Shown piece after piece: positions 1 through 64,000 of a stretch of 64,000 nt of DNA (the first letter of the stretch is position 1; every line of letters begins with the position of its first letter). The position numbers and the translations under genes were made by a program. Under the pieces are notes generated by a model, which saw nothing but the letters and a program-made list of their open reading frames with translations, was not told the origin of the DNA and did no database searches. Source of the stretch: an uncultured Pseudothermotoga sp. (GTDB lineage Bacteria > Thermotogota > Thermotogae > Thermotogales > DSM-5069); NCBI GenBank assembly GCA_937995655.1, contig CALKJI010000005.1, positions 62,001 through 126,000 on the forward strand, written 5' to 3'.

Positions 1-260
1 ATTTGGAAATAAGGTATTCCAAAGGTACTTACAGGAACATGGAGATAATAGGTGGCGGCGATACGGATCTGCAACCAGCCGTTGATCATCTCCAGGAAAA
101 ATACCATCCTGAGGGAATAGTAATCTTTACCGATGGGTACACGGATCTACCCGTTGTCAAAAGACGTGTTCTTTTCGTACTTTCAAAGTACCATAACGAA
201 GAATTCTTGACTCAGGCAAGAAAGGTCTATGGGCACTCGAGTGTGGTGGTGTTAAGATGA
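1..260 (+). CDS. VWA-type domain protein, C-terminal part (cut by window start)
   Basis: Only the last ~85 codons are in the window; the frame is open to the left edge, so the true start lies outside. The visible part has GGGDTDLQPAV followed by a hydrophobic strand and FTDGYTDLP. This resembles the end of the von Willebrand factor A-like domain of the DUF2201/VWA metallopeptidase-like family, where a Gly-rich GGTD-type motif and a DG motif help form the metal site. Such proteins usually sit beside MoxR-type AAA ATPases and are thought to act with them; that gene would be upstream and is not visible. The stop overlaps the next start by four bases (ATGA), so the two genes are probably translated together. 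Confidence 0.55.
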   Translation, partial: LEIRYSKGTYRNMEIIGGGDTDLQPAVDHLQEKYHPEGIVIFTDGYTDLPVVKRRVLFVLSKYHNEEFLTQARKVYGHSSVVVLR

Positions 261-1051
261 TTGGATACGGACCAACTCTGGTTGTGCAAAAACTGAAAGA
301 GTCTCTGGATCACTTGCCAGTCCAAGCATCTATGAGCGAACTTGAAAGATACAAAGAAAAACTCGACCAGTACCACAGACATATCTTTCTTTCAACAGCT
401 TTTTCTAAAGACAGCTTCTGCATTTTTTCGGCGATCGACACGGCAGGAAGGCGTGTCGTTGGCCTTTCTATTTCTGACCCTTTTGAAAAAAACCTTGTTA
501 TCTACAGTTCCACCATTGAACACGATGTTCTTAATACCCTTTACAAAAATGTGTTCGGCAAAGAAGTACAGTTCTTCAAAAGCGGTATTGTAAGACTACC
601 TTTTCAATATAAGGTTATAGCAGTTGTTGGCGATGATGATTTTGTGCAAAGAGAGATATTGAAGGAAAAGGTCTATGGTATTCAAAATTTGTCCTTCTCC
701 CAGAGCATCGACCAAGAATATTTTGATAAACTTTGCAGACTGAACCAAAAAAAAGTAGACTTTGCTGTCATTTATCCTTTGGATGAGTATATCGTCTGCA
801 TTTTGACTATGCCAGAGCATATTGATAAAGACTACGCACCTTTGCTTTCTGAAATATCACGAATCTACAAAGGAAAGTACGGACCAGCCTATCAAGGAAA
901 TGTCGAGAGAATAAAAAGACTAAAGTCCGTTCTTGGCGCCTTTGTCGTTTCTTACGAAAACTTTCTGAAAGGGTTCGATATAGAAAAAAATTGCCTTGAA
1001 TTGTGCCAGAAGATAAAAAAGGCATACAAATGCGTCATAGATCTTTCTTGA
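257..1051 (+). CDS. Conserved-looking protein of unknown function, partner of the VWA protein
   Basis: I do not recognise this 264-residue protein. It has no signal peptide or membrane segment and is a mixed alpha/beta sequence with charged helices. The segment around residues 115-130 (YKVIAVVGDDDFVQREIL) looks like a Rossmann-type strand-turn-helix but has no clear nucleotide-binding motif. It starts with ATG inside the stop of the VWA gene (ATGA overlap), so it is very likely co-expressed with it and may work in the same complex. It converges with the clamp-like gene on the other strand and overlaps it by 17 bases, so there is no room for a separate terminator. The reality of the gene is well supported; its function is open. 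Confidence 0.7.
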   Translation: MIGYGPTLVVQKLKESLDHLPVQASMSELERYKEKLDQYHRHIFLSTAFSKDSFCIFSAIDTAGRRVVGLSISDPFEKNLVIYSSTIEHDVLNTLYKNVFGKEVQFFKSGIVRLPFQYKVIAVVGDDDFVQREILKEKVYGIQNLSFSQSIDQEYFDKLCRLNQKKVDFAVIYPLDEYIVCILTMPEHIDKDYAPLLSEISRIYKGKYGPAYQGNVERIKRLKSVLGAFVVSYENFLKGFDIEKNCLELCQKIKKAYKCVIDLS

Positions 1052-2072
1052 TTTTGATGATGATGTATTTCCCTTTTTGATCTTCTATCCTCACAAATTC
1101 ATCAAAGATTGTCACAAAAGTTCTTGAGCTCATCCTCGAAAAGGCAGATCTCAACCTATGTGGAGAGACCTCTATTTCAAAGGGTTTTTGAAGACTCATA
1201 TCCAACTCCGCTTTGTACTGTATCACACCATACGAACCGTGAAAGTGTATCTTCTTTCCAGTTCCAGTGATTCTTAAAGTGGTATCTTTCGGTAGTAACC
1301 AAGCAGCTTTAGAAACAAATTTGGCAAAGGTGGAAAAGAGTGGTTGTGAATCTGCACGACATAGAAATTGCTCAACTTTCAATTGATTTGAATCCTTCTC
1401 ACCACAGACCTGCATAGCAAAATCTTCGCAGATCAGACTGAACCACGCATCACCGATTGCCAGAGTCAGTAGAGAGTCTCTCTCATAGACTTTCAAAGCT
1501 TTCACGATGTGTCTGCTACTCATGTAGGGGATTGAGAATGAGAACTCTTCATCAATACTGTCATCAACTTTGCAAAGACTGACGATTGTTCTTGAAGGAG
1601 ATATCATTATCAACGAATTGTCGAAGGAGCCGATGTATGTCATATCTCCTTCTTCCAACGCTGCCGTGGAGAAATCAAGAAAATTCATGAACTTGATCAG
1701 ATTAGTTCTTCCGACCTCTTTGAAGGGTTTCATTTGTTCTCTTTCCTTGGGTTGTGATGTCTTTATTTTCAAAGTTTCTTGGTACCCTTGCAATATGATC
1801 TGATCACCGGAAATTGAAAGTACGATCTGCTTTGATTTTTCTCCCATTAGAAACCCTTTCAAAAGTCTTAACCCAATAGGTACCTCACCATAAAATGGTT
1901 CTGATTCAGTGATCTTCATCCAGCATGTCAGGCACCCATCTGTGGCTTTCAACACCAAGCCATCTTTGTATGAAAGGAAAACGTTTCCAAAACTGTATTC
2001 AGAAGAACCAACTATTCTGTCACAGATTCTCAACCAATGAATAAAGGAATCTGTTCTTATGAATGTTTTCAA
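1035..2072 (-). CDS. Diverged DNA polymerase III beta-clamp-like protein
   Basis: A 345-residue protein with the general look of the DnaN sliding clamp: an N-terminal KATDGCLTCW stretch matching the LxATDxE/G strand of clamp domain 1, repeated amphipathic segments of about 110 residues, and a C-terminal KGKYIIIKIKKDL resembling the final clamp strand (GYxYIVMPIRL). The match is weak overall, so this is either a fast-evolving DnaN or a clamp-like paralogue. As I recall, Thermotoga maritima dnaN lies close to ddl, which supports the call. The TTG start directly follows the TGA of ddl in the same frame, with a GGTGGTG ribosome site six bases before it; the two genes therefore form one unit. Family membership is an inference and should be tested by profile search. 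Confidence 0.45.
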   Translation of the reverse strand: MKTFIRTDSFIHWLRICDRIVGSSEYSFGNVFLSYKDGLVLKATDGCLTCWMKITESEPFYGEVPIGLRLLKGFLMGEKSKQIVLSISGDQIILQGYQETLKIKTSQPKEREQMKPFKEVGRTNLIKFMNFLDFSTAALEEGDMTYIGSFDNSLIMISPSRTIVSLCKVDDSIDEEFSFSIPYMSSRHIVKALKVYERDSLLTLAIGDAWFSLICEDFAMQVCGEKDSNQLKVEQFLCRADSQPLFSTFAKFVSKAAWLLPKDTTLRITGTGKKIHFHGSYGVIQYKAELDMSLQKPFEIEVSPHRLRSAFSRMSSRTFVTIFDEFVRIEDQKGKYIIIKIKKDL

Positions 2073-2966
2073 TCATTTCACCACCGTGCGAATTATAGCA
2101 TCGATCAATTCTTCAAAGCTCATTCCTGCTGCCCTTGCAGAAGCAGGGAGATCACTCAGATCTGTCAAACCGGGTATAGTGTTCAGTTCAAGCACATAAA
2201 AGACACCGTCTTTGAGTATGCCATCAACCCTTGCAAATCCCTCACACTCACAGATATCAAAGGCTTTCAATGCGGACTGGGTGACTTCATCGTATTCTTG
2301 TTTCGTCAAAGGTGCAGGAAGGACAAATTCGGTCATGTTCGGTGTGTACTTTGCTATGTAATCGTAGAATCTTCTTTTTGGTTTGAGTTCAAGAATTGGT
2401 AGTATCTGGGGTTTTCCATTGAATTCCAATACAGACACAGTGAGCTCCCTACCCGGTATATATCTTTGCAGTATCATTTCTTTGTACTCCTGGAGCTCCT
2501 CAAAAAGAGCTTGATAAAGCTGCTCAGAATCATCGCAGATATGAACACCGATACTCGAACCTTCACACCTGGGTTTTACAACGCAAGGGAATCCAAAAGG
2601 AGATTCTCTAACTGGTTTGTTGACCAACACGTGCTCAGGATATCTAACCGTGCCGTTCAATGTGCGGTATGTCATGATCTTGTCAAAACAAATTGCACTT
2701 GCAAGGACCTTGGATCCCGTATACCTTACACCTAACCAGTCGAGAATAGCTTGAACCACACCATCTTCACCAAACTTGCCATGCAGTGCATTGAACACAA
2801 GATCAAATTCCTTCAGTTTAGGTGCAACGGAGAGAAAATCACCATTTACATCGATTGGAAATGCTTCATGACCAAGTTTTTTCAGTGCCTTGAGAACATT
2901 TTCACCACTTTTCAAGGATATAGGCCTTTCGCGGGAGATTCCACCGAGCAAGACTGCGATTTTCAA
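2073..2966 (-). CDS. ddl: D-alanine--D-alanine ligase
   Basis: ATP-grasp enzyme that joins two D-alanines for the peptidoglycan stem peptide, in the cytoplasm. The 297 residues are the usual short (about 300) Ddl length. Visible marks are LLGGISRERPISLKSG at the N-terminus (the GGxSxExxxSLxS motif), NALHGKFGEDG around residue 60, the central-domain VVKPRCEGSSIGV and the C-terminal metal/ATP part GFARVDGI...VLELNTIPGLT. The start is TTG with a GGGAG ribosome site. It is the first gene of a minus-strand pair with the clamp-like gene directly downstream. Confidence in the function is high. Confidence 0.96.
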   Translation of the reverse strand: MKIAVLLGGISRERPISLKSGENVLKALKKLGHEAFPIDVNGDFLSVAPKLKEFDLVFNALHGKFGEDGVVQAILDWLGVRYTGSKVLASAICFDKIMTYRTLNGTVRYPEHVLVNKPVRESPFGFPCVVKPRCEGSSIGVHICDDSEQLYQALFEELQEYKEMILQRYIPGRELTVSVLEFNGKPQILPILELKPKRRFYDYIAKYTPNMTEFVLPAPLTKQEYDEVTQSALKAFDICECEGFARVDGILKDGVFYVLELNTIPGLTDLSDLPASARAAGMSFEELIDAIIRTVVK

Positions 2967-2993
2967 ATTACTACACTCCCTTCTCCTTAACGT

Positions 2994-3022
2994 ATTCTAT
3001 AACGAGGAGAGTGTACAATCAA
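2994..3022 (-). promoter_or_regulatory. Sigma-A type promoter for ddl
   Basis: On the minus strand a TTGATT hexamer (3017-3022) and TAGAAT (2994-2999) are separated by exactly 17 bases, and lie 28 bases before the TTG start of ddl. Reasonable match to the vegetative consensus; no operator-like repeat seen. Confidence 0.5.
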
Positions 3023-3039
3023 TAAAGGTGATCAATTTT

Positions 3040-4005
3040 GTGAAAAAAATTTTCTACACCTTGGTCATATTGCTGTCTTTGACCTATGGTTGTGTAAAAA
3101 ACCAACCAAATGATCTACTGGATGAGCCTTATATCAGATACATGGCGGTTATGTACAACTATGGACCAGGGTACAGCTTTGAACGAATCAAAACACTCGC
3201 CGAACAGAGTACTTATGATGACGATGTTCTCAGTTATTATTATTACTTTCGTGGCAAAATAAACCTTGAACAAATGAAGCTTATGGAAAAAGGTGAAATC
3301 TACGATGAAAGAATCAGAAAACATATTCAGGAAAATTTGCCTGTAGATAATTCAAATGGCTGTCTTTTCATAGATAACTTTGACAATCCATTGGCAATAG
3401 AGATCTTCCGCAAGGACACAAGCTCTGAAATAAAGAGCCGTCTTTCAGAAAGAATCTATCTTCTATTACTTAGAGACTGGGAAAACAAAGGTTTGTTCAG
3501 GATTTGGTATGAAGATTTTTATGAGAGTGAAATTGACAACGAACAGTTGAAGGAATATGCCGATCTGTTGGCAAGAGTCGCAGGTAGTTATTCTTCGGTT
3601 TCACTGACAAGACTTCGAAGTACGTCTTCAACTTTTTGCAAAGAGTCTGTTGATTTATCAAAGATCCCAGTTGAATTGATGCTTGCGATTGCTTACAAGG
3701 AATCAAGGTTCTTCCCAGGTTCTTTCAGAGCAGAAGTTCATCAAGACAGGGTAGAGGCAATTTCTGTGGGGCTGTGCCATATCTTAGTTGATGCTGACAC
3801 CTTGGAACTTAATTACCCTGATGTAGGGAATGGCCATTTTGACATGAGAACTTTTGAACTGATTTCATATTATTACCTGGGAAATGATTATGGCAAGAAA
3901 AACGTTTTTAATGAATTTGATTTACTACAATTGGAAGGAAATACTTTGGTTTCTATGATATATCTTTCTTTAATCTATGAAAGACTCACCGAACTGTTGC
4001 ACTGA
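3040..4005 (+). CDS. Lipoprotein with SLT-like (lytic transglycosylase) domain
   Basis: The GTG at 3040 is chosen because AAAGGTG lies nine bases upstream and it gives a clean lipoprotein signal: KK, a hydrophobic stretch and the lipobox LTYG-C with Cys18. A longer open frame reaches 2890 but has no signal logic. After a helical region of about 190 residues comes IPVELMLAIAYKESRFFPGSF, matching the core of Slt-type lytic transglycosylases with Glu221 as the expected catalytic acid. It is followed by SVGLCHI in place of the usual (G)AxGLMQ. The protein (321 aa) probably sits in the envelope and may cut or bind peptidoglycan. The second motif is diverged, so enzyme activity is likely but not certain. 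It is divergently transcribed from ddl, also a wall gene. Confidence 0.65.
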   Translation: MKKIFYTLVILLSLTYGCVKNQPNDLLDEPYIRYMAVMYNYGPGYSFERIKTLAEQSTYDDDVLSYYYYFRGKINLEQMKLMEKGEIYDERIRKHIQENLPVDNSNGCLFIDNFDNPLAIEIFRKDTSSEIKSRLSERIYLLLLRDWENKGLFRIWYEDFYESEIDNEQLKEYADLLARVAGSYSSVSLTRLRSTSSTFCKESVDLSKIPVELMLAIAYKESRFFPGSFRAEVHQDRVEAISVGLCHILVDADTLELNYPDVGNGHFDMRTFELISYYYLGNDYGKKNVFNEFDLLQLEGNTLVSMIYLSLIYERLTELLH

Positions 4006-4066
4006 CCCTTGAACCGCATGAAGTTATGTGGTATGCTTAGTGTGTGATGGGCACTGGGTTCTAATC

Positions 4067-4095
4067 TTGAAAGATCTTTGAAGGTGTGGTATAAT
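4067..4095 (+). promoter_or_regulatory. Promoter of tRNA-Glu
   Basis: TTGAAA (4067-4072), a 17-base spacer and a perfect TATAAT (4090-4095), with the tRNA 5' end 12 bases after the -10 box. This is close to the vegetative consensus, as expected for a stable RNA gene. Confidence 0.75.
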
Positions 4096-4106
4096 AGAAA
4101 ATGCTT

Positions 4107-4181
4107 GGCCCCATAGGATAATGGCTAGTCCATCGGATTCTCAGTCCGAAGGTCGGGGTTCGATTCCCCGTGGGGCTGCCA
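4107..4181 (+). tRNA. tRNA-Glu (anticodon CTC)
   Basis: A full cloverleaf is readable: acceptor GGCCCCA pairs with TGGGGCT, anticodon stem CGGA/TCCG encloses loop TTCTCAG giving anticodon CTC (reads GAG), T arm GGGG-TTCGATT-CCCC, discriminator G, and the CCA end is encoded. It stands alone between its own promoter and a terminator. Confidence 0.95.
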
Positions 4182-4199
4182 GAGATAGTTAACAAGCCA

Positions 4200-4226
4200 A
4201 GAGCGGCTGAAAAGCCGCTCTTTATC
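4200..4226 (+). terminator. Intrinsic terminator after tRNA-Glu
   Basis: AGAGCGGCT pairs with AGCCGCTCT over nine perfect base pairs around a GAAA loop (4209-4212), followed by a short TTTAT tail. It ends the tRNA transcript. Confidence 0.8.
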
Positions 4227-4230
4227 TTGA

Positions 4231-4437
4231 AGGCTCACGACCAAAGCCGCTACATCATTAGTACTTCCATCTATTTTTCTGTATTTTCAACACTTGTTTA
4301 GATGGCCAGAGGTAGAGTCTTTCAGCTACAAGAAAGAGATAGTATCTATTCTCAGAGCCATAGAAGAATCTCATCAAGTTTCCCATTCACAGAAAGATCT
4401 TTTGAGAAATATCAGGAATATGATAAAATTAGAGTGA
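4231..4437 (+). other. Open frame of about 68 codons, possibly a gene remnant
   Basis: Between the tRNA terminator and the DUF438 gene the frame 4231-4437 stays open and encodes protein-like residues such as FRWPEVESFSYKKEIVSIL followed by a charged helix ending in RNMIKLE. There is no ATG with a ribosome site; the only plausible start is a TTG near 4293. It may be the 3' relic of a lost gene or chance. The promoter for the next gene lies in its last 40 bases. Nothing else stands out between 4006 and 4463 apart from the tRNA unit. Confidence 0.2.
4402..4429 (+). promoter_or_regulatory. Possible promoter of the DUF438/copper operon
   Basis: TTGAGA (4402-4407) and TAAAAT (4424-4429) are 16 bases apart, and a strong AGGAGG ribosome site follows before the ATG at 4464. 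An overlapping TATGAT (4419-4424) has a poor spacer. Moderate match only. Confidence 0.35.
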
Positions 4438-4463
4438 AATAATCTATATTAGGAGGTGTTTAA

Positions 4464-5660
4464 ATGGACTGGGGTGTTGGAAAAAAAGAGAAAAAGGAAA
4501 TAATAAAGAACATAATAAGGGAACTTCACGCAGGCATGAGCCCCTGGCAAGCAAAAGAAAAATTTGAAAAGGAAGTAGGCTCTATAACATCTTTTGAAAT
4601 AGCTCAGATCGAACAGGAACTCATCAATGAAGGTGTTTCAGCAGACCAGATCAAACAATTTTGCAACGTCCATGCTTTACTTTTTGAAAGCATACTTTCT
4701 GAGAGTTTTAAAAATCCGGAGTATCCAATGCATCCTGTGAACCTTTTCAAGCAGGAAAATGAACATATCAAGAAACTACTTGAAAAGATCAAAAAGGCCG
4801 CTCAAGACAAGAACATTGAGCTACTAAGGGAACTTCTCAATGAGCTCAGGAAAATTGACGTACATTACAATGTGAAGGAACAATTGCTTTTCCCATACCT
4901 TGAAAGACATGGTTTCATGGGGCCTTCAAAGGTCATGTGGGGAAAAGATAATGACATCAGGACGATGATGAAAGAAGCCATAAATATGCTGGACAAAGCA
5001 GAATTTGATGAGTATGTGAAAGAATATTTAAACCCCTTGATCGAGGAAGTAGATGGTATGATATTCAAAGAAGAAAACATATTATTTCCTTCATCACTTG
5101 AGATGCTTTCAGCGCAAGAGTGGGTAGATATTTTGAAGGAAACTAAAGAAACCGGTTTCGCCTTCATAAAACTTCCTGCCACCCTGGACAAGCTCATTGA
5201 AGAATTTGAGGCCAACCTTTCACAAGGACCAAGAATCGATGGTGAAAAGATTGTTTTCGAAACAGGATCGATGACAGTGAATGAATTAGAATCAATATTG
5301 AACACTCTTCCTGTGGATATCACCTTTGTTGACACAAACAACAGGGTCAAGTATTTTTCAAAATCAAAAAACAGAATCTTCTTGAGGACAAAGAGTGTCA
5401 TAGGAAGAGAGGTTCAAAACTGTCATCCACCACAAAGTGTCGACAAAGTTATGCAAATAATTGAATGGTTTAAAAAGAATGAAAGGGACTCGGTGGATTT
5501 CTGGATCAATTTTAAGGGAAAGTTCATCTACATAAGATATTTCGCACTAAGGGATAAGGATGGTAAGTACCTAGGCACACTTGAAGTGACACAAGATATC
5601 AGTCAAATAAAAGAGTTGAAGGGAGAAAAGAGACTTGCAGAACAAGGAGATAGATCTTGA
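4464..5660 (+). CDS. DUF438 / hemerythrin / PAS sensor protein
   Basis: Three domains are readable in 398 residues. Residues 10-85 are the helical DUF438 domain (IIRELHAGMSPWQAKEKFEKEV). Residues 90-215 form a hemerythrin-like HHE four-helix bundle with His in MHPVNLF, NEHIKKL, IDVHYNVKEQLLFPYLERHG and a late EENILFP, fit to hold a non-haem di-iron centre. Residues 275-385 are a PAS domain (LPVDITFVDTNNRVKYFS...LGTLEVTQDIS). There is no output kinase or DNA-binding domain. This family is common in anaerobes and is thought to sense or bind O2 or NO. It heads an operon with DUF1858, a Cu+ ATPase and a metallochaperone, and overlaps the next gene by 26 bases, so a link to redox or metal stress is plausible. 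Confidence 0.88.
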   Translation: MDWGVGKKEKKEIIKNIIRELHAGMSPWQAKEKFEKEVGSITSFEIAQIEQELINEGVSADQIKQFCNVHALLFESILSESFKNPEYPMHPVNLFKQENEHIKKLLEKIKKAAQDKNIELLRELLNELRKIDVHYNVKEQLLFPYLERHGFMGPSKVMWGKDNDIRTMMKEAINMLDKAEFDEYVKEYLNPLIEEVDGMIFKEENILFPSSLEMLSAQEWVDILKETKETGFAFIKLPATLDKLIEEFEANLSQGPRIDGEKIVFETGSMTVNELESILNTLPVDITFVDTNNRVKYFSKSKNRIFLRTKSVIGREVQNCHPPQSVDKVMQIIEWFKKNERDSVDFWINFKGKFIYIRYFALRDKDGKYLGTLEVTQDISQIKELKGEKRLAEQGDRS

Positions 5661-5868
5661 CAAAACCATATTCGAACTGACAAATCAGTATCCAGAGATG
5701 ATAGAAATTCTCGCCCAAATGGGATTCATAGGTGTAAAAAATCCATTGATAAGAAACACAATTGGTCGCAAGACAACTTTGAGAGAAGGTTGCAAGAAAC
5801 AGGGAAAGGATTTAAGACTGGTAATTGAAGAGCTCCGAAAGAACGGTTTTTTCATTAAAGGTGTATAA
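5635..5868 (+). CDS. DUF1858 domain protein
   Basis: A 77-residue protein matching DUF1858: DLDKTIFELTNQYPEMIEILAQMGF, then a conserved NTIGRKTTLREGC segment with Cys, and a final helix IEELRKNGF. DUF1858 domains are often found with DUF438 or fused to hybrid-cluster and NO-related proteins in anaerobes, where they are suspected of redox or iron-sulphur cluster roles; the biochemistry is not settled. The TTG start lies inside the end of the DUF438 gene, preceded by GGGAG, indicating translational coupling. Confidence 0.8.
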   Translation: MQNKEIDLDKTIFELTNQYPEMIEILAQMGFIGVKNPLIRNTIGRKTTLREGCKKQGKDLRLVIEELRKNGFFIKGV

Positions 5869-5869
5869 G

Positions 5870-8008
5870 ATGAAAGAGTTCAAAAAGGACTTTATTGTGA
5901 TAGGCATGACCTGTGTTAACTGTGCAAGAACTGTGGAAAAATCTTTGAAAAAGATTGATGGTGTAAGGTTTGCCGCGGTTAACCTTGCAACCTCGACTGG
6001 CTTTATCGTTGCGCAGAGGGAAATATCCTTTGATGAGATCAAAAAAGCTGTTCAATCAGTTGGTTATGATGTTTCCTTGGAAAGATCAGAAGATTTAGAG
6101 AAAAAAAGATATATTCAAGCAAGAAACGATCTTTCACTTTCACTCTTGATTTCAGCTCCATTGATGATATCAATGTTCTATCAAATGTTTAAAATGCATC
6201 GTGCTCATTCTTCGTTGATAGAAGTACTGTTAGCAGGTATAGTTGTCTTCTACTGTGGGAGAAAAACTATAAGGGGAGCAGTGATTGCACTCCTTCACTG
6301 GCATACCAATATGGACACACTGATTTTTCTTGGTGCTTTTGTCTCTTGGCTGACAGGACTTTTCTCTCTGTTCAACACAACTCTTATGTCTTTTTCGACA
6401 ATCGGTGCAATGATAATTACCTTTCATCTAACAGGTAGATTCATAGAGTCGCATTTGAGAGATAGAGCAGCCAAAGAAATCAAAGAACTACTGAAGATAC
6501 AAGCAAAGGAAGCCACAGTTTTAACGCAAGACGGTGAAATCTCAATGCCAATTGAAGCAATAAAAGAAGGCTTCATAGTTCTTGTCAGACCCTCAGATAG
6601 GATCCCCGTAGATGGAACTGTTTTGACCGGCTATTCTTTTGTCGATGAATCTATGATAACTGGTGAGCCTACACCTGTGCAGAAGGGAGAAGGTGATCAA
6701 GTCACAAGTGGTTCATTGAACCTCACGGGCTTACTTAAGATAAAAGCAACAGGTGTTGGAAAGGACAGCTTCTTGTCGAAGATGATAGAATTGATTAAGC
6801 AAGCCCAAGGTTCCAAGATTCCTATTCAGGCACTCGCTGACACCATTACAAAGTGGTTTGTGCCTGCCATATTTCTCTTGGCTTTTGTTTCATCGGCGTT
6901 TTGGTACTTGAATTACGATAAATTCACCTTTATTGAAAAAATTCCATGGACGATGGGACTGAACAATCAGAGTTTTGCAATCTTTGTATTCGTCGCAACG
7001 ATTGTTATAGCTTGCCCATGCGCACTTGGCCTTGCAACGCCTATGGCTCTGATGAAAGGGACTACCCTCGCAGCAAAAAAAAGTTTATTGATTAGAAACG
7101 CGGAGGCAATTCAAACGGCAAAAGATGTTAGGGTCGTTCTTTTGGATAAAACGGGCACTTTGACTGTTGGAAAACCCGTCGTTGTGAAACACAACCTTGA
7201 TCAACAGACACTGAGGATAATTGCAGGAATTGAGAAAAGTTCGAACCATCCATTGGCAAAGGCGATTTCCCGGCTGGTTGATGATCCATTCTCAGTAGAA
7301 CAAATTGAAGAGATCGCGGGAAGTGGTGTGAAGGCGATCTACGGCGGTTCTGAGTACTTTGTGGGAAAGCCGAAAAATTTGACAGATTACGACGATTTGT
7401 TAAAGGACGCAAAAACTGTCGTAGAGGTGAGAAAGGATAGCGATGTTGTGGGGTTCATGGTTATAGAAGATCCCTTGAGAGAAGACTCACTTCAGGCGAT
7501 TGAAAGACTTAAGAAAATGAGGATTGAGAGTGTGATCGTGACAGGAGACAATGAAAAAACAGCTTCTGCTGTTGCAAAGGCCGTTGGTATAAAAAAGATC
7601 CATTCAAACGTTAAACCTGAGGAGAAACTCAGTATCGTGAGATATTATCAATCTAAGGGCATGAAAGTAGCTATGGTCGGTGATGGCATAAACGATGCCG
7701 CGGCTCTGAAGGGTGCCAATGTTGGTATAGCGATAGGTTCCGGTACAGATCTTGCAATAGAGAGTGCAGATATAATCATTTCAAAGGGTGGTGTCTCTAA
7801 GATTGTCGATGTAATAGAGATCTCAAAACTTACATTTAGAACCATAAAGCAAAATCTCTTTTGGGCGTTTTTCTATAATGTTGTGGCTATACCGGCAGCA
7901 ATGATTGGTTTATTGCATCCGTTGATTGCAGAGGTTGCTATGATAGTTAGTTCTATCACAGTCACAGTGAATTCAATGAGAATCAAGCAAAAGGAGGAGT
8001 TCTCATGA
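5870..8008 (+). CDS. copA: Cu+-exporting P-type ATPase
   Basis: A 712-residue P1B-type ATPase. An N-terminal heavy-metal-associated domain carries GMTCVNCA with Cys15 and Cys18. Then follow eight membrane helices, the actuator loop with ESMITGEP, the intramembrane CPC (residues 382-384), the phosphorylated DKTGTLT with Asp426, the HP-locus SSNHPLAKA and GDGINDAAAL. The late membrane signatures YNVVAIPAA and MIVSS fit the P1B-1 (monovalent copper/silver) subgroup rather than zinc/cadmium pumps. The ATG at 5870 is chosen since it follows AAAGGTG and leaves a short tail before the metal domain; an upstream in-frame ATG at 5825 lies within the previous gene. Function: ATP-driven copper export across the inner membrane. 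The stop overlaps the chaperone start. Confidence 0.93.
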   Translation: MKEFKKDFIVIGMTCVNCARTVEKSLKKIDGVRFAAVNLATSTGFIVAQREISFDEIKKAVQSVGYDVSLERSEDLEKKRYIQARNDLSLSLLISAPLMISMFYQMFKMHRAHSSLIEVLLAGIVVFYCGRKTIRGAVIALLHWHTNMDTLIFLGAFVSWLTGLFSLFNTTLMSFSTIGAMIITFHLTGRFIESHLRDRAAKEIKELLKIQAKEATVLTQDGEISMPIEAIKEGFIVLVRPSDRIPVDGTVLTGYSFVDESMITGEPTPVQKGEGDQVTSGSLNLTGLLKIKATGVGKDSFLSKMIELIKQAQGSKIPIQALADTITKWFVPAIFLLAFVSSAFWYLNYDKFTFIEKIPWTMGLNNQSFAIFVFVATIVIACPCALGLATPMALMKGTTLAAKKSLLIRNAEAIQTAKDVRVVLLDKTGTLTVGKPVVVKHNLDQQTLRIIAGIEKSSNHPLAKAISRLVDDPFSVEQIEEIAGSGVKAIYGGSEYFVGKPKNLTDYDDLLKDAKTVVEVRKDSDVVGFMVIEDPLREDSLQAIERLKKMRIESVIVTGDNEKTASAVAKAVGIKKIHSNVKPEEKLSIVRYYQSKGMKVAMVGDGINDAAALKGANVGIAIGSGTDLAIESADIIISKGGVSKIVDVIEISKLTFRTIKQNLFWAFFYNVVAIPAAMIGLLHPLIAEVAMIVSSITVTVNSMRIKQKEEFS

Positions 8009-8214
8009 AGTATTTGCTCTATATACCAGACATCTCATGTAATCACTGTAAGATGAGAATTTCAAAGAAGCTTGAAGAACTCGGTGTAAATTCTTATCAG
8101 ATTAGTGTCGAAACAAAGACGGTCTTTGTTGAAACAGACCAAGTGCAGAAGGTCGCGCATGAACTTTCGAAAATAGATTATCCCGTTGAAAGGTATGAGA
8201 TAGTAGAAGGTTGA
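8005..8214 (+). CDS. CopZ-like heavy-metal chaperone
   Basis: A 69-residue protein made of one heavy-metal-associated (HMA) fold. The metal loop reads ISCNHCKMRI, with the CxxC pair that binds Cu+, and the following beta-alpha-beta pattern is complete. The usual MxC is ISC here, as in several CopZ homologues. It begins in the ATGA overlap with the ATPase gene behind a strong AAGGAGG site, so the pump and its copper carrier are made together. It likely hands Cu+ to the N-terminal domain of the ATPase. Confidence 0.85.
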   Translation: MKYLLYIPDISCNHCKMRISKKLEELGVNSYQISVETKTVFVETDQVQKVAHELSKIDYPVERYEIVEG

Positions 8215-8363
8215 AGTCAACACTTCAGTAATAGTCCGCAGAAGGGTATTGACCCCAAACCCGATTCTTATGATGATTGGCTGGCAAAAGGTTGTAGATG
8301 GAAAAACCGTAGGAAAAATCGGGAGACAGATTGATGATCTTTAACCAATCAAGATATTTCTCA
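8215..8363 (+). other. Intergenic stretch between copper and arginine operons
   Basis: This region holds a weak hairpin directly after the chaperone stop (TGAAGT 8212-8217 with ACTTCA 8222-8227, no T run) and a short open frame (ATG at 8269, stop about 8343) without a ribosome site. I see no convincing terminator or RNA gene here. The arginine promoter begins at 8364. Confidence 0.3.
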
Positions 8364-8392
8364 TTGACAATTGACTTTTTTATTGGTATCAT
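8364..8392 (+). promoter_or_regulatory. Promoter of the arginine operon
   Basis: A perfect TTGACA (8364-8369), a 17-base spacer and TATCAT (8387-8392). Transcription should begin near 8399, giving a leader of about 200 bases before argG. I see no convincing ArgR-type (TGAAT...ATTCA) operator around it, which would fit control by attenuation rather than, or in addition to, a repressor. Confidence 0.75.
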
Positions 8393-8421
8393 ACTTTCAA
8401 AAGTGTGGAGGGTTGTTTTTA

Positions 8422-8520
8422 ATGATATTGAGCGACTGGTGGATAAAAAAGTTCAATGAGCAGATCCTTTTGAGCATAGTCAGGCGGACCAGGTGCCGGT
8501 GGGTGCTAAGGGGCACTTAG
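8422..8520 (+). CDS. Arg-rich leader peptide of the arginine operon
   Basis: A 32-codon frame too short for normal gene calling, with ATG at 8422, TAG at 8518-8520 and a GGAGG ribosome site at 8407-8411, ten bases before the start. It lies just after the promoter. The second half reads SIVRRTRCRWVLRGT: five Arg codons at positions 21, 22, 24, 26 and 30 (AGG, CGG, AGG, CGG, AGG), four of them in six codons. The Arg cluster starts exactly where the 5' arm of a strong hairpin begins (8482). This is the layout of leader peptides of trp, his or leu attenuators, with the regulatory amino acid being the product of the operon below. Two tandem Trp codons (6-7) are outside the hairpin region. The peptide itself probably has no other role. 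Confidence 0.8.
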   Translation: MILSDWWIKKFNEQILLSIVRRTRCRWVLRGT

Positions 8521-8551
8521 TCCGCCTTTGGTCTTTATAGCACCCACACGG
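8482..8551 (+). promoter_or_regulatory. Alternative hairpins of the arginine attenuator
   Basis: Two competing helices are present. Hairpin A: AGGCGGAC (8482-8489) pairs perfectly with GTCCGCCT (8520-8527), and inside it GTGCC (8493-8497) pairs with GGCAC (8512-8516). Helix B: GTGGGTGCTA (8499-8508) pairs perfectly with TAGCACCCAC (8538-8547) and is extended by CCG (8496-8498) with CGG (8549-8551) over one bulged A. B uses the loop of A, so a fully folded A and B exclude each other (or form a pseudoknot). B ends on the first two bases of the terminator stem. A ribosome stalled on the Arg codons would cover the left arm of A and allow B; one that reaches the stop codon would cover the left arm of B. 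The pairings are read from sequence; the switching is inferred. Confidence 0.75.
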
Positions 8552-8580
8552 CCATATCAGAAATGATATGGCCTTTTTTT
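8550..8580 (+). terminator. Intrinsic terminator of the arginine attenuator
   Basis: GGCCATATCA (8550-8559) pairs with TGATATGGCC (8564-8573) over ten perfect pairs around a GAAA loop, followed by seven T (8574-8580). It lies between the leader peptide and argG, only 18 bases before the argG start, so it must be conditional for the operon to be expressed. Its two outer G-C pairs overlap helix B of the leader. Confidence 0.88.
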
Positions 8581-8598
8581 ATAGAAAGGGGGAATAAT

Positions 8599-9861
8599 AT
8601 GGTTAAGCAAAGGGTGGTACTTGCTTACAGTGGTGGTTTAGATACTTCGGTGATACTCAGATGGCTTTCTGAAAAAGGTTTTGAAGTAATTGCCTATGTA
8701 GCAGATGTGGGACAACAAGATGACTTTGATCAGATAGAACACAAAGCATTGCTAACAGGTGCAAGCAAGGTTTATATCGAGGATCTCAAAAGGGAGTTTG
8801 TGACAGACTTCATCTTCACAGCGCTAATGGGTGATGCTATCTATGAGGGAAGATATCTGTTGGGTACTTCTCTCGCTAGGCCCTTGATAGCCAAGAGGCA
8901 AGTTGAAATAGCTTCTTCAGAGAATGCCCAGTACGTTGCCCACGGTGCGACGGGAAAGGGCAATGATCAAGTAAGGTTCGAGCTCACCTACGCTGCTTTG
9001 GCTCCTCAGTTGAAAGTCATCTCGCCGTGGAAAGATCCAGAATTCCTTGCACAGTTCAAAGGAAGAACGGATCTGATAAATTACGCAAAGCAAAAGGGCA
9101 TACCAATCAAAGCCAGTGTACAGAAACCTTACAGTGAAGACGAGAATCTAATGCATATATCTCATGAAGCTGGGATGCTTGAAGATCCTTCAAAGAGGGC
9201 AGATGAATCTGTCTACAACAGAACGGTTTCACCGAAAAATGCCCCAGATGAGGAAACACTTTTAGAGATCCATTTCAAAAACGGCTTGCCAACAAAAGTT
9301 ATAAATCTCAGCGATGGTACACAAAAGGAGGACCCGCTTGAGTTGTTTGAGTATCTCAACAAAGTTGGTGGGCAAAATGGTGTGGGAAGGGTAGATATGG
9401 TAGAGAATAGATTCATTGGTATAAAGTCACGCGGAATCTACGAGACACCTGGCGCAACAATCTTGTGGGTAGCACATAGAGATCTTGAGGGCATAGCGAT
9501 GGACAAAGAGGTCATGCACCTGAGAGATATGTTGATTCCAAAGTTTTCCGAACTCATCTACAATGGCTTTTGGTTTTCTCCCGAGATGGATTTTCTACTT
9601 GCAGCCTTCAGGAAATCTCAGGAATCTGTTGATGGCGCGGTGACAGTTTCCATCTACAAAGGTAATGTGATGCCCGTGAGCAGGTATTCCCCGACATCTT
9701 TGTATGATCAGAATCTTTCGAGCATGGACGTAGAAGGTGGATTTGACTCAACAGACTCAAAAGGTTTTATAAACATTCACTCGATCAGATTGAAAGCCCA
9801 CAATCTTGTGCTTAAACAGAGAGATCCCTTCGCGTGGAGAAGGGTGATAGCAAATGCCTGA
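8599..9861 (+). CDS. argG: Argininosuccinate synthase
   Basis: Joins citrulline and aspartate with ATP to argininosuccinate, the next-to-last step of arginine synthesis. The 420 residues are of normal length. The N-terminal [16 protein letters not shown] is the ATP-pyrophosphatase loop, followed by [15 protein letters not shown] and SPWKDPEF, all typical. The ATG at 8599 is chosen because AAAGGGGGAA lies just before it; an in-frame ATG at 8563 falls inside the terminator hairpin. This is the first structural gene behind the attenuator. Its stop overlaps argH by eight bases. Confidence 0.97.
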
Positions 9862-11050
9862 GAAACTGTGGCACAGGGGCTATGAGCTTGACCAGTTCAT
9901 AGAAAGGTTCACGGTTGGTAAAGATTACATAACAGACATGGAATTGATCAAATACGACACCATCGCATCAATAGCCCACGCAAAAATGCTTTCAAAGATG
10001 GGGTATATTACACAAAAAGAACTTGAACAAATAAAAGATGCGCTTGAGGAACTGCTTCTTTTGGTTGAACAAGGGAAATTTCAGATAAAACAAGAAGACG
10101 AGGATTGCCATACGGCAATAGAAAATTTCTTAGTGCAAAAACTTGGTGAAACGGGTAAAAAAATCCATACTGCAAGATCAAGGAATGATCAAGTCCTAAC
10201 GGCTTTGAGGCTTTATTACAAAAATCAACTCAGGGAAATTCAAAAACTCGTTGAAGAGCTAATCAAAGCGACGATTGATTTTTCTAAGAAATATGGAAAG
10301 ATCACTTTTGCCGGTTTTACTCATACAAGAAAAGCTATGCCCACGAATTTTCAGACTTGGTTTGCGGCATTGCGTGATGCACTCAGAGATGATTTGAAAA
10401 TTCTGAAGATTGTTTATGAGTTGATTGATCAATCTCCTTTGGGTACAGGTGCAGGATATGGAATACCTATTCCTATAAATAGGAAATTCATCGCAAAAGA
10501 GCTTGGGTTCAGGAAAACCCAGCAAAATTCTATCTATACACAACTGAGTAGAGGGAAATTCGAATATCTCATATTGCACTCTCTTTCACAGATAAGTTAT
10601 GACTTGAACAGATTTTCAAGTGATATCATCTTCTTTTCTCTACCAGAAATTGGGTACTTGAAGATACCAAAAGAGCTGTGCACAGGAAGTTCAATTATGC
10701 CGCAAAAACTCAATCCGGATCCTTTAGAACTTGTCAGAGCGTACCACAACAGGATCGTCTCTAAGACCGTTGAATGCGCTATGATCTGCACCAATTTGAT
10801 AACAGGATATCACAGGGACTTTCAGCTGTTAAAAGAGATAGTTATGGAGAGCTTTCAAATCTTGAAGGATCTTCTCTCTGTAATGAAAAGAATTCTTGAA
10901 AGACTTCAGGTCGACAAGGAGAATTGTTCCAAGAGTTTGACAGAAGAAGTTATGGCAACTCATAAAGTCTACGAACTTGTGAAAGATGGTGTACCGTTCA
11001 GGGATGCTTACAAGAAAATAGCGGCTGAGTATGGTGGTGATGAGGAATGA
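9854..11050 (+). CDS. argH: Argininosuccinate lyase
   Basis: Splits argininosuccinate into arginine and fumarate; member of the fumarase/aspartase superfamily. Readable are the [15 protein letters not shown] segment and the signature [18 protein letters not shown] with the catalytic Ser in the mobile loop. At 398 residues it is shorter than the common 450-470, mainly at the C-terminus, but it ends in a normal ATGA overlap with argC, so this looks like the lineage's natural form rather than a truncation. It begins inside the end of argG. Confidence 0.95.
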
Positions 11051-12072
11051 AAAAGATAAGAGTTGGAATAATCGGAGCAACCGGTTACACTGGGTTGGAA
11101 CTTGTCAGAATCTTGAAGAACCACCCACACGTCAATATAACCTATCTTGCGTCCAAAAGTTTTGCTGGAGAGCCAATGAATCAGCATTTTCCATTCATAA
11201 CCGGGAAATTCATGCTTGAAGAGATCGATCTTGAAAAGATCAAAAGCAACTGTGATGTACTCTTCACAGCACTACCATCTGGGGCGAGTTATGAGCTTAT
11301 TAAAGAACTTGAAGGTATCAAAGTCATTGACCTTGGTGCTGATCTGAGATTTGATGATCCCTCTGTTTATGAAAAGTGGTATTCAAAGAAACCCCTAGAT
11401 TATGATGAAAAGAAACGAGCCTACGGGTTGGCCGAACTGTACAGAGATCAGATCAGGCAAGTAGATTTTGTTGGAAATCCTGGTTGCTATCCAACATGTG
11501 TTTTGCTTTCATTGGCTCCAATTTTGAGACAAAATCTTTTGAGCGGGAAAGAAATTGTTGTGGATGCCAAGTCCGGTGTTTCTGGGGCTGGCAGAAAGCA
11601 AGAAGTGGAATATTCCTTTTGTGAAGTTGATGAAAATCTCAGGGCATACAACCCGATCGTCCACAGGCACGTACCCGAGATAGAAGAACAGGTGAAAAAA
11701 CTCTCTGGCGAGGAAATTAGCATCACTTTTGTACCACACTTGGTCCCGATGATAAGAGGTATATTGACCACAATCTATTTGAAGACAGATTTAACAGCAG
11801 AAGATGCAAAAAAATTGTACTGCGAATTCTACAAAAACGAAAGATTCATCCACATACTCAAGCCTGGTGTTTATCCTTCTACTAAATGGAGTTACGGAAC
11901 TAATCATGTGTTCATTTCTTTTGTCAAAGATGATCGAACTAACACCCTGGTTCTGATGGGTGTTCTAGACAATCTTGTAAAGGGAGCCTCTGGTCAAGCA
12001 GTACAGAATATGAATATTCTCTTGTCTTTGCCAGAAGATACTGCGCTTGAGATCAATCCCGTTTATCCATGA
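11047..12072 (+). CDS. argC: N-acetyl-gamma-glutamyl-phosphate reductase
   Basis: NADPH-dependent reduction of N-acetylglutamyl phosphate to the semialdehyde, third step of ornithine synthesis. The Rossmann motif GIIGATGYTGLELVRIL is at residues 6-22, the active-site cysteine is in VGNPGCYPT near residue 146, and VSGAGRK and HRHVPEIEEQ follow. Length (341 aa) is typical. ATGA overlap with argH. Confidence 0.97.
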   Translation: MKKIRVGIIGATGYTGLELVRILKNHPHVNITYLASKSFAGEPMNQHFPFITGKFMLEEIDLEKIKSNCDVLFTALPSGASYELIKELEGIKVIDLGADLRFDDPSVYEKWYSKKPLDYDEKKRAYGLAELYRDQIRQVDFVGNPGCYPTCVLLSLAPILRQNLLSGKEIVVDAKSGVSGAGRKQEVEYSFCEVDENLRAYNPIVHRHVPEIEEQVKKLSGEEISITFVPHLVPMIRGILTTIYLKTDLTAEDAKKLYCEFYKNERFIHILKPGVYPSTKWSYGTNHVFISFVKDDRTNTLVLMGVLDNLVKGASGQAVQNMNILLSLPEDTALEINPVYP

Positions 12073-12085
12073 AAGGAGGTAGAGA

Positions 12086-13281
12086 ATGGTTTTAAATGTA
12101 CCAAGAGGTTTCAAGTTTGTGGGAATCAATTGTGGAATCAAGAAATGCAAAAAAGATCTTGGTATAGTCTACTCAGAAAAGGAATGCTTGGCTCATGGTA
12201 TGTTTACAAGAAACTTAGTCAAAGCATCACCAGTGATATACGACATGAAATTGCTCCAAGAAAACCCCCGACTCATAAGAGCAATAGTTGTCAACAGTGG
12301 TAATGCCAACGCTTGTACGGGCGAAGAAGGCATGAAAAACACAGTGAGGATGGCAAAAAAGGTGGCTGAGAAACTTGGGCTTGAAGACAAAACTGTCCTT
12401 GTGTCATCAACGGGCGTGATCGGTCTACAGCTACCCATCGAGAAAATAGAAAGCGGTATAGAAAGAGCAGTTAATCTATTAACAGATGATCCAATACAAT
12501 TCGCAGAGGCAATAATGACTACAGACACAGCCATCAAAATCAGTTATAGAGAATTAGAGTTGTCAGGAAAGAATGTTAGAATCCTCGGAATTGCCAAAGG
12601 CTCAGGAATGATCCATCCGAATCTTGCCACAATGCTTTCATTTCTTTTCACAGACGCGAAGATCTCATATGATGCTTTGAAAAAGCTCCTTGAAAACGCC
12701 GTTGACAAGAGTTACAACATGATCGACGTTGATGGTGACACCAGTACGAATGATACTGTGATAGTGCTCGCCAATGGACTGGCTGAAAACAAAGAAATCG
12801 TTGAGGGCACAAGGGATTACGAAGATTTCCGTTCAGCTTTCGATGAAATCAACGTTGAACTTGCTAAGAAGATGGTGGAAGATGGTGAGGGTGCGACAAA
12901 ACTTATCCAGGTTGAAGTGATAAATGCTGCTGATGAAAAAACAGCAAGAAAGATTGCAAGGAGCATAGTGTCGTCAAATCTTGTAAAAACTGCAATCTAT
13001 GGTGAAGATGCCAATTGGGGAAGAATTATCGCGGCAGCGGGTTATTCAGGTGCAGTTTTCGATGTTGGACAACTGACTCTTTATCTGTCTGATGGCTACC
13101 GGAAGGTCAAAGTCTTCGAGAAAGGTCAAGGCATTCTTTTCGACGAAGAAATGGCAAAGCAAATTTTGAGTTCCACGAGAGTCTTTTTAACGATCGATTT
13201 GAATTTTGGAAACTCTCGGGCTGTTGCCTGGGGTTGTGATTTAACTGAAAAATATGTTCAGATCAATGGGAGGTATCGAAC

Positions 13282-13285
<4 letters not shown>
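12086..13285 (+). CDS. argJ: Glutamate N-acetyltransferase (ornithine acetyltransferase)
   Basis: Recycles the acetyl group from N-acetylornithine to glutamate, and in bifunctional forms also makes acetylglutamate from acetyl-CoA. The self-cleavage site AT-ML occurs in HPNLATML, with Thr182 as the new N-terminal nucleophile of the beta chain; [11 protein letters not shown] and SSTGVIG are also present. 399 residues, normal length. The start follows AAAGGAGG. With argJ in the operon no argE is needed. Whether it is mono- or bifunctional cannot be told from sequence alone. Confidence 0.96.
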
Positions 13286-16473
<3,188 letters not shown>

Positions 16474-16477
16474 TCAC

Positions 16478-19400
16478 ATGCCAAAGAGGGATGACATAAA
16501 TAAGATACTGGTGATAGGCTCTGGACCGATCACCATAGGGCAGGCTGCAGAATTTGATTATTCCGGTACTCAAGCTTTAAAAGCCCTAAAGAAGCTTGGT
16601 TATAGCATTGTGGTAGTTAACTCAAACTCTGCAACGATAATGACAGATCCGGAGTTTTCAGACGCCGTTTATATTGAGCCACTAACCGTTGAGTATCTCG
16701 AAAAAATAATAGAGGCAGAAAAACCAGATGCCTTGCTCGCAACGCTTGGTGGTCAAACTGCCTTGAATCTTGCCGTGGAACTTCACGAAAAGGGTGTCAT
16801 GGAAAAGCACAATCTTCGACTCATCGGTGTCGAAATAGAAACCATTCGCAAAGCAGAGGATAGAGAACTGTTCAAAGAGACAATGAAGAAAGAGGGATTA
16901 GAAGTCCTCAGGAGCAAAGTCGTTTCCAAGGTCACGGAAGCTCTGGAAGTTGCACAGGAGCTTGGTTATCCAGTTATCGTGAGGCCAAGTTTCACTCTTG
17001 GAGGAACAGGTGGAGGTATAGCCTACAATGTTGAAGAACTGAAAACAGTTGTTGCAAATGGACTGATAGAAAGCCCTGTTCATACAGTTCTGATTGAGGA
17101 ATCTGTCATAGGCTGGAAAGAATTTGAACTTGAAGTGATGAGAGACTGTACAGACAATTTCATCGTCGTTTGCTCCATAGAGAACTTGGATCCAATGGGG
17201 ATTCACACGGGCGATTCTATCACTGTTGCGCCAGCCCAAACCTTGAGTGATCTGGAATATCAGCAGATGAGAGACTCGGCCAAAAGAGCCTTGGATGCCA
17301 TTGGGATCAAAACAGGAGGGTGCAACATCCAATTTGCCATAGACCCTGAAACTGGGAGAATGGTCATCATTGAGATGAATCCCAGGGTTTCAAGGTCGTC
17401 AGCGCTTGCTTCAAAAGCCACAGGATATCCTATAGCCAAGATTGCAGCTCTTACAGCTGTTGGTTTAAGGCTCGATGAAATTCCAAATTATATCACTGCT
17501 AAAACAACAGCTGCCTTTGAACCATCTATCGATTATGTTGTCATTAAAATACCCAGGTTTCAGATGGAAAAGTTCCCTGGTGCCGACCCAAGATTGAGTA
17601 CACAAATGAAGTCAGTCGGAGAGATAATGGCTATAGGTAGAACCTTCAAAGAGGCACTTGGTAAAGCTATCAGATCTCTCGAATTGGATATAACACCCAA
17701 ACTTGACCTCGATCACCTGAAAGAATATCTGGCTAACCCTACACCAGAAAGAATTTCATATGTCTTTGCTGCTTTCAGGAACGGTATGTCTGTCGAAGAA
17801 GTTAACCATTTAACGAAGATGGATAAATGGTTTCTGAGCGAAATAAAAAAGATCATGAATTTTGAGAAAGAACTCAAGCAGAATGGATTAAAAGATCCAT
17901 CGTTGCTGAAAAAGGCAAAGCAATGGGGATTTTCTGACAGGGAACTCGCCGAGATATTCCAAACTACCGAAAAAGATGTTAGAGATTTGAGAAGAAGCCA
18001 TGGTATCAAACCGGTGTACAGAATGGTTGACACTTGCGCTGGCGAATTCGAAGCGACAACGGCGTATTTCTACTCCACATATAACGGTGTTGAGAACGAA
18101 GCCTTGCCGTCGCAGAAAAAGAAAATAGTTGTGCTGGGTTCAGGGCCAAATAGAATTGGTCAGGGAATCGAGTTTGATTATGCGAATGTTCATTCCGTGT
18201 GGGCGCTTCGGGAAGAAGGTTATGAAGTGATAATGGTGAACTCCAATCCAGAGACCGTATCCACAGATTATGACGTTTCAGATAGACTTTATTTTGAACC
18301 GCTTACCGTTGAAGATGTTTTGGAAATAATAGAGAACGAAAAACCACAGGGAATCATCATCTCCTTTGGAGGTCAGACACCATTGAAAATAGTCAAAGAC
18401 TTAACCAAAGAGGGCATCAGGCTGACAGGGGTAAGTTTTGAAGTTATTGAAATGACTGAGAACAGAGAAAAATTCGTCCAAATTCTTGAAAAGCTGGGTT
18501 TTAAAACCCCTCCTTTTGCCATTGCTACATCTGTTGAAGATGCCTTGAAAGCGGCTAAGGATTTGGATTTTCCTGTCCTTGTCAGACCCAGTTATGTCCT
18601 CGGTGGTAGGGCAATGGCAATAGTCGATTCTGAACAAGAGCTTACCAAGTATGTTTCCCAGGCTGCTCTTGTTTCACCAGGTTACCCTTTGATAATAGAT
18701 AAGTTTCTTGAAGACGCCATCGAACTCGATGTGGATCTATTGTGTGATGGTCAAAATGTATGGATAGCAGGTTTAATGGAGCAAATAGAACAAGCAGGTG
18801 TACATTCAGGAGACTCTGCCTGTGTTCTGCCGCCTGTGAGCCTCTCTGACGATTTGGTTGCTGCCATAGAATCTACAGTCTATTCGTTGGCGAAAGAACT
18901 GAAGTTAATTGGTCCGGCAAATCTTCAAATTGCCATAAAAGATGAGCAGCTTTACATATTGGAATTGAATCCTAGGGCCTCGAGAACCTTTCCTTTTGTG
19001 AGTAAAGCGATAGGAATACCAGTGGCAAAACTGGCAGCAAAGGTGCTGATCGGGAAAAAACTCACTGATTTGTTGGCTGAATACTGGCCATACCCAACAA
19101 GATATGAATCAGTGAAATTTGTAAGCAAAGATGGTATTCTTCCAACACCTTGGCCAAGGTTCTATTCTGTTAAAGAAGTGGTCATTCCTTTCAATAGGTT
19201 CTATGGTAGCGACACATTACTTGGTCCAGAAATGCGTTCTACAGGTGAAGTAATGGGAATCGGTGAAGATTTCGCTGAGGCTTTCGCAAAGGCCCAGATA
19301 GCCGCTTCTAATCCTCTTCCAAGAAAGGCAATCCTTGTTACTGTGAGGGATAAAGATAAAAGAGATGTGATACCACTGGTATCGTGTCTGTTTGATCTTG

Positions 19401-19801
19401 GTTTTGATATTTATGCGACCAATGGTACGGCAAGAACTCTGAATTCTGTGGGCATACCAGCAAAGTATGTGCCAAAGGTTGGAGAAGGAAGGCCAGATGT
19501 GATCGATTTGATTGAGCAAGGTAAGGTGGACTTGGTGGTCGTGACTCAGTCACCAAACACTATCAAAAACACTCCAGTTGACAGAATTGGAATGAAAGCA
19601 CCACTGAATTTTGAGGACAAGCGCACCGTGGGTTACAGAATAAGAACTGCAGCGGTGAAGAATAAAGTACCATATATTACAACGATTGAGGCTTTCAGTG
19701 CAGAGACTGCCGCCATTAGAAAATCAAGAACAAACAACATCTTGAATGTGAGAGACCTAAAGAAGGTTCATTCGCAAGGAACTGGGAGCATTGATAGCTG
19801 A
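16478..19801 (+). CDS. carB: Carbamoyl-phosphate synthase, large subunit
   Basis: Makes carbamoyl phosphate from bicarbonate, ammonia and two ATP. The 1107 residues show the internal duplication: [19 protein letters not shown] in the first half and [18 protein letters not shown] in the second, each followed by an ATP-grasp domain ([15 protein letters not shown] and [15 protein letters not shown]). The last 140 residues are the MGS-like allosteric domain ([13 protein letters not shown]) where UMP and ornithine bind in E. coli. The ATG at 16478 follows ACGAGGTGATC. It is the last gene of the operon; no clear terminator is visible before recJ. Confidence 0.97.
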
Positions 19802-19820
19802 CTGCCACCAATTTCTAATG

Positions 19821-19853
19821 TTCACAAATTAAAAAAATGTGGTTTAATATAAT
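19821..19853 (+). promoter_or_regulatory. Possible promoter for recJ
   Basis: TTCACA (19821-19826) is followed by TAATATAAT (19845-19853). The TAATAT reading gives an 18-base spacer, while the better TATAAT gives 21. Weak to moderate; it would place the start of transcription near 19860, just before the chosen recJ start. Confidence 0.35.
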
Positions 19854-19881
19854 TAACACTATAAGAAGGCAGTTGGCGATT

Positions 19882-22809
19882 GTGAGGTGGATAGTAAAGC
19901 AGGTTGATCAGCAAAGGGTTCGAGTGCTTTGTGATCAATTACAGATAAGTCCCTTTCTTGCAAAATTACTCATCAACAGAGGTTTAAAAGAACCTGAGGT
20001 TGTTTATAAATTTTTGAATCCAAGTATCAATGATCTTCGCGATCCATTTTCTTTAGCAGACATGGATCAAGCTGTTTCTTTGTTGCTTGAAGCCAGAGCA
20101 CATAGATCACCTGTTTTAATTTATGGTGATTATGATGTGGATGGAATAACCGGTGTAGCTGTACTCAAAGAGTTCTTAGACAGATATGGTTGGATCACAG
20201 AGTACTACATACCTAAGAGAATGGACGAAGGATATGGCATTCAACCTTCTGTAATTGAACAATTTTGCAAAAGATCAAAAGGGGTAATATTAACTATCGA
20301 TTGCGGTATCACTGCCTTTGATGCAATTGAGTTTGCCAGCAATTTCGGTTGTCCCGTGATAGTTACAGACCATCACGAGATTGGTGAAAGGCTTCCAAAA
20401 GCAGCAGCCATCGTTGATCCCAAAAGACCTGATGACAGTTATCCTTTCAAAGATCTTGCAGGCGTTGGTGTTGCGTTCAAAGTTGTCTCTGCTATCGCCC
20501 AGAAAATGGGGATTCGGCCAGAAGAATTCTTTGATCTTCTCGAACTTGTGGCGCTTGGTACAATTGCAGACATGGTTAAACTGATCGATGAAAACCGTTT
20601 TCTAGTAAAAGCAGGTTTACAGCGGCTTATGGAAACCAAAAGGCCAGGATTGTCAACCTTGTTTTCGCGGCTTTGTATTACTGAACCGGATTCTCGTGAA
20701 GTTGGTTACAGGGTTGCGCCAAAATTGAATGCAGCCGGGAGGCTCGATTGTGCCGATGATGCCTTCCAGCTTTTGGTTGCCAGGGACAAAGTATGTGCCG
20801 ACAGGCTTGTAGAACTTCTCTTTGAATACAATACGACAAGACAGGAAATCGAATCTGATATCTTTGCCCACGCTGTTGAACAGATTGAAGAGTACGAATT
20901 GCATAAAGACCCAGTGATAGTTGTCAAAGGAAGAGAATGGCATGTCGGTGTGATAGGTATTGTAGCCACGAGGTTAGTTCACAGATATGGCAGACCTGTT
21001 ATGGTTATTTCAGAGACCGAAGGAATTGCGCGAGGTTCGGCACGAAGTGTACCTGAGGTTAATCTTATTGAACTGCTGCAACCTTTGTCGTCATATTTTA
21101 AGGAATTTGGAGGTCATCCCTTAGCTGTCGGGTTCAGTTTGAATCCAGATGGAATAGGTGCCTTCATCGACTCTTTGAGAAATTGTAAGATTCCAGTGAA
21201 AGATTCCTTTGATGTCATAGAGATCGACGATGAAATTCAATTAGAGCAAATCGATGAACAGATGCTGAAAGATTTGGAAATTCTCGAACCTTTTGGCCAC
21301 GGTAATCCCGAGCCAGTTTTCCTTTCAAGGAATGTTCCTGTGGAGTTTGTAAGGGCTTTCGGACAAAATCATTCAAACGTTAAGATGCTCATTCGAGCTA
21401 ATGGCAAAAAGATAGAAGCACTTGGCTTTGGATTGGGCTATTTGCTCGATAAACCAAGCTATGAATCTACAACCGTTGATGTCGTTTTCAGTTTGAGAAA
21501 CCGTAAGGGTCCTATGTCGCTCAATATCCTGGATCTATCCTTGCCTGAAGAGAGCCATGAGCATAATGAAAGTGATGAGATGCCACAGAAATTGATTCGC
21601 CTTGATCAGTCCTTGACTCAGATAAGAGGAAAACGTTTGTACATTCTTGACATCAGGACCAGGAACGCATTCTTGTATTGGCTAAGGGAAAGAACTAATC
21701 TAAGATGTGCCGTCATTTCTATAAACAACATCATTTCTTCTCATCTACATCAGAGTCTTCTGAGACATACTCAAAGTAAGATATCTTATATAAACTCTTT
21801 GAACAGAAACAGTTGCGATCGATTCGCCTTTATAACTCTTTCATCCTTCTTGAACGAAAAGGATAGGTTGTATGACCTGTACGATATCTTCCTGATTAAT
21901 GAACTTTCACTTTTCAAGGTTTTTGCGGATCAGCCACAAGTTGCGAATCTTCTTGATTTTGTGAAGAAAAATGCTCACAAATTCATAGCAGTGAGTGTGA
22001 AAAATCCGGAAGATTTGTTTGGCTTTGCGGCAAATCTTGGTTTTGAAATATCCTACGAGAAGTCGTTGAAGCTCAACTATGGTTTGGCAGATATATCTGG
22101 TGAAATCGATTCAATTTTGAATGACGCCAGCTGTTTCTTGTTTTCTGACCAACGCAAGTTGTCAGATTTCTATAAGAGATTTAAAGATCAATGGAAAAAT
22201 AGAGAAGTTCTTGTATACTCACATACTCTTAAACCTACTCAAAGATTGAGTGTGGTTAGCAGTGTGAGAAAGAGAAAAGCTGCCAAATTGATAAGCTCTA
22301 CAAATACCGATGGACTGCCAGCACTCTTGGGTGAAGATGTGGAAATTGCGATACTTGATGCGCCTCTCAGCTTGTATGAGCTACTGGATGCTGTCTCTTG
22401 TGATGGTGAAAATCAACTCTTTGATCTATGTTTTAATGCCGAGAGTGTTTATGAAAGGCAAAGAGAACTTGAGGAGCTCTTTCCTTCCAAGGAGTTAGTA
22501 ATGCAAATAATATCAGCTGTTGGTACAAAAGAGGTTGGTCAGGAAGAGTTTTTGAATATGCTTGTGCAATATGGCCATTTCAAGAATCTCTCCTATGCCA
22601 AAGTGATTTTGAACATTCTCAAGGATTTTGGAGCAGTTGTCAATCCTCAGAAAATTTCTTTTGCCCGCATTGATCTTTCAAGAACACCTGTGAGACTTAT
22701 GGAAAGAGAACTGGAGTTTGCCTATTTTGAAAAGATTACAAAGCCACTTTTGATGCAGAAGGTCAAAGGTATATACAAGGCGCTTGCAAACGTAAGAATG
22801 GTGATCTGA
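19882..22809 (+). CDS. recJ: Single-stranded-DNA-specific exonuclease RecJ, long form
   Basis: 5'-3' exonuclease of the DHH family used in recombination and mismatch repair. The catalytic core holds LIYGDYDVDGITG, TIDCGITAFDAIEFA, VTDHHEIGERLP and the DHHA1 part GREWHVGVIGIVATRLV plus EFGGHPLAVGFSL, all in the first ~430 residues, with an OB-like region to about 560. A further ~400 residues form a C-terminal extension longer than in most RecJ proteins (about 570-790 aa); I recognise no motif in it. The GTG at 19882 is my choice (MRWIVKQV); an in-frame ATG at 19837 lies in the promoter region, and the exact start is uncertain. TGATG overlap with the next gene. Confidence 0.92.
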   Translation: MRWIVKQVDQQRVRVLCDQLQISPFLAKLLINRGLKEPEVVYKFLNPSINDLRDPFSLADMDQAVSLLLEARAHRSPVLIYGDYDVDGITGVAVLKEFLDRYGWITEYYIPKRMDEGYGIQPSVIEQFCKRSKGVILTIDCGITAFDAIEFASNFGCPVIVTDHHEIGERLPKAAAIVDPKRPDDSYPFKDLAGVGVAFKVVSAIAQKMGIRPEEFFDLLELVALGTIADMVKLIDENRFLVKAGLQRLMETKRPGLSTLFSRLCITEPDSREVGYRVAPKLNAAGRLDCADDAFQLLVARDKVCADRLVELLFEYNTTRQEIESDIFAHAVEQIEEYELHKDPVIVVKGREWHVGVIGIVATRLVHRYGRPVMVISETEGIARGSARSVPEVNLIELLQPLSSYFKEFGGHPLAVGFSLNPDGIGAFIDSLRNCKIPVKDSFDVIEIDDEIQLEQIDEQMLKDLEILEPFGHGNPEPVFLSRNVPVEFVRAFGQNHSNVKMLIRANGKKIEALGFGLGYLLDKPSYESTTVDVVFSLRNRKGPMSLNILDLSLPEESHEHNESDEMPQKLIRLDQSLTQIRGKRLYILDIRTRNAFLYWLRERTNLRCAVISINNIISSHLHQSLLRHTQSKISYINSLNRNSCDRFAFITLSSFLNEKDRLYDLYDIFLINELSLFKVFADQPQVANLLDFVKKNAHKFIAVSVKNPEDLFGFAANLGFEISYEKSLKLNYGLADISGEIDSILNDASCFLFSDQRKLSDFYKRFKDQWKNREVLVYSHTLKPTQRLSVVSSVRKRKAAKLISSTNTDGLPALLGEDVEIAILDAPLSLYELLDAVSCDGENQLFDLCFNAESVYERQRELEELFPSKELVMQIISAVGTKEVGQEEFLNMLVQYGHFKNLSYAKVILNILKDFGAVVNPQKISFARIDLSRTPVRLMERELEFAYFEKITKPLLMQKVKGIYKALANVRMVI

Positions 22810-23453
22810 TGATTCTCGCAATAGATTATGGTGAAACAAGATGTGGCTTGGCTTTGGGTGAGAAACTTGCCGCAAGAATATGGACGGTGAAAAAACAAGA
22901 GGTCTTTGCTGAGATCTCCAAGTTCAAAAATATCGATATTTTTGTGGTTGGATTACCTCTTTCGATGAGTGGGAGATACTCAGAGCAAACCTTCAAAGCA
23001 GTCAGATTTGCAGAAAGACTGTATGGTGAATTTGGCAGAGAAGTCTACATGATCGATGAAAGGCTTTCCAGTGTGATCTTTAAGGGTAGGAAAGATGTCG
23101 ACCGACTGAGTGCGGCGGAAATTTTCAACAGATTTATTTCTTCAAATTCTGACTGCTACAGAATAAAATCTCCTGTTCGATTGAGCGATGAAAAACTAAG
23201 AAAACTTGGAGATCTCCAGGGTAAAGTTCTTGTTGCAAATCTTTCTGACGTAAGAATTGTGAAAGACAAAAGTTGGATCATTTTTCAAGACGATCCCTAT
23301 TACGCTTATCTGTTTCACAAAATAGGTTGCCATATTGAGAGGGATCGGAAGATGTTGGAAAACTTTGCACCTTTTGATATCATCATTGCTGAGGGTGTGT
23401 GCGAAGAATTAAGGTATTTGTTGGGTCCAAATGGGAAAATCCTGTGCCTGTAG
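22809..23453 (+). CDS. RuvX/YqgF-like RNase H-fold protein with C-terminal extension
   Basis: The first 135 residues match the YqgF/RuvX family (Holliday-junction-resolvase fold, also linked to 16S rRNA 5' processing): LAIDYGETRCGLALG with the first catalytic Asp, FVVGLPLSMSGRYSEQT, and MIDERLSS with the second acidic pair. The usual last motif (DxxAAxxIL) is changed to RLSAAEIF. Family members are about 140 residues; this one has 214, with an unrecognised tail. The stop codon TAG at 23451-23453 is also part of tRNA-Arg, so the coding region and the tRNA share ten bases. It is coupled to recJ by a TGATG overlap. Confidence 0.75.
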   Translation: MILAIDYGETRCGLALGEKLAARIWTVKKQEVFAEISKFKNIDIFVVGLPLSMSGRYSEQTFKAVRFAERLYGEFGREVYMIDERLSSVIFKGRKDVDRLSAAEIFNRFISSNSDCYRIKSPVRLSDEKLRKLGDLQGKVLVANLSDVRIVKDKSWIIFQDDPYYAYLFHKIGCHIERDRKMLENFAPFDIIIAEGVCEELRYLLGPNGKILCL

Positions 23454-23520
23454 CTCAAGGGGATAGAGCGCTGGACTCCGGATCCAGAGGCTGCGGGTTC
23501 AACTCCCGCCAGGCACACCA
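23444..23520 (+). tRNA. tRNA-Arg (anticodon CCG)
   Basis: Acceptor GTGCCTG pairs with CAGGCAC, anticodon stem CTGGA/TCCAG encloses CTCCGGA giving anticodon CCG (reads CGG), T arm GCGGG-TTCAACT-CCCGC, discriminator A, encoded CCA. Its first ten bases are the last coding bases and stop of the RuvX-like gene. The codon it reads, CGG, occurs twice in the arginine leader peptide. Confidence 0.95.
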
Positions 23521-23566
23521 AATGGTCTGGTGAATCAATACAAGAGAATTCAAGGAGGTTAAACAA

Positions 23567-24577
23567 ATGCCAAAAGGTGACTTGGGTATAGACCTTGGTA
23601 CAGCAAGTTTCATTGTTTATCAAAGAGGAAAGGGTATTGTGATTTTCGAGCCCTCGGTAGTCGCAATTTCTGAGAAAACAGGTGAAATAGTTGCAATCGG
23701 TGAAGAAGCCAAGAAGATGCTTGGTAAAACACCTGATTATTACAGGGCGGTCAAACCAATGAAAGATGGAGTGATTGCAGATTATAAAACCATTGAAGCT
23801 GTGATCAAAGAATTCATCAATCGAACCGTTAAAAAATCTTTCTTATTCAAACCAGAGCTCGTTATAGGCATTCCGACAAAAGCTACCAGTGTAGAAAAGA
23901 GGGCTGTTTTCGAAGCTGCGTTGAATGCTGGAGCAAGAAAAGTTCATGTTGTTTCTGAGCCACTTGCTGCAGCGATAGGGGCTGGAATAGAAGTGACCAA
24001 ATCCCAGGGTAATATGGTTGTGGACATCGGCGGTGGGACAACAGATATTGCTGTGATAAGTCTCGGGGGAGTTGTGATAGGTGATTCAATAAAGATCGCG
24101 GGTGATGCAATGGATGAAGCGATTGTGAGATTTGTAAGGAGAAAATATGGTTTGGTGATAGGAGAACCAACTGCAGAACAAGTAAAGATAAAAATAGGAA
24201 AAGTCCACGCTTCTATGGAAACATATCAAATGGAAATAAAGGGTAGAGATGCGGTGACTGGTTTACCTAGAACAGATCAAATAAGCTCTGACGATGTTTT
24301 GGAAACCTTAAAGCCTTTGGTTGAGACGATAATAGGTAGAATCAAAATGGTTCTTGAAAAGACACCACCAGAACTTGCAGCCGATATTATCAATCAGGGC
24401 ATAGTCTTGACCGGCGGAGGGGCATTGACCAGGGGACTTGACTTACTGATGTCTGAGGAGCTTGGTGTAAAGGTAATAATAGCTGAAGATCCAATAACTT
24501 GTGTAGCAAAGGGAACAGGAATACTTTTGGATAACCAAGAACTATTAAAGGTAGTTGCCACTTCTTACTCGAGGTGA
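23567..24577 (+). CDS. mreB: Actin-like cell-shape protein MreB
   Basis: Bacterial actin that guides lateral wall synthesis. ATPase-fold motifs: GIDLGTASFIVY (phosphate 1), VVDIGGGTTDIAVISLGG (phosphate 2) and VLTGGGALTRGLDLLM (adenosine loop), with EPLAAAIGAG between. 336 residues, normal length. A strong AAGGAGG site precedes the ATG; no own promoter is obvious after the tRNA, so it may be read from upstream. It is followed, with a small overlap region, by flagellar genes. Confidence 0.94.
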   Translation: MPKGDLGIDLGTASFIVYQRGKGIVIFEPSVVAISEKTGEIVAIGEEAKKMLGKTPDYYRAVKPMKDGVIADYKTIEAVIKEFINRTVKKSFLFKPELVIGIPTKATSVEKRAVFEAALNAGARKVHVVSEPLAAAIGAGIEVTKSQGNMVVDIGGGTTDIAVISLGGVVIGDSIKIAGDAMDEAIVRFVRRKYGLVIGEPTAEQVKIKIGKVHASMETYQMEIKGRDAVTGLPRTDQISSDDVLETLKPLVETIIGRIKMVLEKTPPELAADIINQGIVLTGGGALTRGLDLLMSEELGVKVIIAEDPITCVAKGTGILLDNQELLKVVATSYSR

Positions 24578-24581
24578 TCGT

Positions 24582-25331
24582 GTGATAAGAGGCATTTATA
24601 CGGCAGCAATGGGAATGCTGCTGGATATGAGTAAAGTCGATACTACAGCAAACAACCTTGCAAATATTGAAACCGTGGGATACAAGAAAGATAAGCTCAT
24701 CTATAGAGCTTATCAAGATCGAGCAATTTACGCTCTGCCAGATAGGAGACGTCCCATCGGCAATCTTACCTACAGTGCTGTTTTGGATGATGTCTTTTTG
24801 GACACTTCTCAAGGTGTGATTCAACAAACGGGTAACTTGCTTGATCTTGCAATAGACTCCGATGGCTATTTTGCATTGCAAGGTGAAAATAATATTTATT
24901 ACACAAGAGCTGGTAACTTCAAACTCGATACCCAAGGATACATAGTGAACCCAGATGGACTGAGGTTACTCGACGAAAATGGGCAATCCATACAATTTCA
25001 AGATGGTTATAGCATCGATCAAGATGGTTATATAAAAGACAGTTTCAACAACATCATAACGAGATTGGGTTTGTATACTTTTGAGAATTCATCAGGACTC
25101 AGAAAAATAGGTTATACACTCTTTGTACCTACCGATGAAAGTGGTGAAGCAGTTGCCGCAGAAAATTTTAGGATTTTGTCAGGTTATATTGAACTATCTA
25201 ATGTGAACGCACTCGTAGAAATGACAAAATTGATTGAAGCACAACGTCATTTCGAAATATCGCAGAAAGTAGTCGTGGTTGAAGATGAGGTTCTCGCAAA
25301 ATTGACCAGTCAAGTTGGTTCCTTGAGATAA
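24582..25331 (+). CDS. Flagellar basal-body rod protein, FlgF/FlgG type
   Basis: Rod subunit of the flagellar axis. N-terminal IRGIYTAAMGMLLDMSKVDTTANNLANIETVGYKK is the typical rod signature, and the C-terminal ends in the amphipathic helix SNVNALVEMTKLIEAQRHFEISQKV. The middle holds the flagellar basal-body D1 region (GYFALQGENNIYYTRAGNF). The GTG at 24582 follows GAGGTGATC and gives the conserved IRGIY start. 249 residues. By order before the better FlgG it is most likely FlgF. Confidence 0.85.
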   Translation: MIRGIYTAAMGMLLDMSKVDTTANNLANIETVGYKKDKLIYRAYQDRAIYALPDRRRPIGNLTYSAVLDDVFLDTSQGVIQQTGNLLDLAIDSDGYFALQGENNIYYTRAGNFKLDTQGYIVNPDGLRLLDENGQSIQFQDGYSIDQDGYIKDSFNNIITRLGLYTFENSSGLRKIGYTLFVPTDESGEAVAAENFRILSGYIELSNVNALVEMTKLIEAQRHFEISQKVVVVEDEVLAKLTSQVGSLR

Positions 25332-25347
25332 CAGGAGGTGTACCAAG

Positions 25348-26133
25348 ATGATGGTTTCTCTATATTCAGCGGCAACTGGCATGTGGGCACAGCAATACAA
25401 ACTTGATACAGTCTCAAACAATCTTGCCAATGTTGACACAACAAGTTATAAAAAGGTTCGTGCTGAGTTTCAGGATCTCGTATATCAGTATTATAAAAAT
25501 GCCGGCACACCTACCGCGGTCAATTCAACAATACCTACAGGCATATATTTTGGACACGGAGCAAGATTGGCTGCTACGACAAAAATCTTTTCTTTGGGCA
25601 ACATGGAGCACACTAGTAACGCACTCGACGTAGCCATTACCGGTGATGGCTTCTTTCAAATACAGCTTCAAGATGGTAGAACTGCCTATACAAGAGACGG
25701 TTCTTTCAAGATAGACAGTAATGGGACCGTTGTAACAGCAAATGGACTTGCTTTGATACCAAATATCGTCATTCCTGCCGATGCAGTTGCAATAAATATT
25801 TCACCAGACGGCATCTTCTCAGTTGAAATGCAGGATGGCACAATACAGAACCTTGGCACAGTGACGCTTGTAAGATTCGTTAATCCTTCTGGTTTGAAAT
25901 CGATAGGCGATAATCTGTACGTTGAAACAACGGCTTCTGGTGCACCAATAGAGGGAACACCGAATCAAGATGGTTTTGGCGCTTTGCTACAGGGCTACTT
26001 AGAAAAATCCAATGTAGACGTGGTCAAAGAGATGGTAGATATGATCACCGCACAGCGAGCCTATGAGTTAAACGCACGAACTATTCAGACCGCCGATAAT
26101 ATGCTCCAAACTGTTTCCACACTCAAGAGATAA
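25348..26133 (+). CDS. flgG: Flagellar distal rod protein FlgG
   Basis: 261 residues with the rod signature SLYSAATGMWAQQYKLDTVSNNLANVDTTSYKK, central GDGFFQIQLQDGRTAYTRDGSF, and the C-terminal QGYLEKSNVDVVKEMVDMI followed by TAQRAYELNARTIQTADNML, which is characteristic of FlgG. It forms the distal rod through the P and L rings made by the genes below. AGGAGGTG precedes the tandem ATGATG; the first ATG is given. Confidence 0.93.
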   Translation: MMVSLYSAATGMWAQQYKLDTVSNNLANVDTTSYKKVRAEFQDLVYQYYKNAGTPTAVNSTIPTGIYFGHGARLAATTKIFSLGNMEHTSNALDVAITGDGFFQIQLQDGRTAYTRDGSFKIDSNGTVVTANGLALIPNIVIPADAVAINISPDGIFSVEMQDGTIQNLGTVTLVRFVNPSGLKSIGDNLYVETTASGAPIEGTPNQDGFGALLQGYLEKSNVDVVKEMVDMITAQRAYELNARTIQTADNMLQTVSTLKR

Positions 26134-26150
26134 TCTTGATTTTTCTTATC

Positions 26151-26171
26151 GCGGATGCGCATCCGCCTTTC
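26151..26171 (+). terminator. Short hairpin between flgG and flgA
   Basis: GCGGAT (26151-26156) pairs with ATCCGC (26161-26166) around GCGC, followed by CTTTCT. The whole core is self-complementary. It may act as a weak terminator or an RNA end stabiliser that lowers expression of the genes after the rod proteins. The T-rich tail is poor. Confidence 0.35.
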
Positions 26172-26186
26172 TCTGAATGAGAAAGG

Positions 26187-26861
26187 ATGGAAAAGGTGAA
26201 AAAGTTAATCTTCTTACTCCTGGCTTTCTCAACCTTGACATTCAGTAGTAGCTTAATAGATCTTGTTCAGAATTCCATTGCGGAGTATATACTTTTGAAG
26301 TGCGGTGAAGATGCAACGATCACCAACCTTCAGTTTAGACAAAAGATTCCAGAAGCAACCAACTTCGAAATAATCTCCTTTAATATTTCCAATGGGAAAG
26401 TAAATCTTTTAATCAAGTTTTGTCAGGATAATACCTTTTCAGGATATGTACAGGCTGTGGCCAACGTCTCTGTCTTTAGGAATGTCTTGGTGGCTTGTAG
26501 AATCATAAAAAGCGGAGAAGTAATAAAACCAGAGGATATATCGCTTGTAAAGATGGATGTCTTTGGAAATAGCGGACGATTCACTGACAGATACGAAGAT
26601 GTATTAGGTAAACTGAGCAAAAAAATGTTCAAAGAAGGTGAGCCGATAGATCTTTTCTATTTGACCAAGCCACCAGATGTGAAAGTAGGACAAGTATTGC
26701 CGGCGACGATTCAGATCGGCTCTGTAGTAGTTACAACCCTTGTAAGGGTTGTACAGGATGGAAATTTTGGAGAAATCATCAAAGCAAGAAATCTCTCGAC
26801 TGGTTTTCTAATACATGGAGTTTTAAAAGAAGACTATTCCATACATGTTATAGGGAGCTGA
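26187..26861 (+). CDS. flgA: Flagellar P-ring assembly chaperone FlgA
   Basis: Periplasmic protein that helps FlgI form the P ring. An N-terminal signal peptide (KKLIFLLLAFSTLTFSSS) is followed by a variable domain and a SAF-type domain: RNVLVACRIIKSGEVIKPEDISLVKMD, then GEPIDLFYLTKPPDVKVGQV and IQIGSVVVTTLVRVVQDGNFG. 224 residues, typical. It directly precedes flgH with one base between stop and start. Confidence 0.85.
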   Translation: MEKVKKLIFLLLAFSTLTFSSSLIDLVQNSIAEYILLKCGEDATITNLQFRQKIPEATNFEIISFNISNGKVNLLIKFCQDNTFSGYVQAVANVSVFRNVLVACRIIKSGEVIKPEDISLVKMDVFGNSGRFTDRYEDVLGKLSKKMFKEGEPIDLFYLTKPPDVKVGQVLPATIQIGSVVVTTLVRVVQDGNFGEIIKARNLSTGFLIHGVLKEDYSIHVIGS

Positions 26862-26862
26862 A

Positions 26863-27459
26863 ATGATGAAAAGGGTCTTCGTTTTATTGATCTTAGTCCA
26901 AACATTGATCATTTACAGTACATCACTTTGGAATAGCTCAACTAATAATCAATTCAAGAACATAATTGGTGATCGTAAGGCAAACAAGGTTGGAGATATA
27001 GTAACTATCGTCGTAAGGGAAACACCAAAGATCAATGCAGCCAGTGAAAATACAGCCTTTGAGAACGCCTTGCTCAATCTTTTTACAGGTGCTGTAAAGA
27101 ATATAACTCAGTTTGATTTGTCGCAGTTCATACCTATAAAAAACAACCCCACACAACAAAGATCAGCACAGATGAGCTCGACGGTCACGTTAACAGTCTC
27201 TGCCGTTGTTGTGGATGTACAGAACGGGAACCTTATCGTTGAAGGTAATAAGAAGCTTAAAGTGGGAGAACAACTCAGTGAAATAATGATACGTGGAACT
27301 GTAAGACCCGATGACATAATGTCAAACAACACCGTTGATTCATCTAAGATCGCAAATTGTCAAATATGGGTGAATGGTCAGCTTGTTTTCAGACAGAATC
27401 CAAACCAGGAATCTTGGCTTGATTACATACTCTCAGCGATTGCTAAATGGTTTTTGTGA
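26863..27459 (+). CDS. flgH: Flagellar L-ring protein FlgH
   Basis: Outer-membrane ring subunit of the flagellum. Family marks: SLWN near residue 22, DRKANKVGDIVTIVVRET, and the C-terminal VEGNKKLKVGEQLSEIMIRGTVRP with DNTVDSSKIAN-like text. 198 residues, a little short. Unlike most FlgH, which are lipoproteins with an N-terminal Cys, the signal region (VLLILVQTLIIYSTSLWN) has no cysteine, so it is probably cleaved by ordinary signal peptidase. The ring anchoring in this organism's outer sheath may differ. Confidence 0.88.
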   Translation: MMKRVFVLLILVQTLIIYSTSLWNSSTNNQFKNIIGDRKANKVGDIVTIVVRETPKINAASENTAFENALLNLFTGAVKNITQFDLSQFIPIKNNPTQQRSAQMSSTVTLTVSAVVVDVQNGNLIVEGNKKLKVGEQLSEIMIRGTVRPDDIMSNNTVDSSKIANCQIWVNGQLVFRQNPNQESWLDYILSAIAKWFL

Positions 27460-27468
27460 GGTGAGTCG

Positions 27469-28467
27469 ATGAAAAAGATTTTGCTATTTTTCATGTGTAC
27501 TCTCTTGGTAACTCATATCTTTCCTGCTTCACGCATAAAAGACATCGCGATCTTCAGAGGTGCTCGAGACAACCAGCTCTTTGGTCTAGGTGTGGTGGTG
27601 GGACTCAATGGCACAGGAGATTCAGGTAAAGCCAATTCCACTCTTTTGGCGAACATGGCGAAAGTCTTCAACATAAGCATAGACGCCGCCGATCTAAAAA
27701 CGAGAAATAGCGCGCTTGTAATGGTACTAGCTGATATTCCTCCATTTTACAAAGAAGGAATGAGGCTTGATGTGGTAGTTGCATCGATAGGCGATGCAAA
27801 ATCCTTGCAGGGTGGTTTGTTGATTCAAACTCCTTTGTATGGTGCTGATGGCAAGGTCTACGCCGTTGCTCAAGGCAATGTCAGTATTGGTGGAAGCGAG
27901 GTAAAGGTTTCCGCAAACCTTCAGAGTAAGTATAAAATAGTTGGATATATCCCCAATGGCGCAATAGTTGAAAGGGAAATTCCATCTGAATTCGTCGAAT
28001 CTAATAGTGTCACAATTCTCTTAAGGACACCTGATTTCACAACGGCGGCGAGAGTCGCACAAGCCATAAACACTACCTTTGACAGAAAGTTAGCAAAGGC
28101 AATTGATGCATCATCGATAAAAACACAGATTCCCTCGGTATTTGAAGACGATGTCGTCAGTTTTCTCTCTCTGATCGAAGAGATAGAAGTTTCTGTTGAT
28201 CAACCTGCGAAGATCGTGATAAACGAGAAAACGGGTACAGTTGTCTTTGGAGGCAATGTCAAGGTACTGGACTTCACCCTATCATACGGTGTCTTCAACA
28301 TAAGTGTCAAGAACGGTAAAGTTTTATCGGAAAAACAGTCGGACGCAACGGTTTCCGAGTTGGTTACAGCCCTGAAAGGTCTTGGTGCCACCCCTCAGGA
28401 CATCATAGCCATCTTGCAAACGATGCACAGTGCAGGTGTTTTACTCGCAGATCTGGTGGTGATGTAA
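27469..28467 (+). CDS. flgI: Flagellar P-ring protein FlgI
   Basis: Periplasmic ring around the flagellar rod. After a signal peptide, SRIKDIAIFRGARDNQLFGLGVVVGLNGTGDSG is the conserved FlgI start, with GGLLIQTPLYGADGKVYAVAQGNVSIGG and near the end TVSELVTALKGLGATPQDIIAILQTMHSAGVL. 332 residues, near the usual 345-370. Its TAA is followed at once by the TTG of the next gene. Confidence 0.95.
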   Translation: MKKILLFFMCTLLVTHIFPASRIKDIAIFRGARDNQLFGLGVVVGLNGTGDSGKANSTLLANMAKVFNISIDAADLKTRNSALVMVLADIPPFYKEGMRLDVVVASIGDAKSLQGGLLIQTPLYGADGKVYAVAQGNVSIGGSEVKVSANLQSKYKIVGYIPNGAIVEREIPSEFVESNSVTILLRTPDFTTAARVAQAINTTFDRKLAKAIDASSIKTQIPSVFEDDVVSFLSLIEEIEVSVDQPAKIVINEKTGTVVFGGNVKVLDFTLSYGVFNISVKNGKVLSEKQSDATVSELVTALKGLGATPQDIIAILQTMHSAGVLLADLVVM

Positions 28468-28731
28468 TTGACGATTTCAACTATTTCTAATGCTAAGAGA
28501 CAGGATAAACTGTGGAATACCTGTTCTGAGTTTGTTGGTTCCCTGTTCTACGATATTTTCAAGAAGTTGTACGAATCCATTCCTCAATCTAATCTGATAC
28601 CAAGAAACTCTTCCGAAAAGTGGTTTACCAATATGCTGCTGTATGAATATTCAAAACAGGCAGCAAAAGATAATTTGAGGCCCCTTGTTGATAAGATTTA
28701 CAATAAGCTCGCTTCAAAAACGTATCAATGA
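28468..28731 (+). CDS. FlgJ-like rod-binding protein (short form)
   Basis: 87 residues resembling the N-terminal rod-binding domain of Flg[20 protein letters not shown] corresponds to the conserved (F)xxMLLxExxKqa region. It lacks the muramidase domain found in gammaproteobacterial FlgJ, as is usual in other phyla. The start is TTG in TAATTG, directly after the flgI stop, with GGTGGTG upstream; the same arrangement is seen between ddl and the clamp-like gene. It converges with prfA, overlapping by seven bases. The SLT-like lipoprotein at 3040 is not linked to it. Confidence 0.65.
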
Positions 28732-29789
28732 GTGGAAACGACATTCTTTTGTTCAAGTAGTTTTACCAGTTCATCTTCAAGGAGTTTAGTTATCAGTTCG
28801 TCCAGATCGCCGTCCAAAATATCCTTGAGTCTATAGGTTGTGTAATTGATTCTGTGGTCTGTTACACGATTCTGTGGAAAATTGTAAGTTCTGATCTTCT
28901 CGCTTCTCTCTGCTGTGCCTATTTGATTTTTTCTTTGCTGAGAAAGCTCTGCTGAAACTTTTTCTTGTTCCATCTCGTATAGCTTTGCACGCAATATCGA
29001 TAATGCTCTTTCTCGATTCTGATGCTGTGACCTCTCACTTTGACAGGACACAATCATTCCCGTAGGTAGATGTGTTATTCTAACGGCAGACTCGGTCTTG
29101 TTTACATACTGCCCACCGTGACCGGATGCTTTGAAAGTATCAATTTTTATATCTTTTGGGTCTATGTATATCTCAACATCTGTCACCTCTGGTAATACGG
29201 CAACTGTAGCTGTCGAGGTGTGTATTCTACCCGAAGATTCGGTCACCGGGATTCTCTGGACTCTGTGTACACCACTCTCCAGTCGCAAGAATTTGTAAGC
29301 GGATTTACCCTTTATGAGAAAAACGATTTCTTTAAAACCACCAAGACCCGTGTCGTGAAAGTCGTAGAGCTCTACCTGCCAACCTTTTCGTTCGGCGTAC
29401 CTTGTGTACATACGATAAAGATCTGCGGCAAACAATGCTGCTTCCTCGCCTCCTGTACCTGCTCTGATTTCAATTATCACATTGTTGTGTTCTTTCACTG
29501 GCAATAGCTGTGATATCAATTGAGTCATTTTCTTATCATACTCTTTTTTTGCCTTTTCCAGTTCTGTCTCGAACGAAGGGTCCTCCTGTAAAGCTTGTTG
29601 CCAAAAATCGATTTCTTCCTCAGCAGATTTTAGTTGTTCATATGTTTCCAGAATCTCCTTTAAATTAGAGTATTCGACGGACAACGACTTGATCTGCTCA
29701 GGATCGAGTTTAGAATCTGTCAACTTGGTTTCAAGTTCATTTATTCTATCACTGATCTTTTGAACCACTGATTCTATAACATCCATCAT
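28725..29789 (-). CDS. prfA: Peptide chain release factor 1
   Basis: Recognises UAA and UAG and triggers peptide release. The catalytic GGQ is in [19 protein letters not shown], and the stop-codon reading motif is PVT in [16 protein letters not shown], the P-x-T form of RF1 and not the SPF of RF2. 354 residues. It is the last gene of a minus-strand operon, overlapping pilT by four bases. Confidence 0.96.
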
Positions 29790-30844
29790 CCCACTTTTCG
29801 CCTCATTTCCTCGGGATTTCTTGCGTACTCGTAGATTTGCGATCTGTCTATATAACCATTGGCATAAGCTTTGAAGAGAGCATCATCGAAGAGTACCATT
29901 CCCAGCTTTGCACTTGTTTGCATTATCGATTCTATCTGATGCAATTTGTTCTCCCTTATCAAGTTTTTGACGGCGGCAGTGCCGATCAATATCTCAAGAA
30001 CTGGTACCATTCCCTTTTGGTCAGCACGAGGTAATAGTCTTTGATAAATTATGGCAACAAGCGTATTGGCAAGCTGCAAGGCTATTTGTTTTTGTTGATG
30101 AGCCGGAAAAACATCTATGACTCTTTCTGGTGCACTAGCTGCACTGTTGGTATGTATTGTACTGAAGACCAAATGTCCCGTTTCAGCAGCAGTGAGTGCC
30201 AATGCCATAGTTTCAAGGTCTCTCATTTCACCTACCAGTATCACATCAGGATCCTGTCTCAAAGCATACTTTAGGCCATCGTAAAAGCTTTTAGTATCCT
30301 GTCCAAGTTCTCTTTGGTGTATTATGGCTTTCTTGTTTGTGAAAACATATTCTATGGGATCTTCGATCGTAATTATGTGATAGGGATGGTTTTCATTGAT
30401 ATAGTCTATCATTGCGGCTAAAGTAGTTGACTTTCCACTACCAGTTGGGCCTGCGACCAATATCAAACCCGAATCTCTCTCTGTGAAATCTTTGAGTATT
30501 TGTGGAAGTCCCAGTTCGTCGAAGGTCCTAATTTTTCGGGTTATAATCCTCAGAGCAAGGGCTGGTTTTCTTCTCTCATAGTAAAGATTGCCACGAACCC
30601 TGACTTGGTCTCCAACACTAAAAGCAAAATCTATCTCCTTTTTGTTTGAGTCCAAAGTCATACCAATCTGATTAAACAACGCCTCGATAGCACTCAACAA
30701 ATCATTCTCAGTCACTATGCCGAGGTCTTTTCGAGTAACCAGCAAGCCATTTATTCTGTAAATGGGTGGTGCATCGACGCAGAGATGAATGTCAGATGCC
30801 TTCTTGTTGAAAGCATCTGACACGAGTGTCGATAATTCTATCAT
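29786..30844 (-). CDS. pilT: Twitching-motility / pilus retraction ATPase PilT
   Basis: Hexameric secretion ATPase that retracts type IV pili. The Walker [17 protein letters not shown] is near residue 130, the Asp box and [11 protein letters not shown], the Walker B region [16 protein letters not shown], the His box [14 protein letters not shown], and the PilT-specific AIRE-like C-terminal region IRENKLHQI are present. 352 residues. It has a GAGGG site and follows ileS by four bases. No pilin genes are in the window. Confidence 0.93.
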
Positions 30845-30848
30845 TCTA

Positions 30849-33584
30849 TCATCCCTCTTGTTTTCTCAAAACTTCTGCGCACCTTGGGCATGTTTTTGGA
30901 AATTGTGGTTCGGTACCTGTTAACGGATGATACTTCCAGCATCTGTCACACTTTTCGCCGTCTGCCCTCTGAACTCTGGTTTCAAGTTCCTCTTCGCCTT
31001 TAGAAAACTCAACCTGGGAGACAATGAAAAATTCATCCAGATATTGTTCATACTCTTTGAGTAAATTCAAAATTTCCTCTGTCTTTGATTTTATTATCAA
31101 CTTTGCATCTAAAGAATGGCCAATTGTACCAGCTTGTCTGATTTCTTCCAATGATTTGAGAGCATGATCGCGAATTCTCATAAGTTCATCGAAGTCTCCC
31201 ATTATCTTTTGGTCTATCCATTCTTCATGATATTCTGGCCAATGTTCGACCTGAACAGATTCGTATTTCATCTTCTGTGACTTAAAATGTTCGTAGGCTT
31301 CTTCGCACGTGAAGGCGAGTATAGGAGACAGCATTACAAGTAATGATTTGAGTATGTAGTATAAAACAGTCTGGGCAGATCTGCGCTTCAGAGAATCTTT
31401 GCTCTCAACATAGAGTCTATCCTTTACTATATCAAGGTAAATTGCACTCAATTCAACAGAACAATATTTCACAAGTATATTGTAAACTCGCGAGAACTCA
31501 TAATTTTCGTAAGCTTCAGTAACTGATTTAATGATTTGTTGTAGTCTTCCCAGAGCCCATTTGTCAAGGGGTAACAACTTTTCAAAGGGTACTATGTTGT
31601 CTTCTGAAAAGTCGTTGAGATTACCCAGTAGGTATCTGAAGGTATTTCTGACCTTTTTATAGACCTCCACTTGCTGAAGTATTATGTTCTGTGAGATTCT
31701 TATATCGTTGAAATAATCGCTGCTCGCAAGCCAAAGCCTTAGCACGTCGGCACCATACTTTGAACAGACTTCGAGAGGGTCAACGACATTTCCAAGTGAC
31801 TTGCTCATTTTCTTTCCTTCTTCATCTTTGATGAATCCATGGGTTAAGACTGTTTTGTAAGGTGCCTTGTCATGTTTGACAACCGACAACACTATTGATG
31901 AATTGAACCATCCTCTGTGCTGATCGCTACCTTCCAGATACATATCGGCCGGGAAGGTTAGATCAGGTCTTGTAGTCAATACCGCCTCAAAAGAAGCACC
32001 AGAATCAATCCAAACATCCAGTGTGTCATACATTTTGCTGAGATTTTTAGAACCACATTTCTTGCAAGTGTATCCGGTGGGTAGTAATTCCCTTTCAGAA
32101 AGCTCAAACCAAGCATTGGTGCCTTTTTCCTTAACAACTTTGGCAAAATGATTAATGATCAGCGGGTCGAGTATAGCCTCCTGGCAGTCATTACACCTAA
32201 AAGCCGGTATCGGTGTACCCCAAACGCGCTGTCTTGAGATACACCAGTCTGGTCTCTCTTGAATCATAGCACTGATTCTATTCTTACCCCAAGAAGGGAT
32301 CCACGTTACCATGTCTATTTGCCTGAGAACCCTGTTCCTCAAGTCACTCTTTTCAACGGATATAAACCACTGTTCTGTCGCTCTGAAAATAACAGGCTTC
32401 TTGCACCTCCAGCAGTGCGGGTAAGAATGCGATATCTTTCCTTCTTTCAAAAAAGCTCCCTTTGCTATCAAGTCATCTATTATCAACCTGTTCGCTTTGT
32501 CTATGTGTATCCCCGCATATTTTCCAGCTTCTTCGGTAAAGATTCCTTCCTCATTGACAGGGGAGATGACTTCAAGACCATACATAAGATGGCCATATTC
32601 ATAATCTTCTTCACCATGGCCTGGTGCGATATGAACACAACCTGAACCCGTTTCCATATCCACAAAGTCAGCAACTATGATACGAGATTCCCTTTCGTAG
32701 AGAGGATGAATAGCGATCTTGTTTTCGAGCAATTTACCATCGAAATCTTCCAAAACTTTGTATTCGTCGATCTTCAACTCATCCATCGTATTTGCAAGTA
32801 ACTTCTCAGCCAAGATCCACACTTCATCTTTTACACGGACCCTCACATAGTGATGATCTGGATGCACCGCTATACCTGTGTTACCTGGCAGTGTCCAGGG
32901 TGTAGTCGTCCATATTACTATGTATTCATCTGAGTCTTTCATTTTGAACTTGACGTAAATAGACGGGGATGTATGATCATGGTACTCTATTTCGGCTTGT
33001 GCAAGTGCGGTGCGACAATTGTGGCACCACAGTACAGGTTTCTTGGCTCTGTAAACATAGCCATCATTTACAAGTTTTTCGAAAACTTCATAGATCTTGT
33101 ATTCATACTCTGGCTTAAGGGTAGCGTAATAATTTTCCCAATCACCAACAACTCCAAGTCTTTGAAACTGTCTTTTCTGCACTTCTATCTGTTGCCTTGC
33201 AAAATCTTCGCAGGCCTTCCTTATTTCCATTTGACTCATGGATCTTGCTTTTGTTCCCAGTGTTGTGGTAACCTTGTGCTCTATAGGCAAACCATGTGTA
33301 TCCCAACCGGGGACATAGGGAGATCTGTAACCACGCAGAACCTTATATCTGATAACGGTGTCTTTCAAAATCTTATTCATTGCGGTACCTATATGTATAT
33401 CACCGTTAGCATAAGGTGGACCATCGTGAAGAACGAAGGTCGGACAACCGGTTCTATGTTTTTGTACATAGTTATAGATACCCATTTCTCTCCATTTTTC
33501 AAGGATGCGGGGCTCCTTTTCAACAAGGTTTGCACGCATCGCAAACTCAGTGCTTGGTAGATTCAAAGTCTGTCTGTATTCCAA
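30849..33584 (-). CDS. ileS: Isoleucine--tRNA ligase
   Basis: Class I aminoacyl-tRNA synthetase of 911 residues. HIGH motif in [20 protein letters not shown] (about residues 55-75), KMSKS in [19 protein letters not shown], editing domain between, [12 protein letters not shown], and a C-terminal zinc ribbon CDRCWKYHP...CPRCAEVL. It is a normal bacterial type. No T-box leader is present: the gene lies inside an operon 12 bases after the response regulator. Confidence 0.97.
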
Positions 33585-33596
33585 AATGACACCTCC

Positions 33597-33956
33597 TCAC
33601 ATCTGCAACAACTTTTTTATTGTGTCCTTCAACTCTGTCAAATCAGCAGATTTCACAACATAAGCATCCGCAGCCCATGATGCAAGATCGTACTTGTAGT
33701 GAGAATATGCAGTCAAAAGGACTATTCTCAAGCCAGGATATTTCTGCCTTAGAATACCTGCAAGTTCGATTCCGTTCTTGCCTGGCATTTCAATATCGAT
33801 CGTTACTAGATCGAAATTTGAGCGATCAAATTTTTCAAGAGCTTCATTGGCATCTGAAGCAGTCTCCACTTCGTAGCCAAGATCTTTTAGTTCTTCGCTC
33901 ATAAGTAACCTTAAGTTTTGTTCATCGTCTATGACGAGGATCTTGGTTTTCTTCAT
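33597..33956 (-). CDS. CheY-like response regulator
   Basis: A single receiver domain of 119 residues with no output domain. Acidic pocket IDDE (residues 9-12), phospho-acceptor Asp54 in TIDIEMPGKNG, Thr in LLTAYS and Lys in VVKSADL. The ATG at 33956 is chosen because GGGGG lies eight bases upstream; a TTG two codons earlier is too close to it. It overlaps the kinase stop region, so the pair is coupled and it is most likely the kinase's partner. Confidence 0.92.
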   Translation of the reverse strand: MKKTKILVIDDEQNLRLLMSEELKDLGYEVETASDANEALEKFDRSNFDLVTIDIEMPGKNGIELAGILRQKYPGLRIVLLTAYSHYKYDLASWAADAYVVKSADLTELKDTIKKLLQM

Positions 33957-33958
33957 CC

Positions 33959-36601
33959 TCAATTCCCCCTTTTAATCGGTAATTCGAAACTGAACTGTGT
34001 TCCATCCGGCTTGGGCTCAACCCATATTCTTCCACCATGTTCATCCTCTATTATTTTTTTGCATATTGGAAGGCCGAGCCCTGTACCATATGTTTTTGTT
34101 GTGTAAAATGGTATAAAGATACCTCTCATTACATCTTCGCTTATTGGCTCACCAGTATTGAAGATTGATACGATTACCTTGTCATTATCACGTTGTGTCT
34201 TGATAATTATCTTACCATTTTGTTGTGTTGCTTCTATAGCATTTTGAATGAGATTTATCAGGACGCGCTTTATTCTGTTTCGGTCTACTTCGATCTCTGG
34301 TAAGGGAGATAAGAGATTTTCTATCTTAATTCCCCCTTTATTTGCTTTATCTTGCATGAGAAAGATTACCTCATCAATCAAGTCGTTCAGTTGAAGGCTG
34401 ATGATATCAAGTTTTCTAATATTCTTGCTGAACTCGAGTATTTCCGATACTATGTTTTGTAAATTTTCGACTTCGTTCGAAAGTATGTTTAAATATTTTT
34501 CTCGGGCTTCTGGGTCTGAAATATTTTTCTTTAGCCTGCCCAGAAAACCGCCTATGACTGTAATTGGATTGCGCAACTCGTGGGCCACTCGAGCTGACAT
34601 TTCACCGAGTACTGCCAATTTTTCTTTATCCTTTCTTTCTTGTTCGAATTTAAATTGCTGAGTGACGTCGTCGAGTGTCACTATAACTCCATTTATGGTC
34701 GAGCCCGTCAGATCCCATAAAGGTGAGTATTTTGTATCAAAGTATCTCTCACCCTGAGACGTTTCTACTCGATATCTGGACAGCGTTATTGTCTCACCTT
34801 TTTCAAAGACCTTCATTGCAACTTCAAAGATATTTTCGAAGGTTTCTCCAAAATCAGTATATGAACTGCCTAGAACTCTTTCTTTGGGTAGTCCAAGTAA
34901 TTGTTCGACCTTTCTGTTACACTCTATCACCTTTCCAGATCTATCAATCACGATAACGGCCGTTGTGAGATTCTGCAGAATGCTATCACTGAATTTGCGA
35001 AGATACTCTATCATATTCTTTTGTTGTTCAAGACTCTCGGTTTTCTTTCTGAGCTCTTCATAGTTCATAGCATTTTCTATGGCAAGTCCCGCGCTGTCTG
35101 CAATGATTCGCAAAACCTCGATGTCCGCTTCTAAAATCGGTGTTCTTGTGAACCTGTTGTCTAAAATGAGTACGCCAATCGTATCCCACCGTCCAACAAG
35201 GGGTATTACGACGAATTCTTCGACTTCCAATAAATTCAGAAGATCTCTTATGGAATCTTCCATACTTTTTGCTAAACTTGGACTAATATGGATCAATCTT
35301 CTTCTCAAAACAACCCTTTCAAGAACCGGGTGTTCTTTATAGGTGAATACCTTGCCTTCTATTCTCTTTGTCAAACCTTTGCCTGCATCAAGCATCAAAG
35401 CTTCCTCTCTCAGGAACTGTGAAAAGTCGCCATAACTCATTGCTCTTTTTTCAGCTTCTTTCCAGATCTCGGTGATGTCATCACCACTTTCAGGCCCCAA
35501 CCATATCTTGCCGACGAGTGATTCTGTTTTCTTATCTTTGATGAGTAACAAAGCTCTGTTGAAACCAAGTCCGCGCCCTGAGGTCAATCCGAGTAAAAGT
35601 GTTTTATAGACATTGTTGGGATCATAACTTGCTCTCATCGCGTTGCTAATGCTGTGAACAAGGTCCATCTTCTTCAAGTAGAGTTGCTGTTGCTGTATGA
35701 GCTCTTGATAACTCTTTGTATAGTTCCTCAGCTTTTCTACTTCTCTTCTCAATCCTTCTTGATATTCAAGTCGAGTGTATCCAAGTGTGACACGTCTTGA
35801 AATCTCGTGTAGTATTGACAGATCAAACTCATCGAAGCTGTACTGGGTCCTGTATCCCTCTGGTGAAATCTTGTTTAAAACAACAATAATACCGATAATA
35901 CGTTCCTGAGTTTTCAAAGGTATTGCCATCAAGGATTTGACTGAAATGTCAAGAAAATCTATTCGAGATTTTATATCGAGCGTTCCACCTTCTGCTCTTT
36001 CAACTTTGCTGAAAAAGGGATGAGTATACTTAACTCTTTCAAAGAGTAGTTGATCTTTACTGATCCCAAAGGATGAAGAAAAGACGTACTCTTCACCATT
36101 TCTCTCAAAGAATATCACAGTGTCTGCGTTCAGGACTCTTGCGATTACTTTGACCATCTCTATCTTGAACTGTTCCTTATCTACTGAGTTATAAAAAACA
36201 TTTGTCAACTCATTCATACTGTGGTATTTCTCTGAGACATTTTGAAGTTCGATGAATTTGTTCACCCACCACAGAGAGAAACTGAGTTCGTCAACTATCT
36301 CTTGTAGATTCAAATTGCGCGGTTTTTCAAGAATTAGGGCACCCAACAGTTGATCGCTGTAAACCAAACGCACAACATGGGAATAGTTCTTTAAGGACTT
36401 ACTGTCAATCTTTAGAGATCCTATCTTTTCTTTCTCGCCACTTGTTCCAACAACTCTGAACTGATCCTTATGTTTCTCATAAAGCAAGATATCGCAGTAT
36501 TCAGCATCTGCGGCAGAATTTATTAGCTGCGCAATGTCATTCATGGCATTTGATTTGTAACCTTTCAGGAAGAACTCAGTCACCTTCTCAAAGATTCTCA
36601 A
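33959..36601 (-). CDS. Cytoplasmic hybrid-input histidine kinase (GAF-GAF-GAF-PAS)
   Basis: 880 residues with no membrane segment. The N-terminal ~290 residues look like two GAF domains, a coiled coil (LRREVEKLRNYTKSYQELIQQQQ) follows, then a third GAF to about 515, a PAS domain (NLTTAVIVIDRSGKVIECN) at roughly 530-640, HisKA with His674 in ARVAHELRNPITVIGG, and HATPase with NLIQNAIEA, TGEPISE and GTGLGLPICKKI. The TTG at 36601 sits in a TTGA overlap with the Mut7-C gene and has GGAGGG upstream. It should autophosphorylate on an internal signal and pass the phosphate to the CheY-like protein below; the signal is unknown. Confidence 0.9.
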   Translation of the reverse strand: MRIFEKVTEFFLKGYKSNAMNDIAQLINSAADAEYCDILLYEKHKDQFRVVGTSGEKEKIGSLKIDSKSLKNYSHVVRLVYSDQLLGALILEKPRNLNLQEIVDELSFSLWWVNKFIELQNVSEKYHSMNELTNVFYNSVDKEQFKIEMVKVIARVLNADTVIFFERNGEEYVFSSSFGISKDQLLFERVKYTHPFFSKVERAEGGTLDIKSRIDFLDISVKSLMAIPLKTQERIIGIIVVLNKISPEGYRTQYSFDEFDLSILHEISRRVTLGYTRLEYQEGLRREVEKLRNYTKSYQELIQQQQLYLKKMDLVHSISNAMRASYDPNNVYKTLLLGLTSGRGLGFNRALLLIKDKKTESLVGKIWLGPESGDDITEIWKEAEKRAMSYGDFSQFLREEALMLDAGKGLTKRIEGKVFTYKEHPVLERVVLRRRLIHISPSLAKSMEDSIRDLLNLLEVEEFVVIPLVGRWDTIGVLILDNRFTRTPILEADIEVLRIIADSAGLAIENAMNYEELRKKTESLEQQKNMIEYLRKFSDSILQNLTTAVIVIDRSGKVIECNRKVEQLLGLPKERVLGSSYTDFGETFENIFEVAMKVFEKGETITLSRYRVETSQGERYFDTKYSPLWDLTGSTINGVIVTLDDVTQQFKFEQERKDKEKLAVLGEMSARVAHELRNPITVIGGFLGRLKKNISDPEAREKYLNILSNEVENLQNIVSEILEFSKNIRKLDIISLQLNDLIDEVIFLMQDKANKGGIKIENLLSPLPEIEVDRNRIKRVLINLIQNAIEATQQNGKIIIKTQRDNDKVIVSIFNTGEPISEDVMRGIFIPFYTTKTYGTGLGLPICKKIIEDEHGGRIWVEPKPDGTQFSFELPIKRGN

Positions 36602-37053
36602 ATTCCTGCCCTCCTGAACTCTTCTAAGGCATGTTGAACATGCGAACCTGCCCAATAGATTCTGTTACAAACTGGGCACATAAAAAAGCTATTTTGAGTA
36701 TCCTGGACATACAATGGTACTCTGTCTCTGATCTCTTCAACAGATATCTCTACAAGTTGGGTGTTGCATAAACTACATCTTGTCATTTTTTCAGTGCTCC
36801 TTAGGTCAAAACGCATTGAAAGTTCAATCAACTGTTCTCTCCATTTGTCAGAATGAATTAGCACACTGTTTATTCTATCTTTCAACGCTCTCATATGAAG
36901 AGCTCTATCTCTTGTGATCAAGGTTCTGCCATTTTGTTTACACAGTTCTAAAATTTTTTCCTCATCAATCTGCGACAGATACATTGTGTCAAAACCGAGA
37001 AGTCTCAGCTTTTTTGCAAGTTTTCCAAGCATCCTGTCAGCAAAAAACATCAT
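36598..37053 (-). CDS. Mut7-C RNase-type PIN-fold protein with zinc ribbon
   Basis: 151 residues of the Mut7-C (DUF82) family: FADRMLGKLAKKLRLLGFDTMYL with the first acidic residue, TLITRDRAL with the central acidic pair of a PIN-like nuclease, and a C-terminal zinc ribbon CSLCN...CPVCNRIYWAGSH. It is probably a ribonuclease, but the substrate is unknown. It heads a minus-strand operon with a histidine kinase, response regulator, ileS, pilT and prfA. GAGGAG precedes the tandem ATGATG. A TATAAT-like -10 lies at 37077-37082 on this strand, without a clear -35. Confidence 0.8.
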   Translation of the reverse strand: MMFFADRMLGKLAKKLRLLGFDTMYLSQIDEEKILELCKQNGRTLITRDRALHMRALKDRINSVLIHSDKWREQLIELSMRFDLRSTEKMTRCSLCNTQLVEISVEEIRDRVPLYVQDTQNSFFMCPVCNRIYWAGSHVQHALEEFRRAGI

Positions 37054-37177
37054 TCATATCTCCTCTTTACTTAATAATTATACCTAAAATTTCTCATACA
37101 CTGCTGTAGAGTACAACTACATTATGATCATTTGTATAGCCATTTTAGTTCCTTGATCGATTGTGCTCTTTTCGTAT

Positions 37178-37207
37178 TTGATTTTGTGTTAGTTCATAAT
37201 GTATAAT
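37178..37207 (+). promoter_or_regulatory. Promoter of the sugar ABC / NamZ operon
   Basis: TTGATT (37178-37183), 18-base spacer, perfect TATAAT (37202-37207), then a GGGGAGGGA ribosome site before the ATG at 37240. No clear inverted-repeat operator is seen. Confidence 0.6.
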
Positions 37208-37239
37208 CAATTAGACTCTTTCAAGGGGAGGGAAGATTC

Positions 37240-38478
37240 ATGAAAACCAAGCTTTTGCTGGTTGTATTGGCAGTAATTGCTCTTGTGGTCTTGGCAGGAG
37301 AAGTCACTATTTGGAGCTGGCGTACGCAGGATGCGGAAGTCTGGAAACAAGTGGAAGCTGAACTAAGAAAAGCCGGTCATGACATCAAAATCAATTTCAT
37401 GGCATTTGCGCCCACAGAATATGATGCCAAGGTTAATCTATCACTCCAAACAAACACAGGACCAGACATAGTTTATTCTCGAAGAATAACTCCTGGTGGT
37501 ACATATCCTTTGATTGACAATGGCCTGTACTTGTCAATTGATGACGTTGTAGATTTCTCAAACTTTCCTCAAGAAGTTTTGAAATTTGTGACTTATAATG
37601 GCAAGAAGTACGGTGTACCTTTTGCAGTACAAGTTGTAGGAATTTTTTACAACAAAGAATACTACAACAAATTCAAGCTCAAGGAACCAGAAACGTGGGA
37701 TGAACTGGTTGAAAATGCAAAGGTGTTGAAAAAGAACGGTATAACTCCCTTCTTCATTCCTGGTAAAGAAGCATGGGCGCTTGCTATGCAGCATGCTATG
37801 TGTGGCGTCAGTGTTCTGGGGCCCGAGTGGATAAAGAAGCTGACGAATGGAGAGACGAATTTCCTTGATCCAAAGTTCACCGATTTGAACAAAAAGTTAA
37901 ACGATCTAAAGGTCTACTATCAGGATGGTTTTCTTGCAAATTCAACGGTCGATCAAGATGCAGCCTTTGCCTTTGGCCAAGCCGGGATGGTATTCTATGG
38001 AATCTGGGGATACCAGACTTGGAGACAGTTAAACCCTGACATTCAAGTTGGATATTTCATGGTTCCACCTGCAACAAAGGGTGAAAAACCCTATGCTTAT
38101 GTTTATATGGATGGAGCCATAACGCTCACCTCTAACGTTAAGAACAGAAAGGATGCCGTAGAGGTTCTCAAATTCTGCGCAACACCACAGTTCGGTACTA
38201 TTTTTGCCAACATCACAAAGAATATACCTGCTGTATCGGGTGCCAATTTGCCGAAGGACCCACTTTTTGAAGAAATCGTGGATGTCTATGCCAATCACGC
38301 TTCTCCATACATTTACTGGGTAGGTTCGGTTTTTGTTACAAAGAAACCTGATCTGTACAATGATGTGCTGAGCCCTGGAATGCAAGAACTTTATGCTGGT
38401 AAGATAACACCTGAAGAGCTTTCCAAGAAGGCTCAAGATGCTATTTCCCAGTGGTATCCGCCTTTGATGAAAAAGTAA
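37240..38478 (+). CDS. ABC sugar transporter, substrate-binding protein
   Basis: Family 1 extracellular solute-binding protein, 412 residues. A signal peptide (KLLLVVLAVIALVVLAG) without a lipobox cysteine is followed by VTIWSWRTQDAEVWKQV, the usual first strand, and typical features such as YGVPFAVQVVGIFYNKEYY and GQAGMVFYGIWGYQTW. It should bind a mono- or oligosaccharide in the periplasm and pass it to the two permeases below. The linked NamZ gene suggests an amino sugar from peptidoglycan. No ATPase gene is in the cluster, so a shared one is likely. Confidence 0.92.
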   Translation: MKTKLLLVVLAVIALVVLAGEVTIWSWRTQDAEVWKQVEAELRKAGHDIKINFMAFAPTEYDAKVNLSLQTNTGPDIVYSRRITPGGTYPLIDNGLYLSIDDVVDFSNFPQEVLKFVTYNGKKYGVPFAVQVVGIFYNKEYYNKFKLKEPETWDELVENAKVLKKNGITPFFIPGKEAWALAMQHAMCGVSVLGPEWIKKLTNGETNFLDPKFTDLNKKLNDLKVYYQDGFLANSTVDQDAAFAFGQAGMVFYGIWGYQTWRQLNPDIQVGYFMVPPATKGEKPYAYVYMDGAITLTSNVKNRKDAVEVLKFCATPQFGTIFANITKNIPAVSGANLPKDPLFEEIVDVYANHASPYIYWVGSVFVTKKPDLYNDVLSPGMQELYAGKITPEELSKKAQDAISQWYPPLMKK

Positions 38479-38483
38479 TCTTC

Positions 38484-38508
38484 TGCCCCAGCTTGTGCTG
38501 GGGCATTT
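38484..38508 (+). terminator. Hairpin between binding protein and permeases
   Basis: TGCCCCAGC (38484-38492) pairs perfectly with GCTGGGGCA (38497-38505) around TTGT, followed by TTTTC after one base. Such leaky hairpins after a binding-protein gene usually lower permease expression relative to the binding protein and protect the upstream message. Confidence 0.65.
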
Positions 38509-38524
38509 TCAAGGGGTGTCACCT

Positions 38525-39424
38525 ATGAAAATTAAGCTAAAGTATATATTGGCCTTTGTGTTACCGGCAATGTTCTTGTATACAATCTTTGTGATTTATC
38601 CACTCTTTGATAGCCTCAGGTTGAGTTTTTACAGTTGGCGTGGTGTGGGTCCAAAGATATTTGTTGGGTTGAGAAATTATAAGGACATGTTCACAGGAGG
38701 TTTTTCAAAGGAAGTCTTTAATGCTTTCTCTCACAACATATATTTTTTTGCTTTAGTATCCACTCTGGAGCTTGGGCTTGGGTTTCTAATTGCTTTACTC
38801 TTGGCCAGTAAGATCAAAGGAACAAAAATTTTCAGAACAGTTGTCTATCTACCGAACATGATTCCGCTCGTAATGGTAGGGTTCATGTGGAGTTTGTTTT
38901 TGCATCCGCAGATAGGCCTCGTAAATCAATTTCTAAAGGTGATCGGACTAGGTACCCTTGCAAGGCCATGGTTAGGTGATCCAAATCTGGCGTTGACAAC
39001 GATAATCATGGTCAATGTTTGGAGAAACCTGGGTTTCTATGTTCTTGTGATATTAGCCTCCATCTTGAATATATCTCCCGATCTAATCGAAGCGGCTTAT
39101 ATAGACGGCGCAACCAACTGGAAAATCAGTTGGAAAATAATATTTCCACTCACGGTACCGACCTTTAGGACTCTGTTGATACTTCTTTTCATAGGTAGCT
39201 TCAATGTTTTTGACATGATATATGCTTTAGCTGGAGTACAGGCCGGACCTTTCAGATCAACAGATGTACTTGGCACAGTCTTTTATAGAACCGCCTTTGG
39301 AGGACTTGGGAGTGCTTACACAGATATGGGACTTGGCGCTGCTGTGACGGTCTTCATTTTCATGATAGTGATGCCCATGTCGATCCTATATGTATATTTA
39401 GTTGAAAGAAGTGATCGAAGATGA
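38525..39424 (+). CDS. ABC sugar transporter, permease (MalF type)
   Basis: 299 residues with six predicted membrane helices. The cytoplasmic EAA loop reads LIEAAYIDGATNWKISWKIIFP, the ATPase contact site. The start PLFDSLRLSFYSW is typical for the MalF/UgpA group. The ATG at 38525 follows AAGGGGTG; an in-frame ATG at 38495 lies inside the hairpin. ATGATG overlap with the next permease. Confidence 0.93.
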   Translation: MKIKLKYILAFVLPAMFLYTIFVIYPLFDSLRLSFYSWRGVGPKIFVGLRNYKDMFTGGFSKEVFNAFSHNIYFFALVSTLELGLGFLIALLLASKIKGTKIFRTVVYLPNMIPLVMVGFMWSLFLHPQIGLVNQFLKVIGLGTLARPWLGDPNLALTTIIMVNVWRNLGFYVLVILASILNISPDLIEAAYIDGATNWKISWKIIFPLTVPTFRTLLILLFIGSFNVFDMIYALAGVQAGPFRSTDVLGTVFYRTAFGGLGSAYTDMGLGAAVTVFIFMIVMPMSILYVYLVERSDRR

Positions 39425-40248
39425 TGAGATTTTCCAAATACTACAAACTGCTTGCATATCTTGTGCTTTCCCTTTATGCCTTTATCGTGGTTGGTCCTTT
39501 CTTCATGATAATCATGAATTCCTTCAAGACGATGCGTGAACTCTTTATGAAACCTTTTTCTTTGCCATCAAAGTTTATCTATCAGAACTATATACAGGCA
39601 TGGCAGAGAGCATCTATCGCCAGAGGGTATATCAACAGTGCCATCGTAGCTACTATTTCCGTTGTTACAGTTGTCCTTTTGGCATCCATGTTTGCATACA
39701 TGATATCGAAATATGAATTTAAGATACGGAGATACCTTTTCATATACTCCATGCTTGGTTTAGCACTTCCTGCCAGGCTTGCAGTTATACCGATATTTTT
39801 ACTTTTAAGGACTTTGAATCTTACAAATTCACTTCTTGGTTTGATTCTCGTCTACAGCTCTGTCAACATACCTTTTTCTGCTTTCATACTGAAAAATTTT
39901 ATTGACTCTGTGCCGAATGAACTCTGTGAAGCGGCAAGAATCGATGGTGCATCTGTACCAACTATCTACAGCAGGATTATACTTCCTTTGATAAAACCGG
40001 CTTTATCCATATCCGCAATTGTCACCTTTGTCAATGTGTGGAATGACTTTTTCTTTCCCTTGATTCTCATAAATGACAGATCGAAGGCAACCATAACGCT
40101 TGCTGTATCGATTTTTTTTGGTGAATACTCAAACCAGTGGCATCTTTTGTTCTCTGGTTTGGCACTTTCTATTGCGCCTACTGTCATTCTTTTCCTCATC
40201 TTCTCTCAGTATTTCATAGCTGGGATGACCCAGGGTGCAATAAAATAA
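39421..40248 (+). CDS. ABC sugar transporter, permease (MalG type)
   Basis: 275 residues, six membrane helices, EAA loop ELCEAARIDGASVPTIYSRIILPLIKPA. The C-terminus GMTQGAIK is the usual MalG-type ending. It forms the transmembrane pore with the preceding permease. Confidence 0.94.
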   Translation: MMRFSKYYKLLAYLVLSLYAFIVVGPFFMIIMNSFKTMRELFMKPFSLPSKFIYQNYIQAWQRASIARGYINSAIVATISVVTVVLLASMFAYMISKYEFKIRRYLFIYSMLGLALPARLAVIPIFLLLRTLNLTNSLLGLILVYSSVNIPFSAFILKNFIDSVPNELCEAARIDGASVPTIYSRIILPLIKPALSISAIVTFVNVWNDFFFPLILINDRSKATITLAVSIFFGEYSNQWHLLFSGLALSIAPTVILFLIFSQYFIAGMTQGAIK

Positions 40249-40261
40249 TGAGGTGAAACCT

Positions 40262-41416
40262 ATGAAATTAGGTTTAGATGTCTTTCTTCAAAATTATTCT
40301 TCAAAATTCAAAGGTGCAAGCATAGCTTTGATTACAAATTCGACCGGCATCAACGGTGAGTTGAGAAGGAATATAGACCTTTTTCTCGAACGTGGCTTGA
40401 GGTTGGTAAAACTCTTTGGACCTGAGCATGGAATCTACGGTGCAGCACCAGACGGTGCTAAGGTTTCAGATGCTGTCGATTCCAGATACAAGATACCTGT
40501 CTATTCACTATACGGTGATAGAACAAGGCCAACGAAAGAGATGTTTGAGAATCTGGACATTGTAATCTTTGATATACAAGACGTTGGGTTGAGGTTTTAC
40601 ACCTATATCTACACCATGGCTTACTGTATGGAAGAAAGTGCAAAGTACGGTATCAAGTTCATAGTACTTGACAGACCAAATCCTATAAACTGTGAAATAG
40701 TAGATGGTCCAGTCATTAGGAAGGATTTTGAAAGCTTTGTGGGTGGTTATGGTCTTGCACTGAGATATGGCATGACGATAGGTGAGCTAGCAAGGTATTT
40801 GAATGATTATTACAAAATGAATGCGGATTTGATGGTTATTCCAATGGATGGCTATGCAAGATCATATTTCTACGATGAAACAGGATTACTTTGGAATACA
40901 CCTTCACCAAATCTTCCATCACTGGAACACACGCTTCTGTACATCGGTTTTTGTTTGCTCGAGGGTGTGAATTTGTCCGTTGGCAGGGGAACGGTTCATC
41001 CATTCAAGTACGTTGGAGCACCATGGATTGATTCGCAAAGAGTGTACGAAGAACTCAGAAAATTCAATCACCCTGGAGTTACTTTCAGGGAAAGAGTTTT
41101 TGTACCAGCCGCTTTCAAATTACAGAATCAAGTGTGTAGTGGCCTGGAGTTTTTTGTTACAGACAAAAGGAAGATAAAGCCTTTACATCTTGCCATAGAT
41201 CTGATCTATGTACTGAAAAAAGTTCATCCTGAGAGCTTTCAATGGGATAGCTACTTTCATGATGAAAGTCCAAGATACTACTTTGATCTGTTGATCGGTA
41301 ACGATTACTATAGAAAAGCAATTGAAGAAGGGGCTACATCCAAAGATTTTGAATCGCTTTGGCAAAGTGAGTCCCAACAATTTTCCAGACTGTCCATAAA
41401 ATACAGACTCTACTGA
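40262..41416 (+). CDS. NamZ-type exo-beta-N-acetylmuramidase (DUF1343)
   Basis: 384 residues matching DUF1343, now known from Bacillus NamZ (GH171), which removes MurNAc from the non-reducing end of peptidoglycan fragments. Visible are ALITNSTGI, LFGPEHGIYGAAPDGAKV with Glu55 as the likely catalytic acid, SLYGDRTRPT, IFDIQDVGLRFYTYIYTM and LDRPNPINCEIVDGPV. No signal peptide is seen, so it probably works in the cytoplasm on imported fragments. The ATG at 40262 follows GAGGTG. Position after the importer genes, 13 bases behind, argues that the transporter carries muropeptide sugars. Confidence 0.88.
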   Translation: MKLGLDVFLQNYSSKFKGASIALITNSTGINGELRRNIDLFLERGLRLVKLFGPEHGIYGAAPDGAKVSDAVDSRYKIPVYSLYGDRTRPTKEMFENLDIVIFDIQDVGLRFYTYIYTMAYCMEESAKYGIKFIVLDRPNPINCEIVDGPVIRKDFESFVGGYGLALRYGMTIGELARYLNDYYKMNADLMVIPMDGYARSYFYDETGLLWNTPSPNLPSLEHTLLYIGFCLLEGVNLSVGRGTVHPFKYVGAPWIDSQRVYEELRKFNHPGVTFRERVFVPAAFKLQNQVCSGLEFFVTDKRKIKPLHLAIDLIYVLKKVHPESFQWDSYFHDESPRYYFDLLIGNDYYRKAIEEGATSKDFESLWQSESQQFSRLSIKYRLY

Positions 41417-41461
41417 ACTTTTTCAAACAGGATATAACAGACCCCATATAGTGCGCTATAC

Positions 41462-41490
41462 GAACAGGTATGTTATAATGATACCTGTTC
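41462..41490 (+). promoter_or_regulatory. Perfect palindrome over the -10 box of the DUF362 gene
   Basis: GAACAGGTAT (41462-41471) and ATACCTGTTC (41481-41490) are exact inverted repeats around a nine-base centre that carries the last part of a perfect TATAAT (41474-41479). No good -35 lies 17 bases upstream. A dimeric regulator bound here would block RNA polymerase. A GTTC half-repeat lies just after it. Confidence 0.6.
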
Positions 41491-41525
41491 ATTCCCGTTC
41501 GAGTTTATGCACAGGAGGTGTTGCA

Positions 41526-42596
41526 ATGTCTGTCGTATATTTCACTGACCTAAGTGCAAATGCTAGTATGAATCTTCTTAAAAAGCTAGAGGTTCTCTTG
41601 GACAAAGTTGAATTGGCAAAGGTAGTGGGTCAAAACTATTTTGTTGCGATCAAAATCCACTTTGGCGAGTATGGAAACCTTGCCTTCATAAGGCCACAGT
41701 ATGTCAAAATTGTTGTCGATCAGATAAAAAAATATGGTGGCAAGCCGTTTTTAACAGATTCTAACACCCTGTACAGAGGCAATAGATCAAACGCGATCGA
41801 TCATCTTTTGAATGCCTATATGAATGGATTTGGCTATGAAGTCACAGGTGCACCTGTTATCATCGCCGATGGTCTAAGAGGCTCAGATGAGATCAAGGTA
41901 AGAATAAACAAGACTCATATTAAAGAAGCAAAGATTGCCTCAGCAATTGCCTTGTCTGATTCCTTAGTGGTTATGACTCATTTCAAGGGCCATGAGCAGA
42001 CAGGTTTTGGGGGAACGTTAAAAAACGTTGGAATGGGAAGTGCCTCGAGAGCCGGAAAACTTGAGCAACATTCTGAATCAAAACCATATGTCGTAGTAGA
42101 AAACTGTGTGGCTTGCAGAATGTGTGAGAGAAACTGTCCAACCATGGCGATAACAGTAGTTAAATTTGCAACTATTGATTATGCGAAATGTATAGGTTGC
42201 GGTCAGTGTATTGCCATGTGTAACTATGATGCAATGTCACCGAAGTGGAGTGATTCATCAGAACTTCTGAGCAAGAAGATGGTTGAGTATGCTTACGCAG
42301 TCTTGAAAGACAAGAAAGCCATTTTTATATCCTTTTTAACTGACATTTCACCAGATTGTGATTGCTGGCACACAAACAGACCTCCAATAGCTCCGAACAT
42401 TGGTATCTTAGCGAGCATAGATCCTGTAGCGCTTGATCAGGCATGCATAGATCTGGTGGTACAAAGACAGGGCAAGGACCCATTTCTTGAAGCTCATCCA
42501 AAAGTCACATGGGAAACTCAACTGAGCTATGCACAGGAAATCGGATTGGGTTTCAGAAAATATGAATTAGTCAAGGTCGTGTGCGATTTAGAGTAG
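41526..42596 (+). CDS. DUF362 protein with two [4Fe-4S] ferredoxin motifs
   Basis: 356 residues. The DUF362 part covers most of the chain (VAIKIHFGEYGNLAFIRPQYV, ...MTHFKGHEQTGFGGTLKNVGMG), with a bacterial ferredoxin insert near residues 195-240: CVACRMCERNCP and CIGCGQCIAMCN, together able to hold two [4Fe-4S] clusters. The family is common in anaerobes; the reaction is not known to me. The ATG at 41526 follows AGGAGG. The gene stands alone behind a palindromic operator-like site. Confidence 0.85.
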   Translation: MSVVYFTDLSANASMNLLKKLEVLLDKVELAKVVGQNYFVAIKIHFGEYGNLAFIRPQYVKIVVDQIKKYGGKPFLTDSNTLYRGNRSNAIDHLLNAYMNGFGYEVTGAPVIIADGLRGSDEIKVRINKTHIKEAKIASAIALSDSLVVMTHFKGHEQTGFGGTLKNVGMGSASRAGKLEQHSESKPYVVVENCVACRMCERNCPTMAITVVKFATIDYAKCIGCGQCIAMCNYDAMSPKWSDSSELLSKKMVEYAYAVLKDKKAIFISFLTDISPDCDCWHTNRPPIAPNIGILASIDPVALDQACIDLVVQRQGKDPFLEAHPKVTWETQLSYAQEIGLGFRKYELVKVVCDLE

Positions 42597-42601
42597 ATAG
42601 A

Positions 42602-42820
42602 TCAGCTACCTTTAGTGGTGCCCTTGAGGATCCATACAATTCCTAAGGCCACCAGTACTATCATTAGCACTGGAATAGCGATAAATATAAAACCAACCAA
42701 GAGCAATATCAATATGGCACCAGACAAGATCAAGCCACCAAAACCTACAAACAATGGAAAAAGCTTAAAGAAAAGGTAGATCAAAAATATCACACCGACT
42801 GCTGCGAGAAAATACAACAT
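42602..42820 (-). CDS. Small membrane protein
   Basis: 72 residues that are almost wholly hydrophobic, with two or three membrane helices (AAVGVIFLIYLFFKLFPLF, then GGLILSGAILILLLVGFIF and IPVLMIVLVALGIVWIL) and a short basic tail. A strong AAGGAGG precedes the ATG, so the gene is real. Function not recognised. Confidence 0.65.
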   Translation of the reverse strand: MLYFLAAVGVIFLIYLFFKLFPLFVGFGGLILSGAILILLLVGFIFIAIPVLMIVLVALGIVWILKGTTKGS

Positions 42821-42855
42821 TCATTGGCCTCCTTGTTCTTCATTTTGCTTATCCT

Positions 42856-42987
42856 CTACAAGTTCCTCCACAGATATAGTACAACCCTTGCACCACATTT
42901 CTCACAGATCAGTTTTTCGTGTGACAACTGTGCAGCAGAATAATAAATTTACCAACAATTTGGGCATTTATAATAGAAGGTACACAA
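42856..42987 (-). pseudogene. Small zinc-ribbon protein gene interrupted by an in-frame stop
   Basis: Reading the minus strand from a TTG at 42987 gives FYYKCPNCW, then TAA, then IYYSAAQLSHEKLICEKCGAR and VVLYLWRNL before a TAG at 42856. The two CxxC knuckles (CPNC and CEKC) are about 20 residues apart, as in a small zinc ribbon, but the stop lies directly after the first. The expected CGK codons (TGT GGT AAA) seem to have become TGT TGG TAA by a one-base gain and loss. It lies between the isoaspartyl dipeptidase and the small membrane protein. Confidence 0.4.
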
Positions 42988-43002
42988 CCCCTTGAATTAC
43001 AC

Positions 43003-44157
43003 TCAAAGCTCGAAGGTTCCTTTAACGATTACCTCATGATTTGCCATGAGTACTTTACCCTTTGCTATAACATCGACCAGTGCAAGATCATGATCCAATA
43101 AAAGTATGTCTGCGTCCTTTCCTTGAGCTATGGTTCCTTTGTTTTGAAGTTTGAGTATCTTTGCGGGGTTGTATGTGACCGCTTTCAAAGTTTTTTCTAT
43201 CGCCACACCATTTTTCACTGCTAATCTGAACTGCTCATAATTGCAGGTGACCTTCCCGATGTCAAGACCTACGAACTCTTTTTTCTCGTTGAATCTCGGT
43301 AAACTTCCTTGACCGTCGGAACTGAAAGTAACATTATCCTCAAAGCCATTCTCGATATACAGTTTTAAGGCTTTCCAAGCCTGAAGATCTTCTTTCGAAA
43401 GGCTGTCAGTGCTTGTCGTGAAATCAACAAAACCACCCATTTTGACATAGTTCAGTCCTTCATGTAAAAGTCTCTCATTTCTATTTATGTGTGTTGGCAA
43501 GAATTGAGTCACAGGAATCTCTGTCTTGCTAACTATTTCATACACCATATTGAGCATCATTTCACCGTCACCAAGATGAAGATTCACAATACCAGCCTTG
43601 CCAGAAAGTATTCCTCCAACTCTTGCATCAGCCGCAATTCTCTTAAGTTCTTCCACTGTGGGCTGGGATGAGCGATGATCCGAAATTGCTATTTCACCAG
43701 CTCCAATTACTTTGTCGATCAAGATCAAGTCTTGCAACAGACTTCCGGTGAATGTAACGATAGGAACTCTATAGGAACCTGAATATATATAACAGGTGAC
43801 ACCCTCTTCATCAAGTGCCTTCGCTTTCGCATAAAGCGAGTTTAGATTTCTTGTTACTCCATCTGTCCCAAGGCAACCAATGACTGTCGTTACACCACCT
43901 TTAACTAGATCTGAAAAGACAAGTTCAGGAGTGCGAGTTTTGAACCCTCCTTCGCCCCCACCGCCAATTATATGAACGTGAGAATCTATGAAACCAGGTA
44001 CAGCAATTTTTCCTGAACCATCTATCAGTTGAACATGCGAACCATTTAGAGTTATACTATCTTCTACAGCGACGATCTTGTCGATGGCAATCAAGATATC
44101 TTTTCTGCCAAGGGGCTGAGGAGAGAAGACTTCCACATTCTTTATGATCTTGATCAT
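43003..44157 (-). CDS. iadA: Isoaspartyl dipeptidase (beta-aspartyl peptidase)
   Basis: Metal-dependent amidohydrolase that cuts isoaspartyl dipeptides formed from damaged proteins. Family marks: PGFIDSHVHIIGGGGEGG (first metal His pair), GAGEIAISDHRSSQPT, GIVNLHLGDG, LPTHINR and TFSSDGQGSLPRF with the catalytic Asp. 384 residues, usual length. It is linked on the minus strand to a decayed ABC importer upstream; a role in using imported peptides is possible but not shown. Confidence 0.9.
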   Translation of the reverse strand: MIKIIKNVEVFSPQPLGRKDILIAIDKIVAVEDSITLNGSHVQLIDGSGKIAVPGFIDSHVHIIGGGGEGGFKTRTPELVFSDLVKGGVTTVIGCLGTDGVTRNLNSLYAKAKALDEEGVTCYIYSGSYRVPIVTFTGSLLQDLILIDKVIGAGEIAISDHRSSQPTVEELKRIAADARVGGILSGKAGIVNLHLGDGEMMLNMVYEIVSKTEIPVTQFLPTHINRNERLLHEGLNYVKMGGFVDFTTSTDSLSKEDLQAWKALKLYIENGFEDNVTFSSDGQGSLPRFNEKKEFVGLDIGKVTCNYEQFRLAVKNGVAIEKTLKAVTYNPAKILKLQNKGTIAQGKDADILLLDHDLALVDVIAKGKVLMANHEVIVKGTFEL

Positions 44158-44165
44158 TCCATCAC

Positions 44166-44384
44166 CTAAACCAATTGATTCATCTGGGCTTTAAGATAGT
44201 TTTCCGTCACAACTCTGACCAACTTCATTGCAAGGCCATTTTGCTGATACACCATAAAGTTCAAAATTTGCATCATTTGGTCTTTGCTGAAAGTATGAAG
44301 AACCTCTACTGCCTTTTTGTCCCCTGGCGGCACGCTAATGTTGACGTATGCATCATTGATATAACCAGCACCTTCTATTCTCAC
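44166..44384 (-). CDS. Small protein of unknown function
   Basis: 72 residues, not recognised. It starts with GTG behind GAGGTGG and ends eight bases before iadA, so it looks like a real small gene in the same unit. The sequence has a strand-rich first half (INDAYVNISVPPGDKKAVEV) and an amphipathic C-terminal helix (MVYQQNGLAMKLVRVVTENY). No cysteines, no signal peptide. Confidence 0.55.
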   Translation of the reverse strand: MRIEGAGYINDAYVNISVPPGDKKAVEVLHTFSKDQMMQILNFMVYQQNGLAMKLVRVVTENYLKAQMNQLV

Positions 44385-44440
44385 AAAACCACCTCTTTTT
44401 TATTATCGCCCCAGACCAAAAGATTCTAAATAGTATTTTA

Positions 44441-45271
44441 TCACCCTTTCAAAGCACCTTGCGTTAGACCGCTTACTATGTATTTTTGTGCTACGGCGAA
44501 AACAAACACAGTTGGTAAAAGAGCCACAAAGATACCGGCAGCCATCACATTCCATTGAATACCTGCCTTTGAAACGAATGAATAAAGGGCAACAGGTACG
44601 GTCATTTTGTGATCACTGTGTAAGAACAAAACAGCAGTGAATACCTCGTTCCAACTGTTGACAAAGCAAAAGCTGAATACCGCACCTATATTTGGAAGAA
44701 AAACTGGTAGGACAACCCTGAAAAGAGCCCCAAACCTTGTGCATCCATCAATCCAAGCGGCTTCTTCCATTTCTTTCGGTATAGATTTTAAAAATACGCG
44801 GGTCATGATTGTACCAAAGGCTACACCGAGACCTGTGTATATCACCACAATACCAAACAGTGAGTTGGTCAGTCTCAACTTTGAAAACATTGTGAACTGA
44901 GAAATCATCAAGAGATAAGCCGGTATCATTTGAACAAAAAACAAGCTCAGCAAAAGAAAATGCCGCATTAGAAATCTAAATCTGGGGAGAATGTAACCGC
45001 CCATTAGAGAAAATGTAGTTGATAAAAGAGCAGAGCATACTGCAACCAAGAAGCTATTTCTAAAGTATATATGAAACTTTGCAAAACCAAAAAGGTACCT
45101 GTAAGCTTCAAAAGTAAGACGACTCGGAAAATATTTCACTGGAAAGGTATATACTTCTGTCGCTGGTTTGAGGGAGGTCAATACAATCCAGGTTAATGGG
45201 AAAACAGCAACAATCAGATAGATGATCAATCCAAAGATCCTTACAGCCCTTAGAGTTCGATGCCTTTTCAT
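44441..45271 (-). CDS. ABC sugar transporter, permease (MalG type), intact
   Basis: 276 residues, six membrane helices, EAA loop EMEEAAWIDGCTRFGALFRVVLPV and a typical SGLTQGALKG end. Its ATG overlaps the stop of the upstream permease gene (ATGA). The frame is intact although the two genes before it are broken, so the product probably has no working partner. It may be in an early phase of loss, or could pair with another importer's permease. Confidence 0.88.
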   Translation of the reverse strand: MKRHRTLRAVRIFGLIIYLIVAVFPLTWIVLTSLKPATEVYTFPVKYFPSRLTFEAYRYLFGFAKFHIYFRNSFLVAVCSALLSTTFSLMGGYILPRFRFLMRHFLLLSLFFVQMIPAYLLMISQFTMFSKLRLTNSLFGIVVIYTGLGVAFGTIMTRVFLKSIPKEMEEAAWIDGCTRFGALFRVVLPVFLPNIGAVFSFCFVNSWNEVFTAVLFLHSDHKMTVPVALYSFVSKAGIQWNVMAAGIFVALLPTVFVFAVAQKYIVSGLTQGALKG

Positions 45272-46137
45272 ACTTCAAAATCACCTTTTTCAAAGATTGA
45301 CAGATAAAAGATGGTAAAGAGAAGTAGCATCATAGTAATTATTATTCCCAGGGCTGATGCCTTTCCAAAGTTGTTTTGGTAATAGACCATTTTTATCATT
45401 TAGACTGGTAGAATGCTTGTTGCTTCTGCAGGTCCACCTCTTGTTGTACCATAGATAATATCGGGAAAATTCATAACCCAGATGATTCTCAAAAGAACCG
45501 TACTCAGTACTGTTGGCTTGATATAAGGTATTGTTATCTTTAACAACTTGCTCCAAGCATCAGCACCATCCAGTTCCGCTGCCTCGTATAGTTCTTGCGA
45601 TATTGATTGCAAAGCGGCAAGGAGCATTATTGCAAAAAATGGTATACCATACCATACATTGATCATTATCACCGAAAACATGGCAAAGTTTGGATCTGAA
45701 AGGAAGCTGATAGGTTTACTTATAACATGGAGTCTGACCAAAATATCATTGAGAACATCAAACTGTCCATTAAGTATCCATGACCATAGTAAACCTATTG
45801 CGAAACCAGACAAAGCCCACGGATAAAAGACAATTCCCATGTATAATCCTCTTCCCGTGAATGGTCTTGCCAAGAGCAGTGCTAATAAAAATCCGAAGAT
45901 CAATTGCAGGAAAAATGAAAAAAGATCCAGATCATAGTATTCAGAAGGACTCTGCCAAAGTTTGGATCGCTCAGGATGCTTTTATAATTGTCAAGGTCGA
46001 TGAACCTTGGTCTGTTCAAATTGAAAACGGTCAGTTTTTGAAATGAAATCACCCCCCACGGACGAGGGGGGGTAAAGGTTTACGAACAAAATCAAAACAA
46101 TTGTCGGCAAAAGCATTGGAAAAATCCACAGTCTCAT
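45268..46137 (-). pseudogene. ABC sugar transporter permease (MalF type), broken
   Basis: A full-length permease can be traced from MRLWIFPMLLPTIVLILF to GKASALGIIITMM, ending in the ATGA overlap with the next permease, but it needs at least three repairs. Near the start two runs, C6 at 46052-46057 and G7 at 46066-46072 on the plus strand, shift the frame between NLYP and VISFQKLTVFNL. An A6 run at 45918-45923 lacks one base between MIWIFF and the LQLIFGFLLALLLARPF segment. A TAA at 45400-45402 stands where ATSILPV(Y)MIKMVYY would continue. The EAA loop (ELYEAAELDGADAWSKLLKI) is still readable. Confidence 0.85.
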
Positions 46138-46146
46138 TTTTTTTCA

Positions 46147-47285
46147 CTACTCACCAAGCCCTGCCTTTTTCCAAAAGTCTGCCCACGTTTTCAGAGCTGT
46201 TTCTGGCTTCATTTTACCAAGTAGCACCTGCTGCATCGTTGTATCATGTAATTCGTTCCATTCGCTCCAAGCTTCGTTATCAAGAGGATATTTTGTGAAT
46301 TGATAATTTTGTGGGTGGTCGAACATGGCTTTCCAGCCATTGAATATGTCGCTCTTAAAATAGGGATCGATGATAGACTCTTATATCAACAGGTAGAGCA
46401 CCGTAATCCTTGCACCAAAGGGCGTTGATCTGCGGCGAATTGAAAAATTCTAAGAACTTCCAAGCGGTATCTTTGTACTTTGAATAGCTAGTGATACCCC
46501 AGCCAGCAAAACCAATTGTTGGATAGGCCTTACCACCTTTTCCAATTGGTAGCGGCGCCCTTTGATATTTGTCCTGACCCAAGAGTTCGTTCAAAAGTCC
46601 AACGGTGTCTGGATCTTGGAAAAGATATGGCGTAATACCAGACACAAAAGGGTTCACCTGTTCGTCAAAACCCCAGTTTATAGAGTCCTTTGGAGAAGTC
46701 TTGAACAATTCTAAATAGAAATTGATACCATCGAGCGCACGTTTATCTTCGAAGATGAGTTTTCCATCTCTTTTCAAATACATACAATTTGGATCTATAT
46801 CATCAGAGAAAGAAGTGATGACAGTATCGATGAAAGCTGTAAGATATCCTTTTCCACGAAAATCGAAACCATACTGGTTCTGTTCGGGTTTTGTCAACAT
46901 TCTGCAGTACTCAAGAAGTTCATCCATTGTTTTTGGGATCTTTGTTAAATTGTATTTTGATGTAATATCAGGCCTGAGGAAGAGTGTCTTTACGTAGATA
47001 GCGTTTGGTAAAAGATAAGCAGTGTTCTTGTAAGTCCTCGCAGCTTCGAGAACGCCCGTCACAAGGTCTTTGGTCAGATTGGTAAGCTGTTTCATAAGGT
47101 GGCGAAATCAGTTCAACTTTCACGCCTGGATTCTGTGCTTCGAACTTCGAAATGATCTCTTCAAGTACCTTTGTCCTAAGCGGGCTAGTGAAGACCTGGA
47201 TGACTCTCAAAGTGACCGTTTCTGAAAAGATCAGTGAGAAACTTACTAAAACCATCATAAGAACCAAAATGACTTGCGCAATCAT
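46147..47285 (-). pseudogene. ABC sugar transporter substrate-binding protein, broken
   Basis: Starts normally with GGGGTGGT before ATG and a signal peptide (MIAQVILVLMMVLVSFSLIFS), then VTLRVIQVFTSPLRTKVLEE. Near 47085-47095 the frame jumps from SPPYETAYQ to LTNLTKDLVTGVLEAAR, and compared with the family some 50 residues seem to be missing there. The middle is open to about 46380, where a one-base change shifts DI to ESIIDPYFKSD, and the C-terminal part (WKAMFDHPQNYQ...FWKKAGLGE) ends at TAG 46147-46149. Two lesions including a deletion make this a true pseudogene rather than a sequencing slip. Confidence 0.85.
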
Positions 47286-47595
47286 ACCACCCCTTCACTG
47301 AAGATAATTATAAAACAGATGACGAGCACCTAAGTTCTCTAGTAACGTTTTCTAACCGAGTTGACTTTCCTCATCTTAATTTAGTGATCAGCTTTCACCG
47401 GGGGATTTGATGATCTTTGGTCTATTTGAATGGAAGTGAATTTTTTTGTAAGCGGTCCTTTTTGTCAAATCATGTACCACCCAATCGACACAAAGGTGAA
47501 CCATTGAGTTATTATATTATTGCTATTGTTGTCATAATATTTTTCTAAAGTTGTTATACAATTTTTATGGAACATTCTCCAATAGGAGGTTTATC
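47286..47595. other. Intergenic region between broken ABC operon and HD-GYP gene
   Basis: About 310 AT-rich bases containing the upstream regions of both divergent units. A TTGTCA (47529-47534) and TATACA (47555-47560) face the HD-GYP gene but with a 20-base spacer, so the promoter is doubtful. AGGAGG lies before the ATG at 47596. No RNA gene, repeat or terminator is apparent. Confidence 0.3.
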
Positions 47596-49977
47596 ATGAT
47601 AGGTATTTCTCACATTATACATAAATTCAAGCTCTTAGTCGTTATGAGTATATATGTTGTGGCGTTTTCACTTTTCCTAACTGACATACCTGCGAAAGTT
47701 GGCATTTTCTTACTCGTTGTTAATTTTGTGCTTGTCTCTTTGTTTTGGAAAACAAGGGGTGCCCTAATTGCTTTGAGTGTAAGTGCAGGCATTTTCATGG
47801 CAGGGCTTTTTGATATTATTCAGACAGAATATCTAATCGCTGGAATCTCATTGATTGTATGTGTAATCATTTTCTTAGCTCTGATTCTTAAACAAATAGA
47901 AAAGGAGAAGAAAATACTGAGCGAAAGTGAGAATAAGTACAGGCAACTCTCTGAACAGTTCAAACGTTACTTTGATCTTGTACAGGTAATGATCGTTGGC
48001 TTGGATAAAGATGGAAATGTCATCTTGGCAAACAAGAAAACCTGTGAAACGCTTGGATTCGGATTTAACGAGCTCCAAGGTAAGAACTGGTTCAGATACT
48101 TTGTGGCCAACGGAATCAGGGAAAACTTACATGAGTATTTTGAAAAGCTAAAAGAACTTTCTAATGGTGCCCTTGATTACCATGAAAATATTATACGATC
48201 GAAAGATGGTACAGAAAAGTTAATCGCCTGGCAAAATACAGTCCTAAAAGATCAGGATGGAAACGTCGAAGCTATACTCGCCGCAGGTCTTGATATTACA
48301 CAGCTAAGACAAACGCAGGATAAACTTGCTAAACAATTGAATTTGTCGAAGGACCTTTATTTCATCGCTGAAAAGATCGTTTCAGAAGAGCCAAACATTC
48401 AAAAGAGAGCGCAAATCTTATCAAAAATGTGTGTTGAATTGCTGGGTGCTTCACTGGCGTGGGTCGGTTATGCTGCACCCGATAAAAGCGTAAGGATAGT
48501 TGATTTTTATCCTCCTAATCATGGTTATATCCAAGATCTGATCATTAGGTGGGACGACAGTGTGTATGCACAAGGGACCGTTGGAAGATCAATTAAGACC
48601 GGAAGGTATCATGTTATCGAAGATGTACTAACCGATGAAAGATTTAGCGCGTGGAAGGATAAAATAGCCCCCTATGGTCTTAAGACGGTTCTGTCCTTCC
48701 CGTTGATAAGCCCAAAGGGTGTCTTCGGAGTACTTGTAATGTACAGCGATAAATATGGTTTCTTCAATCAGGAGAAGATCGAACAGATCAGGATTCTTTC
48801 GCATTTGGCTGCTGCAGCACTAGAAAATGCAAGACTTTTCCAAGAACTTGAGAAAAGATTTTCAAGAATAGAAGCATTGTATCAAATAGATAAGGCGATA
48901 AGTTCAAGTACTGATCTGAAAGTAATCTTAGATATCGTCTTGGACAAAGTGATACACCAACTTGGTGTTCATGCGGCCGATGTACTTTTGTTTAATGAGC
49001 ATTCTATGACTTTAGAATATATTGCTGGGCGAGGATTCAAAACAAAGATAGTTGATCTAAAGCCCACCAAGTTGGGAAAAAGTTTGGCCGGCAAGGTTGG
49101 GTTAGACAAAGAACCTATTATCATCAACGGGGATATTCTGGAGGCCAGTGAAAGATTTTCAAATCCTTATTTTGAAGAGTTCAAAAATTTTGTTCAAAGG
49201 GAAGGTTTTGTTTTTTATGCAGCTGTTCCGCTGGTAGCAAAGGGAACTCTGCTGGGCGTCTTAGAGGTCTTCAATCGTTCACAGATAGAAGAAGACGGAG
49301 AATTCATTGAATTCCTACAAGTGCTTGGCCAACAAACTGCCATAGCGGTAGACACTGCGCGATTGTTTGAAGACCTTCAGAAGAAGAATATCGAGCTTAC
49401 CGATGCTTACGATGCAACAATAGAAGGTTGGGCTTATGCCCTTGACTTGAGGGACAAAGAGACAGAAGGTCATAGTGAAAGGGTAACTGATCTGACGCTG
49501 AAGATAGCAAGAAAGATGGGAATAAAGGATGAAGAACTCATGCACATAAAACGCGGGGCTTTACTGCACGACATTGGAAAGATGGGTGTACCTGATCATA
49601 TATTACTTAAACCCGGAAAATTGACAGATGAAGAATGGGAAATAATGAAAAAACACCCCTTTTATGCGTATCAAATGCTATCAAGGATAGAGTACCTAAG
49701 GCCAGCTATAGACATACCATACTGTCATCACGAGCGTTGGAATGGAACAGGATACCCAAGAGGTTTGAAGGGAAAGCAGATACCCCTATCAGCAAGAATT
49801 TTCGCTGTTGTTGATGTATACGATGCTTTGACTAGTGACAGGCCCTACAGAAAGGCCTGGTCTAAAGGAGAAGCGATTGAATACATTAAGAATGAAAAGG
49901 GAAAACAATTTGACCCGCAGGTCGTAGATGTTTTTTTGACGGTGCTTCAAGAAATGGAGGACAGAGCAACTCTTTAA
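47596..49977 (+). CDS. Membrane HD-GYP phosphodiesterase with PAS and two GAF domains
   Basis: 793 residues. Four membrane helices in the first ~110 residues, a PAS domain (FDLVQVMIVGLDKDGNVILANKK) at about 130-250, a GAF at 270-410 (AAAALENARLFQELEKRF), a second GAF at 430-590 ending in TAVAVDTARLF-like text, and an HD-GYP domain with HSERV, His658-Asp659 in LLHDIGKMGVPD, CHHERWNGTGYP and DVYDALTSDRPYR. All HD-GYP residues needed to hydrolyse cyclic di-GMP are present. It is likely a signal-dependent phosphodiesterase at the inner membrane. The ATG at 47596 follows AGGAGG. Confidence 0.92.
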   Translation: MIGISHIIHKFKLLVVMSIYVVAFSLFLTDIPAKVGIFLLVVNFVLVSLFWKTRGALIALSVSAGIFMAGLFDIIQTEYLIAGISLIVCVIIFLALILKQIEKEKKILSESENKYRQLSEQFKRYFDLVQVMIVGLDKDGNVILANKKTCETLGFGFNELQGKNWFRYFVANGIRENLHEYFEKLKELSNGALDYHENIIRSKDGTEKLIAWQNTVLKDQDGNVEAILAAGLDITQLRQTQDKLAKQLNLSKDLYFIAEKIVSEEPNIQKRAQILSKMCVELLGASLAWVGYAAPDKSVRIVDFYPPNHGYIQDLIIRWDDSVYAQGTVGRSIKTGRYHVIEDVLTDERFSAWKDKIAPYGLKTVLSFPLISPKGVFGVLVMYSDKYGFFNQEKIEQIRILSHLAAAALENARLFQELEKRFSRIEALYQIDKAISSSTDLKVILDIVLDKVIHQLGVHAADVLLFNEHSMTLEYIAGRGFKTKIVDLKPTKLGKSLAGKVGLDKEPIIINGDILEASERFSNPYFEEFKNFVQREGFVFYAAVPLVAKGTLLGVLEVFNRSQIEEDGEFIEFLQVLGQQTAIAVDTARLFEDLQKKNIELTDAYDATIEGWAYALDLRDKETEGHSERVTDLTLKIARKMGIKDEELMHIKRGALLHDIGKMGVPDHILLKPGKLTDEEWEIMKKHPFYAYQMLSRIEYLRPAIDIPYCHHERWNGTGYPRGLKGKQIPLSARIFAVVDVYDALTSDRPYRKAWSKGEAIEYIKNEKGKQFDPQVVDVFLTVLQEMEDRATL

Positions 49978-50016
49978 CAGGAAGGTGTGGTATCATGATT
50001 TTTGGGGGCGATGTGA

Positions 50017-50589
50017 TTGAGGCATATGATACTTCTTTTTCTATTGCTGTTTTCGTCTTTGATCTTTTCAGAAATTTTCTTTTCCTTCGACTCGTCCTTG
50101 GGATTTTCTTGGTATAGCGAAGTTTATGCAGAAGGTAAGAAGGAGATCAAGGTGATAACAGATTATGGAATGCAAGCAAAATTCGAATATGGTCTTGTAC
50201 GTGGTTTGAGAATGGGTGCCATCTTTTCTTTTTTAAACATGAGTATCGGAACTCAAACCACTTCAGTTAACACCAATCTTATTTGTGTCGGATTATCACC
50301 AAGTTTTGCCTTTGACTTTCTTGAGATTACCTCTCAGGTGAATGCTGGTGTCTCATTCGTTTTGGCGGGACCAACAGGTAGTTTAGCCGGTTTTGGTCTA
50401 TCTGGAAGCAGCAATTTCCAAGGCTGGATTTACCATGGTCAAATTGATTTCTTGTGGGAGTTGACTGATCAGTTTTCCATTGGTTTTGGTTTCGGGGCAA
50501 GGTTTCACGACCTGAGTATTCCAACAAGGAATGTTTCTGTGAGGTCTCTGAGTACGCCGATTTTTCTGAAATTAAACTACAGATTCTGA
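50017..50589 (+). CDS. Exported protein, probable small outer-membrane beta-barrel
   Basis: 190 residues with a signal peptide (ILLFLLLFSSLIFSEIFF), then alternating strands rich in Gly, Phe and Ser, and a C-terminal LKLNYRF ending in Phe, the usual barrel terminus. No family recognised. The TTG at 50017 is chosen from the GGGGG spacing; an ATG three codons on is an alternative. Confidence 0.6.
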   Translation: MRHMILLFLLLFSSLIFSEIFFSFDSSLGFSWYSEVYAEGKKEIKVITDYGMQAKFEYGLVRGLRMGAIFSFLNMSIGTQTTSVNTNLICVGLSPSFAFDFLEITSQVNAGVSFVLAGPTGSLAGFGLSGSSNFQGWIYHGQIDFLWELTDQFSIGFGFGARFHDLSIPTRNVSVRSLSTPIFLKLNYRF

Positions 50590-50596
50590 TAAAAAG

Positions 50597-50614
50597 CGCA
50601 GCCAGCTGGCTGCG
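50597..50614 (-). terminator. Terminator of the DUF4438 gene, possibly bidirectional
   Basis: An 18-base perfect palindrome (CGCAGCCA with TGGCTGCG around GC) lies between the converging barrel gene and DUF4438 gene. On the minus strand it is followed by GCTTTTT, so it should stop the DUF4438 transcript. On the plus strand the tail is poor (TCTATCTT). Confidence 0.65.
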
Positions 50615-50615
50615 T

Positions 50616-51497
50616 CTATCTTCGAAACCTTCCTATACCCAAAATTTTCGCAATATTGGCATCAGGGTTGATGATGGGTTTAAGTTTTGGTTTAGCACAG
50701 GTCATTATCGTTGTAACGCCAGGCCCGTGACCTGCATACTTACAGTCACTGTGTATTACAATACCAATTGTTGCTGCACCTTTTCTGTAGCATCTTCCAA
50801 AGGCATTGTCATGGTCTTGGATGTATACAATATCGCCGAATCTGATTTTGTCAAGTCCATATTTCTTCAGAGTCCTTTCATCGGCAGTCATTATATCGTA
50901 ATCTCCTGTCCCCATACTCGTTGAACCTATCCCCGAACCCATTAGAAAAGAAGGTACGACTGCCACGACTGGTATATAGAGTTTATTATCTCTCTCCTCT
51001 ATTGAGAGTTTTTCAAACAAATTTGGGTCAAGGTTGTATATATGAACATCGGGGTGATCCAAGAGCTTTAAACCTTGGCCAAAGCCTTTGATCAAGATTT
51101 TGTCATCTAATGTAAGTTTCTCAAGGACATCATCCGCAAAATCTATCAAAACATGTTCTGCTCCACCATGATGCCCTGTAACAACCCCTTTTGCACCTTT
51201 AGCATCTCCCGTAACCACCTTTGCTTCATTTCCTATGCATGCATAGAAATTGTAGCCTCTGTTTGGTCCTGAATCCCTCTTTTCTTGATCAAGAATTGTA
51301 GAGACTCCTGGCTCGACATGATCAACCTCCCACCCAAAGGCACAATCACCCACTTTCACATTGTAAGTTATTCCGCCCGTGCCTGGTAACATGAAAGGTT
51401 TGCCGTCGTGAGAAACCGAGTGTCTACCTGAATGTTCTGGTTTCACAATTGTACCTTGAATAGAAATCATGACAAGCCTATCCTTGTTCGTTCTCAT
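50616..51497 (-). CDS. DUF4438 domain protein
   Basis: 293 residues matching DUF4438, a family I recall from a Thermotoga structural-genomics target (TM1086). Conserved-looking stretches are LPGTGGITYNVKVGDCAFGWEVDHVEPG, GPNRGYNFYACIGNEA, GVVTGHHGGAEHVLID, PSFLMGSGIGSTSMGTGDYDI and HGPGVTTIMT. Many His and Gly residues suggest a metal or ligand site, but the function is unknown. The ATG at 51497 follows GAGGTG; a GTG three codons earlier overlaps that site. Confidence 0.8.
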   Translation of the reverse strand: MRTNKDRLVMISIQGTIVKPEHSGRHSVSHDGKPFMLPGTGGITYNVKVGDCAFGWEVDHVEPGVSTILDQEKRDSGPNRGYNFYACIGNEAKVVTGDAKGAKGVVTGHHGGAEHVLIDFADDVLEKLTLDDKILIKGFGQGLKLLDHPDVHIYNLDPNLFEKLSIEERDNKLYIPVVAVVPSFLMGSGIGSTSMGTGDYDIMTADERTLKKYGLDKIRFGDIVYIQDHDNAFGRCYRKGAATIGIVIHSDCKYAGHGPGVTTIMTCAKPKLKPIINPDANIAKILGIGRFRR

Positions 51498-51518
51498 ATC
51501 TATCACCTCAATAATATT

Positions 51519-52793
51519 CTACATATTTTCCCTACGATTAATGCGATGGTGAAGAAGTTTTGGATGAAAAAAAGCATCCTTTGGTGCCGTGAAAACAAAG
51601 ATCATGGAGATTAAAAAAAGAGTCAGATTCAAAATGAACAAAAAGAAAAAGGAGTTCATCCTGTCAATCAACAGACCTGCAATCATAGATCCAACAGGAT
51701 TCAAACCATTTGAAACCAAAGTCAGAATCGACAAAACCCTCGACCTTATTTGAGATGGAATGAGCATCTGCAGATTTGCACCTATCGGGATGTTTATTGC
51801 CATGTTTAAAACACCTATCAAGAAAAGTGGTAGGTAAGAAACCACAGCAATCACTGCAAAACTGCTTGATCTTACTTGCCATAGGGCGACAGACATGAGG
51901 CAACCTATGAAAGATTGGAAGATCAAACCAAATACAACCAATCCCTTAGAGCTCCATTTTGAAAACACCGTACCAACGAGCACACTCCCAACAAATGTTC
52001 CAACCATGAAAACCGTCTCAAGCAAACCGAAAGCCTTGGGTGAGAAACCAAGCTCCTGTCGGAATATGTATGGAAAAACAATGCTAAACAACGGTGCAGC
52101 AACAAAATTCAACACCGCAGCAAAAGAGAAAAGAAATATCAAACTCCTATGTGAAAGAAGAAATCTGACTCCCTCTGCAATTTCTTTGAATACCTTAATT
52201 GTGCTGTCCTTTCTTTTGTACTCGTATTGGATAAAAACTTCACTCAAAGCCGAAAGAAAGTAGAAAAGGGAAGTAAACAAGAAGACGTTTCTTATGCCTA
52301 TAGAACCGTAGAGCAAACCACCTACCATAGGGCCTATCATCTGAGCGATAGAAGTTGCAGCAGAGTTCAATGACACCGCCTGCCTCAGTCTTTCTGCTTT
52401 TACTAAGTCAGCAAGCATGGCACTGGTAGGTGCATCAAAGAGTGCATTTATGACTCCAAAAATACCGTAGAATCCAAGCAAGACTGGCAGATTCAATTTA
52501 TCAGCAACAGCAAGAAGATAGATGACTATCAACGCAGTTGATTTGGCTAAATCGAGGTAAACCATTAGAAGTTTTCTATTGAATCTGTCACCTATAACAC
52601 CAGCAAAAGGAAGTACAAAGAACCTTGGTAGATTTCCAGCAAGTACAAATACCCCCATCACGGTTCCAGAACCTGTCAGGTCGAGGATGTACAGAGGGAG
52701 TGCCACCATGAGTGCAGCCCATCCAAGGAGCGATTCAAATCTACCGCTGACAAACAGCAAAAGGTTCCAATTTTTCTTATCATTCTTTGTCAT
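51519..52793 (-). CDS. MFS transporter
   Basis: 424 residues with about twelve membrane helices. The loop 2-3 signature is GVIGDRFNRKLLMVYLDL, and SAATSIAQMIGPMVGGLLYGSIG is typical of the group of drug-efflux-like permeases related to MFS_3/BacE. Substrate unknown; probably a proton-linked exporter. ATG at 52793 behind GGGGG. Confidence 0.85.
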   Translation of the reverse strand: MTKNDKKNWNLLLFVSGRFESLLGWAALMVALPLYILDLTGSGTVMGVFVLAGNLPRFFVLPFAGVIGDRFNRKLLMVYLDLAKSTALIVIYLLAVADKLNLPVLLGFYGIFGVINALFDAPTSAMLADLVKAERLRQAVSLNSAATSIAQMIGPMVGGLLYGSIGIRNVFLFTSLFYFLSALSEVFIQYEYKRKDSTIKVFKEIAEGVRFLLSHRSLIFLFSFAAVLNFVAAPLFSIVFPYIFRQELGFSPKAFGLLETVFMVGTFVGSVLVGTVFSKWSSKGLVVFGLIFQSFIGCLMSVALWQVRSSSFAVIAVVSYLPLFLIGVLNMAINIPIGANLQMLIPSQIRSRVLSILTLVSNGLNPVGSMIAGLLIDRMNSFFFLFILNLTLFLISMIFVFTAPKDAFFHPKLLHHRINRRENM

Positions 52794-52856
52794 CAAGTCC
52801 CCCCATCGTTGGCTTCATACACGATAGCATATCATAAAGCGTCAGGATCTGTTGAA

Positions 52857-53558
52857 ATGATGAACAACTATCTTTGGTATGATTCTTATTCAGGAGAGAT
52901 CGATTTGGTCGAACTTAAAGATTTTTTGCTCAAAATCTACAATTTACTCTATGATGAGTACGGCTCGCAAGGCTGGTGGCCTGCAGAAGACTGGTTTGAA
53001 GTAATCGTTGGAGCCATCTTGACACAAAACACATCGTGGAAGAATGTGGAAAGGGCAATATCAAATTTGAGGAACAATAGGGTACTGAAACCAGAAAAAC
53101 TATATGCACTTCCGTTAGAGCAACTTGCAGCTCTTATTAAACCTGCTGGTTTTTACAACCTAAAAGCTCAGAGATTGAAAAACATGCTCAAGTTTTTGAA
53201 ACAATACGATTTTGATTTCATGAAACTCTCCAGTAATATAACAAGAGAAGTACTCTTGGAGGTAAAAGGTGTGGGAAAAGAAACGGCAGATTCAATTTTG
53301 CTTTATGCCTTCGACGTACCTGTTTTCGTCGTTGATAACTACACAAAAAGAATCTTTCAAAGATTAGGTGTTCTTTCAGATAACAATGATTATGATAGTA
53401 TTCAAAAACTATTCCACATTATCCCACCAGATCTACAAATCTATAAGGAGTATCACGCACTCATAGTAAAACACGCAAAAAATATGTGTACAAAACACAA
53501 ACCAAGCTGCAACCAATGCCCGCTAGAAAACTTCTGTAAATATCTTAGCCGATTCTAA
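52857..53558 (+). CDS. Endonuclease III-like DNA glycosylase (HhH-GPD, FeS)
   Basis: 233 residues: LTQNTSWKNVERAI, the helix-hairpin-helix LEVKGVGKETADSILLYAF, catalytic Asp160 in FVVDNYTKRIF and a C-x6-C-x2-C-x5-C [4Fe-4S] loop at the C-terminus. In E. coli Nth a lysine follows the hairpin (GRKTA); here it is Glu142 (GKETA), so beta-lyase activity is probably lost and the enzyme would be a monofunctional glycosylase, like the 3-methyladenine (MpgII-type) subgroup. The ATG at 52857 has a modest AGGAT site; an ATG at 52860 is as likely. Confidence 0.85.
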   Translation: MMNNYLWYDSYSGEIDLVELKDFLLKIYNLLYDEYGSQGWWPAEDWFEVIVGAILTQNTSWKNVERAISNLRNNRVLKPEKLYALPLEQLAALIKPAGFYNLKAQRLKNMLKFLKQYDFDFMKLSSNITREVLLEVKGVGKETADSILLYAFDVPVFVVDNYTKRIFQRLGVLSDNNDYDSIQKLFHIIPPDLQIYKEYHALIVKHAKNMCTKHKPSCNQCPLENFCKYLSRF

Positions 53559-53606
53559 TGATAACATTATTTGATGATATAATTAATTGTCAAGGAGGGA
53601 TAATGA

Positions 53607-55586
53607 ATGAGAAAGAAGATACTCTCACTTCTGATACTCCTTCTGGTTCTCAGTGTCTTCGGCCTCCAGTTGACAAAACTCAATACGATAAAGATTTATG
53701 CTAACGGCACAGTTGATGAAAAAGGAAACATGAATCTTTCTTTCAAATGGGTTTTTCCAACTAACGCATTGTATATTCAGGTGAAGAATGCCTATCCGAA
53801 TCCTTATGTCTTGGTGAGGAACATGACTACGTTCAGTAGCATCTTTGAGTTGTCGGACGTAAAGGTCAGTTATGACGATGCGAAAAATTCTATTTTGCTT
53901 GACGCGAGGGTTATAGGAGCTTGTGCAAGCAAAAGACAAAGATGGGAGTTCAACCTCGGGAAGGGCGCAGAATTAATCTATTCAGACAGCAAACAGGCGA
54001 TCTTTGTCTTGGTACAGCCTTTATCGACTGAAGAAATTGCCTTCATGACAATGACACTGAATCTTCCAAAAGATTCTTCCGATTTCAAATATGACCCATC
54101 GACAGGCATCTTTTCATATTCAATGAAAAGAAAAAATCTCTCGGGAAAAGTCAGTGCAGCGGTGAACGTTAAGGTAAAACCCAGAATAATGGCGTCCCTT
54201 TACAAAGTCTATGGGATGCCGGAAGTTATGGACGGTGCTTATTGGTTAGCGAAAACAGTTTTTTTGAACACGGGCCAGGGTGATATCGTGGACTTGAGAA
54301 TTTCTTACAAACTTGGCGATTATACCTCTTGGTCTGCAGAAAGTGTATACGATCTCGTGGCACCGGGTGGAGCCGTTGTTGATTTGTATTATCCTATAAT
54401 ATCTTCTACAATAGCGCAGTTGAAATCACAGACACCGTGTGATCTACAAGTAAAATACACTTACAAGGACCGCTCTAACAAAACCTACACTGATACGATA
54501 ACAAAGAGAGTACAAATACTCGGGATAAACCAATTCGAATTTTCAAATGTGCCCGAAGAGGAAAGAACCGGTACATGGATCGATAATTTTTCAAATACAC
54601 CATTGGTGGCAGCCTACGTTACACACTTGGATGATCCTGTGAAAACTTTTGCCGGTATGGTAAGTCAATTTTCTGGCGGAGCTGCTGCAGCTGCAAAAGA
54701 CCAAGATGCGATTCAGTTTTGCAAAGCCCTGTATGACTTAGCAATTCACAACAAGATTTCCTATCAAACACCTTCTGCTTTTTTGGTCGAGTATTCCTCG
54801 TTGGGACAGGATATAAAATTTCCAAGGGATGTATTAAAAGATAAGGCGGGTACTTGTATCGATCTTTCAATACTCTTTGCAGCAGTGTGTCAAACGGTGG
54901 GTTTAAAGAGCTACATCGTTGTCATACCTGGGCATGCCTTCCCCGTGATAGAGTTGCCCTCCGGTGGTGTATTGCCAATCGAATCGACTGGGCTTGGCGG
55001 TCCTACTGTTGGTAAAAGCATGAGTTTTGAACAGGCTGTCGAATTAGCTAATCAACAGCTATCAAAATTGGAACTTGGGAAATTTTTCGTGGTGAATGTT
55101 GCTGAATTTCAAAAACAGGGTGTCCTGCCACCGGAACTGCCACCTTTACCCTCGGCGATTTTGAAGGACTGGGGATATACATTACCACAACAAACGGTCC
55201 AGCAGACTCAACCAGCCCAGCGAACTCAACCGCCTCAACAAACTCAAGGTGGAACTCCTGGTACGACTGTAAATCTTTCGGGTGATTATTCTGGATATTA
55301 CGTAAACTCCGCAACGAGCCAGCGGGGAAGCATGGAACTTAGCATCCAACAATCAGGAAACAAGCTTCAAGGTGATATTATTGTTGATGATTCAGATTAT
55401 GGTGAATTCACAGGTACTGTTTCTGGCAACACAGTGAAGATTACTGCAACCTTGGAATCAACTTATTATCAGACAAAGTACGTTGTAGTTTTTAGCGGTA
55501 CGATCCAAGGAAACATCATTCAAGGTAACTACACGATACAGGGTTCAAATATTGGAGGCACATTCCAGATCAGAAAAATGCAGTGA
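53607..55586 (+). CDS. Exported transglutaminase-fold protein with C-terminal barrel-like domain
   Basis: 659 residues. A signal peptide (ILSLLILLLVLSVFGLQ) is followed by a ~330-residue beta-rich region, a transglutaminase-like core with Cys417 (KAGTCIDLSILFAAVCQTVG) and His443 (VVIPGHAFPVIE), and Glu in VLPIESTG that could complete the triad. A Gln/Pro/Thr-rich linker near 530-555 leads to a C-terminal ~100-residue domain of repeated strands (NLSGDYSGYYVNS...GTIQGNIIQGNYTIQG). It likely acts in the periplasm as a protease or transferase. AAGGAGGG precedes the ATG and a TATAAT lies at 53578-53583. Confidence 0.8.
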   Translation: MRKKILSLLILLLVLSVFGLQLTKLNTIKIYANGTVDEKGNMNLSFKWVFPTNALYIQVKNAYPNPYVLVRNMTTFSSIFELSDVKVSYDDAKNSILLDARVIGACASKRQRWEFNLGKGAELIYSDSKQAIFVLVQPLSTEEIAFMTMTLNLPKDSSDFKYDPSTGIFSYSMKRKNLSGKVSAAVNVKVKPRIMASLYKVYGMPEVMDGAYWLAKTVFLNTGQGDIVDLRISYKLGDYTSWSAESVYDLVAPGGAVVDLYYPIISSTIAQLKSQTPCDLQVKYTYKDRSNKTYTDTITKRVQILGINQFEFSNVPEEERTGTWIDNFSNTPLVAAYVTHLDDPVKTFAGMVSQFSGGAAAAAKDQDAIQFCKALYDLAIHNKISYQTPSAFLVEYSSLGQDIKFPRDVLKDKAGTCIDLSILFAAVCQTVGLKSYIVVIPGHAFPVIELPSGGVLPIESTGLGGPTVGKSMSFEQAVELANQQLSKLELGKFFVVNVAEFQKQGVLPPELPPLPSAILKDWGYTLPQQTVQQTQPAQRTQPPQQTQGGTPGTTVNLSGDYSGYYVNSATSQRGSMELSIQQSGNKLQGDIIVDDSDYGEFTGTVSGNTVKITATLESTYYQTKYVVVFSGTIQGNIIQGNYTIQGSNIGGTFQIRKMQ

Positions 55587-55589
55587 CAC

Positions 55590-55618
55590 TTGCGAATCTT
55601 TCTCATTTATGATATAAA
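55590..55618 (+). promoter_or_regulatory. Promoter of tRNA-Ser
   Basis: TTGCGA (55590-55595), 17-base spacer, TATAAA (55613-55618), with the tRNA starting 24 bases later. Confidence 0.55.
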
Positions 55619-55642
55619 TAGTCTTGCGAGCATTAGATTCAT

Positions 55643-55733
55643 GGAGAGGTGGCCGAGCGGTCTAAGGCGCACGCCTGGAGAGCGTGTGGTGGGCAAAACT
55701 CACCCGTGGGTTCAAATCCCACCCTCTCCGCCA
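55643..55733 (+). tRNA. tRNA-Ser (anticodon GGA)
   Basis: 91 bases with a long variable arm. Acceptor GGAGAGG pairs with CCTCTCC, anticodon stem CACGC/GCGTG encloses CTGGAGA giving GGA (reads TCC and TCT), variable stem around GTGGGCAAAACTCAC, T arm GTGGG-TTCAAAT-CCCAC, discriminator G, encoded CCA. Confidence 0.95.
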
Positions 55734-55738
55734 AAAGT

Positions 55739-55762
55739 ACCGGGACAGATGTCCCGGTTTTT
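55739..55762 (+). terminator. Intrinsic terminator after tRNA-Ser
   Basis: ACCGGGAC (55739-55746) pairs with GTCCCGGT (55751-55758) around AGAT, followed by TTTT. It separates the tRNA from rimP; some read-through may feed rimP since no other promoter is evident in the 17 bases between. Confidence 0.85.
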
Positions 55763-55779
55763 CAGTAGAGGTGATTCTT

Positions 55780-56226
55780 ATGAAAGAGGTCATTGAAAAA
55801 TTGAAGCCTGTTGTCTCTGATATGTTGAAAAATTTCGGACTCGAACTGTTCGATCTTTCATTCAGGCGTGAGAGAGGTAACTGGGTTTTAAGAGTTGTGA
55901 TCGACGATCCAAATGGATATGTGAGCATCAAGCAGTGTGAAAAGGTTTCCAATGAATTGGGTAAATACCTTGACCTGAACAACTTGATTGAACACAGCTA
56001 CGTTCTTGAAGTATCTTCTCCGGGACTTGACAGACCCATGAGAGGTGTTCAGGATTACAAGAGATTCGTAGGGAGGTTGGCAAAATTCTGGCTTACAGAT
56101 GGAAGATTTGTGATGGGATATATAAAATATGCCGACGAAACCAAAATAGCTGTTGAGACAGAATCAGAAACTGTGGATTTTTCACCTGAACAGGTCAGCA
56201 AAAGTAAACTGGAAGTCGAATTTTAA
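55780..56226 (+). CDS. rimP: Ribosome maturation factor RimP
   Basis: 148 residues of the RimP family, needed for 30S maturation. VVIDDPNGYVSIKQCEKVSNELGKYLD and YVLEVSSPGLDRPM are the conserved cores, followed by an SH3-like C-terminal domain. The ATG at 55780 follows GAGGTG; the frame runs further upstream through the tRNA but that part is not coding. It forms the usual pair with nusA. Confidence 0.95.
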   Translation: MKEVIEKLKPVVSDMLKNFGLELFDLSFRRERGNWVLRVVIDDPNGYVSIKQCEKVSNELGKYLDLNNLIEHSYVLEVSSPGLDRPMRGVQDYKRFVGRLAKFWLTDGRFVMGYIKYADETKIAVETESETVDFSPEQVSKSKLEVEF

Positions 56227-56238
56227 GGAGGTGGACTC

Positions 56239-57273
56239 ATGAACCTCGGTCTTTTGGATGCACTCGATCAACTTGAAGAAGAAAAAGGTATATCAAAAGA
56301 TGAAATAATACAAATATTGGAAAAGGCTCTGGTAAGTGCCTACAAGAAAAACTTTGGTACAGCGAAGAATGTTGATGTAAAAATAGACAGGATGACGGGC
56401 GATATCCAGCTTTTTCAAGTTTTCGATGTGGTAGAGGTAGCTCAAGACCAACTGACACAGATAAGCCTTCAAGAGGCAAAAAAGATCGATCCTCTGGCTG
56501 AAATAGGTAAAAAGATCTACAAGAAGATGAGTGTAAAGAATTTTGGTAGAATAGCAGCACAGACTGCAAAGCAAGTCTTGATACAAAGAATAAGAGAACT
56601 TGAAAAGGAAAGACAGTATGAACATTACTCGGAACTCTCTGGAAGTGTTATCACCGCTGAAGTCATAAGAGTTACTTCCGACTGGGCGGACATAAGGGTT
56701 GGAAAGATAGAAACCAGATTGCCTAAGAAGGAATGGATCGGTAATGAAACGATAAAGGCTGGTGATTTGATAAAGGTCTACGTGGAAAATGTTATCAAAG
56801 ACAAAAAAGGCCCTAAGATAATAGTTAGTCGCGCCGCGCCAGAGTTTGTTGCAGGTCTGTTAAAACTTGAAGTTCCAGAGGTTGAGAATGGTATAGTACA
56901 GATTAAGGCAATTGCGAGGGAGCCTGGAGTCAGAACCAAGATTGCGGTCATAACAACAAATCCTCAAGTTGATCCCGTTGGTGCATGTATTGGTGAGGGA
57001 GGCAGCCGTATAGTAGCCATACTCAAGGAACTGAAGGGCGAAAAGGTTGATATTTTCAGGTGGTCTGAAGACCCAAGACAATTGATAGCGAATGCATTGG
57101 CACCCGCATCGGCAACAAATGTTGAAATACTGGATTTCGAAAGGAAAGCTGCACGCGTTTTGGTACCACCAACACAGCTCTCGTTAGCCATAGGCAAAGG
57201 AGGTCAAAATGCCAGGCTTGCTGCCAAGCTGACAGGTTGGAAGATAGATATAAAGCCCGTAATGAACCTGTGA
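56239..57273 (+). CDS. nusA: Transcription termination/antitermination protein NusA
   Basis: 344 residues: N-terminal RNA-polymerase-binding domain (ILEKALVSAYKKNFG), S1 domain (GSVITAEVIRVTSDWADIRVG), and two KH domains (GACIGEGGSRIVAILKEL and LAIGKGGQNARLAAKLTGW). It lacks the acidic C-terminal repeats of E. coli NusA, as is usual outside proteobacteria. NusA promotes pausing and hairpin-dependent termination, which is relevant to the arginine attenuator in this genome. AAGGAGGTG precedes the start. Confidence 0.96.
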   Translation: MNLGLLDALDQLEEEKGISKDEIIQILEKALVSAYKKNFGTAKNVDVKIDRMTGDIQLFQVFDVVEVAQDQLTQISLQEAKKIDPLAEIGKKIYKKMSVKNFGRIAAQTAKQVLIQRIRELEKERQYEHYSELSGSVITAEVIRVTSDWADIRVGKIETRLPKKEWIGNETIKAGDLIKVYVENVIKDKKGPKIIVSRAAPEFVAGLLKLEVPEVENGIVQIKAIAREPGVRTKIAVITTNPQVDPVGACIGEGGSRIVAILKELKGEKVDIFRWSEDPRQLIANALAPASATNVEILDFERKAARVLVPPTQLSLAIGKGGQNARLAAKLTGWKIDIKPVMNL

Positions 57274-57286
57274 AAGGAGGATAGAC

Positions 57287-57748
57287 GTGATCTACGAGTC
57301 TTTGAGGAAAGAACTTCGTTCAAAAAAGTACAGAATGACCGCCCAAAGGGAGATCGTTTTAAAGATCTTTGCTGAATCTGGAGAAAAACACCTTGGTGCC
57401 GAGGATGTGTACAGAAGATTGATTGAAAAAAGATACAGAATCAGCAAAGCAACAGTTTACAGGACAGTAGAACTACTCTCGAAACTTGGATTTCTCAGAA
57501 GACTGGAATTTGGTGAAGGTGTTTATAGGTACGAACTGGCGACTCCCGAGTCGGAAACACTTCATCAGCACGTCATATGTAAAACATGCGGTGAGCTCAT
57601 AGAGATAGACGAAAGAACGGTGAAAGACCTGGTAAGAAACGTGGAGGAAAAAACAGGATATCAAGTAAACGATTACGACATAAAATTCTACGGTTTATGC
57701 CCCAGGTGCCAAAGTAGGAAAACCGCTAACATGGAAAAGAGTATATAA
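57287..57748 (+). CDS. Fur-family metalloregulator
   Basis: 153 residues. An N-terminal winged helix (KYRMTAQREIVLKIF...RISKATVYRTVELLSKLGFL) and a dimer/metal domain with HQHVICKTCGELIEI and LCPRCQ, i.e. two CxxC pairs for a structural zinc. Whether it senses Fe, Zn, Mn or peroxide cannot be decided from sequence. GTG start behind AAAGGAGG, 13 bases after nusA. Its 3' end overlaps the converging comEC gene by 61 bases. Confidence 0.9.
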   Translation: MIYESLRKELRSKKYRMTAQREIVLKIFAESGEKHLGAEDVYRRLIEKRYRISKATVYRTVELLSKLGFLRRLEFGEGVYRYELATPESETLHQHVICKTCGELIEIDERTVKDLVRNVEEKTGYQVNDYDIKFYGLCPRCQSRKTANMEKSI

Positions 57749-58974
57749 CCAGCTAAGCCAAGTGATAAATTTGGAAAAAGAGAAGAAAGTTCTACCATCT
57801 TCTTAATAAGGTACACAAAGGGCGTTGCACCAGTCAACAGAGCTTGTGCGATTCTGTTCAAATCAAGTATCCTCAGAATATTTGAAAGAAAACCAATCCA
57901 AATGATCGGTGTAGTCAAGAATGTTGCAGGAAGACTGATAAAGACAGTCAGAAGGTTTAGAGACGAAAATATGCTTAGAAAAGGTGCAACGCCAATAAAA
58001 GCCGCTGTTGATATGGTCAAGTTCTTAAGCAGGAAATTATATTTCTTGATCCTTTCCTGAACGATTAATATTGCACTCGTTGCAGAATAGCTCATCAAAA
58101 ACGATGGAGACAAGATAGAATAAGGCTCAATCAAAAGATTAATCGTACCAACAAATCCAAGGACATTGAGAGATTCTACAGGATAATCTGTGATCTTAAA
58201 AATATTCCATACAATTAACATCATTGCTGACCTAAAGGCCGATGCTGTTGGACCTGTGCTGAGTGCGAAAAGTAGTGCAACCGAACAGTTTATAATCCTT
58301 CTCAAAAGAAATCTGTAGGTGAAAAAGCTTACTATTATGTCGGAAAAAGCATAAATTATTCCAACATGAAGGCCCGACACAGCAAACAGGTGTGCTAAAC
58401 CACTCTGTCTCAATTGTAGAGATTCAGACCTATCATATTCTGCTTCACTGAACAACAGTCCATTAACTATTTTGCCCAGGTCACCCAATGTATCTAAAAC
58501 AAATTTCTTGCTCTGTTCTTTAAAATCCTGAAGTGTCGCAAGAATTCTTGAAAAACCTTTCAAAATCTGTGTGAGGCCCGCGCAAAACATCGGTTCAAGT
58601 GTATAACGCGGATATGCAGGAGAAATTGATAGGTTACCATAAGCGTATATTTGTTCTCCCACATTGAGATCTTTCGTTTTTATTTTAACTTGATGATTCA
58701 GATATCTCCACCGGTCTTTAGAATAAACTTTGACATTGGTCACCATAGCGTAGTTCGATTTCTTGGATACAACTAATCCAACAAGTTCGACTTGTTTTGA
58801 ATCAATCTTTGGAAGAGCAATTAAGAAACCTATCATAACAGAGATCGCATAGATTTTTGCTGCCTTTGATTTGAAAAGAAAAAGTGTGGCAAAGAATAAA
58901 ATGATTGAGAAAACTGGGGCTGCCAAGACCCCAGTTGAGATTCCAATGAAAAGGATGAGCCAGAAATACTTCAT
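57688..58974 (-). CDS. comEC: ComEC/Rec2-type DNA-uptake membrane channel
   Basis: 428 residues with about ten membrane helices. The competence core is clear: GLLFSEAEYDRSESLQLRQSGLAHLFAVSGLHVGI, then TGPTASAFRSAMMLIVW. It has a short N-terminal OB-like part (VELVGLVVSKKSNYAMVTNVKV) but lacks the C-terminal metallo-beta-lactamase domain of long ComEC. It should pass single-stranded DNA through the inner membrane; pilT elsewhere in the window would be a natural partner. ATGA overlap with the phosphoglycerate mutase gene. Confidence 0.88.
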   Translation of the reverse strand: MKYFWLILFIGISTGVLAAPVFSIILFFATLFLFKSKAAKIYAISVMIGFLIALPKIDSKQVELVGLVVSKKSNYAMVTNVKVYSKDRWRYLNHQVKIKTKDLNVGEQIYAYGNLSISPAYPRYTLEPMFCAGLTQILKGFSRILATLQDFKEQSKKFVLDTLGDLGKIVNGLLFSEAEYDRSESLQLRQSGLAHLFAVSGLHVGIIYAFSDIIVSFFTYRFLLRRIINCSVALLFALSTGPTASAFRSAMMLIVWNIFKITDYPVESLNVLGFVGTINLLIEPYSILSPSFLMSYSATSAILIVQERIKKYNFLLKNLTISTAAFIGVAPFLSIFSSLNLLTVFISLPATFLTTPIIWIGFLSNILRILDLNRIAQALLTGATPFVYLIKKMVELSSLFPNLSLGLAGYILFSMLAVFLLWHLGHKP

Positions 58975-60179
58975 GCACCGAACTTTTCAAGCCTTAGACC
59001 GTGGGAAAGTATCAGTGACATTGCATCCACAGCATATATAGTTCCTAAGCTGCCTCTTGCGCATTCAAATTCATCGAAGGATCTACTCAATCCCTTTCTA
59101 GTGTAAGGGGACCAAATCATGAAAGGTACAGCATGCCAGCTATGAGATTTCAAAATCGCTGGCGTAGAATGGTCGCCTGTTACCACTAAGACATCAGGTT
59201 TGAGGGAAAGTATCTGTGGTATTAGACTGTCTACCTCTTCAATAACGTGAACTTTGGAATCAAAGTCCCCGTCTTCTCCATAAGAATCGGTTTTCTTAAC
59301 ATGGAAATAAAAGAAATCGTACTTGTCCCATGAGTTCTTGAGTGTGTTCACTTCATCTTGGATCGTGACGCCTGTTTCGAGAACCTCCATGCCCACCAGT
59401 TTAGCTATGCCCTTGTACATTGGATAAGTTGCGATAGCACAGGCCCTCAATTTGTAGACCTGTGGAAATTGAGGGAGCCTTGGGTACTTTGAAAAACCTC
59501 TGATCAGTGCAAAGTTCATCTTTTGCTCATCAGAAAGAACACTACCGATCTGTTCCATCAGTTCATTCACTACTTCAGAAGTCTTTTTTGCCTCTTCACA
59601 CAAGGGTTCTGTGAAAAGAATTGGTTTACCTTCCTTCTGTGGATCGGCATCGGTCAATCTGTCATCAAGGTCCTCACCAGTAAGTTTGACTACAAAGCGG
59701 TGTTCTTTACCAGGATAGAAAGTCACTCTAACATCCTTTATCTCTTTGATAGACTTGGAGAGTTTCTCTACTACTTTTGAGCTTTCCTCTGTGGATGGTC
59801 TGCCGGCTCTTCTGTCCACCACAATACCATCCCGAATGGTTGCAAAGTTTGCCCTCGCAACAACATCTTTTTCACCTACAGGAACATTTGAACCCAAGGC
59901 TTCTAGGATACCCCTACCTATTTGATATTTCACTGGATCATAGCCAAACAATGCCAAGTGGCCCGGTCCACTACCAGGTGTGATGCCCGCTAAGACAGGT
60001 ATCGTCTGGCCTAAGTCAGATTCCGTTGCCAACCTGTCTAAATTTGGTGTCTTGGCCTTTTGCAAGGCCGTTTTGCCATCTTTTGGTAGGTCTCCAATAC
60101 CATCCATGACAAGTAGGACAATTTTACTCTGCCCTGGCTGAACAATTTCACTCAAAATTTGTTGCCTGTCATAATTCAT
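58971..60179 (-). CDS. apgM: 2,3-bisphosphoglycerate-independent phosphoglycerate mutase (archaeal type)
   Basis: Alkaline-phosphatase superfamily enzyme interconverting 3- and 2-phosphoglycerate. 402 residues with LLVMDGIGDLP (first metal Asp), TPNLDRLATESDLGQTIPV, GITPGSGPGHLALFGYDP with the phosphoryl Ser, FYFHVKKTDSYGEDGDF and VVTGDHSTPAILKSHSWHAVP. This matches the short archaeal aPGAM group rather than the ~510-residue bacterial GpmI. ATG at 60179 behind GGAGGTGATG. Confidence 0.93.
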   Translation of the reverse strand: MNYDRQQILSEIVQPGQSKIVLLVMDGIGDLPKDGKTALQKAKTPNLDRLATESDLGQTIPVLAGITPGSGPGHLALFGYDPVKYQIGRGILEALGSNVPVGEKDVVARANFATIRDGIVVDRRAGRPSTEESSKVVEKLSKSIKEIKDVRVTFYPGKEHRFVVKLTGEDLDDRLTDADPQKEGKPILFTEPLCEEAKKTSEVVNELMEQIGSVLSDEQKMNFALIRGFSKYPRLPQFPQVYKLRACAIATYPMYKGIAKLVGMEVLETGVTIQDEVNTLKNSWDKYDFFYFHVKKTDSYGEDGDFDSKVHVIEEVDSLIPQILSLKPDVLVVTGDHSTPAILKSHSWHAVPFMIWSPYTRKGLSRSFDEFECARGSLGTIYAVDAMSLILSHGLRLEKFGA

Positions 60180-60183
60180 TCCA

Positions 60184-61812
60184 TCACCTCCACTGCGCTC
60201 GAAAAGTTGAATAGATCTCTTCAAAAAATTTATTACCTGTGTTCACACTGAGATCTGTGGACAGAGCCTTTAAGAGTTCAATGAAGAAATCACTCCCTTT
60301 TTCCACTTTAAAATCCAGATCTTCAAAAGAAAAACTCTCTTCCTCGAGCTTAGATACCCTCTTAGCAAAGTTCCAATGATACTCTTGAAGATCCGGTACC
60401 ACATCATTTATGAAGCTGGAAAGTTCGAAGCCTTTGTTTGACTTTACATGAAAAAGAAGCCTTGTGAGTCCTACTCCAACAGCCAGCATTATACCGCTGC
60501 CATACATTGCAACAGTTGCTTTTGTAACATTCTTTTCCATTTCGAAGGGATCTTCAGCACTCGCTAAAAGAATAGCTAAGATTATATCAAGCCACTTTAC
60601 AGTATCTGTGAGTGTATCTTGTACAGGGAAGAAGCCATCTTTGAGCATTTCGATTCTATCGCCATCTTTGATAAAATGTGCCAGTTTGTGTACATCGAGG
60701 CTCAATCCATCCATGGAAGATTTCACTTTTTTGACCCTCTCGCTCATGAAATCGGGGATAAACACCGAACCATCCCATTCTCTTAGAAACAAGACCAGCT
60801 CATCTATCTTTTCTCTGTAATCCCTTGATAGGTCCCCGAGTAATGAATGAGCTTCTCTCCTGTCAATGAAGAATGTCAGGAGTACTTGGTTATATATGAT
60901 CATTTGATTATCATCGATCTGCCGTGCTTGGTCTACAATCTCCTTTGCCTGTTCGTAAAATCCCAATCGTCTTAGCGTCAAGGCATATTCGTTGAGGAAA
61001 GAACTGTTTTGCGGTTCTTTGTTAACAAGCTGTTTGAGGATACCCATAGCTTCAAAATGCTTCCCCAACTTGGAAAGTGTGTGTGCAAGATTGAATGCAC
61101 TGTTTGAATCCTTGGGGTCGATCTCTAAAGCTTTTTTCAATGACTTCTCAGCATATTCATATCTTTGAAGTATGTTACAAGCCACACCCAACCTTGAATA
61201 AGCTTGAGAGAACTGAGGATCAAGCTGTGTTATCGTTTGATAGAAGTCACAAGCTTGTCTTATTTCACCAAGTTCCATGTAGCAGTCACCAATTCTCAGA
61301 AGAGGAAGCAAGAAGGTATTGTCGAGTTCAAAGGCTTTCTGGTATTCTAAGATGGCATCTTCCAATTCCCTCTTTGCTCTGAGGATATTTCCAAGCTCAT
61401 AATGACCCAAAACAAATTTCTCATTCTTTGAGACACTGGATCTTAGAAAAATTTCCGCTAGTTCGTAATTTTTCAGTTTGGACGCGATCAACCCTTTGAA
61501 GAAATCATATCTGTAGTCTTCACCGAATCTCTTTACTTTTTCTAACCATATCTGGGCAGATTCCAGATCATCACTGTTGAGTGAGATCTTGACCTTTTCA
61601 TAGTAAAAGTATACAAGATAAGATTCGTAATATTGGTCTCTGGACAACTCGCATTGTGCTTCAAGTCCACGAATTACAATATCGATTGGGATTTGGTTTG
61701 TATCGACTATCACAGGGAAATCCTCAACTAATATGGGTAACTTTATTGGAAGGTTTGATCTCTTAGCTTTTTCAGGATCGAGTGGTAGATAAATAATCGC
61801 TTTGATACTCAT
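60184..61812 (-). CDS. TPR-repeat protein
   Basis: 542 residues. Roughly residues 60-320 are tandem tetratricopeptide repeats, for example GHYELGNILRAKRELEDAILEYQKAFELD and AYSRLGVACNILQRYEYAEKSLKKALEIDP. The first 50 and last 200 residues are not recognised; the tail has a hydrophobic stretch (KATVAMYGSGIMLAVGVGLTRLLF). Probably a scaffold protein. The ATG at 61812 follows AGGAGG; a TTG one codon earlier overlaps that site. It overlaps the GTPase gene upstream by 41 bases. Confidence 0.8.
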   Translation of the reverse strand: MSIKAIIYLPLDPEKAKRSNLPIKLPILVEDFPVIVDTNQIPIDIVIRGLEAQCELSRDQYYESYLVYFYYEKVKISLNSDDLESAQIWLEKVKRFGEDYRYDFFKGLIASKLKNYELAEIFLRSSVSKNEKFVLGHYELGNILRAKRELEDAILEYQKAFELDNTFLLPLLRIGDCYMELGEIRQACDFYQTITQLDPQFSQAYSRLGVACNILQRYEYAEKSLKKALEIDPKDSNSAFNLAHTLSKLGKHFEAMGILKQLVNKEPQNSSFLNEYALTLRRLGFYEQAKEIVDQARQIDDNQMIIYNQVLLTFFIDRREAHSLLGDLSRDYREKIDELVLFLREWDGSVFIPDFMSERVKKVKSSMDGLSLDVHKLAHFIKDGDRIEMLKDGFFPVQDTLTDTVKWLDIILAILLASAEDPFEMEKNVTKATVAMYGSGIMLAVGVGLTRLLFHVKSNKGFELSSFINDVVPDLQEYHWNFAKRVSKLEEESFSFEDLDFKVEKGSDFFIELLKALSTDLSVNTGNKFFEEIYSTFRAQWR

Positions 61813-62572
61813 CAACCTCCTGAGGAAATTCGAAAGTGAATTTTCCCATCTTTCCCTGCGCGATTGAATTGAACAAATTCACCATAGCCCTCTTTTTATC
61901 CGGTTGACCTCCTTTGATGATCATCTTTTTCTCCAGTGCATACTGTTCAAGATATTCCTCCAAGTTTGCATTTTCAATCTTCATGGCTTTACTATATATT
62001 TCAAAGGCTCTCTCTATAACCTTTGGCGGTACCATGTCCACAGTGAGACTTCCAACAAGCAGAAGCTTCGCACCAAGGTCTGTACTCCAAAGGTCTGGTA
62101 GAAGTAAGCCCGGTGTATCCAATACTTTGAATTTATCGGCAACAGAAAACCACTGTATACCTTTTGTTATACCAGGTATCGCGCCAACTTGAGCCGATTT
62201 GGTTCCTTTCAATTTATTTATGAAGGTCGATTTTCCAACATTTGGGACGCCCACAACTATGACGAAACCATTTCTTTGAACAAATTTTGTTATGAATTCG
62301 ATAACTTTTTCTCTCTGAGTATATTTGTTGAAAAGGAAGACCTGTTCATTCAATTTTTCAAAAAATTCTTTCCAGAGAATCACTCCATCATCGAGAGCCA
62401 GATCTGATTTCGTCATGACTATAACACTTTTCTTTGCTTTGATAGGATTCCTGCTGTAGGAACGGGTGGCAGCTGGAGCCCTTGCATCCAGTAATTCAAC
62501 GACTAGATCAATATTTTTCCTGAGGCGTTCTATCAATTTTGAAGCCTTTGCCATGTGCCCGGGGTACCACAT
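61772..62572 (-). CDS. RbgA/YlqF-type ribosome-assembly GTPase
   Basis: 266 residues with circularly permuted GTPase motifs: G4 MTKSDL near residue 55, G1 GVPNVGKSTFINKL near 110, G2 PGITKG and G3 DTPGLLLPD. The start MWYPGHMAKA is the RbgA signature. Family role: late maturation of the 50S subunit. Strong AAAGGAGG before the ATG. Confidence 0.93.
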   Translation of the reverse strand: MWYPGHMAKASKLIERLRKNIDLVVELLDARAPAATRSYSRNPIKAKKSVIVMTKSDLALDDGVILWKEFFEKLNEQVFLFNKYTQREKVIEFITKFVQRNGFVIVVGVPNVGKSTFINKLKGTKSAQVGAIPGITKGIQWFSVADKFKVLDTPGLLLPDLWSTDLGAKLLLVGSLTVDMVPPKVIERAFEIYSKAMKIENANLEEYLEQYALEKKMIIKGGQPDKKRAMVNLFNSIAQGKMGKFTFEFPQEVDEYQSDYLSTTRS

Positions 62573-62592
62573 CGGGAAAACCTCCTTTAAAA

Positions 62593-62621
62593 TTGTATAC
62601 CAATATGTGTTTTTCTATACT
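62593..62621 (+). promoter_or_regulatory. Promoter of the glgD-glgC operon
   Basis: TTGTAT (62593-62598), 17-base spacer, TATACT (62616-62621), 31 bases before the TTG start. It shares the short gap with the divergent GTPase gene. Confidence 0.55.
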
Positions 62622-62652
62622 CAGATGATAGAATTAAATTGGAGGGGTTTTC

Positions 62653-63759
62653 TTGAGAATTCTGGGTTTGATTCTTGCCGGAGGCCATAGTGAATCTCTT
62701 CGTTCACTCGTTGCAAAGCGAGCCAGTGCAGCCTTACCTGTTTTCGGCAAGTACCGAGCCATCGATTTCACTCTAAGCAATATGGTCAACGCAGGGATCA
62801 GAAAGGTTGGTGTTCTGACTCAGTACAATCCCCGTAGCCTGATGGACCACCTTGGTTCTGGTAAGGAGTGGGATCTTGACAGAAAAAACGGAGGACTGTT
62901 CATATTACAGCCGTACGTTAGCCAAGAGGGATCTTACTGGTACAAGGGGACAGCTGATGCAATATTTCAAAATATGACACTGCTCAGAAGAGGAGAGGAA
63001 GACTACATTCTGATTGGCTCGGGTGATCATATTTATAAAATAGACTTTTCTCGAGTCTTTGATTTTCATCTTTCGAACGATGCTGATATAACGCTTTTGG
63101 TAAAAGAATTAGATGATACCTATAATTTGTCACAGTATGGAATAGTCGAATTATCTGGAAATCGGATAACCAATATAGAGGAAAAACCACAAAAACCCAA
63201 GACAAACATAGGTTTTCTTGGGATCTATTTTATGAATAAGTATCTTCTCATGGAGCTTTTGTACAACTATGTCACAAAGGGCGAAACGGATCTTCTGAGC
63301 ATTGTAACCTCACAGTTGGATAGATTGAGGGTTTGTGGATATCTTTTCAACGGGTATTGGAGAAATGTGAAAAAGGGAATTGATGAATACTTTCGTATAA
63401 ATATGGATGGTTTGAAAAAAGAAGTGCGCGAGGAACTCTTTTACAAGTATGGCAAGATTTACACAAAATTGAAGGATCTTCCACCACCTAAGATTGGCAG
63501 CACTGCAATCGTGAAAAATTCCATATTGTCTGATGGTTGTATCGTCAATGGAACTGTAGAGAACTCCATATTGTTCAGGGGAGTCTATGTAAAAGCCGGT
63601 GCTACAATTGTAAACTCTGTTATAATGCAGGATACTGTTATTGAAGAAGGGGCAATCGTCAAAAACGCCGTCCTTGATAAGGAAGTCCTCATAAGACAAG
63701 AATCACGCCTTGTGGGCAGAGATTCTATAGCCATTTTGGAAAAAAGAGCAGTGCTCTGA
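62653..63759 (+). CDS. glgD: Glucose-1-phosphate adenylyltransferase, GlgD-type subunit
   Basis: 368 residues of the ADP-glucose pyrophosphorylase family. The nucleotide loop reads [28 protein letters not shown], in which the GxGxRL and KPAVP residues of catalytic GlgC are altered, as in the regulatory GlgD subunits of Firmicutes. [13 protein letters not shown], a nucleotidyltransferase fold and a left-handed beta-helix C-terminal domain ([20 protein letters not shown]) are present. It starts with TTG after GGAGGGG and is followed 10 bases later by glgC, with which it should form a mixed tetramer for glycogen synthesis. Confidence 0.88.
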
Positions 63760-63769
63760 GGTGGTTAAG

Positions 63770-64000
63770 ATGAGGAATGTTCTTGCGCTTATTCTTGCTG
63801 GAGGGCATGGTAAGAGGTTAGGTATCCTAACAGAAAAGATAGCAAAGCCAGCAGTACCATTTGGGGGTAAGTACCGATTGATTGATTTCACTTTAAGTAA
63901 CTGTGTGAATTCTGGGATCTACCAAGTGGGTGTTCTCACGCAGTATCGCCCTCATCTACTCAATAATCACATTAACATTGGCAGACCTTGGGATCTGGAC
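63770..64000 (+). CDS. glgC: Glucose-1-phosphate adenylyltransferase, catalytic subunit (cut by window end)
   Basis: The first 77 codons are visible: [31 protein letters not shown] holds the full GxGxRL...KPAxPFGGKYR active loop missing from the upstream paralogue, followed by [13 protein letters not shown] and [15 protein letters not shown]. It makes ADP-glucose from glucose-1-phosphate and ATP. ATG behind GAGGTGG. Confidence 0.93.

Follow-up and report, generated by a model that had tools for sequence, protein, structure and literature searches.

An arginine-rich leader upstream of the argGHCJBD-carAB cluster in Pseudothermotoga: a probable ribosome-mediated attenuator with related leaders in the Thermotogota

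Within the 64,000-nucleotide stretch of Pseudothermotoga DNA analysed here (the window), positions 8364 to 8598 very probably act, to judge from the sequence, as a transcription attenuator of the argGHCJBD-carAB cluster that is ribosome-mediated and specific for arginine. This reading, which the preliminary description had proposed, is supported by the anatomy of the leader, its conservation, the co-evolution of its helices and the match between codons and genes. The cluster lies on the forward strand and opens with argG (8599 to 9861, an NCBIfam equivalog assignment), followed by argH (9854 to 11050), argC (11047 to 12072), argJ (12086 to 13285), argB (13282 to 14121), argD (14133 to 15326) and carA (15295 to 16473), and by a carB-like open reading frame ending at 19801 that was assigned by sequence and place, without a family search. 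In Pseudothermotoga elfii, RNA-seq has recorded joint over-expression of argGHCJ at 30 and 40 MPa (PMC10057702). The upstream neighbours of the leader, at 5867 to 8214, encode a copper-type P-type ATPase and then a separate 69-residue protein in which SCNHCK resembles a CxxC metal-binding motif.

The leader places a short translatable frame with its own ribosome site between a promoter and the first structural gene, all on the forward strand. The promoter is of the sigma-70 type (TTGACA-17-TATCAT with an extended TG, 8364 to 8392, 11 of 12 matches), and similar boxes lie upstream of the leaders of two relatives, G009 and G010. A ribosome-binding site, GGAGGG, is read from the sequence at 8407 to 8412; a Shine-Dalgarno-like match of 3 to 7 bases likewise stands ahead of each leader frame listed. 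The frame itself, MILSDWWIKKFNEQILLSIVRRTRCRWVLRGT, runs from the ATG at 8422 to a TAG at 8518 to 8520 and has 32 codons, with Arg at codons 21, 22, 24, 26 and 30. The first four of these lie in the control stretch AGG CGG ACC AGG TGC CGG (8482 to 8499), so that Arg codons are clustered ahead of the switch, as they are in relatives that carry RRR or RRTR; the first Arg codon stands 13 nt ahead of the start of the antiterminator. An intrinsic terminator with a 10-pair stem (8550 to 8573), a 4-base loop and seven T (8574 to 8580) precedes argG, whose ATG at 8599 lies 18 bases past the T run. The promoter, the ribosome site, the 32-codon Arg frame, the two mutually exclusive helices and the terminator that had been described for this region were each verified base by base.

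The predicted fold provides the alternative pairings. Residues 8482 to 8489, within the Arg codons (arm A), pair with 8520 to 8527, just after the stop (arm C), to give a pause or anti-antiterminator helix that spans 8482 to 8527 and encloses an inner hairpin of 8491 to 8497 with 8512 to 8518. The antiterminator (8495 to 8552) joins segment B, 8495 to 8508 (GCCGGTGGGTGCTA), to segment D, 8538 to 8552 (TAGCACCCACACGGC), with A8548 bulged. Its last pairs involve the GGC in the 5' arm of the terminator, and the two helices thus exclude each other. Both the overlap of the Arg codons with the left arm of a hairpin and the exclusive second helix, as first described, are therefore present in the predicted fold. 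The full leader folds as the Arg-codon helix, the inner hairpin and the terminator. When the 5' part is withheld, which mimics a stalled ribosome, 8495 to 8508 is predicted to pair with 8538 to 8547, and when the terminator 3' arm is absent the antiterminator gains the pairing of GCCG (8495 to 8498) with CGGC (8549 to 8552). With the complete terminator present at equilibrium, the terminator persists and the antiterminator loses its overlap pairs, even without the Arg-codon arm; antitermination would therefore have to be kinetic. These folds were computed at 37 °C for a thermophilic host. Against dinucleotide shuffles the fold gave z = -4.0 for 8399 to 8580 and z = -5.0 for 8490 to 8580, with none of 200 shuffles folding as well in either case. 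Chance is excluded mainly because eight other genomes have the same frame, Arg codons, helices and terminator ahead of argG.

Given the size of ribosome footprints, stalling at the first Arg codon would leave the antiterminator free, and a ribosome at the stop codon would cover its 3' part. We infer that the switch would operate through stalling on uncharged tRNA and a kinetic win of the antiterminator. With charged tRNA-Arg plentiful, the ribosome would pass the Arg codons, reach the TAG at 8518 and sit on the 3' part of B (8495 to 8508), blocking the antiterminator; the terminator at 8550 to 8573 would then form and transcription would end ahead of argG. With charged tRNA-Arg scarce, the ribosome would stall at the first Arg codons (8482 to 8487) with its leading edge near the start of B, and would keep the Arg codons from pairing with 8520 to 8527. 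B, thus freed, would pair with 8538 to 8552 once this segment is transcribed, draw the GGC away from the 5' arm of the terminator and let RNA polymerase continue into argG. If there were no translation at all, the Arg-codon helix and the inner hairpin would sequester B and the terminator would form.

We searched for ArgG in the family and the phylum and found the gene in 33 genomes. Eight other Thermotogota carry a leader before argG, six of them in the same family, f1 (G002, G004, G005, G008, G009 and G010), and one each in f5 (G012) and f9 (G029). The operon of the Petrotogaceae-like family f10 starts with argJ, and an RRR leader of the same kind precedes that gene in six genomes (G045, G046, G047, G060, G061 and G062). 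In a further group argG is present, but neither the leader nor ArgR was found (G011, G097, G098 and G100 to G102; loci L010, L013 to L015, L023 and L025). A second match in the source genome (C4:117528, E 0.05 to 0.09) was rejected as a leader. The argG leaders retain the Arg cluster and a stop shortly past the start of the antiterminator, and the terminator CGGCCATATC..GATATGGCC is invariant in all nine. The exact terminator pattern, when sought in genome contigs, was found mostly in unrelated bacteria and in two Thermotogota (matching G010 and G012), and the terminator sequence alone is thus not diagnostic. Spacing is kept as well: in every Arg biosynthetic leader the first Arg codon lies 13 to 16 nt ahead of segment B, and in the argG leaders the stop codon lies 23 to 26 nt past the start of B. 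Among the leaders listed for the wider set described below, the first control codon is 11 to 29 nt ahead of the antiterminator, the largest values arising where the residue counted stands earlier or is less securely a control residue. The window leader, G009 and G010 share the peptide pattern KFNEQ..SIVRRTRCRWV..G(T/A)-stop; outside the KFNEQ core of these three closest leaders synonymous and nonsynonymous changes are about equal, and codon-level selection is not decisive.

The alignment of relatives that had been suggested as a check was favourable, since the small frame, the Arg codons and the stems are kept with compensatory changes. The permutation and covariation tests ignore shared ancestry. 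In permutations, cognate B and D arms form stronger duplexes, on average, than non-cognate ones (-20.5 versus -15.5 kcal/mol; 0 of 100,000 permutations), as do A and C, the Arg-codon arm and its partner (-11.2 versus -7.3; 1 of 100,000). When 39 distinct leaders were aligned to the covariance model R2 described below, an alignment fitted to the very structure under test, 94.8% of cells were paired, two-sided changes were seen at 12 of the 16 pairs, with every one of the seven antiterminator pairs among them, and the covariation score was 0.33 against 0.12 for shuffled alignments (0 of 500); sliding the structure gave no more than 0.12. The mutually exclusive antiterminator is thus conserved by compensatory change. 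It shows in the triple formed by B, the terminator 5' arm and the terminator 3' arm, in which GCC/GGC/GCC is replaced by GCT/AGC/GCT in one sub-group (L149, L150 and L153) and by ACC/GGT/ACC in another (L158 and L159), with both alternative pairings kept each time. In the close family the Arg-codon helix is strong and its arms co-evolve; in G029 and G012 it is weak, and an inner hairpin would have to sequester the antiterminator in those two. That the region is an ordinary constitutive terminator or a readthrough control, beside an open reading frame that arose by chance, has practically no probability: the bare CGGCCATATC..GATATGGCC does occur in other bacteria, but the frame, the codons and the alternative helices are conserved in relatives, the helices co-evolve and the codons match the genes.

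ArgR represses arginine genes in Thermotoga. The preliminary description had taken such regulation as its premise, and the premise does not apply here, since the leader-bearing genomes lack ArgR. PF02863 was found in eight of 103 Thermotogota genomes, all within the Thermotoga-like family f3, and had no match in the source genome or in any leader-bearing genome, the T. maritima control being positive; the cluster thus cannot be counted as part of an ArgR regulon. The argG upstream regions of the eight ArgR genomes, where read, have no leader. It is extremely unlikely, then, that ArgR represses argG and that the terminator is incidental. Thermotoga-like members of the phylum do have the repressor, but ArgR and the argG leader occupy different genomes, and repression would leave the conserved frame, helices and codons unexplained. 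Where ArgR is missing, an Arg leader ahead of the complete arg-carAB cluster points to the way in which arginine synthesis is controlled.

Two covariance models were used to search the phylum. R1 was built from nine argG leaders with the Arg codon region included, and also matched leaders ahead of non-arg genes. R2 was built from seven f8 leaders, from the antiterminator onward and without the codon region; it was restricted to one sub-group because MAFFT put GGTGG in the wrong place when all leader types were aligned together. R2 matches (E up to 0.1) occur in 51 of the 103 Thermotogota genomes, and 33 of the 40 match regions inspected contain a leader frame together with an amino-acid, peptide or citrate-synthase gene. 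The weak matches L172 to L178 (E 1.7e-4 or worse) showed no leader-gene pairing and were taken as chance, and that in L176 resembles a tRNA gene.

The codons of these leaders change with the gene. HHHH or HHH stands before hisZGD in the Thermotoga-like f3, in genus g4 of f1 and in G012; the His leaders L154 to L160 (G089, G091, G092, G095, G096, G003 and G005) have the same scaffold and occur also in the Thermotoga-like family that has ArgR. KK..K precedes dapF or lysC in f8, and WWW a TrpB-like gene in G049 and G050, where R1 found it. NNNNN (in KFNNNNNPLDI) precedes the asparagine synthetase A gene asnA in G022 (L170, minus strand, upstream of 2962), a single case with an R2 E-value of 2.2e-5. 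Mixtures of R, K and H stand in f8 and f10 before transporters for basic amino acids, namely solute-binding-protein-3 transporters and amino-acid permeases, and RR.HR before oligopeptide-binding proteins. The leaders IIYVVLIL and VVYIVLIL, which precede a Xaa-Pro-dipeptidase-like amidohydrolase and a peptide-binding protein in f8 (L103, L149, L150, L153 and L180), suggest control by branched-chain amino acids. NNQPEP (NNQPEPK) stands before citrate synthase-aconitase genes in genus g32 of f10 (L161, L163, L165 and L168) and may sense Gln, Glu or Pro. The g32 antiterminator differs, as read from the sequence: a leader copy of GTGTGGCC is able to pair with the terminator's GGCCACAC, and given this difference the members of the set may not all be of common descent. 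Counted over clear biosynthetic genes with one leader per genus and gene, and with gene classes and target residues assigned after the loci were seen, there were 50 target codons where permutations, which again ignore shared ancestry, gave 18.9 (0 of 200,000), and 27 when Arg leaders were left out (237 of 200,000). Leu-Asn or Asn is often found just ahead of the control cassette whatever the amino acid (LNNDRRR, SLNWWW, INKKHH and LNIRRR, for example in L092, L107, L143 and L011).

A metabolite-binding riboswitch or a protein-bound RNA that senses arginine directly, with the small frame incidental, would fit the strong conserved structure and the terminator. We regard it as highly improbable, because the codons track the amino acid of the gene (R, H, K, W or N) while the scaffold stays constant, a correspondence through the genetic code that a binding pocket would not show; moreover, ribosome sites precede the frames, and their stop codons lie close to the antiterminator. 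Rfam holds no leader or riboswitch family that matches the window leader or the set at the gathering score, and a search of the 103 Thermotogota genomes for T-boxes (RF00230) with stricter filters detected none, the controls being positive; the window leader itself does not match that family either. Nascent-peptide arrest by free arginine, as in the fungal arginine attenuator peptide or TnaC, is very unlikely. Some peptide conservation does extend beyond Arg (KFNEQ and CRWV in f1, LN before many cassettes), but the control cassette alone tracks gene function phylum-wide and the remaining peptide varies freely, and an arginine-induced arrest would have the wrong sign for a biosynthetic operon.

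Decoding of the control codons by a translating ribosome is the reading that we retain, and it probably extends beyond arginine. We consider it likely, with less assurance than for the window leader, that the Thermotogota possess a homologous, modular class of ribosome-mediated attenuators in which codon cassettes have been exchanged in evolution on one antiterminator/terminator scaffold (Arg, Lys, His, Trp, Asn, probably branched-chain and glutamate-family residues), and in which mixed Arg-Lys-His cassettes would pool several tRNA signals for transporters of basic amino acids. With its scaffold shared and its codons exchanged, the set amounts to a natural experiment: the identity of the codons predicts which gene is regulated, and the leaders can therefore help to annotate transporters. 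They also imply that thermophiles keep transcription and translation closely coupled.

Leader-peptide attenuation is a long-known mechanism, elucidated through work on enteric bacteria and Actinobacteria. The window leader resembles the his, trp, leu and thr leaders of Proteobacteria and the trp and ilv leaders of Actinobacteria in its control codons, its exclusive hairpins and its terminator before the first gene. It differs from them in being specific for arginine, in occurring in Thermotogota and in matching no Rfam family; in addition, the Thermotogota scaffold is common to leaders that together cover at least five amino acids, and ahead of transporters codons for Arg, Lys and His occur in one leader. 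Our searches of the open-access literature turned up no account of leader-peptide attenuation in Thermotogota, whether of an arginine attenuator, in agreement with the preliminary description, or of such a modular set. Thermotoga ArgR also concerns arginine synthesis in the same phylum, but it is a DNA-binding repressor. The speF leader of Salmonella is likewise reported to take up different mRNA conformations depending on arginine, but the gene behind it encodes an ornithine decarboxylase and does not serve arginine biosynthesis (PMC6386406). Upstream frame motifs of Proteobacteria, such as uORFC-8-2 before cysS, are also attenuators predicted by comparison from conserved codons; in the accessible part of that study each such motif concerns one gene in one group, and none is a Thermotogota arginine motif (PMC8632094). 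A functional parallel is the T-box of Firmicutes (RF00230), which similarly combines one scaffold, an exchangeable specificity the size of a codon and a tRNA-charging signal, and serves amino-acid genes and transporters; in the Thermotogota leaders, unlike the T-box, this specificity would reside in codons translated by the ribosome.
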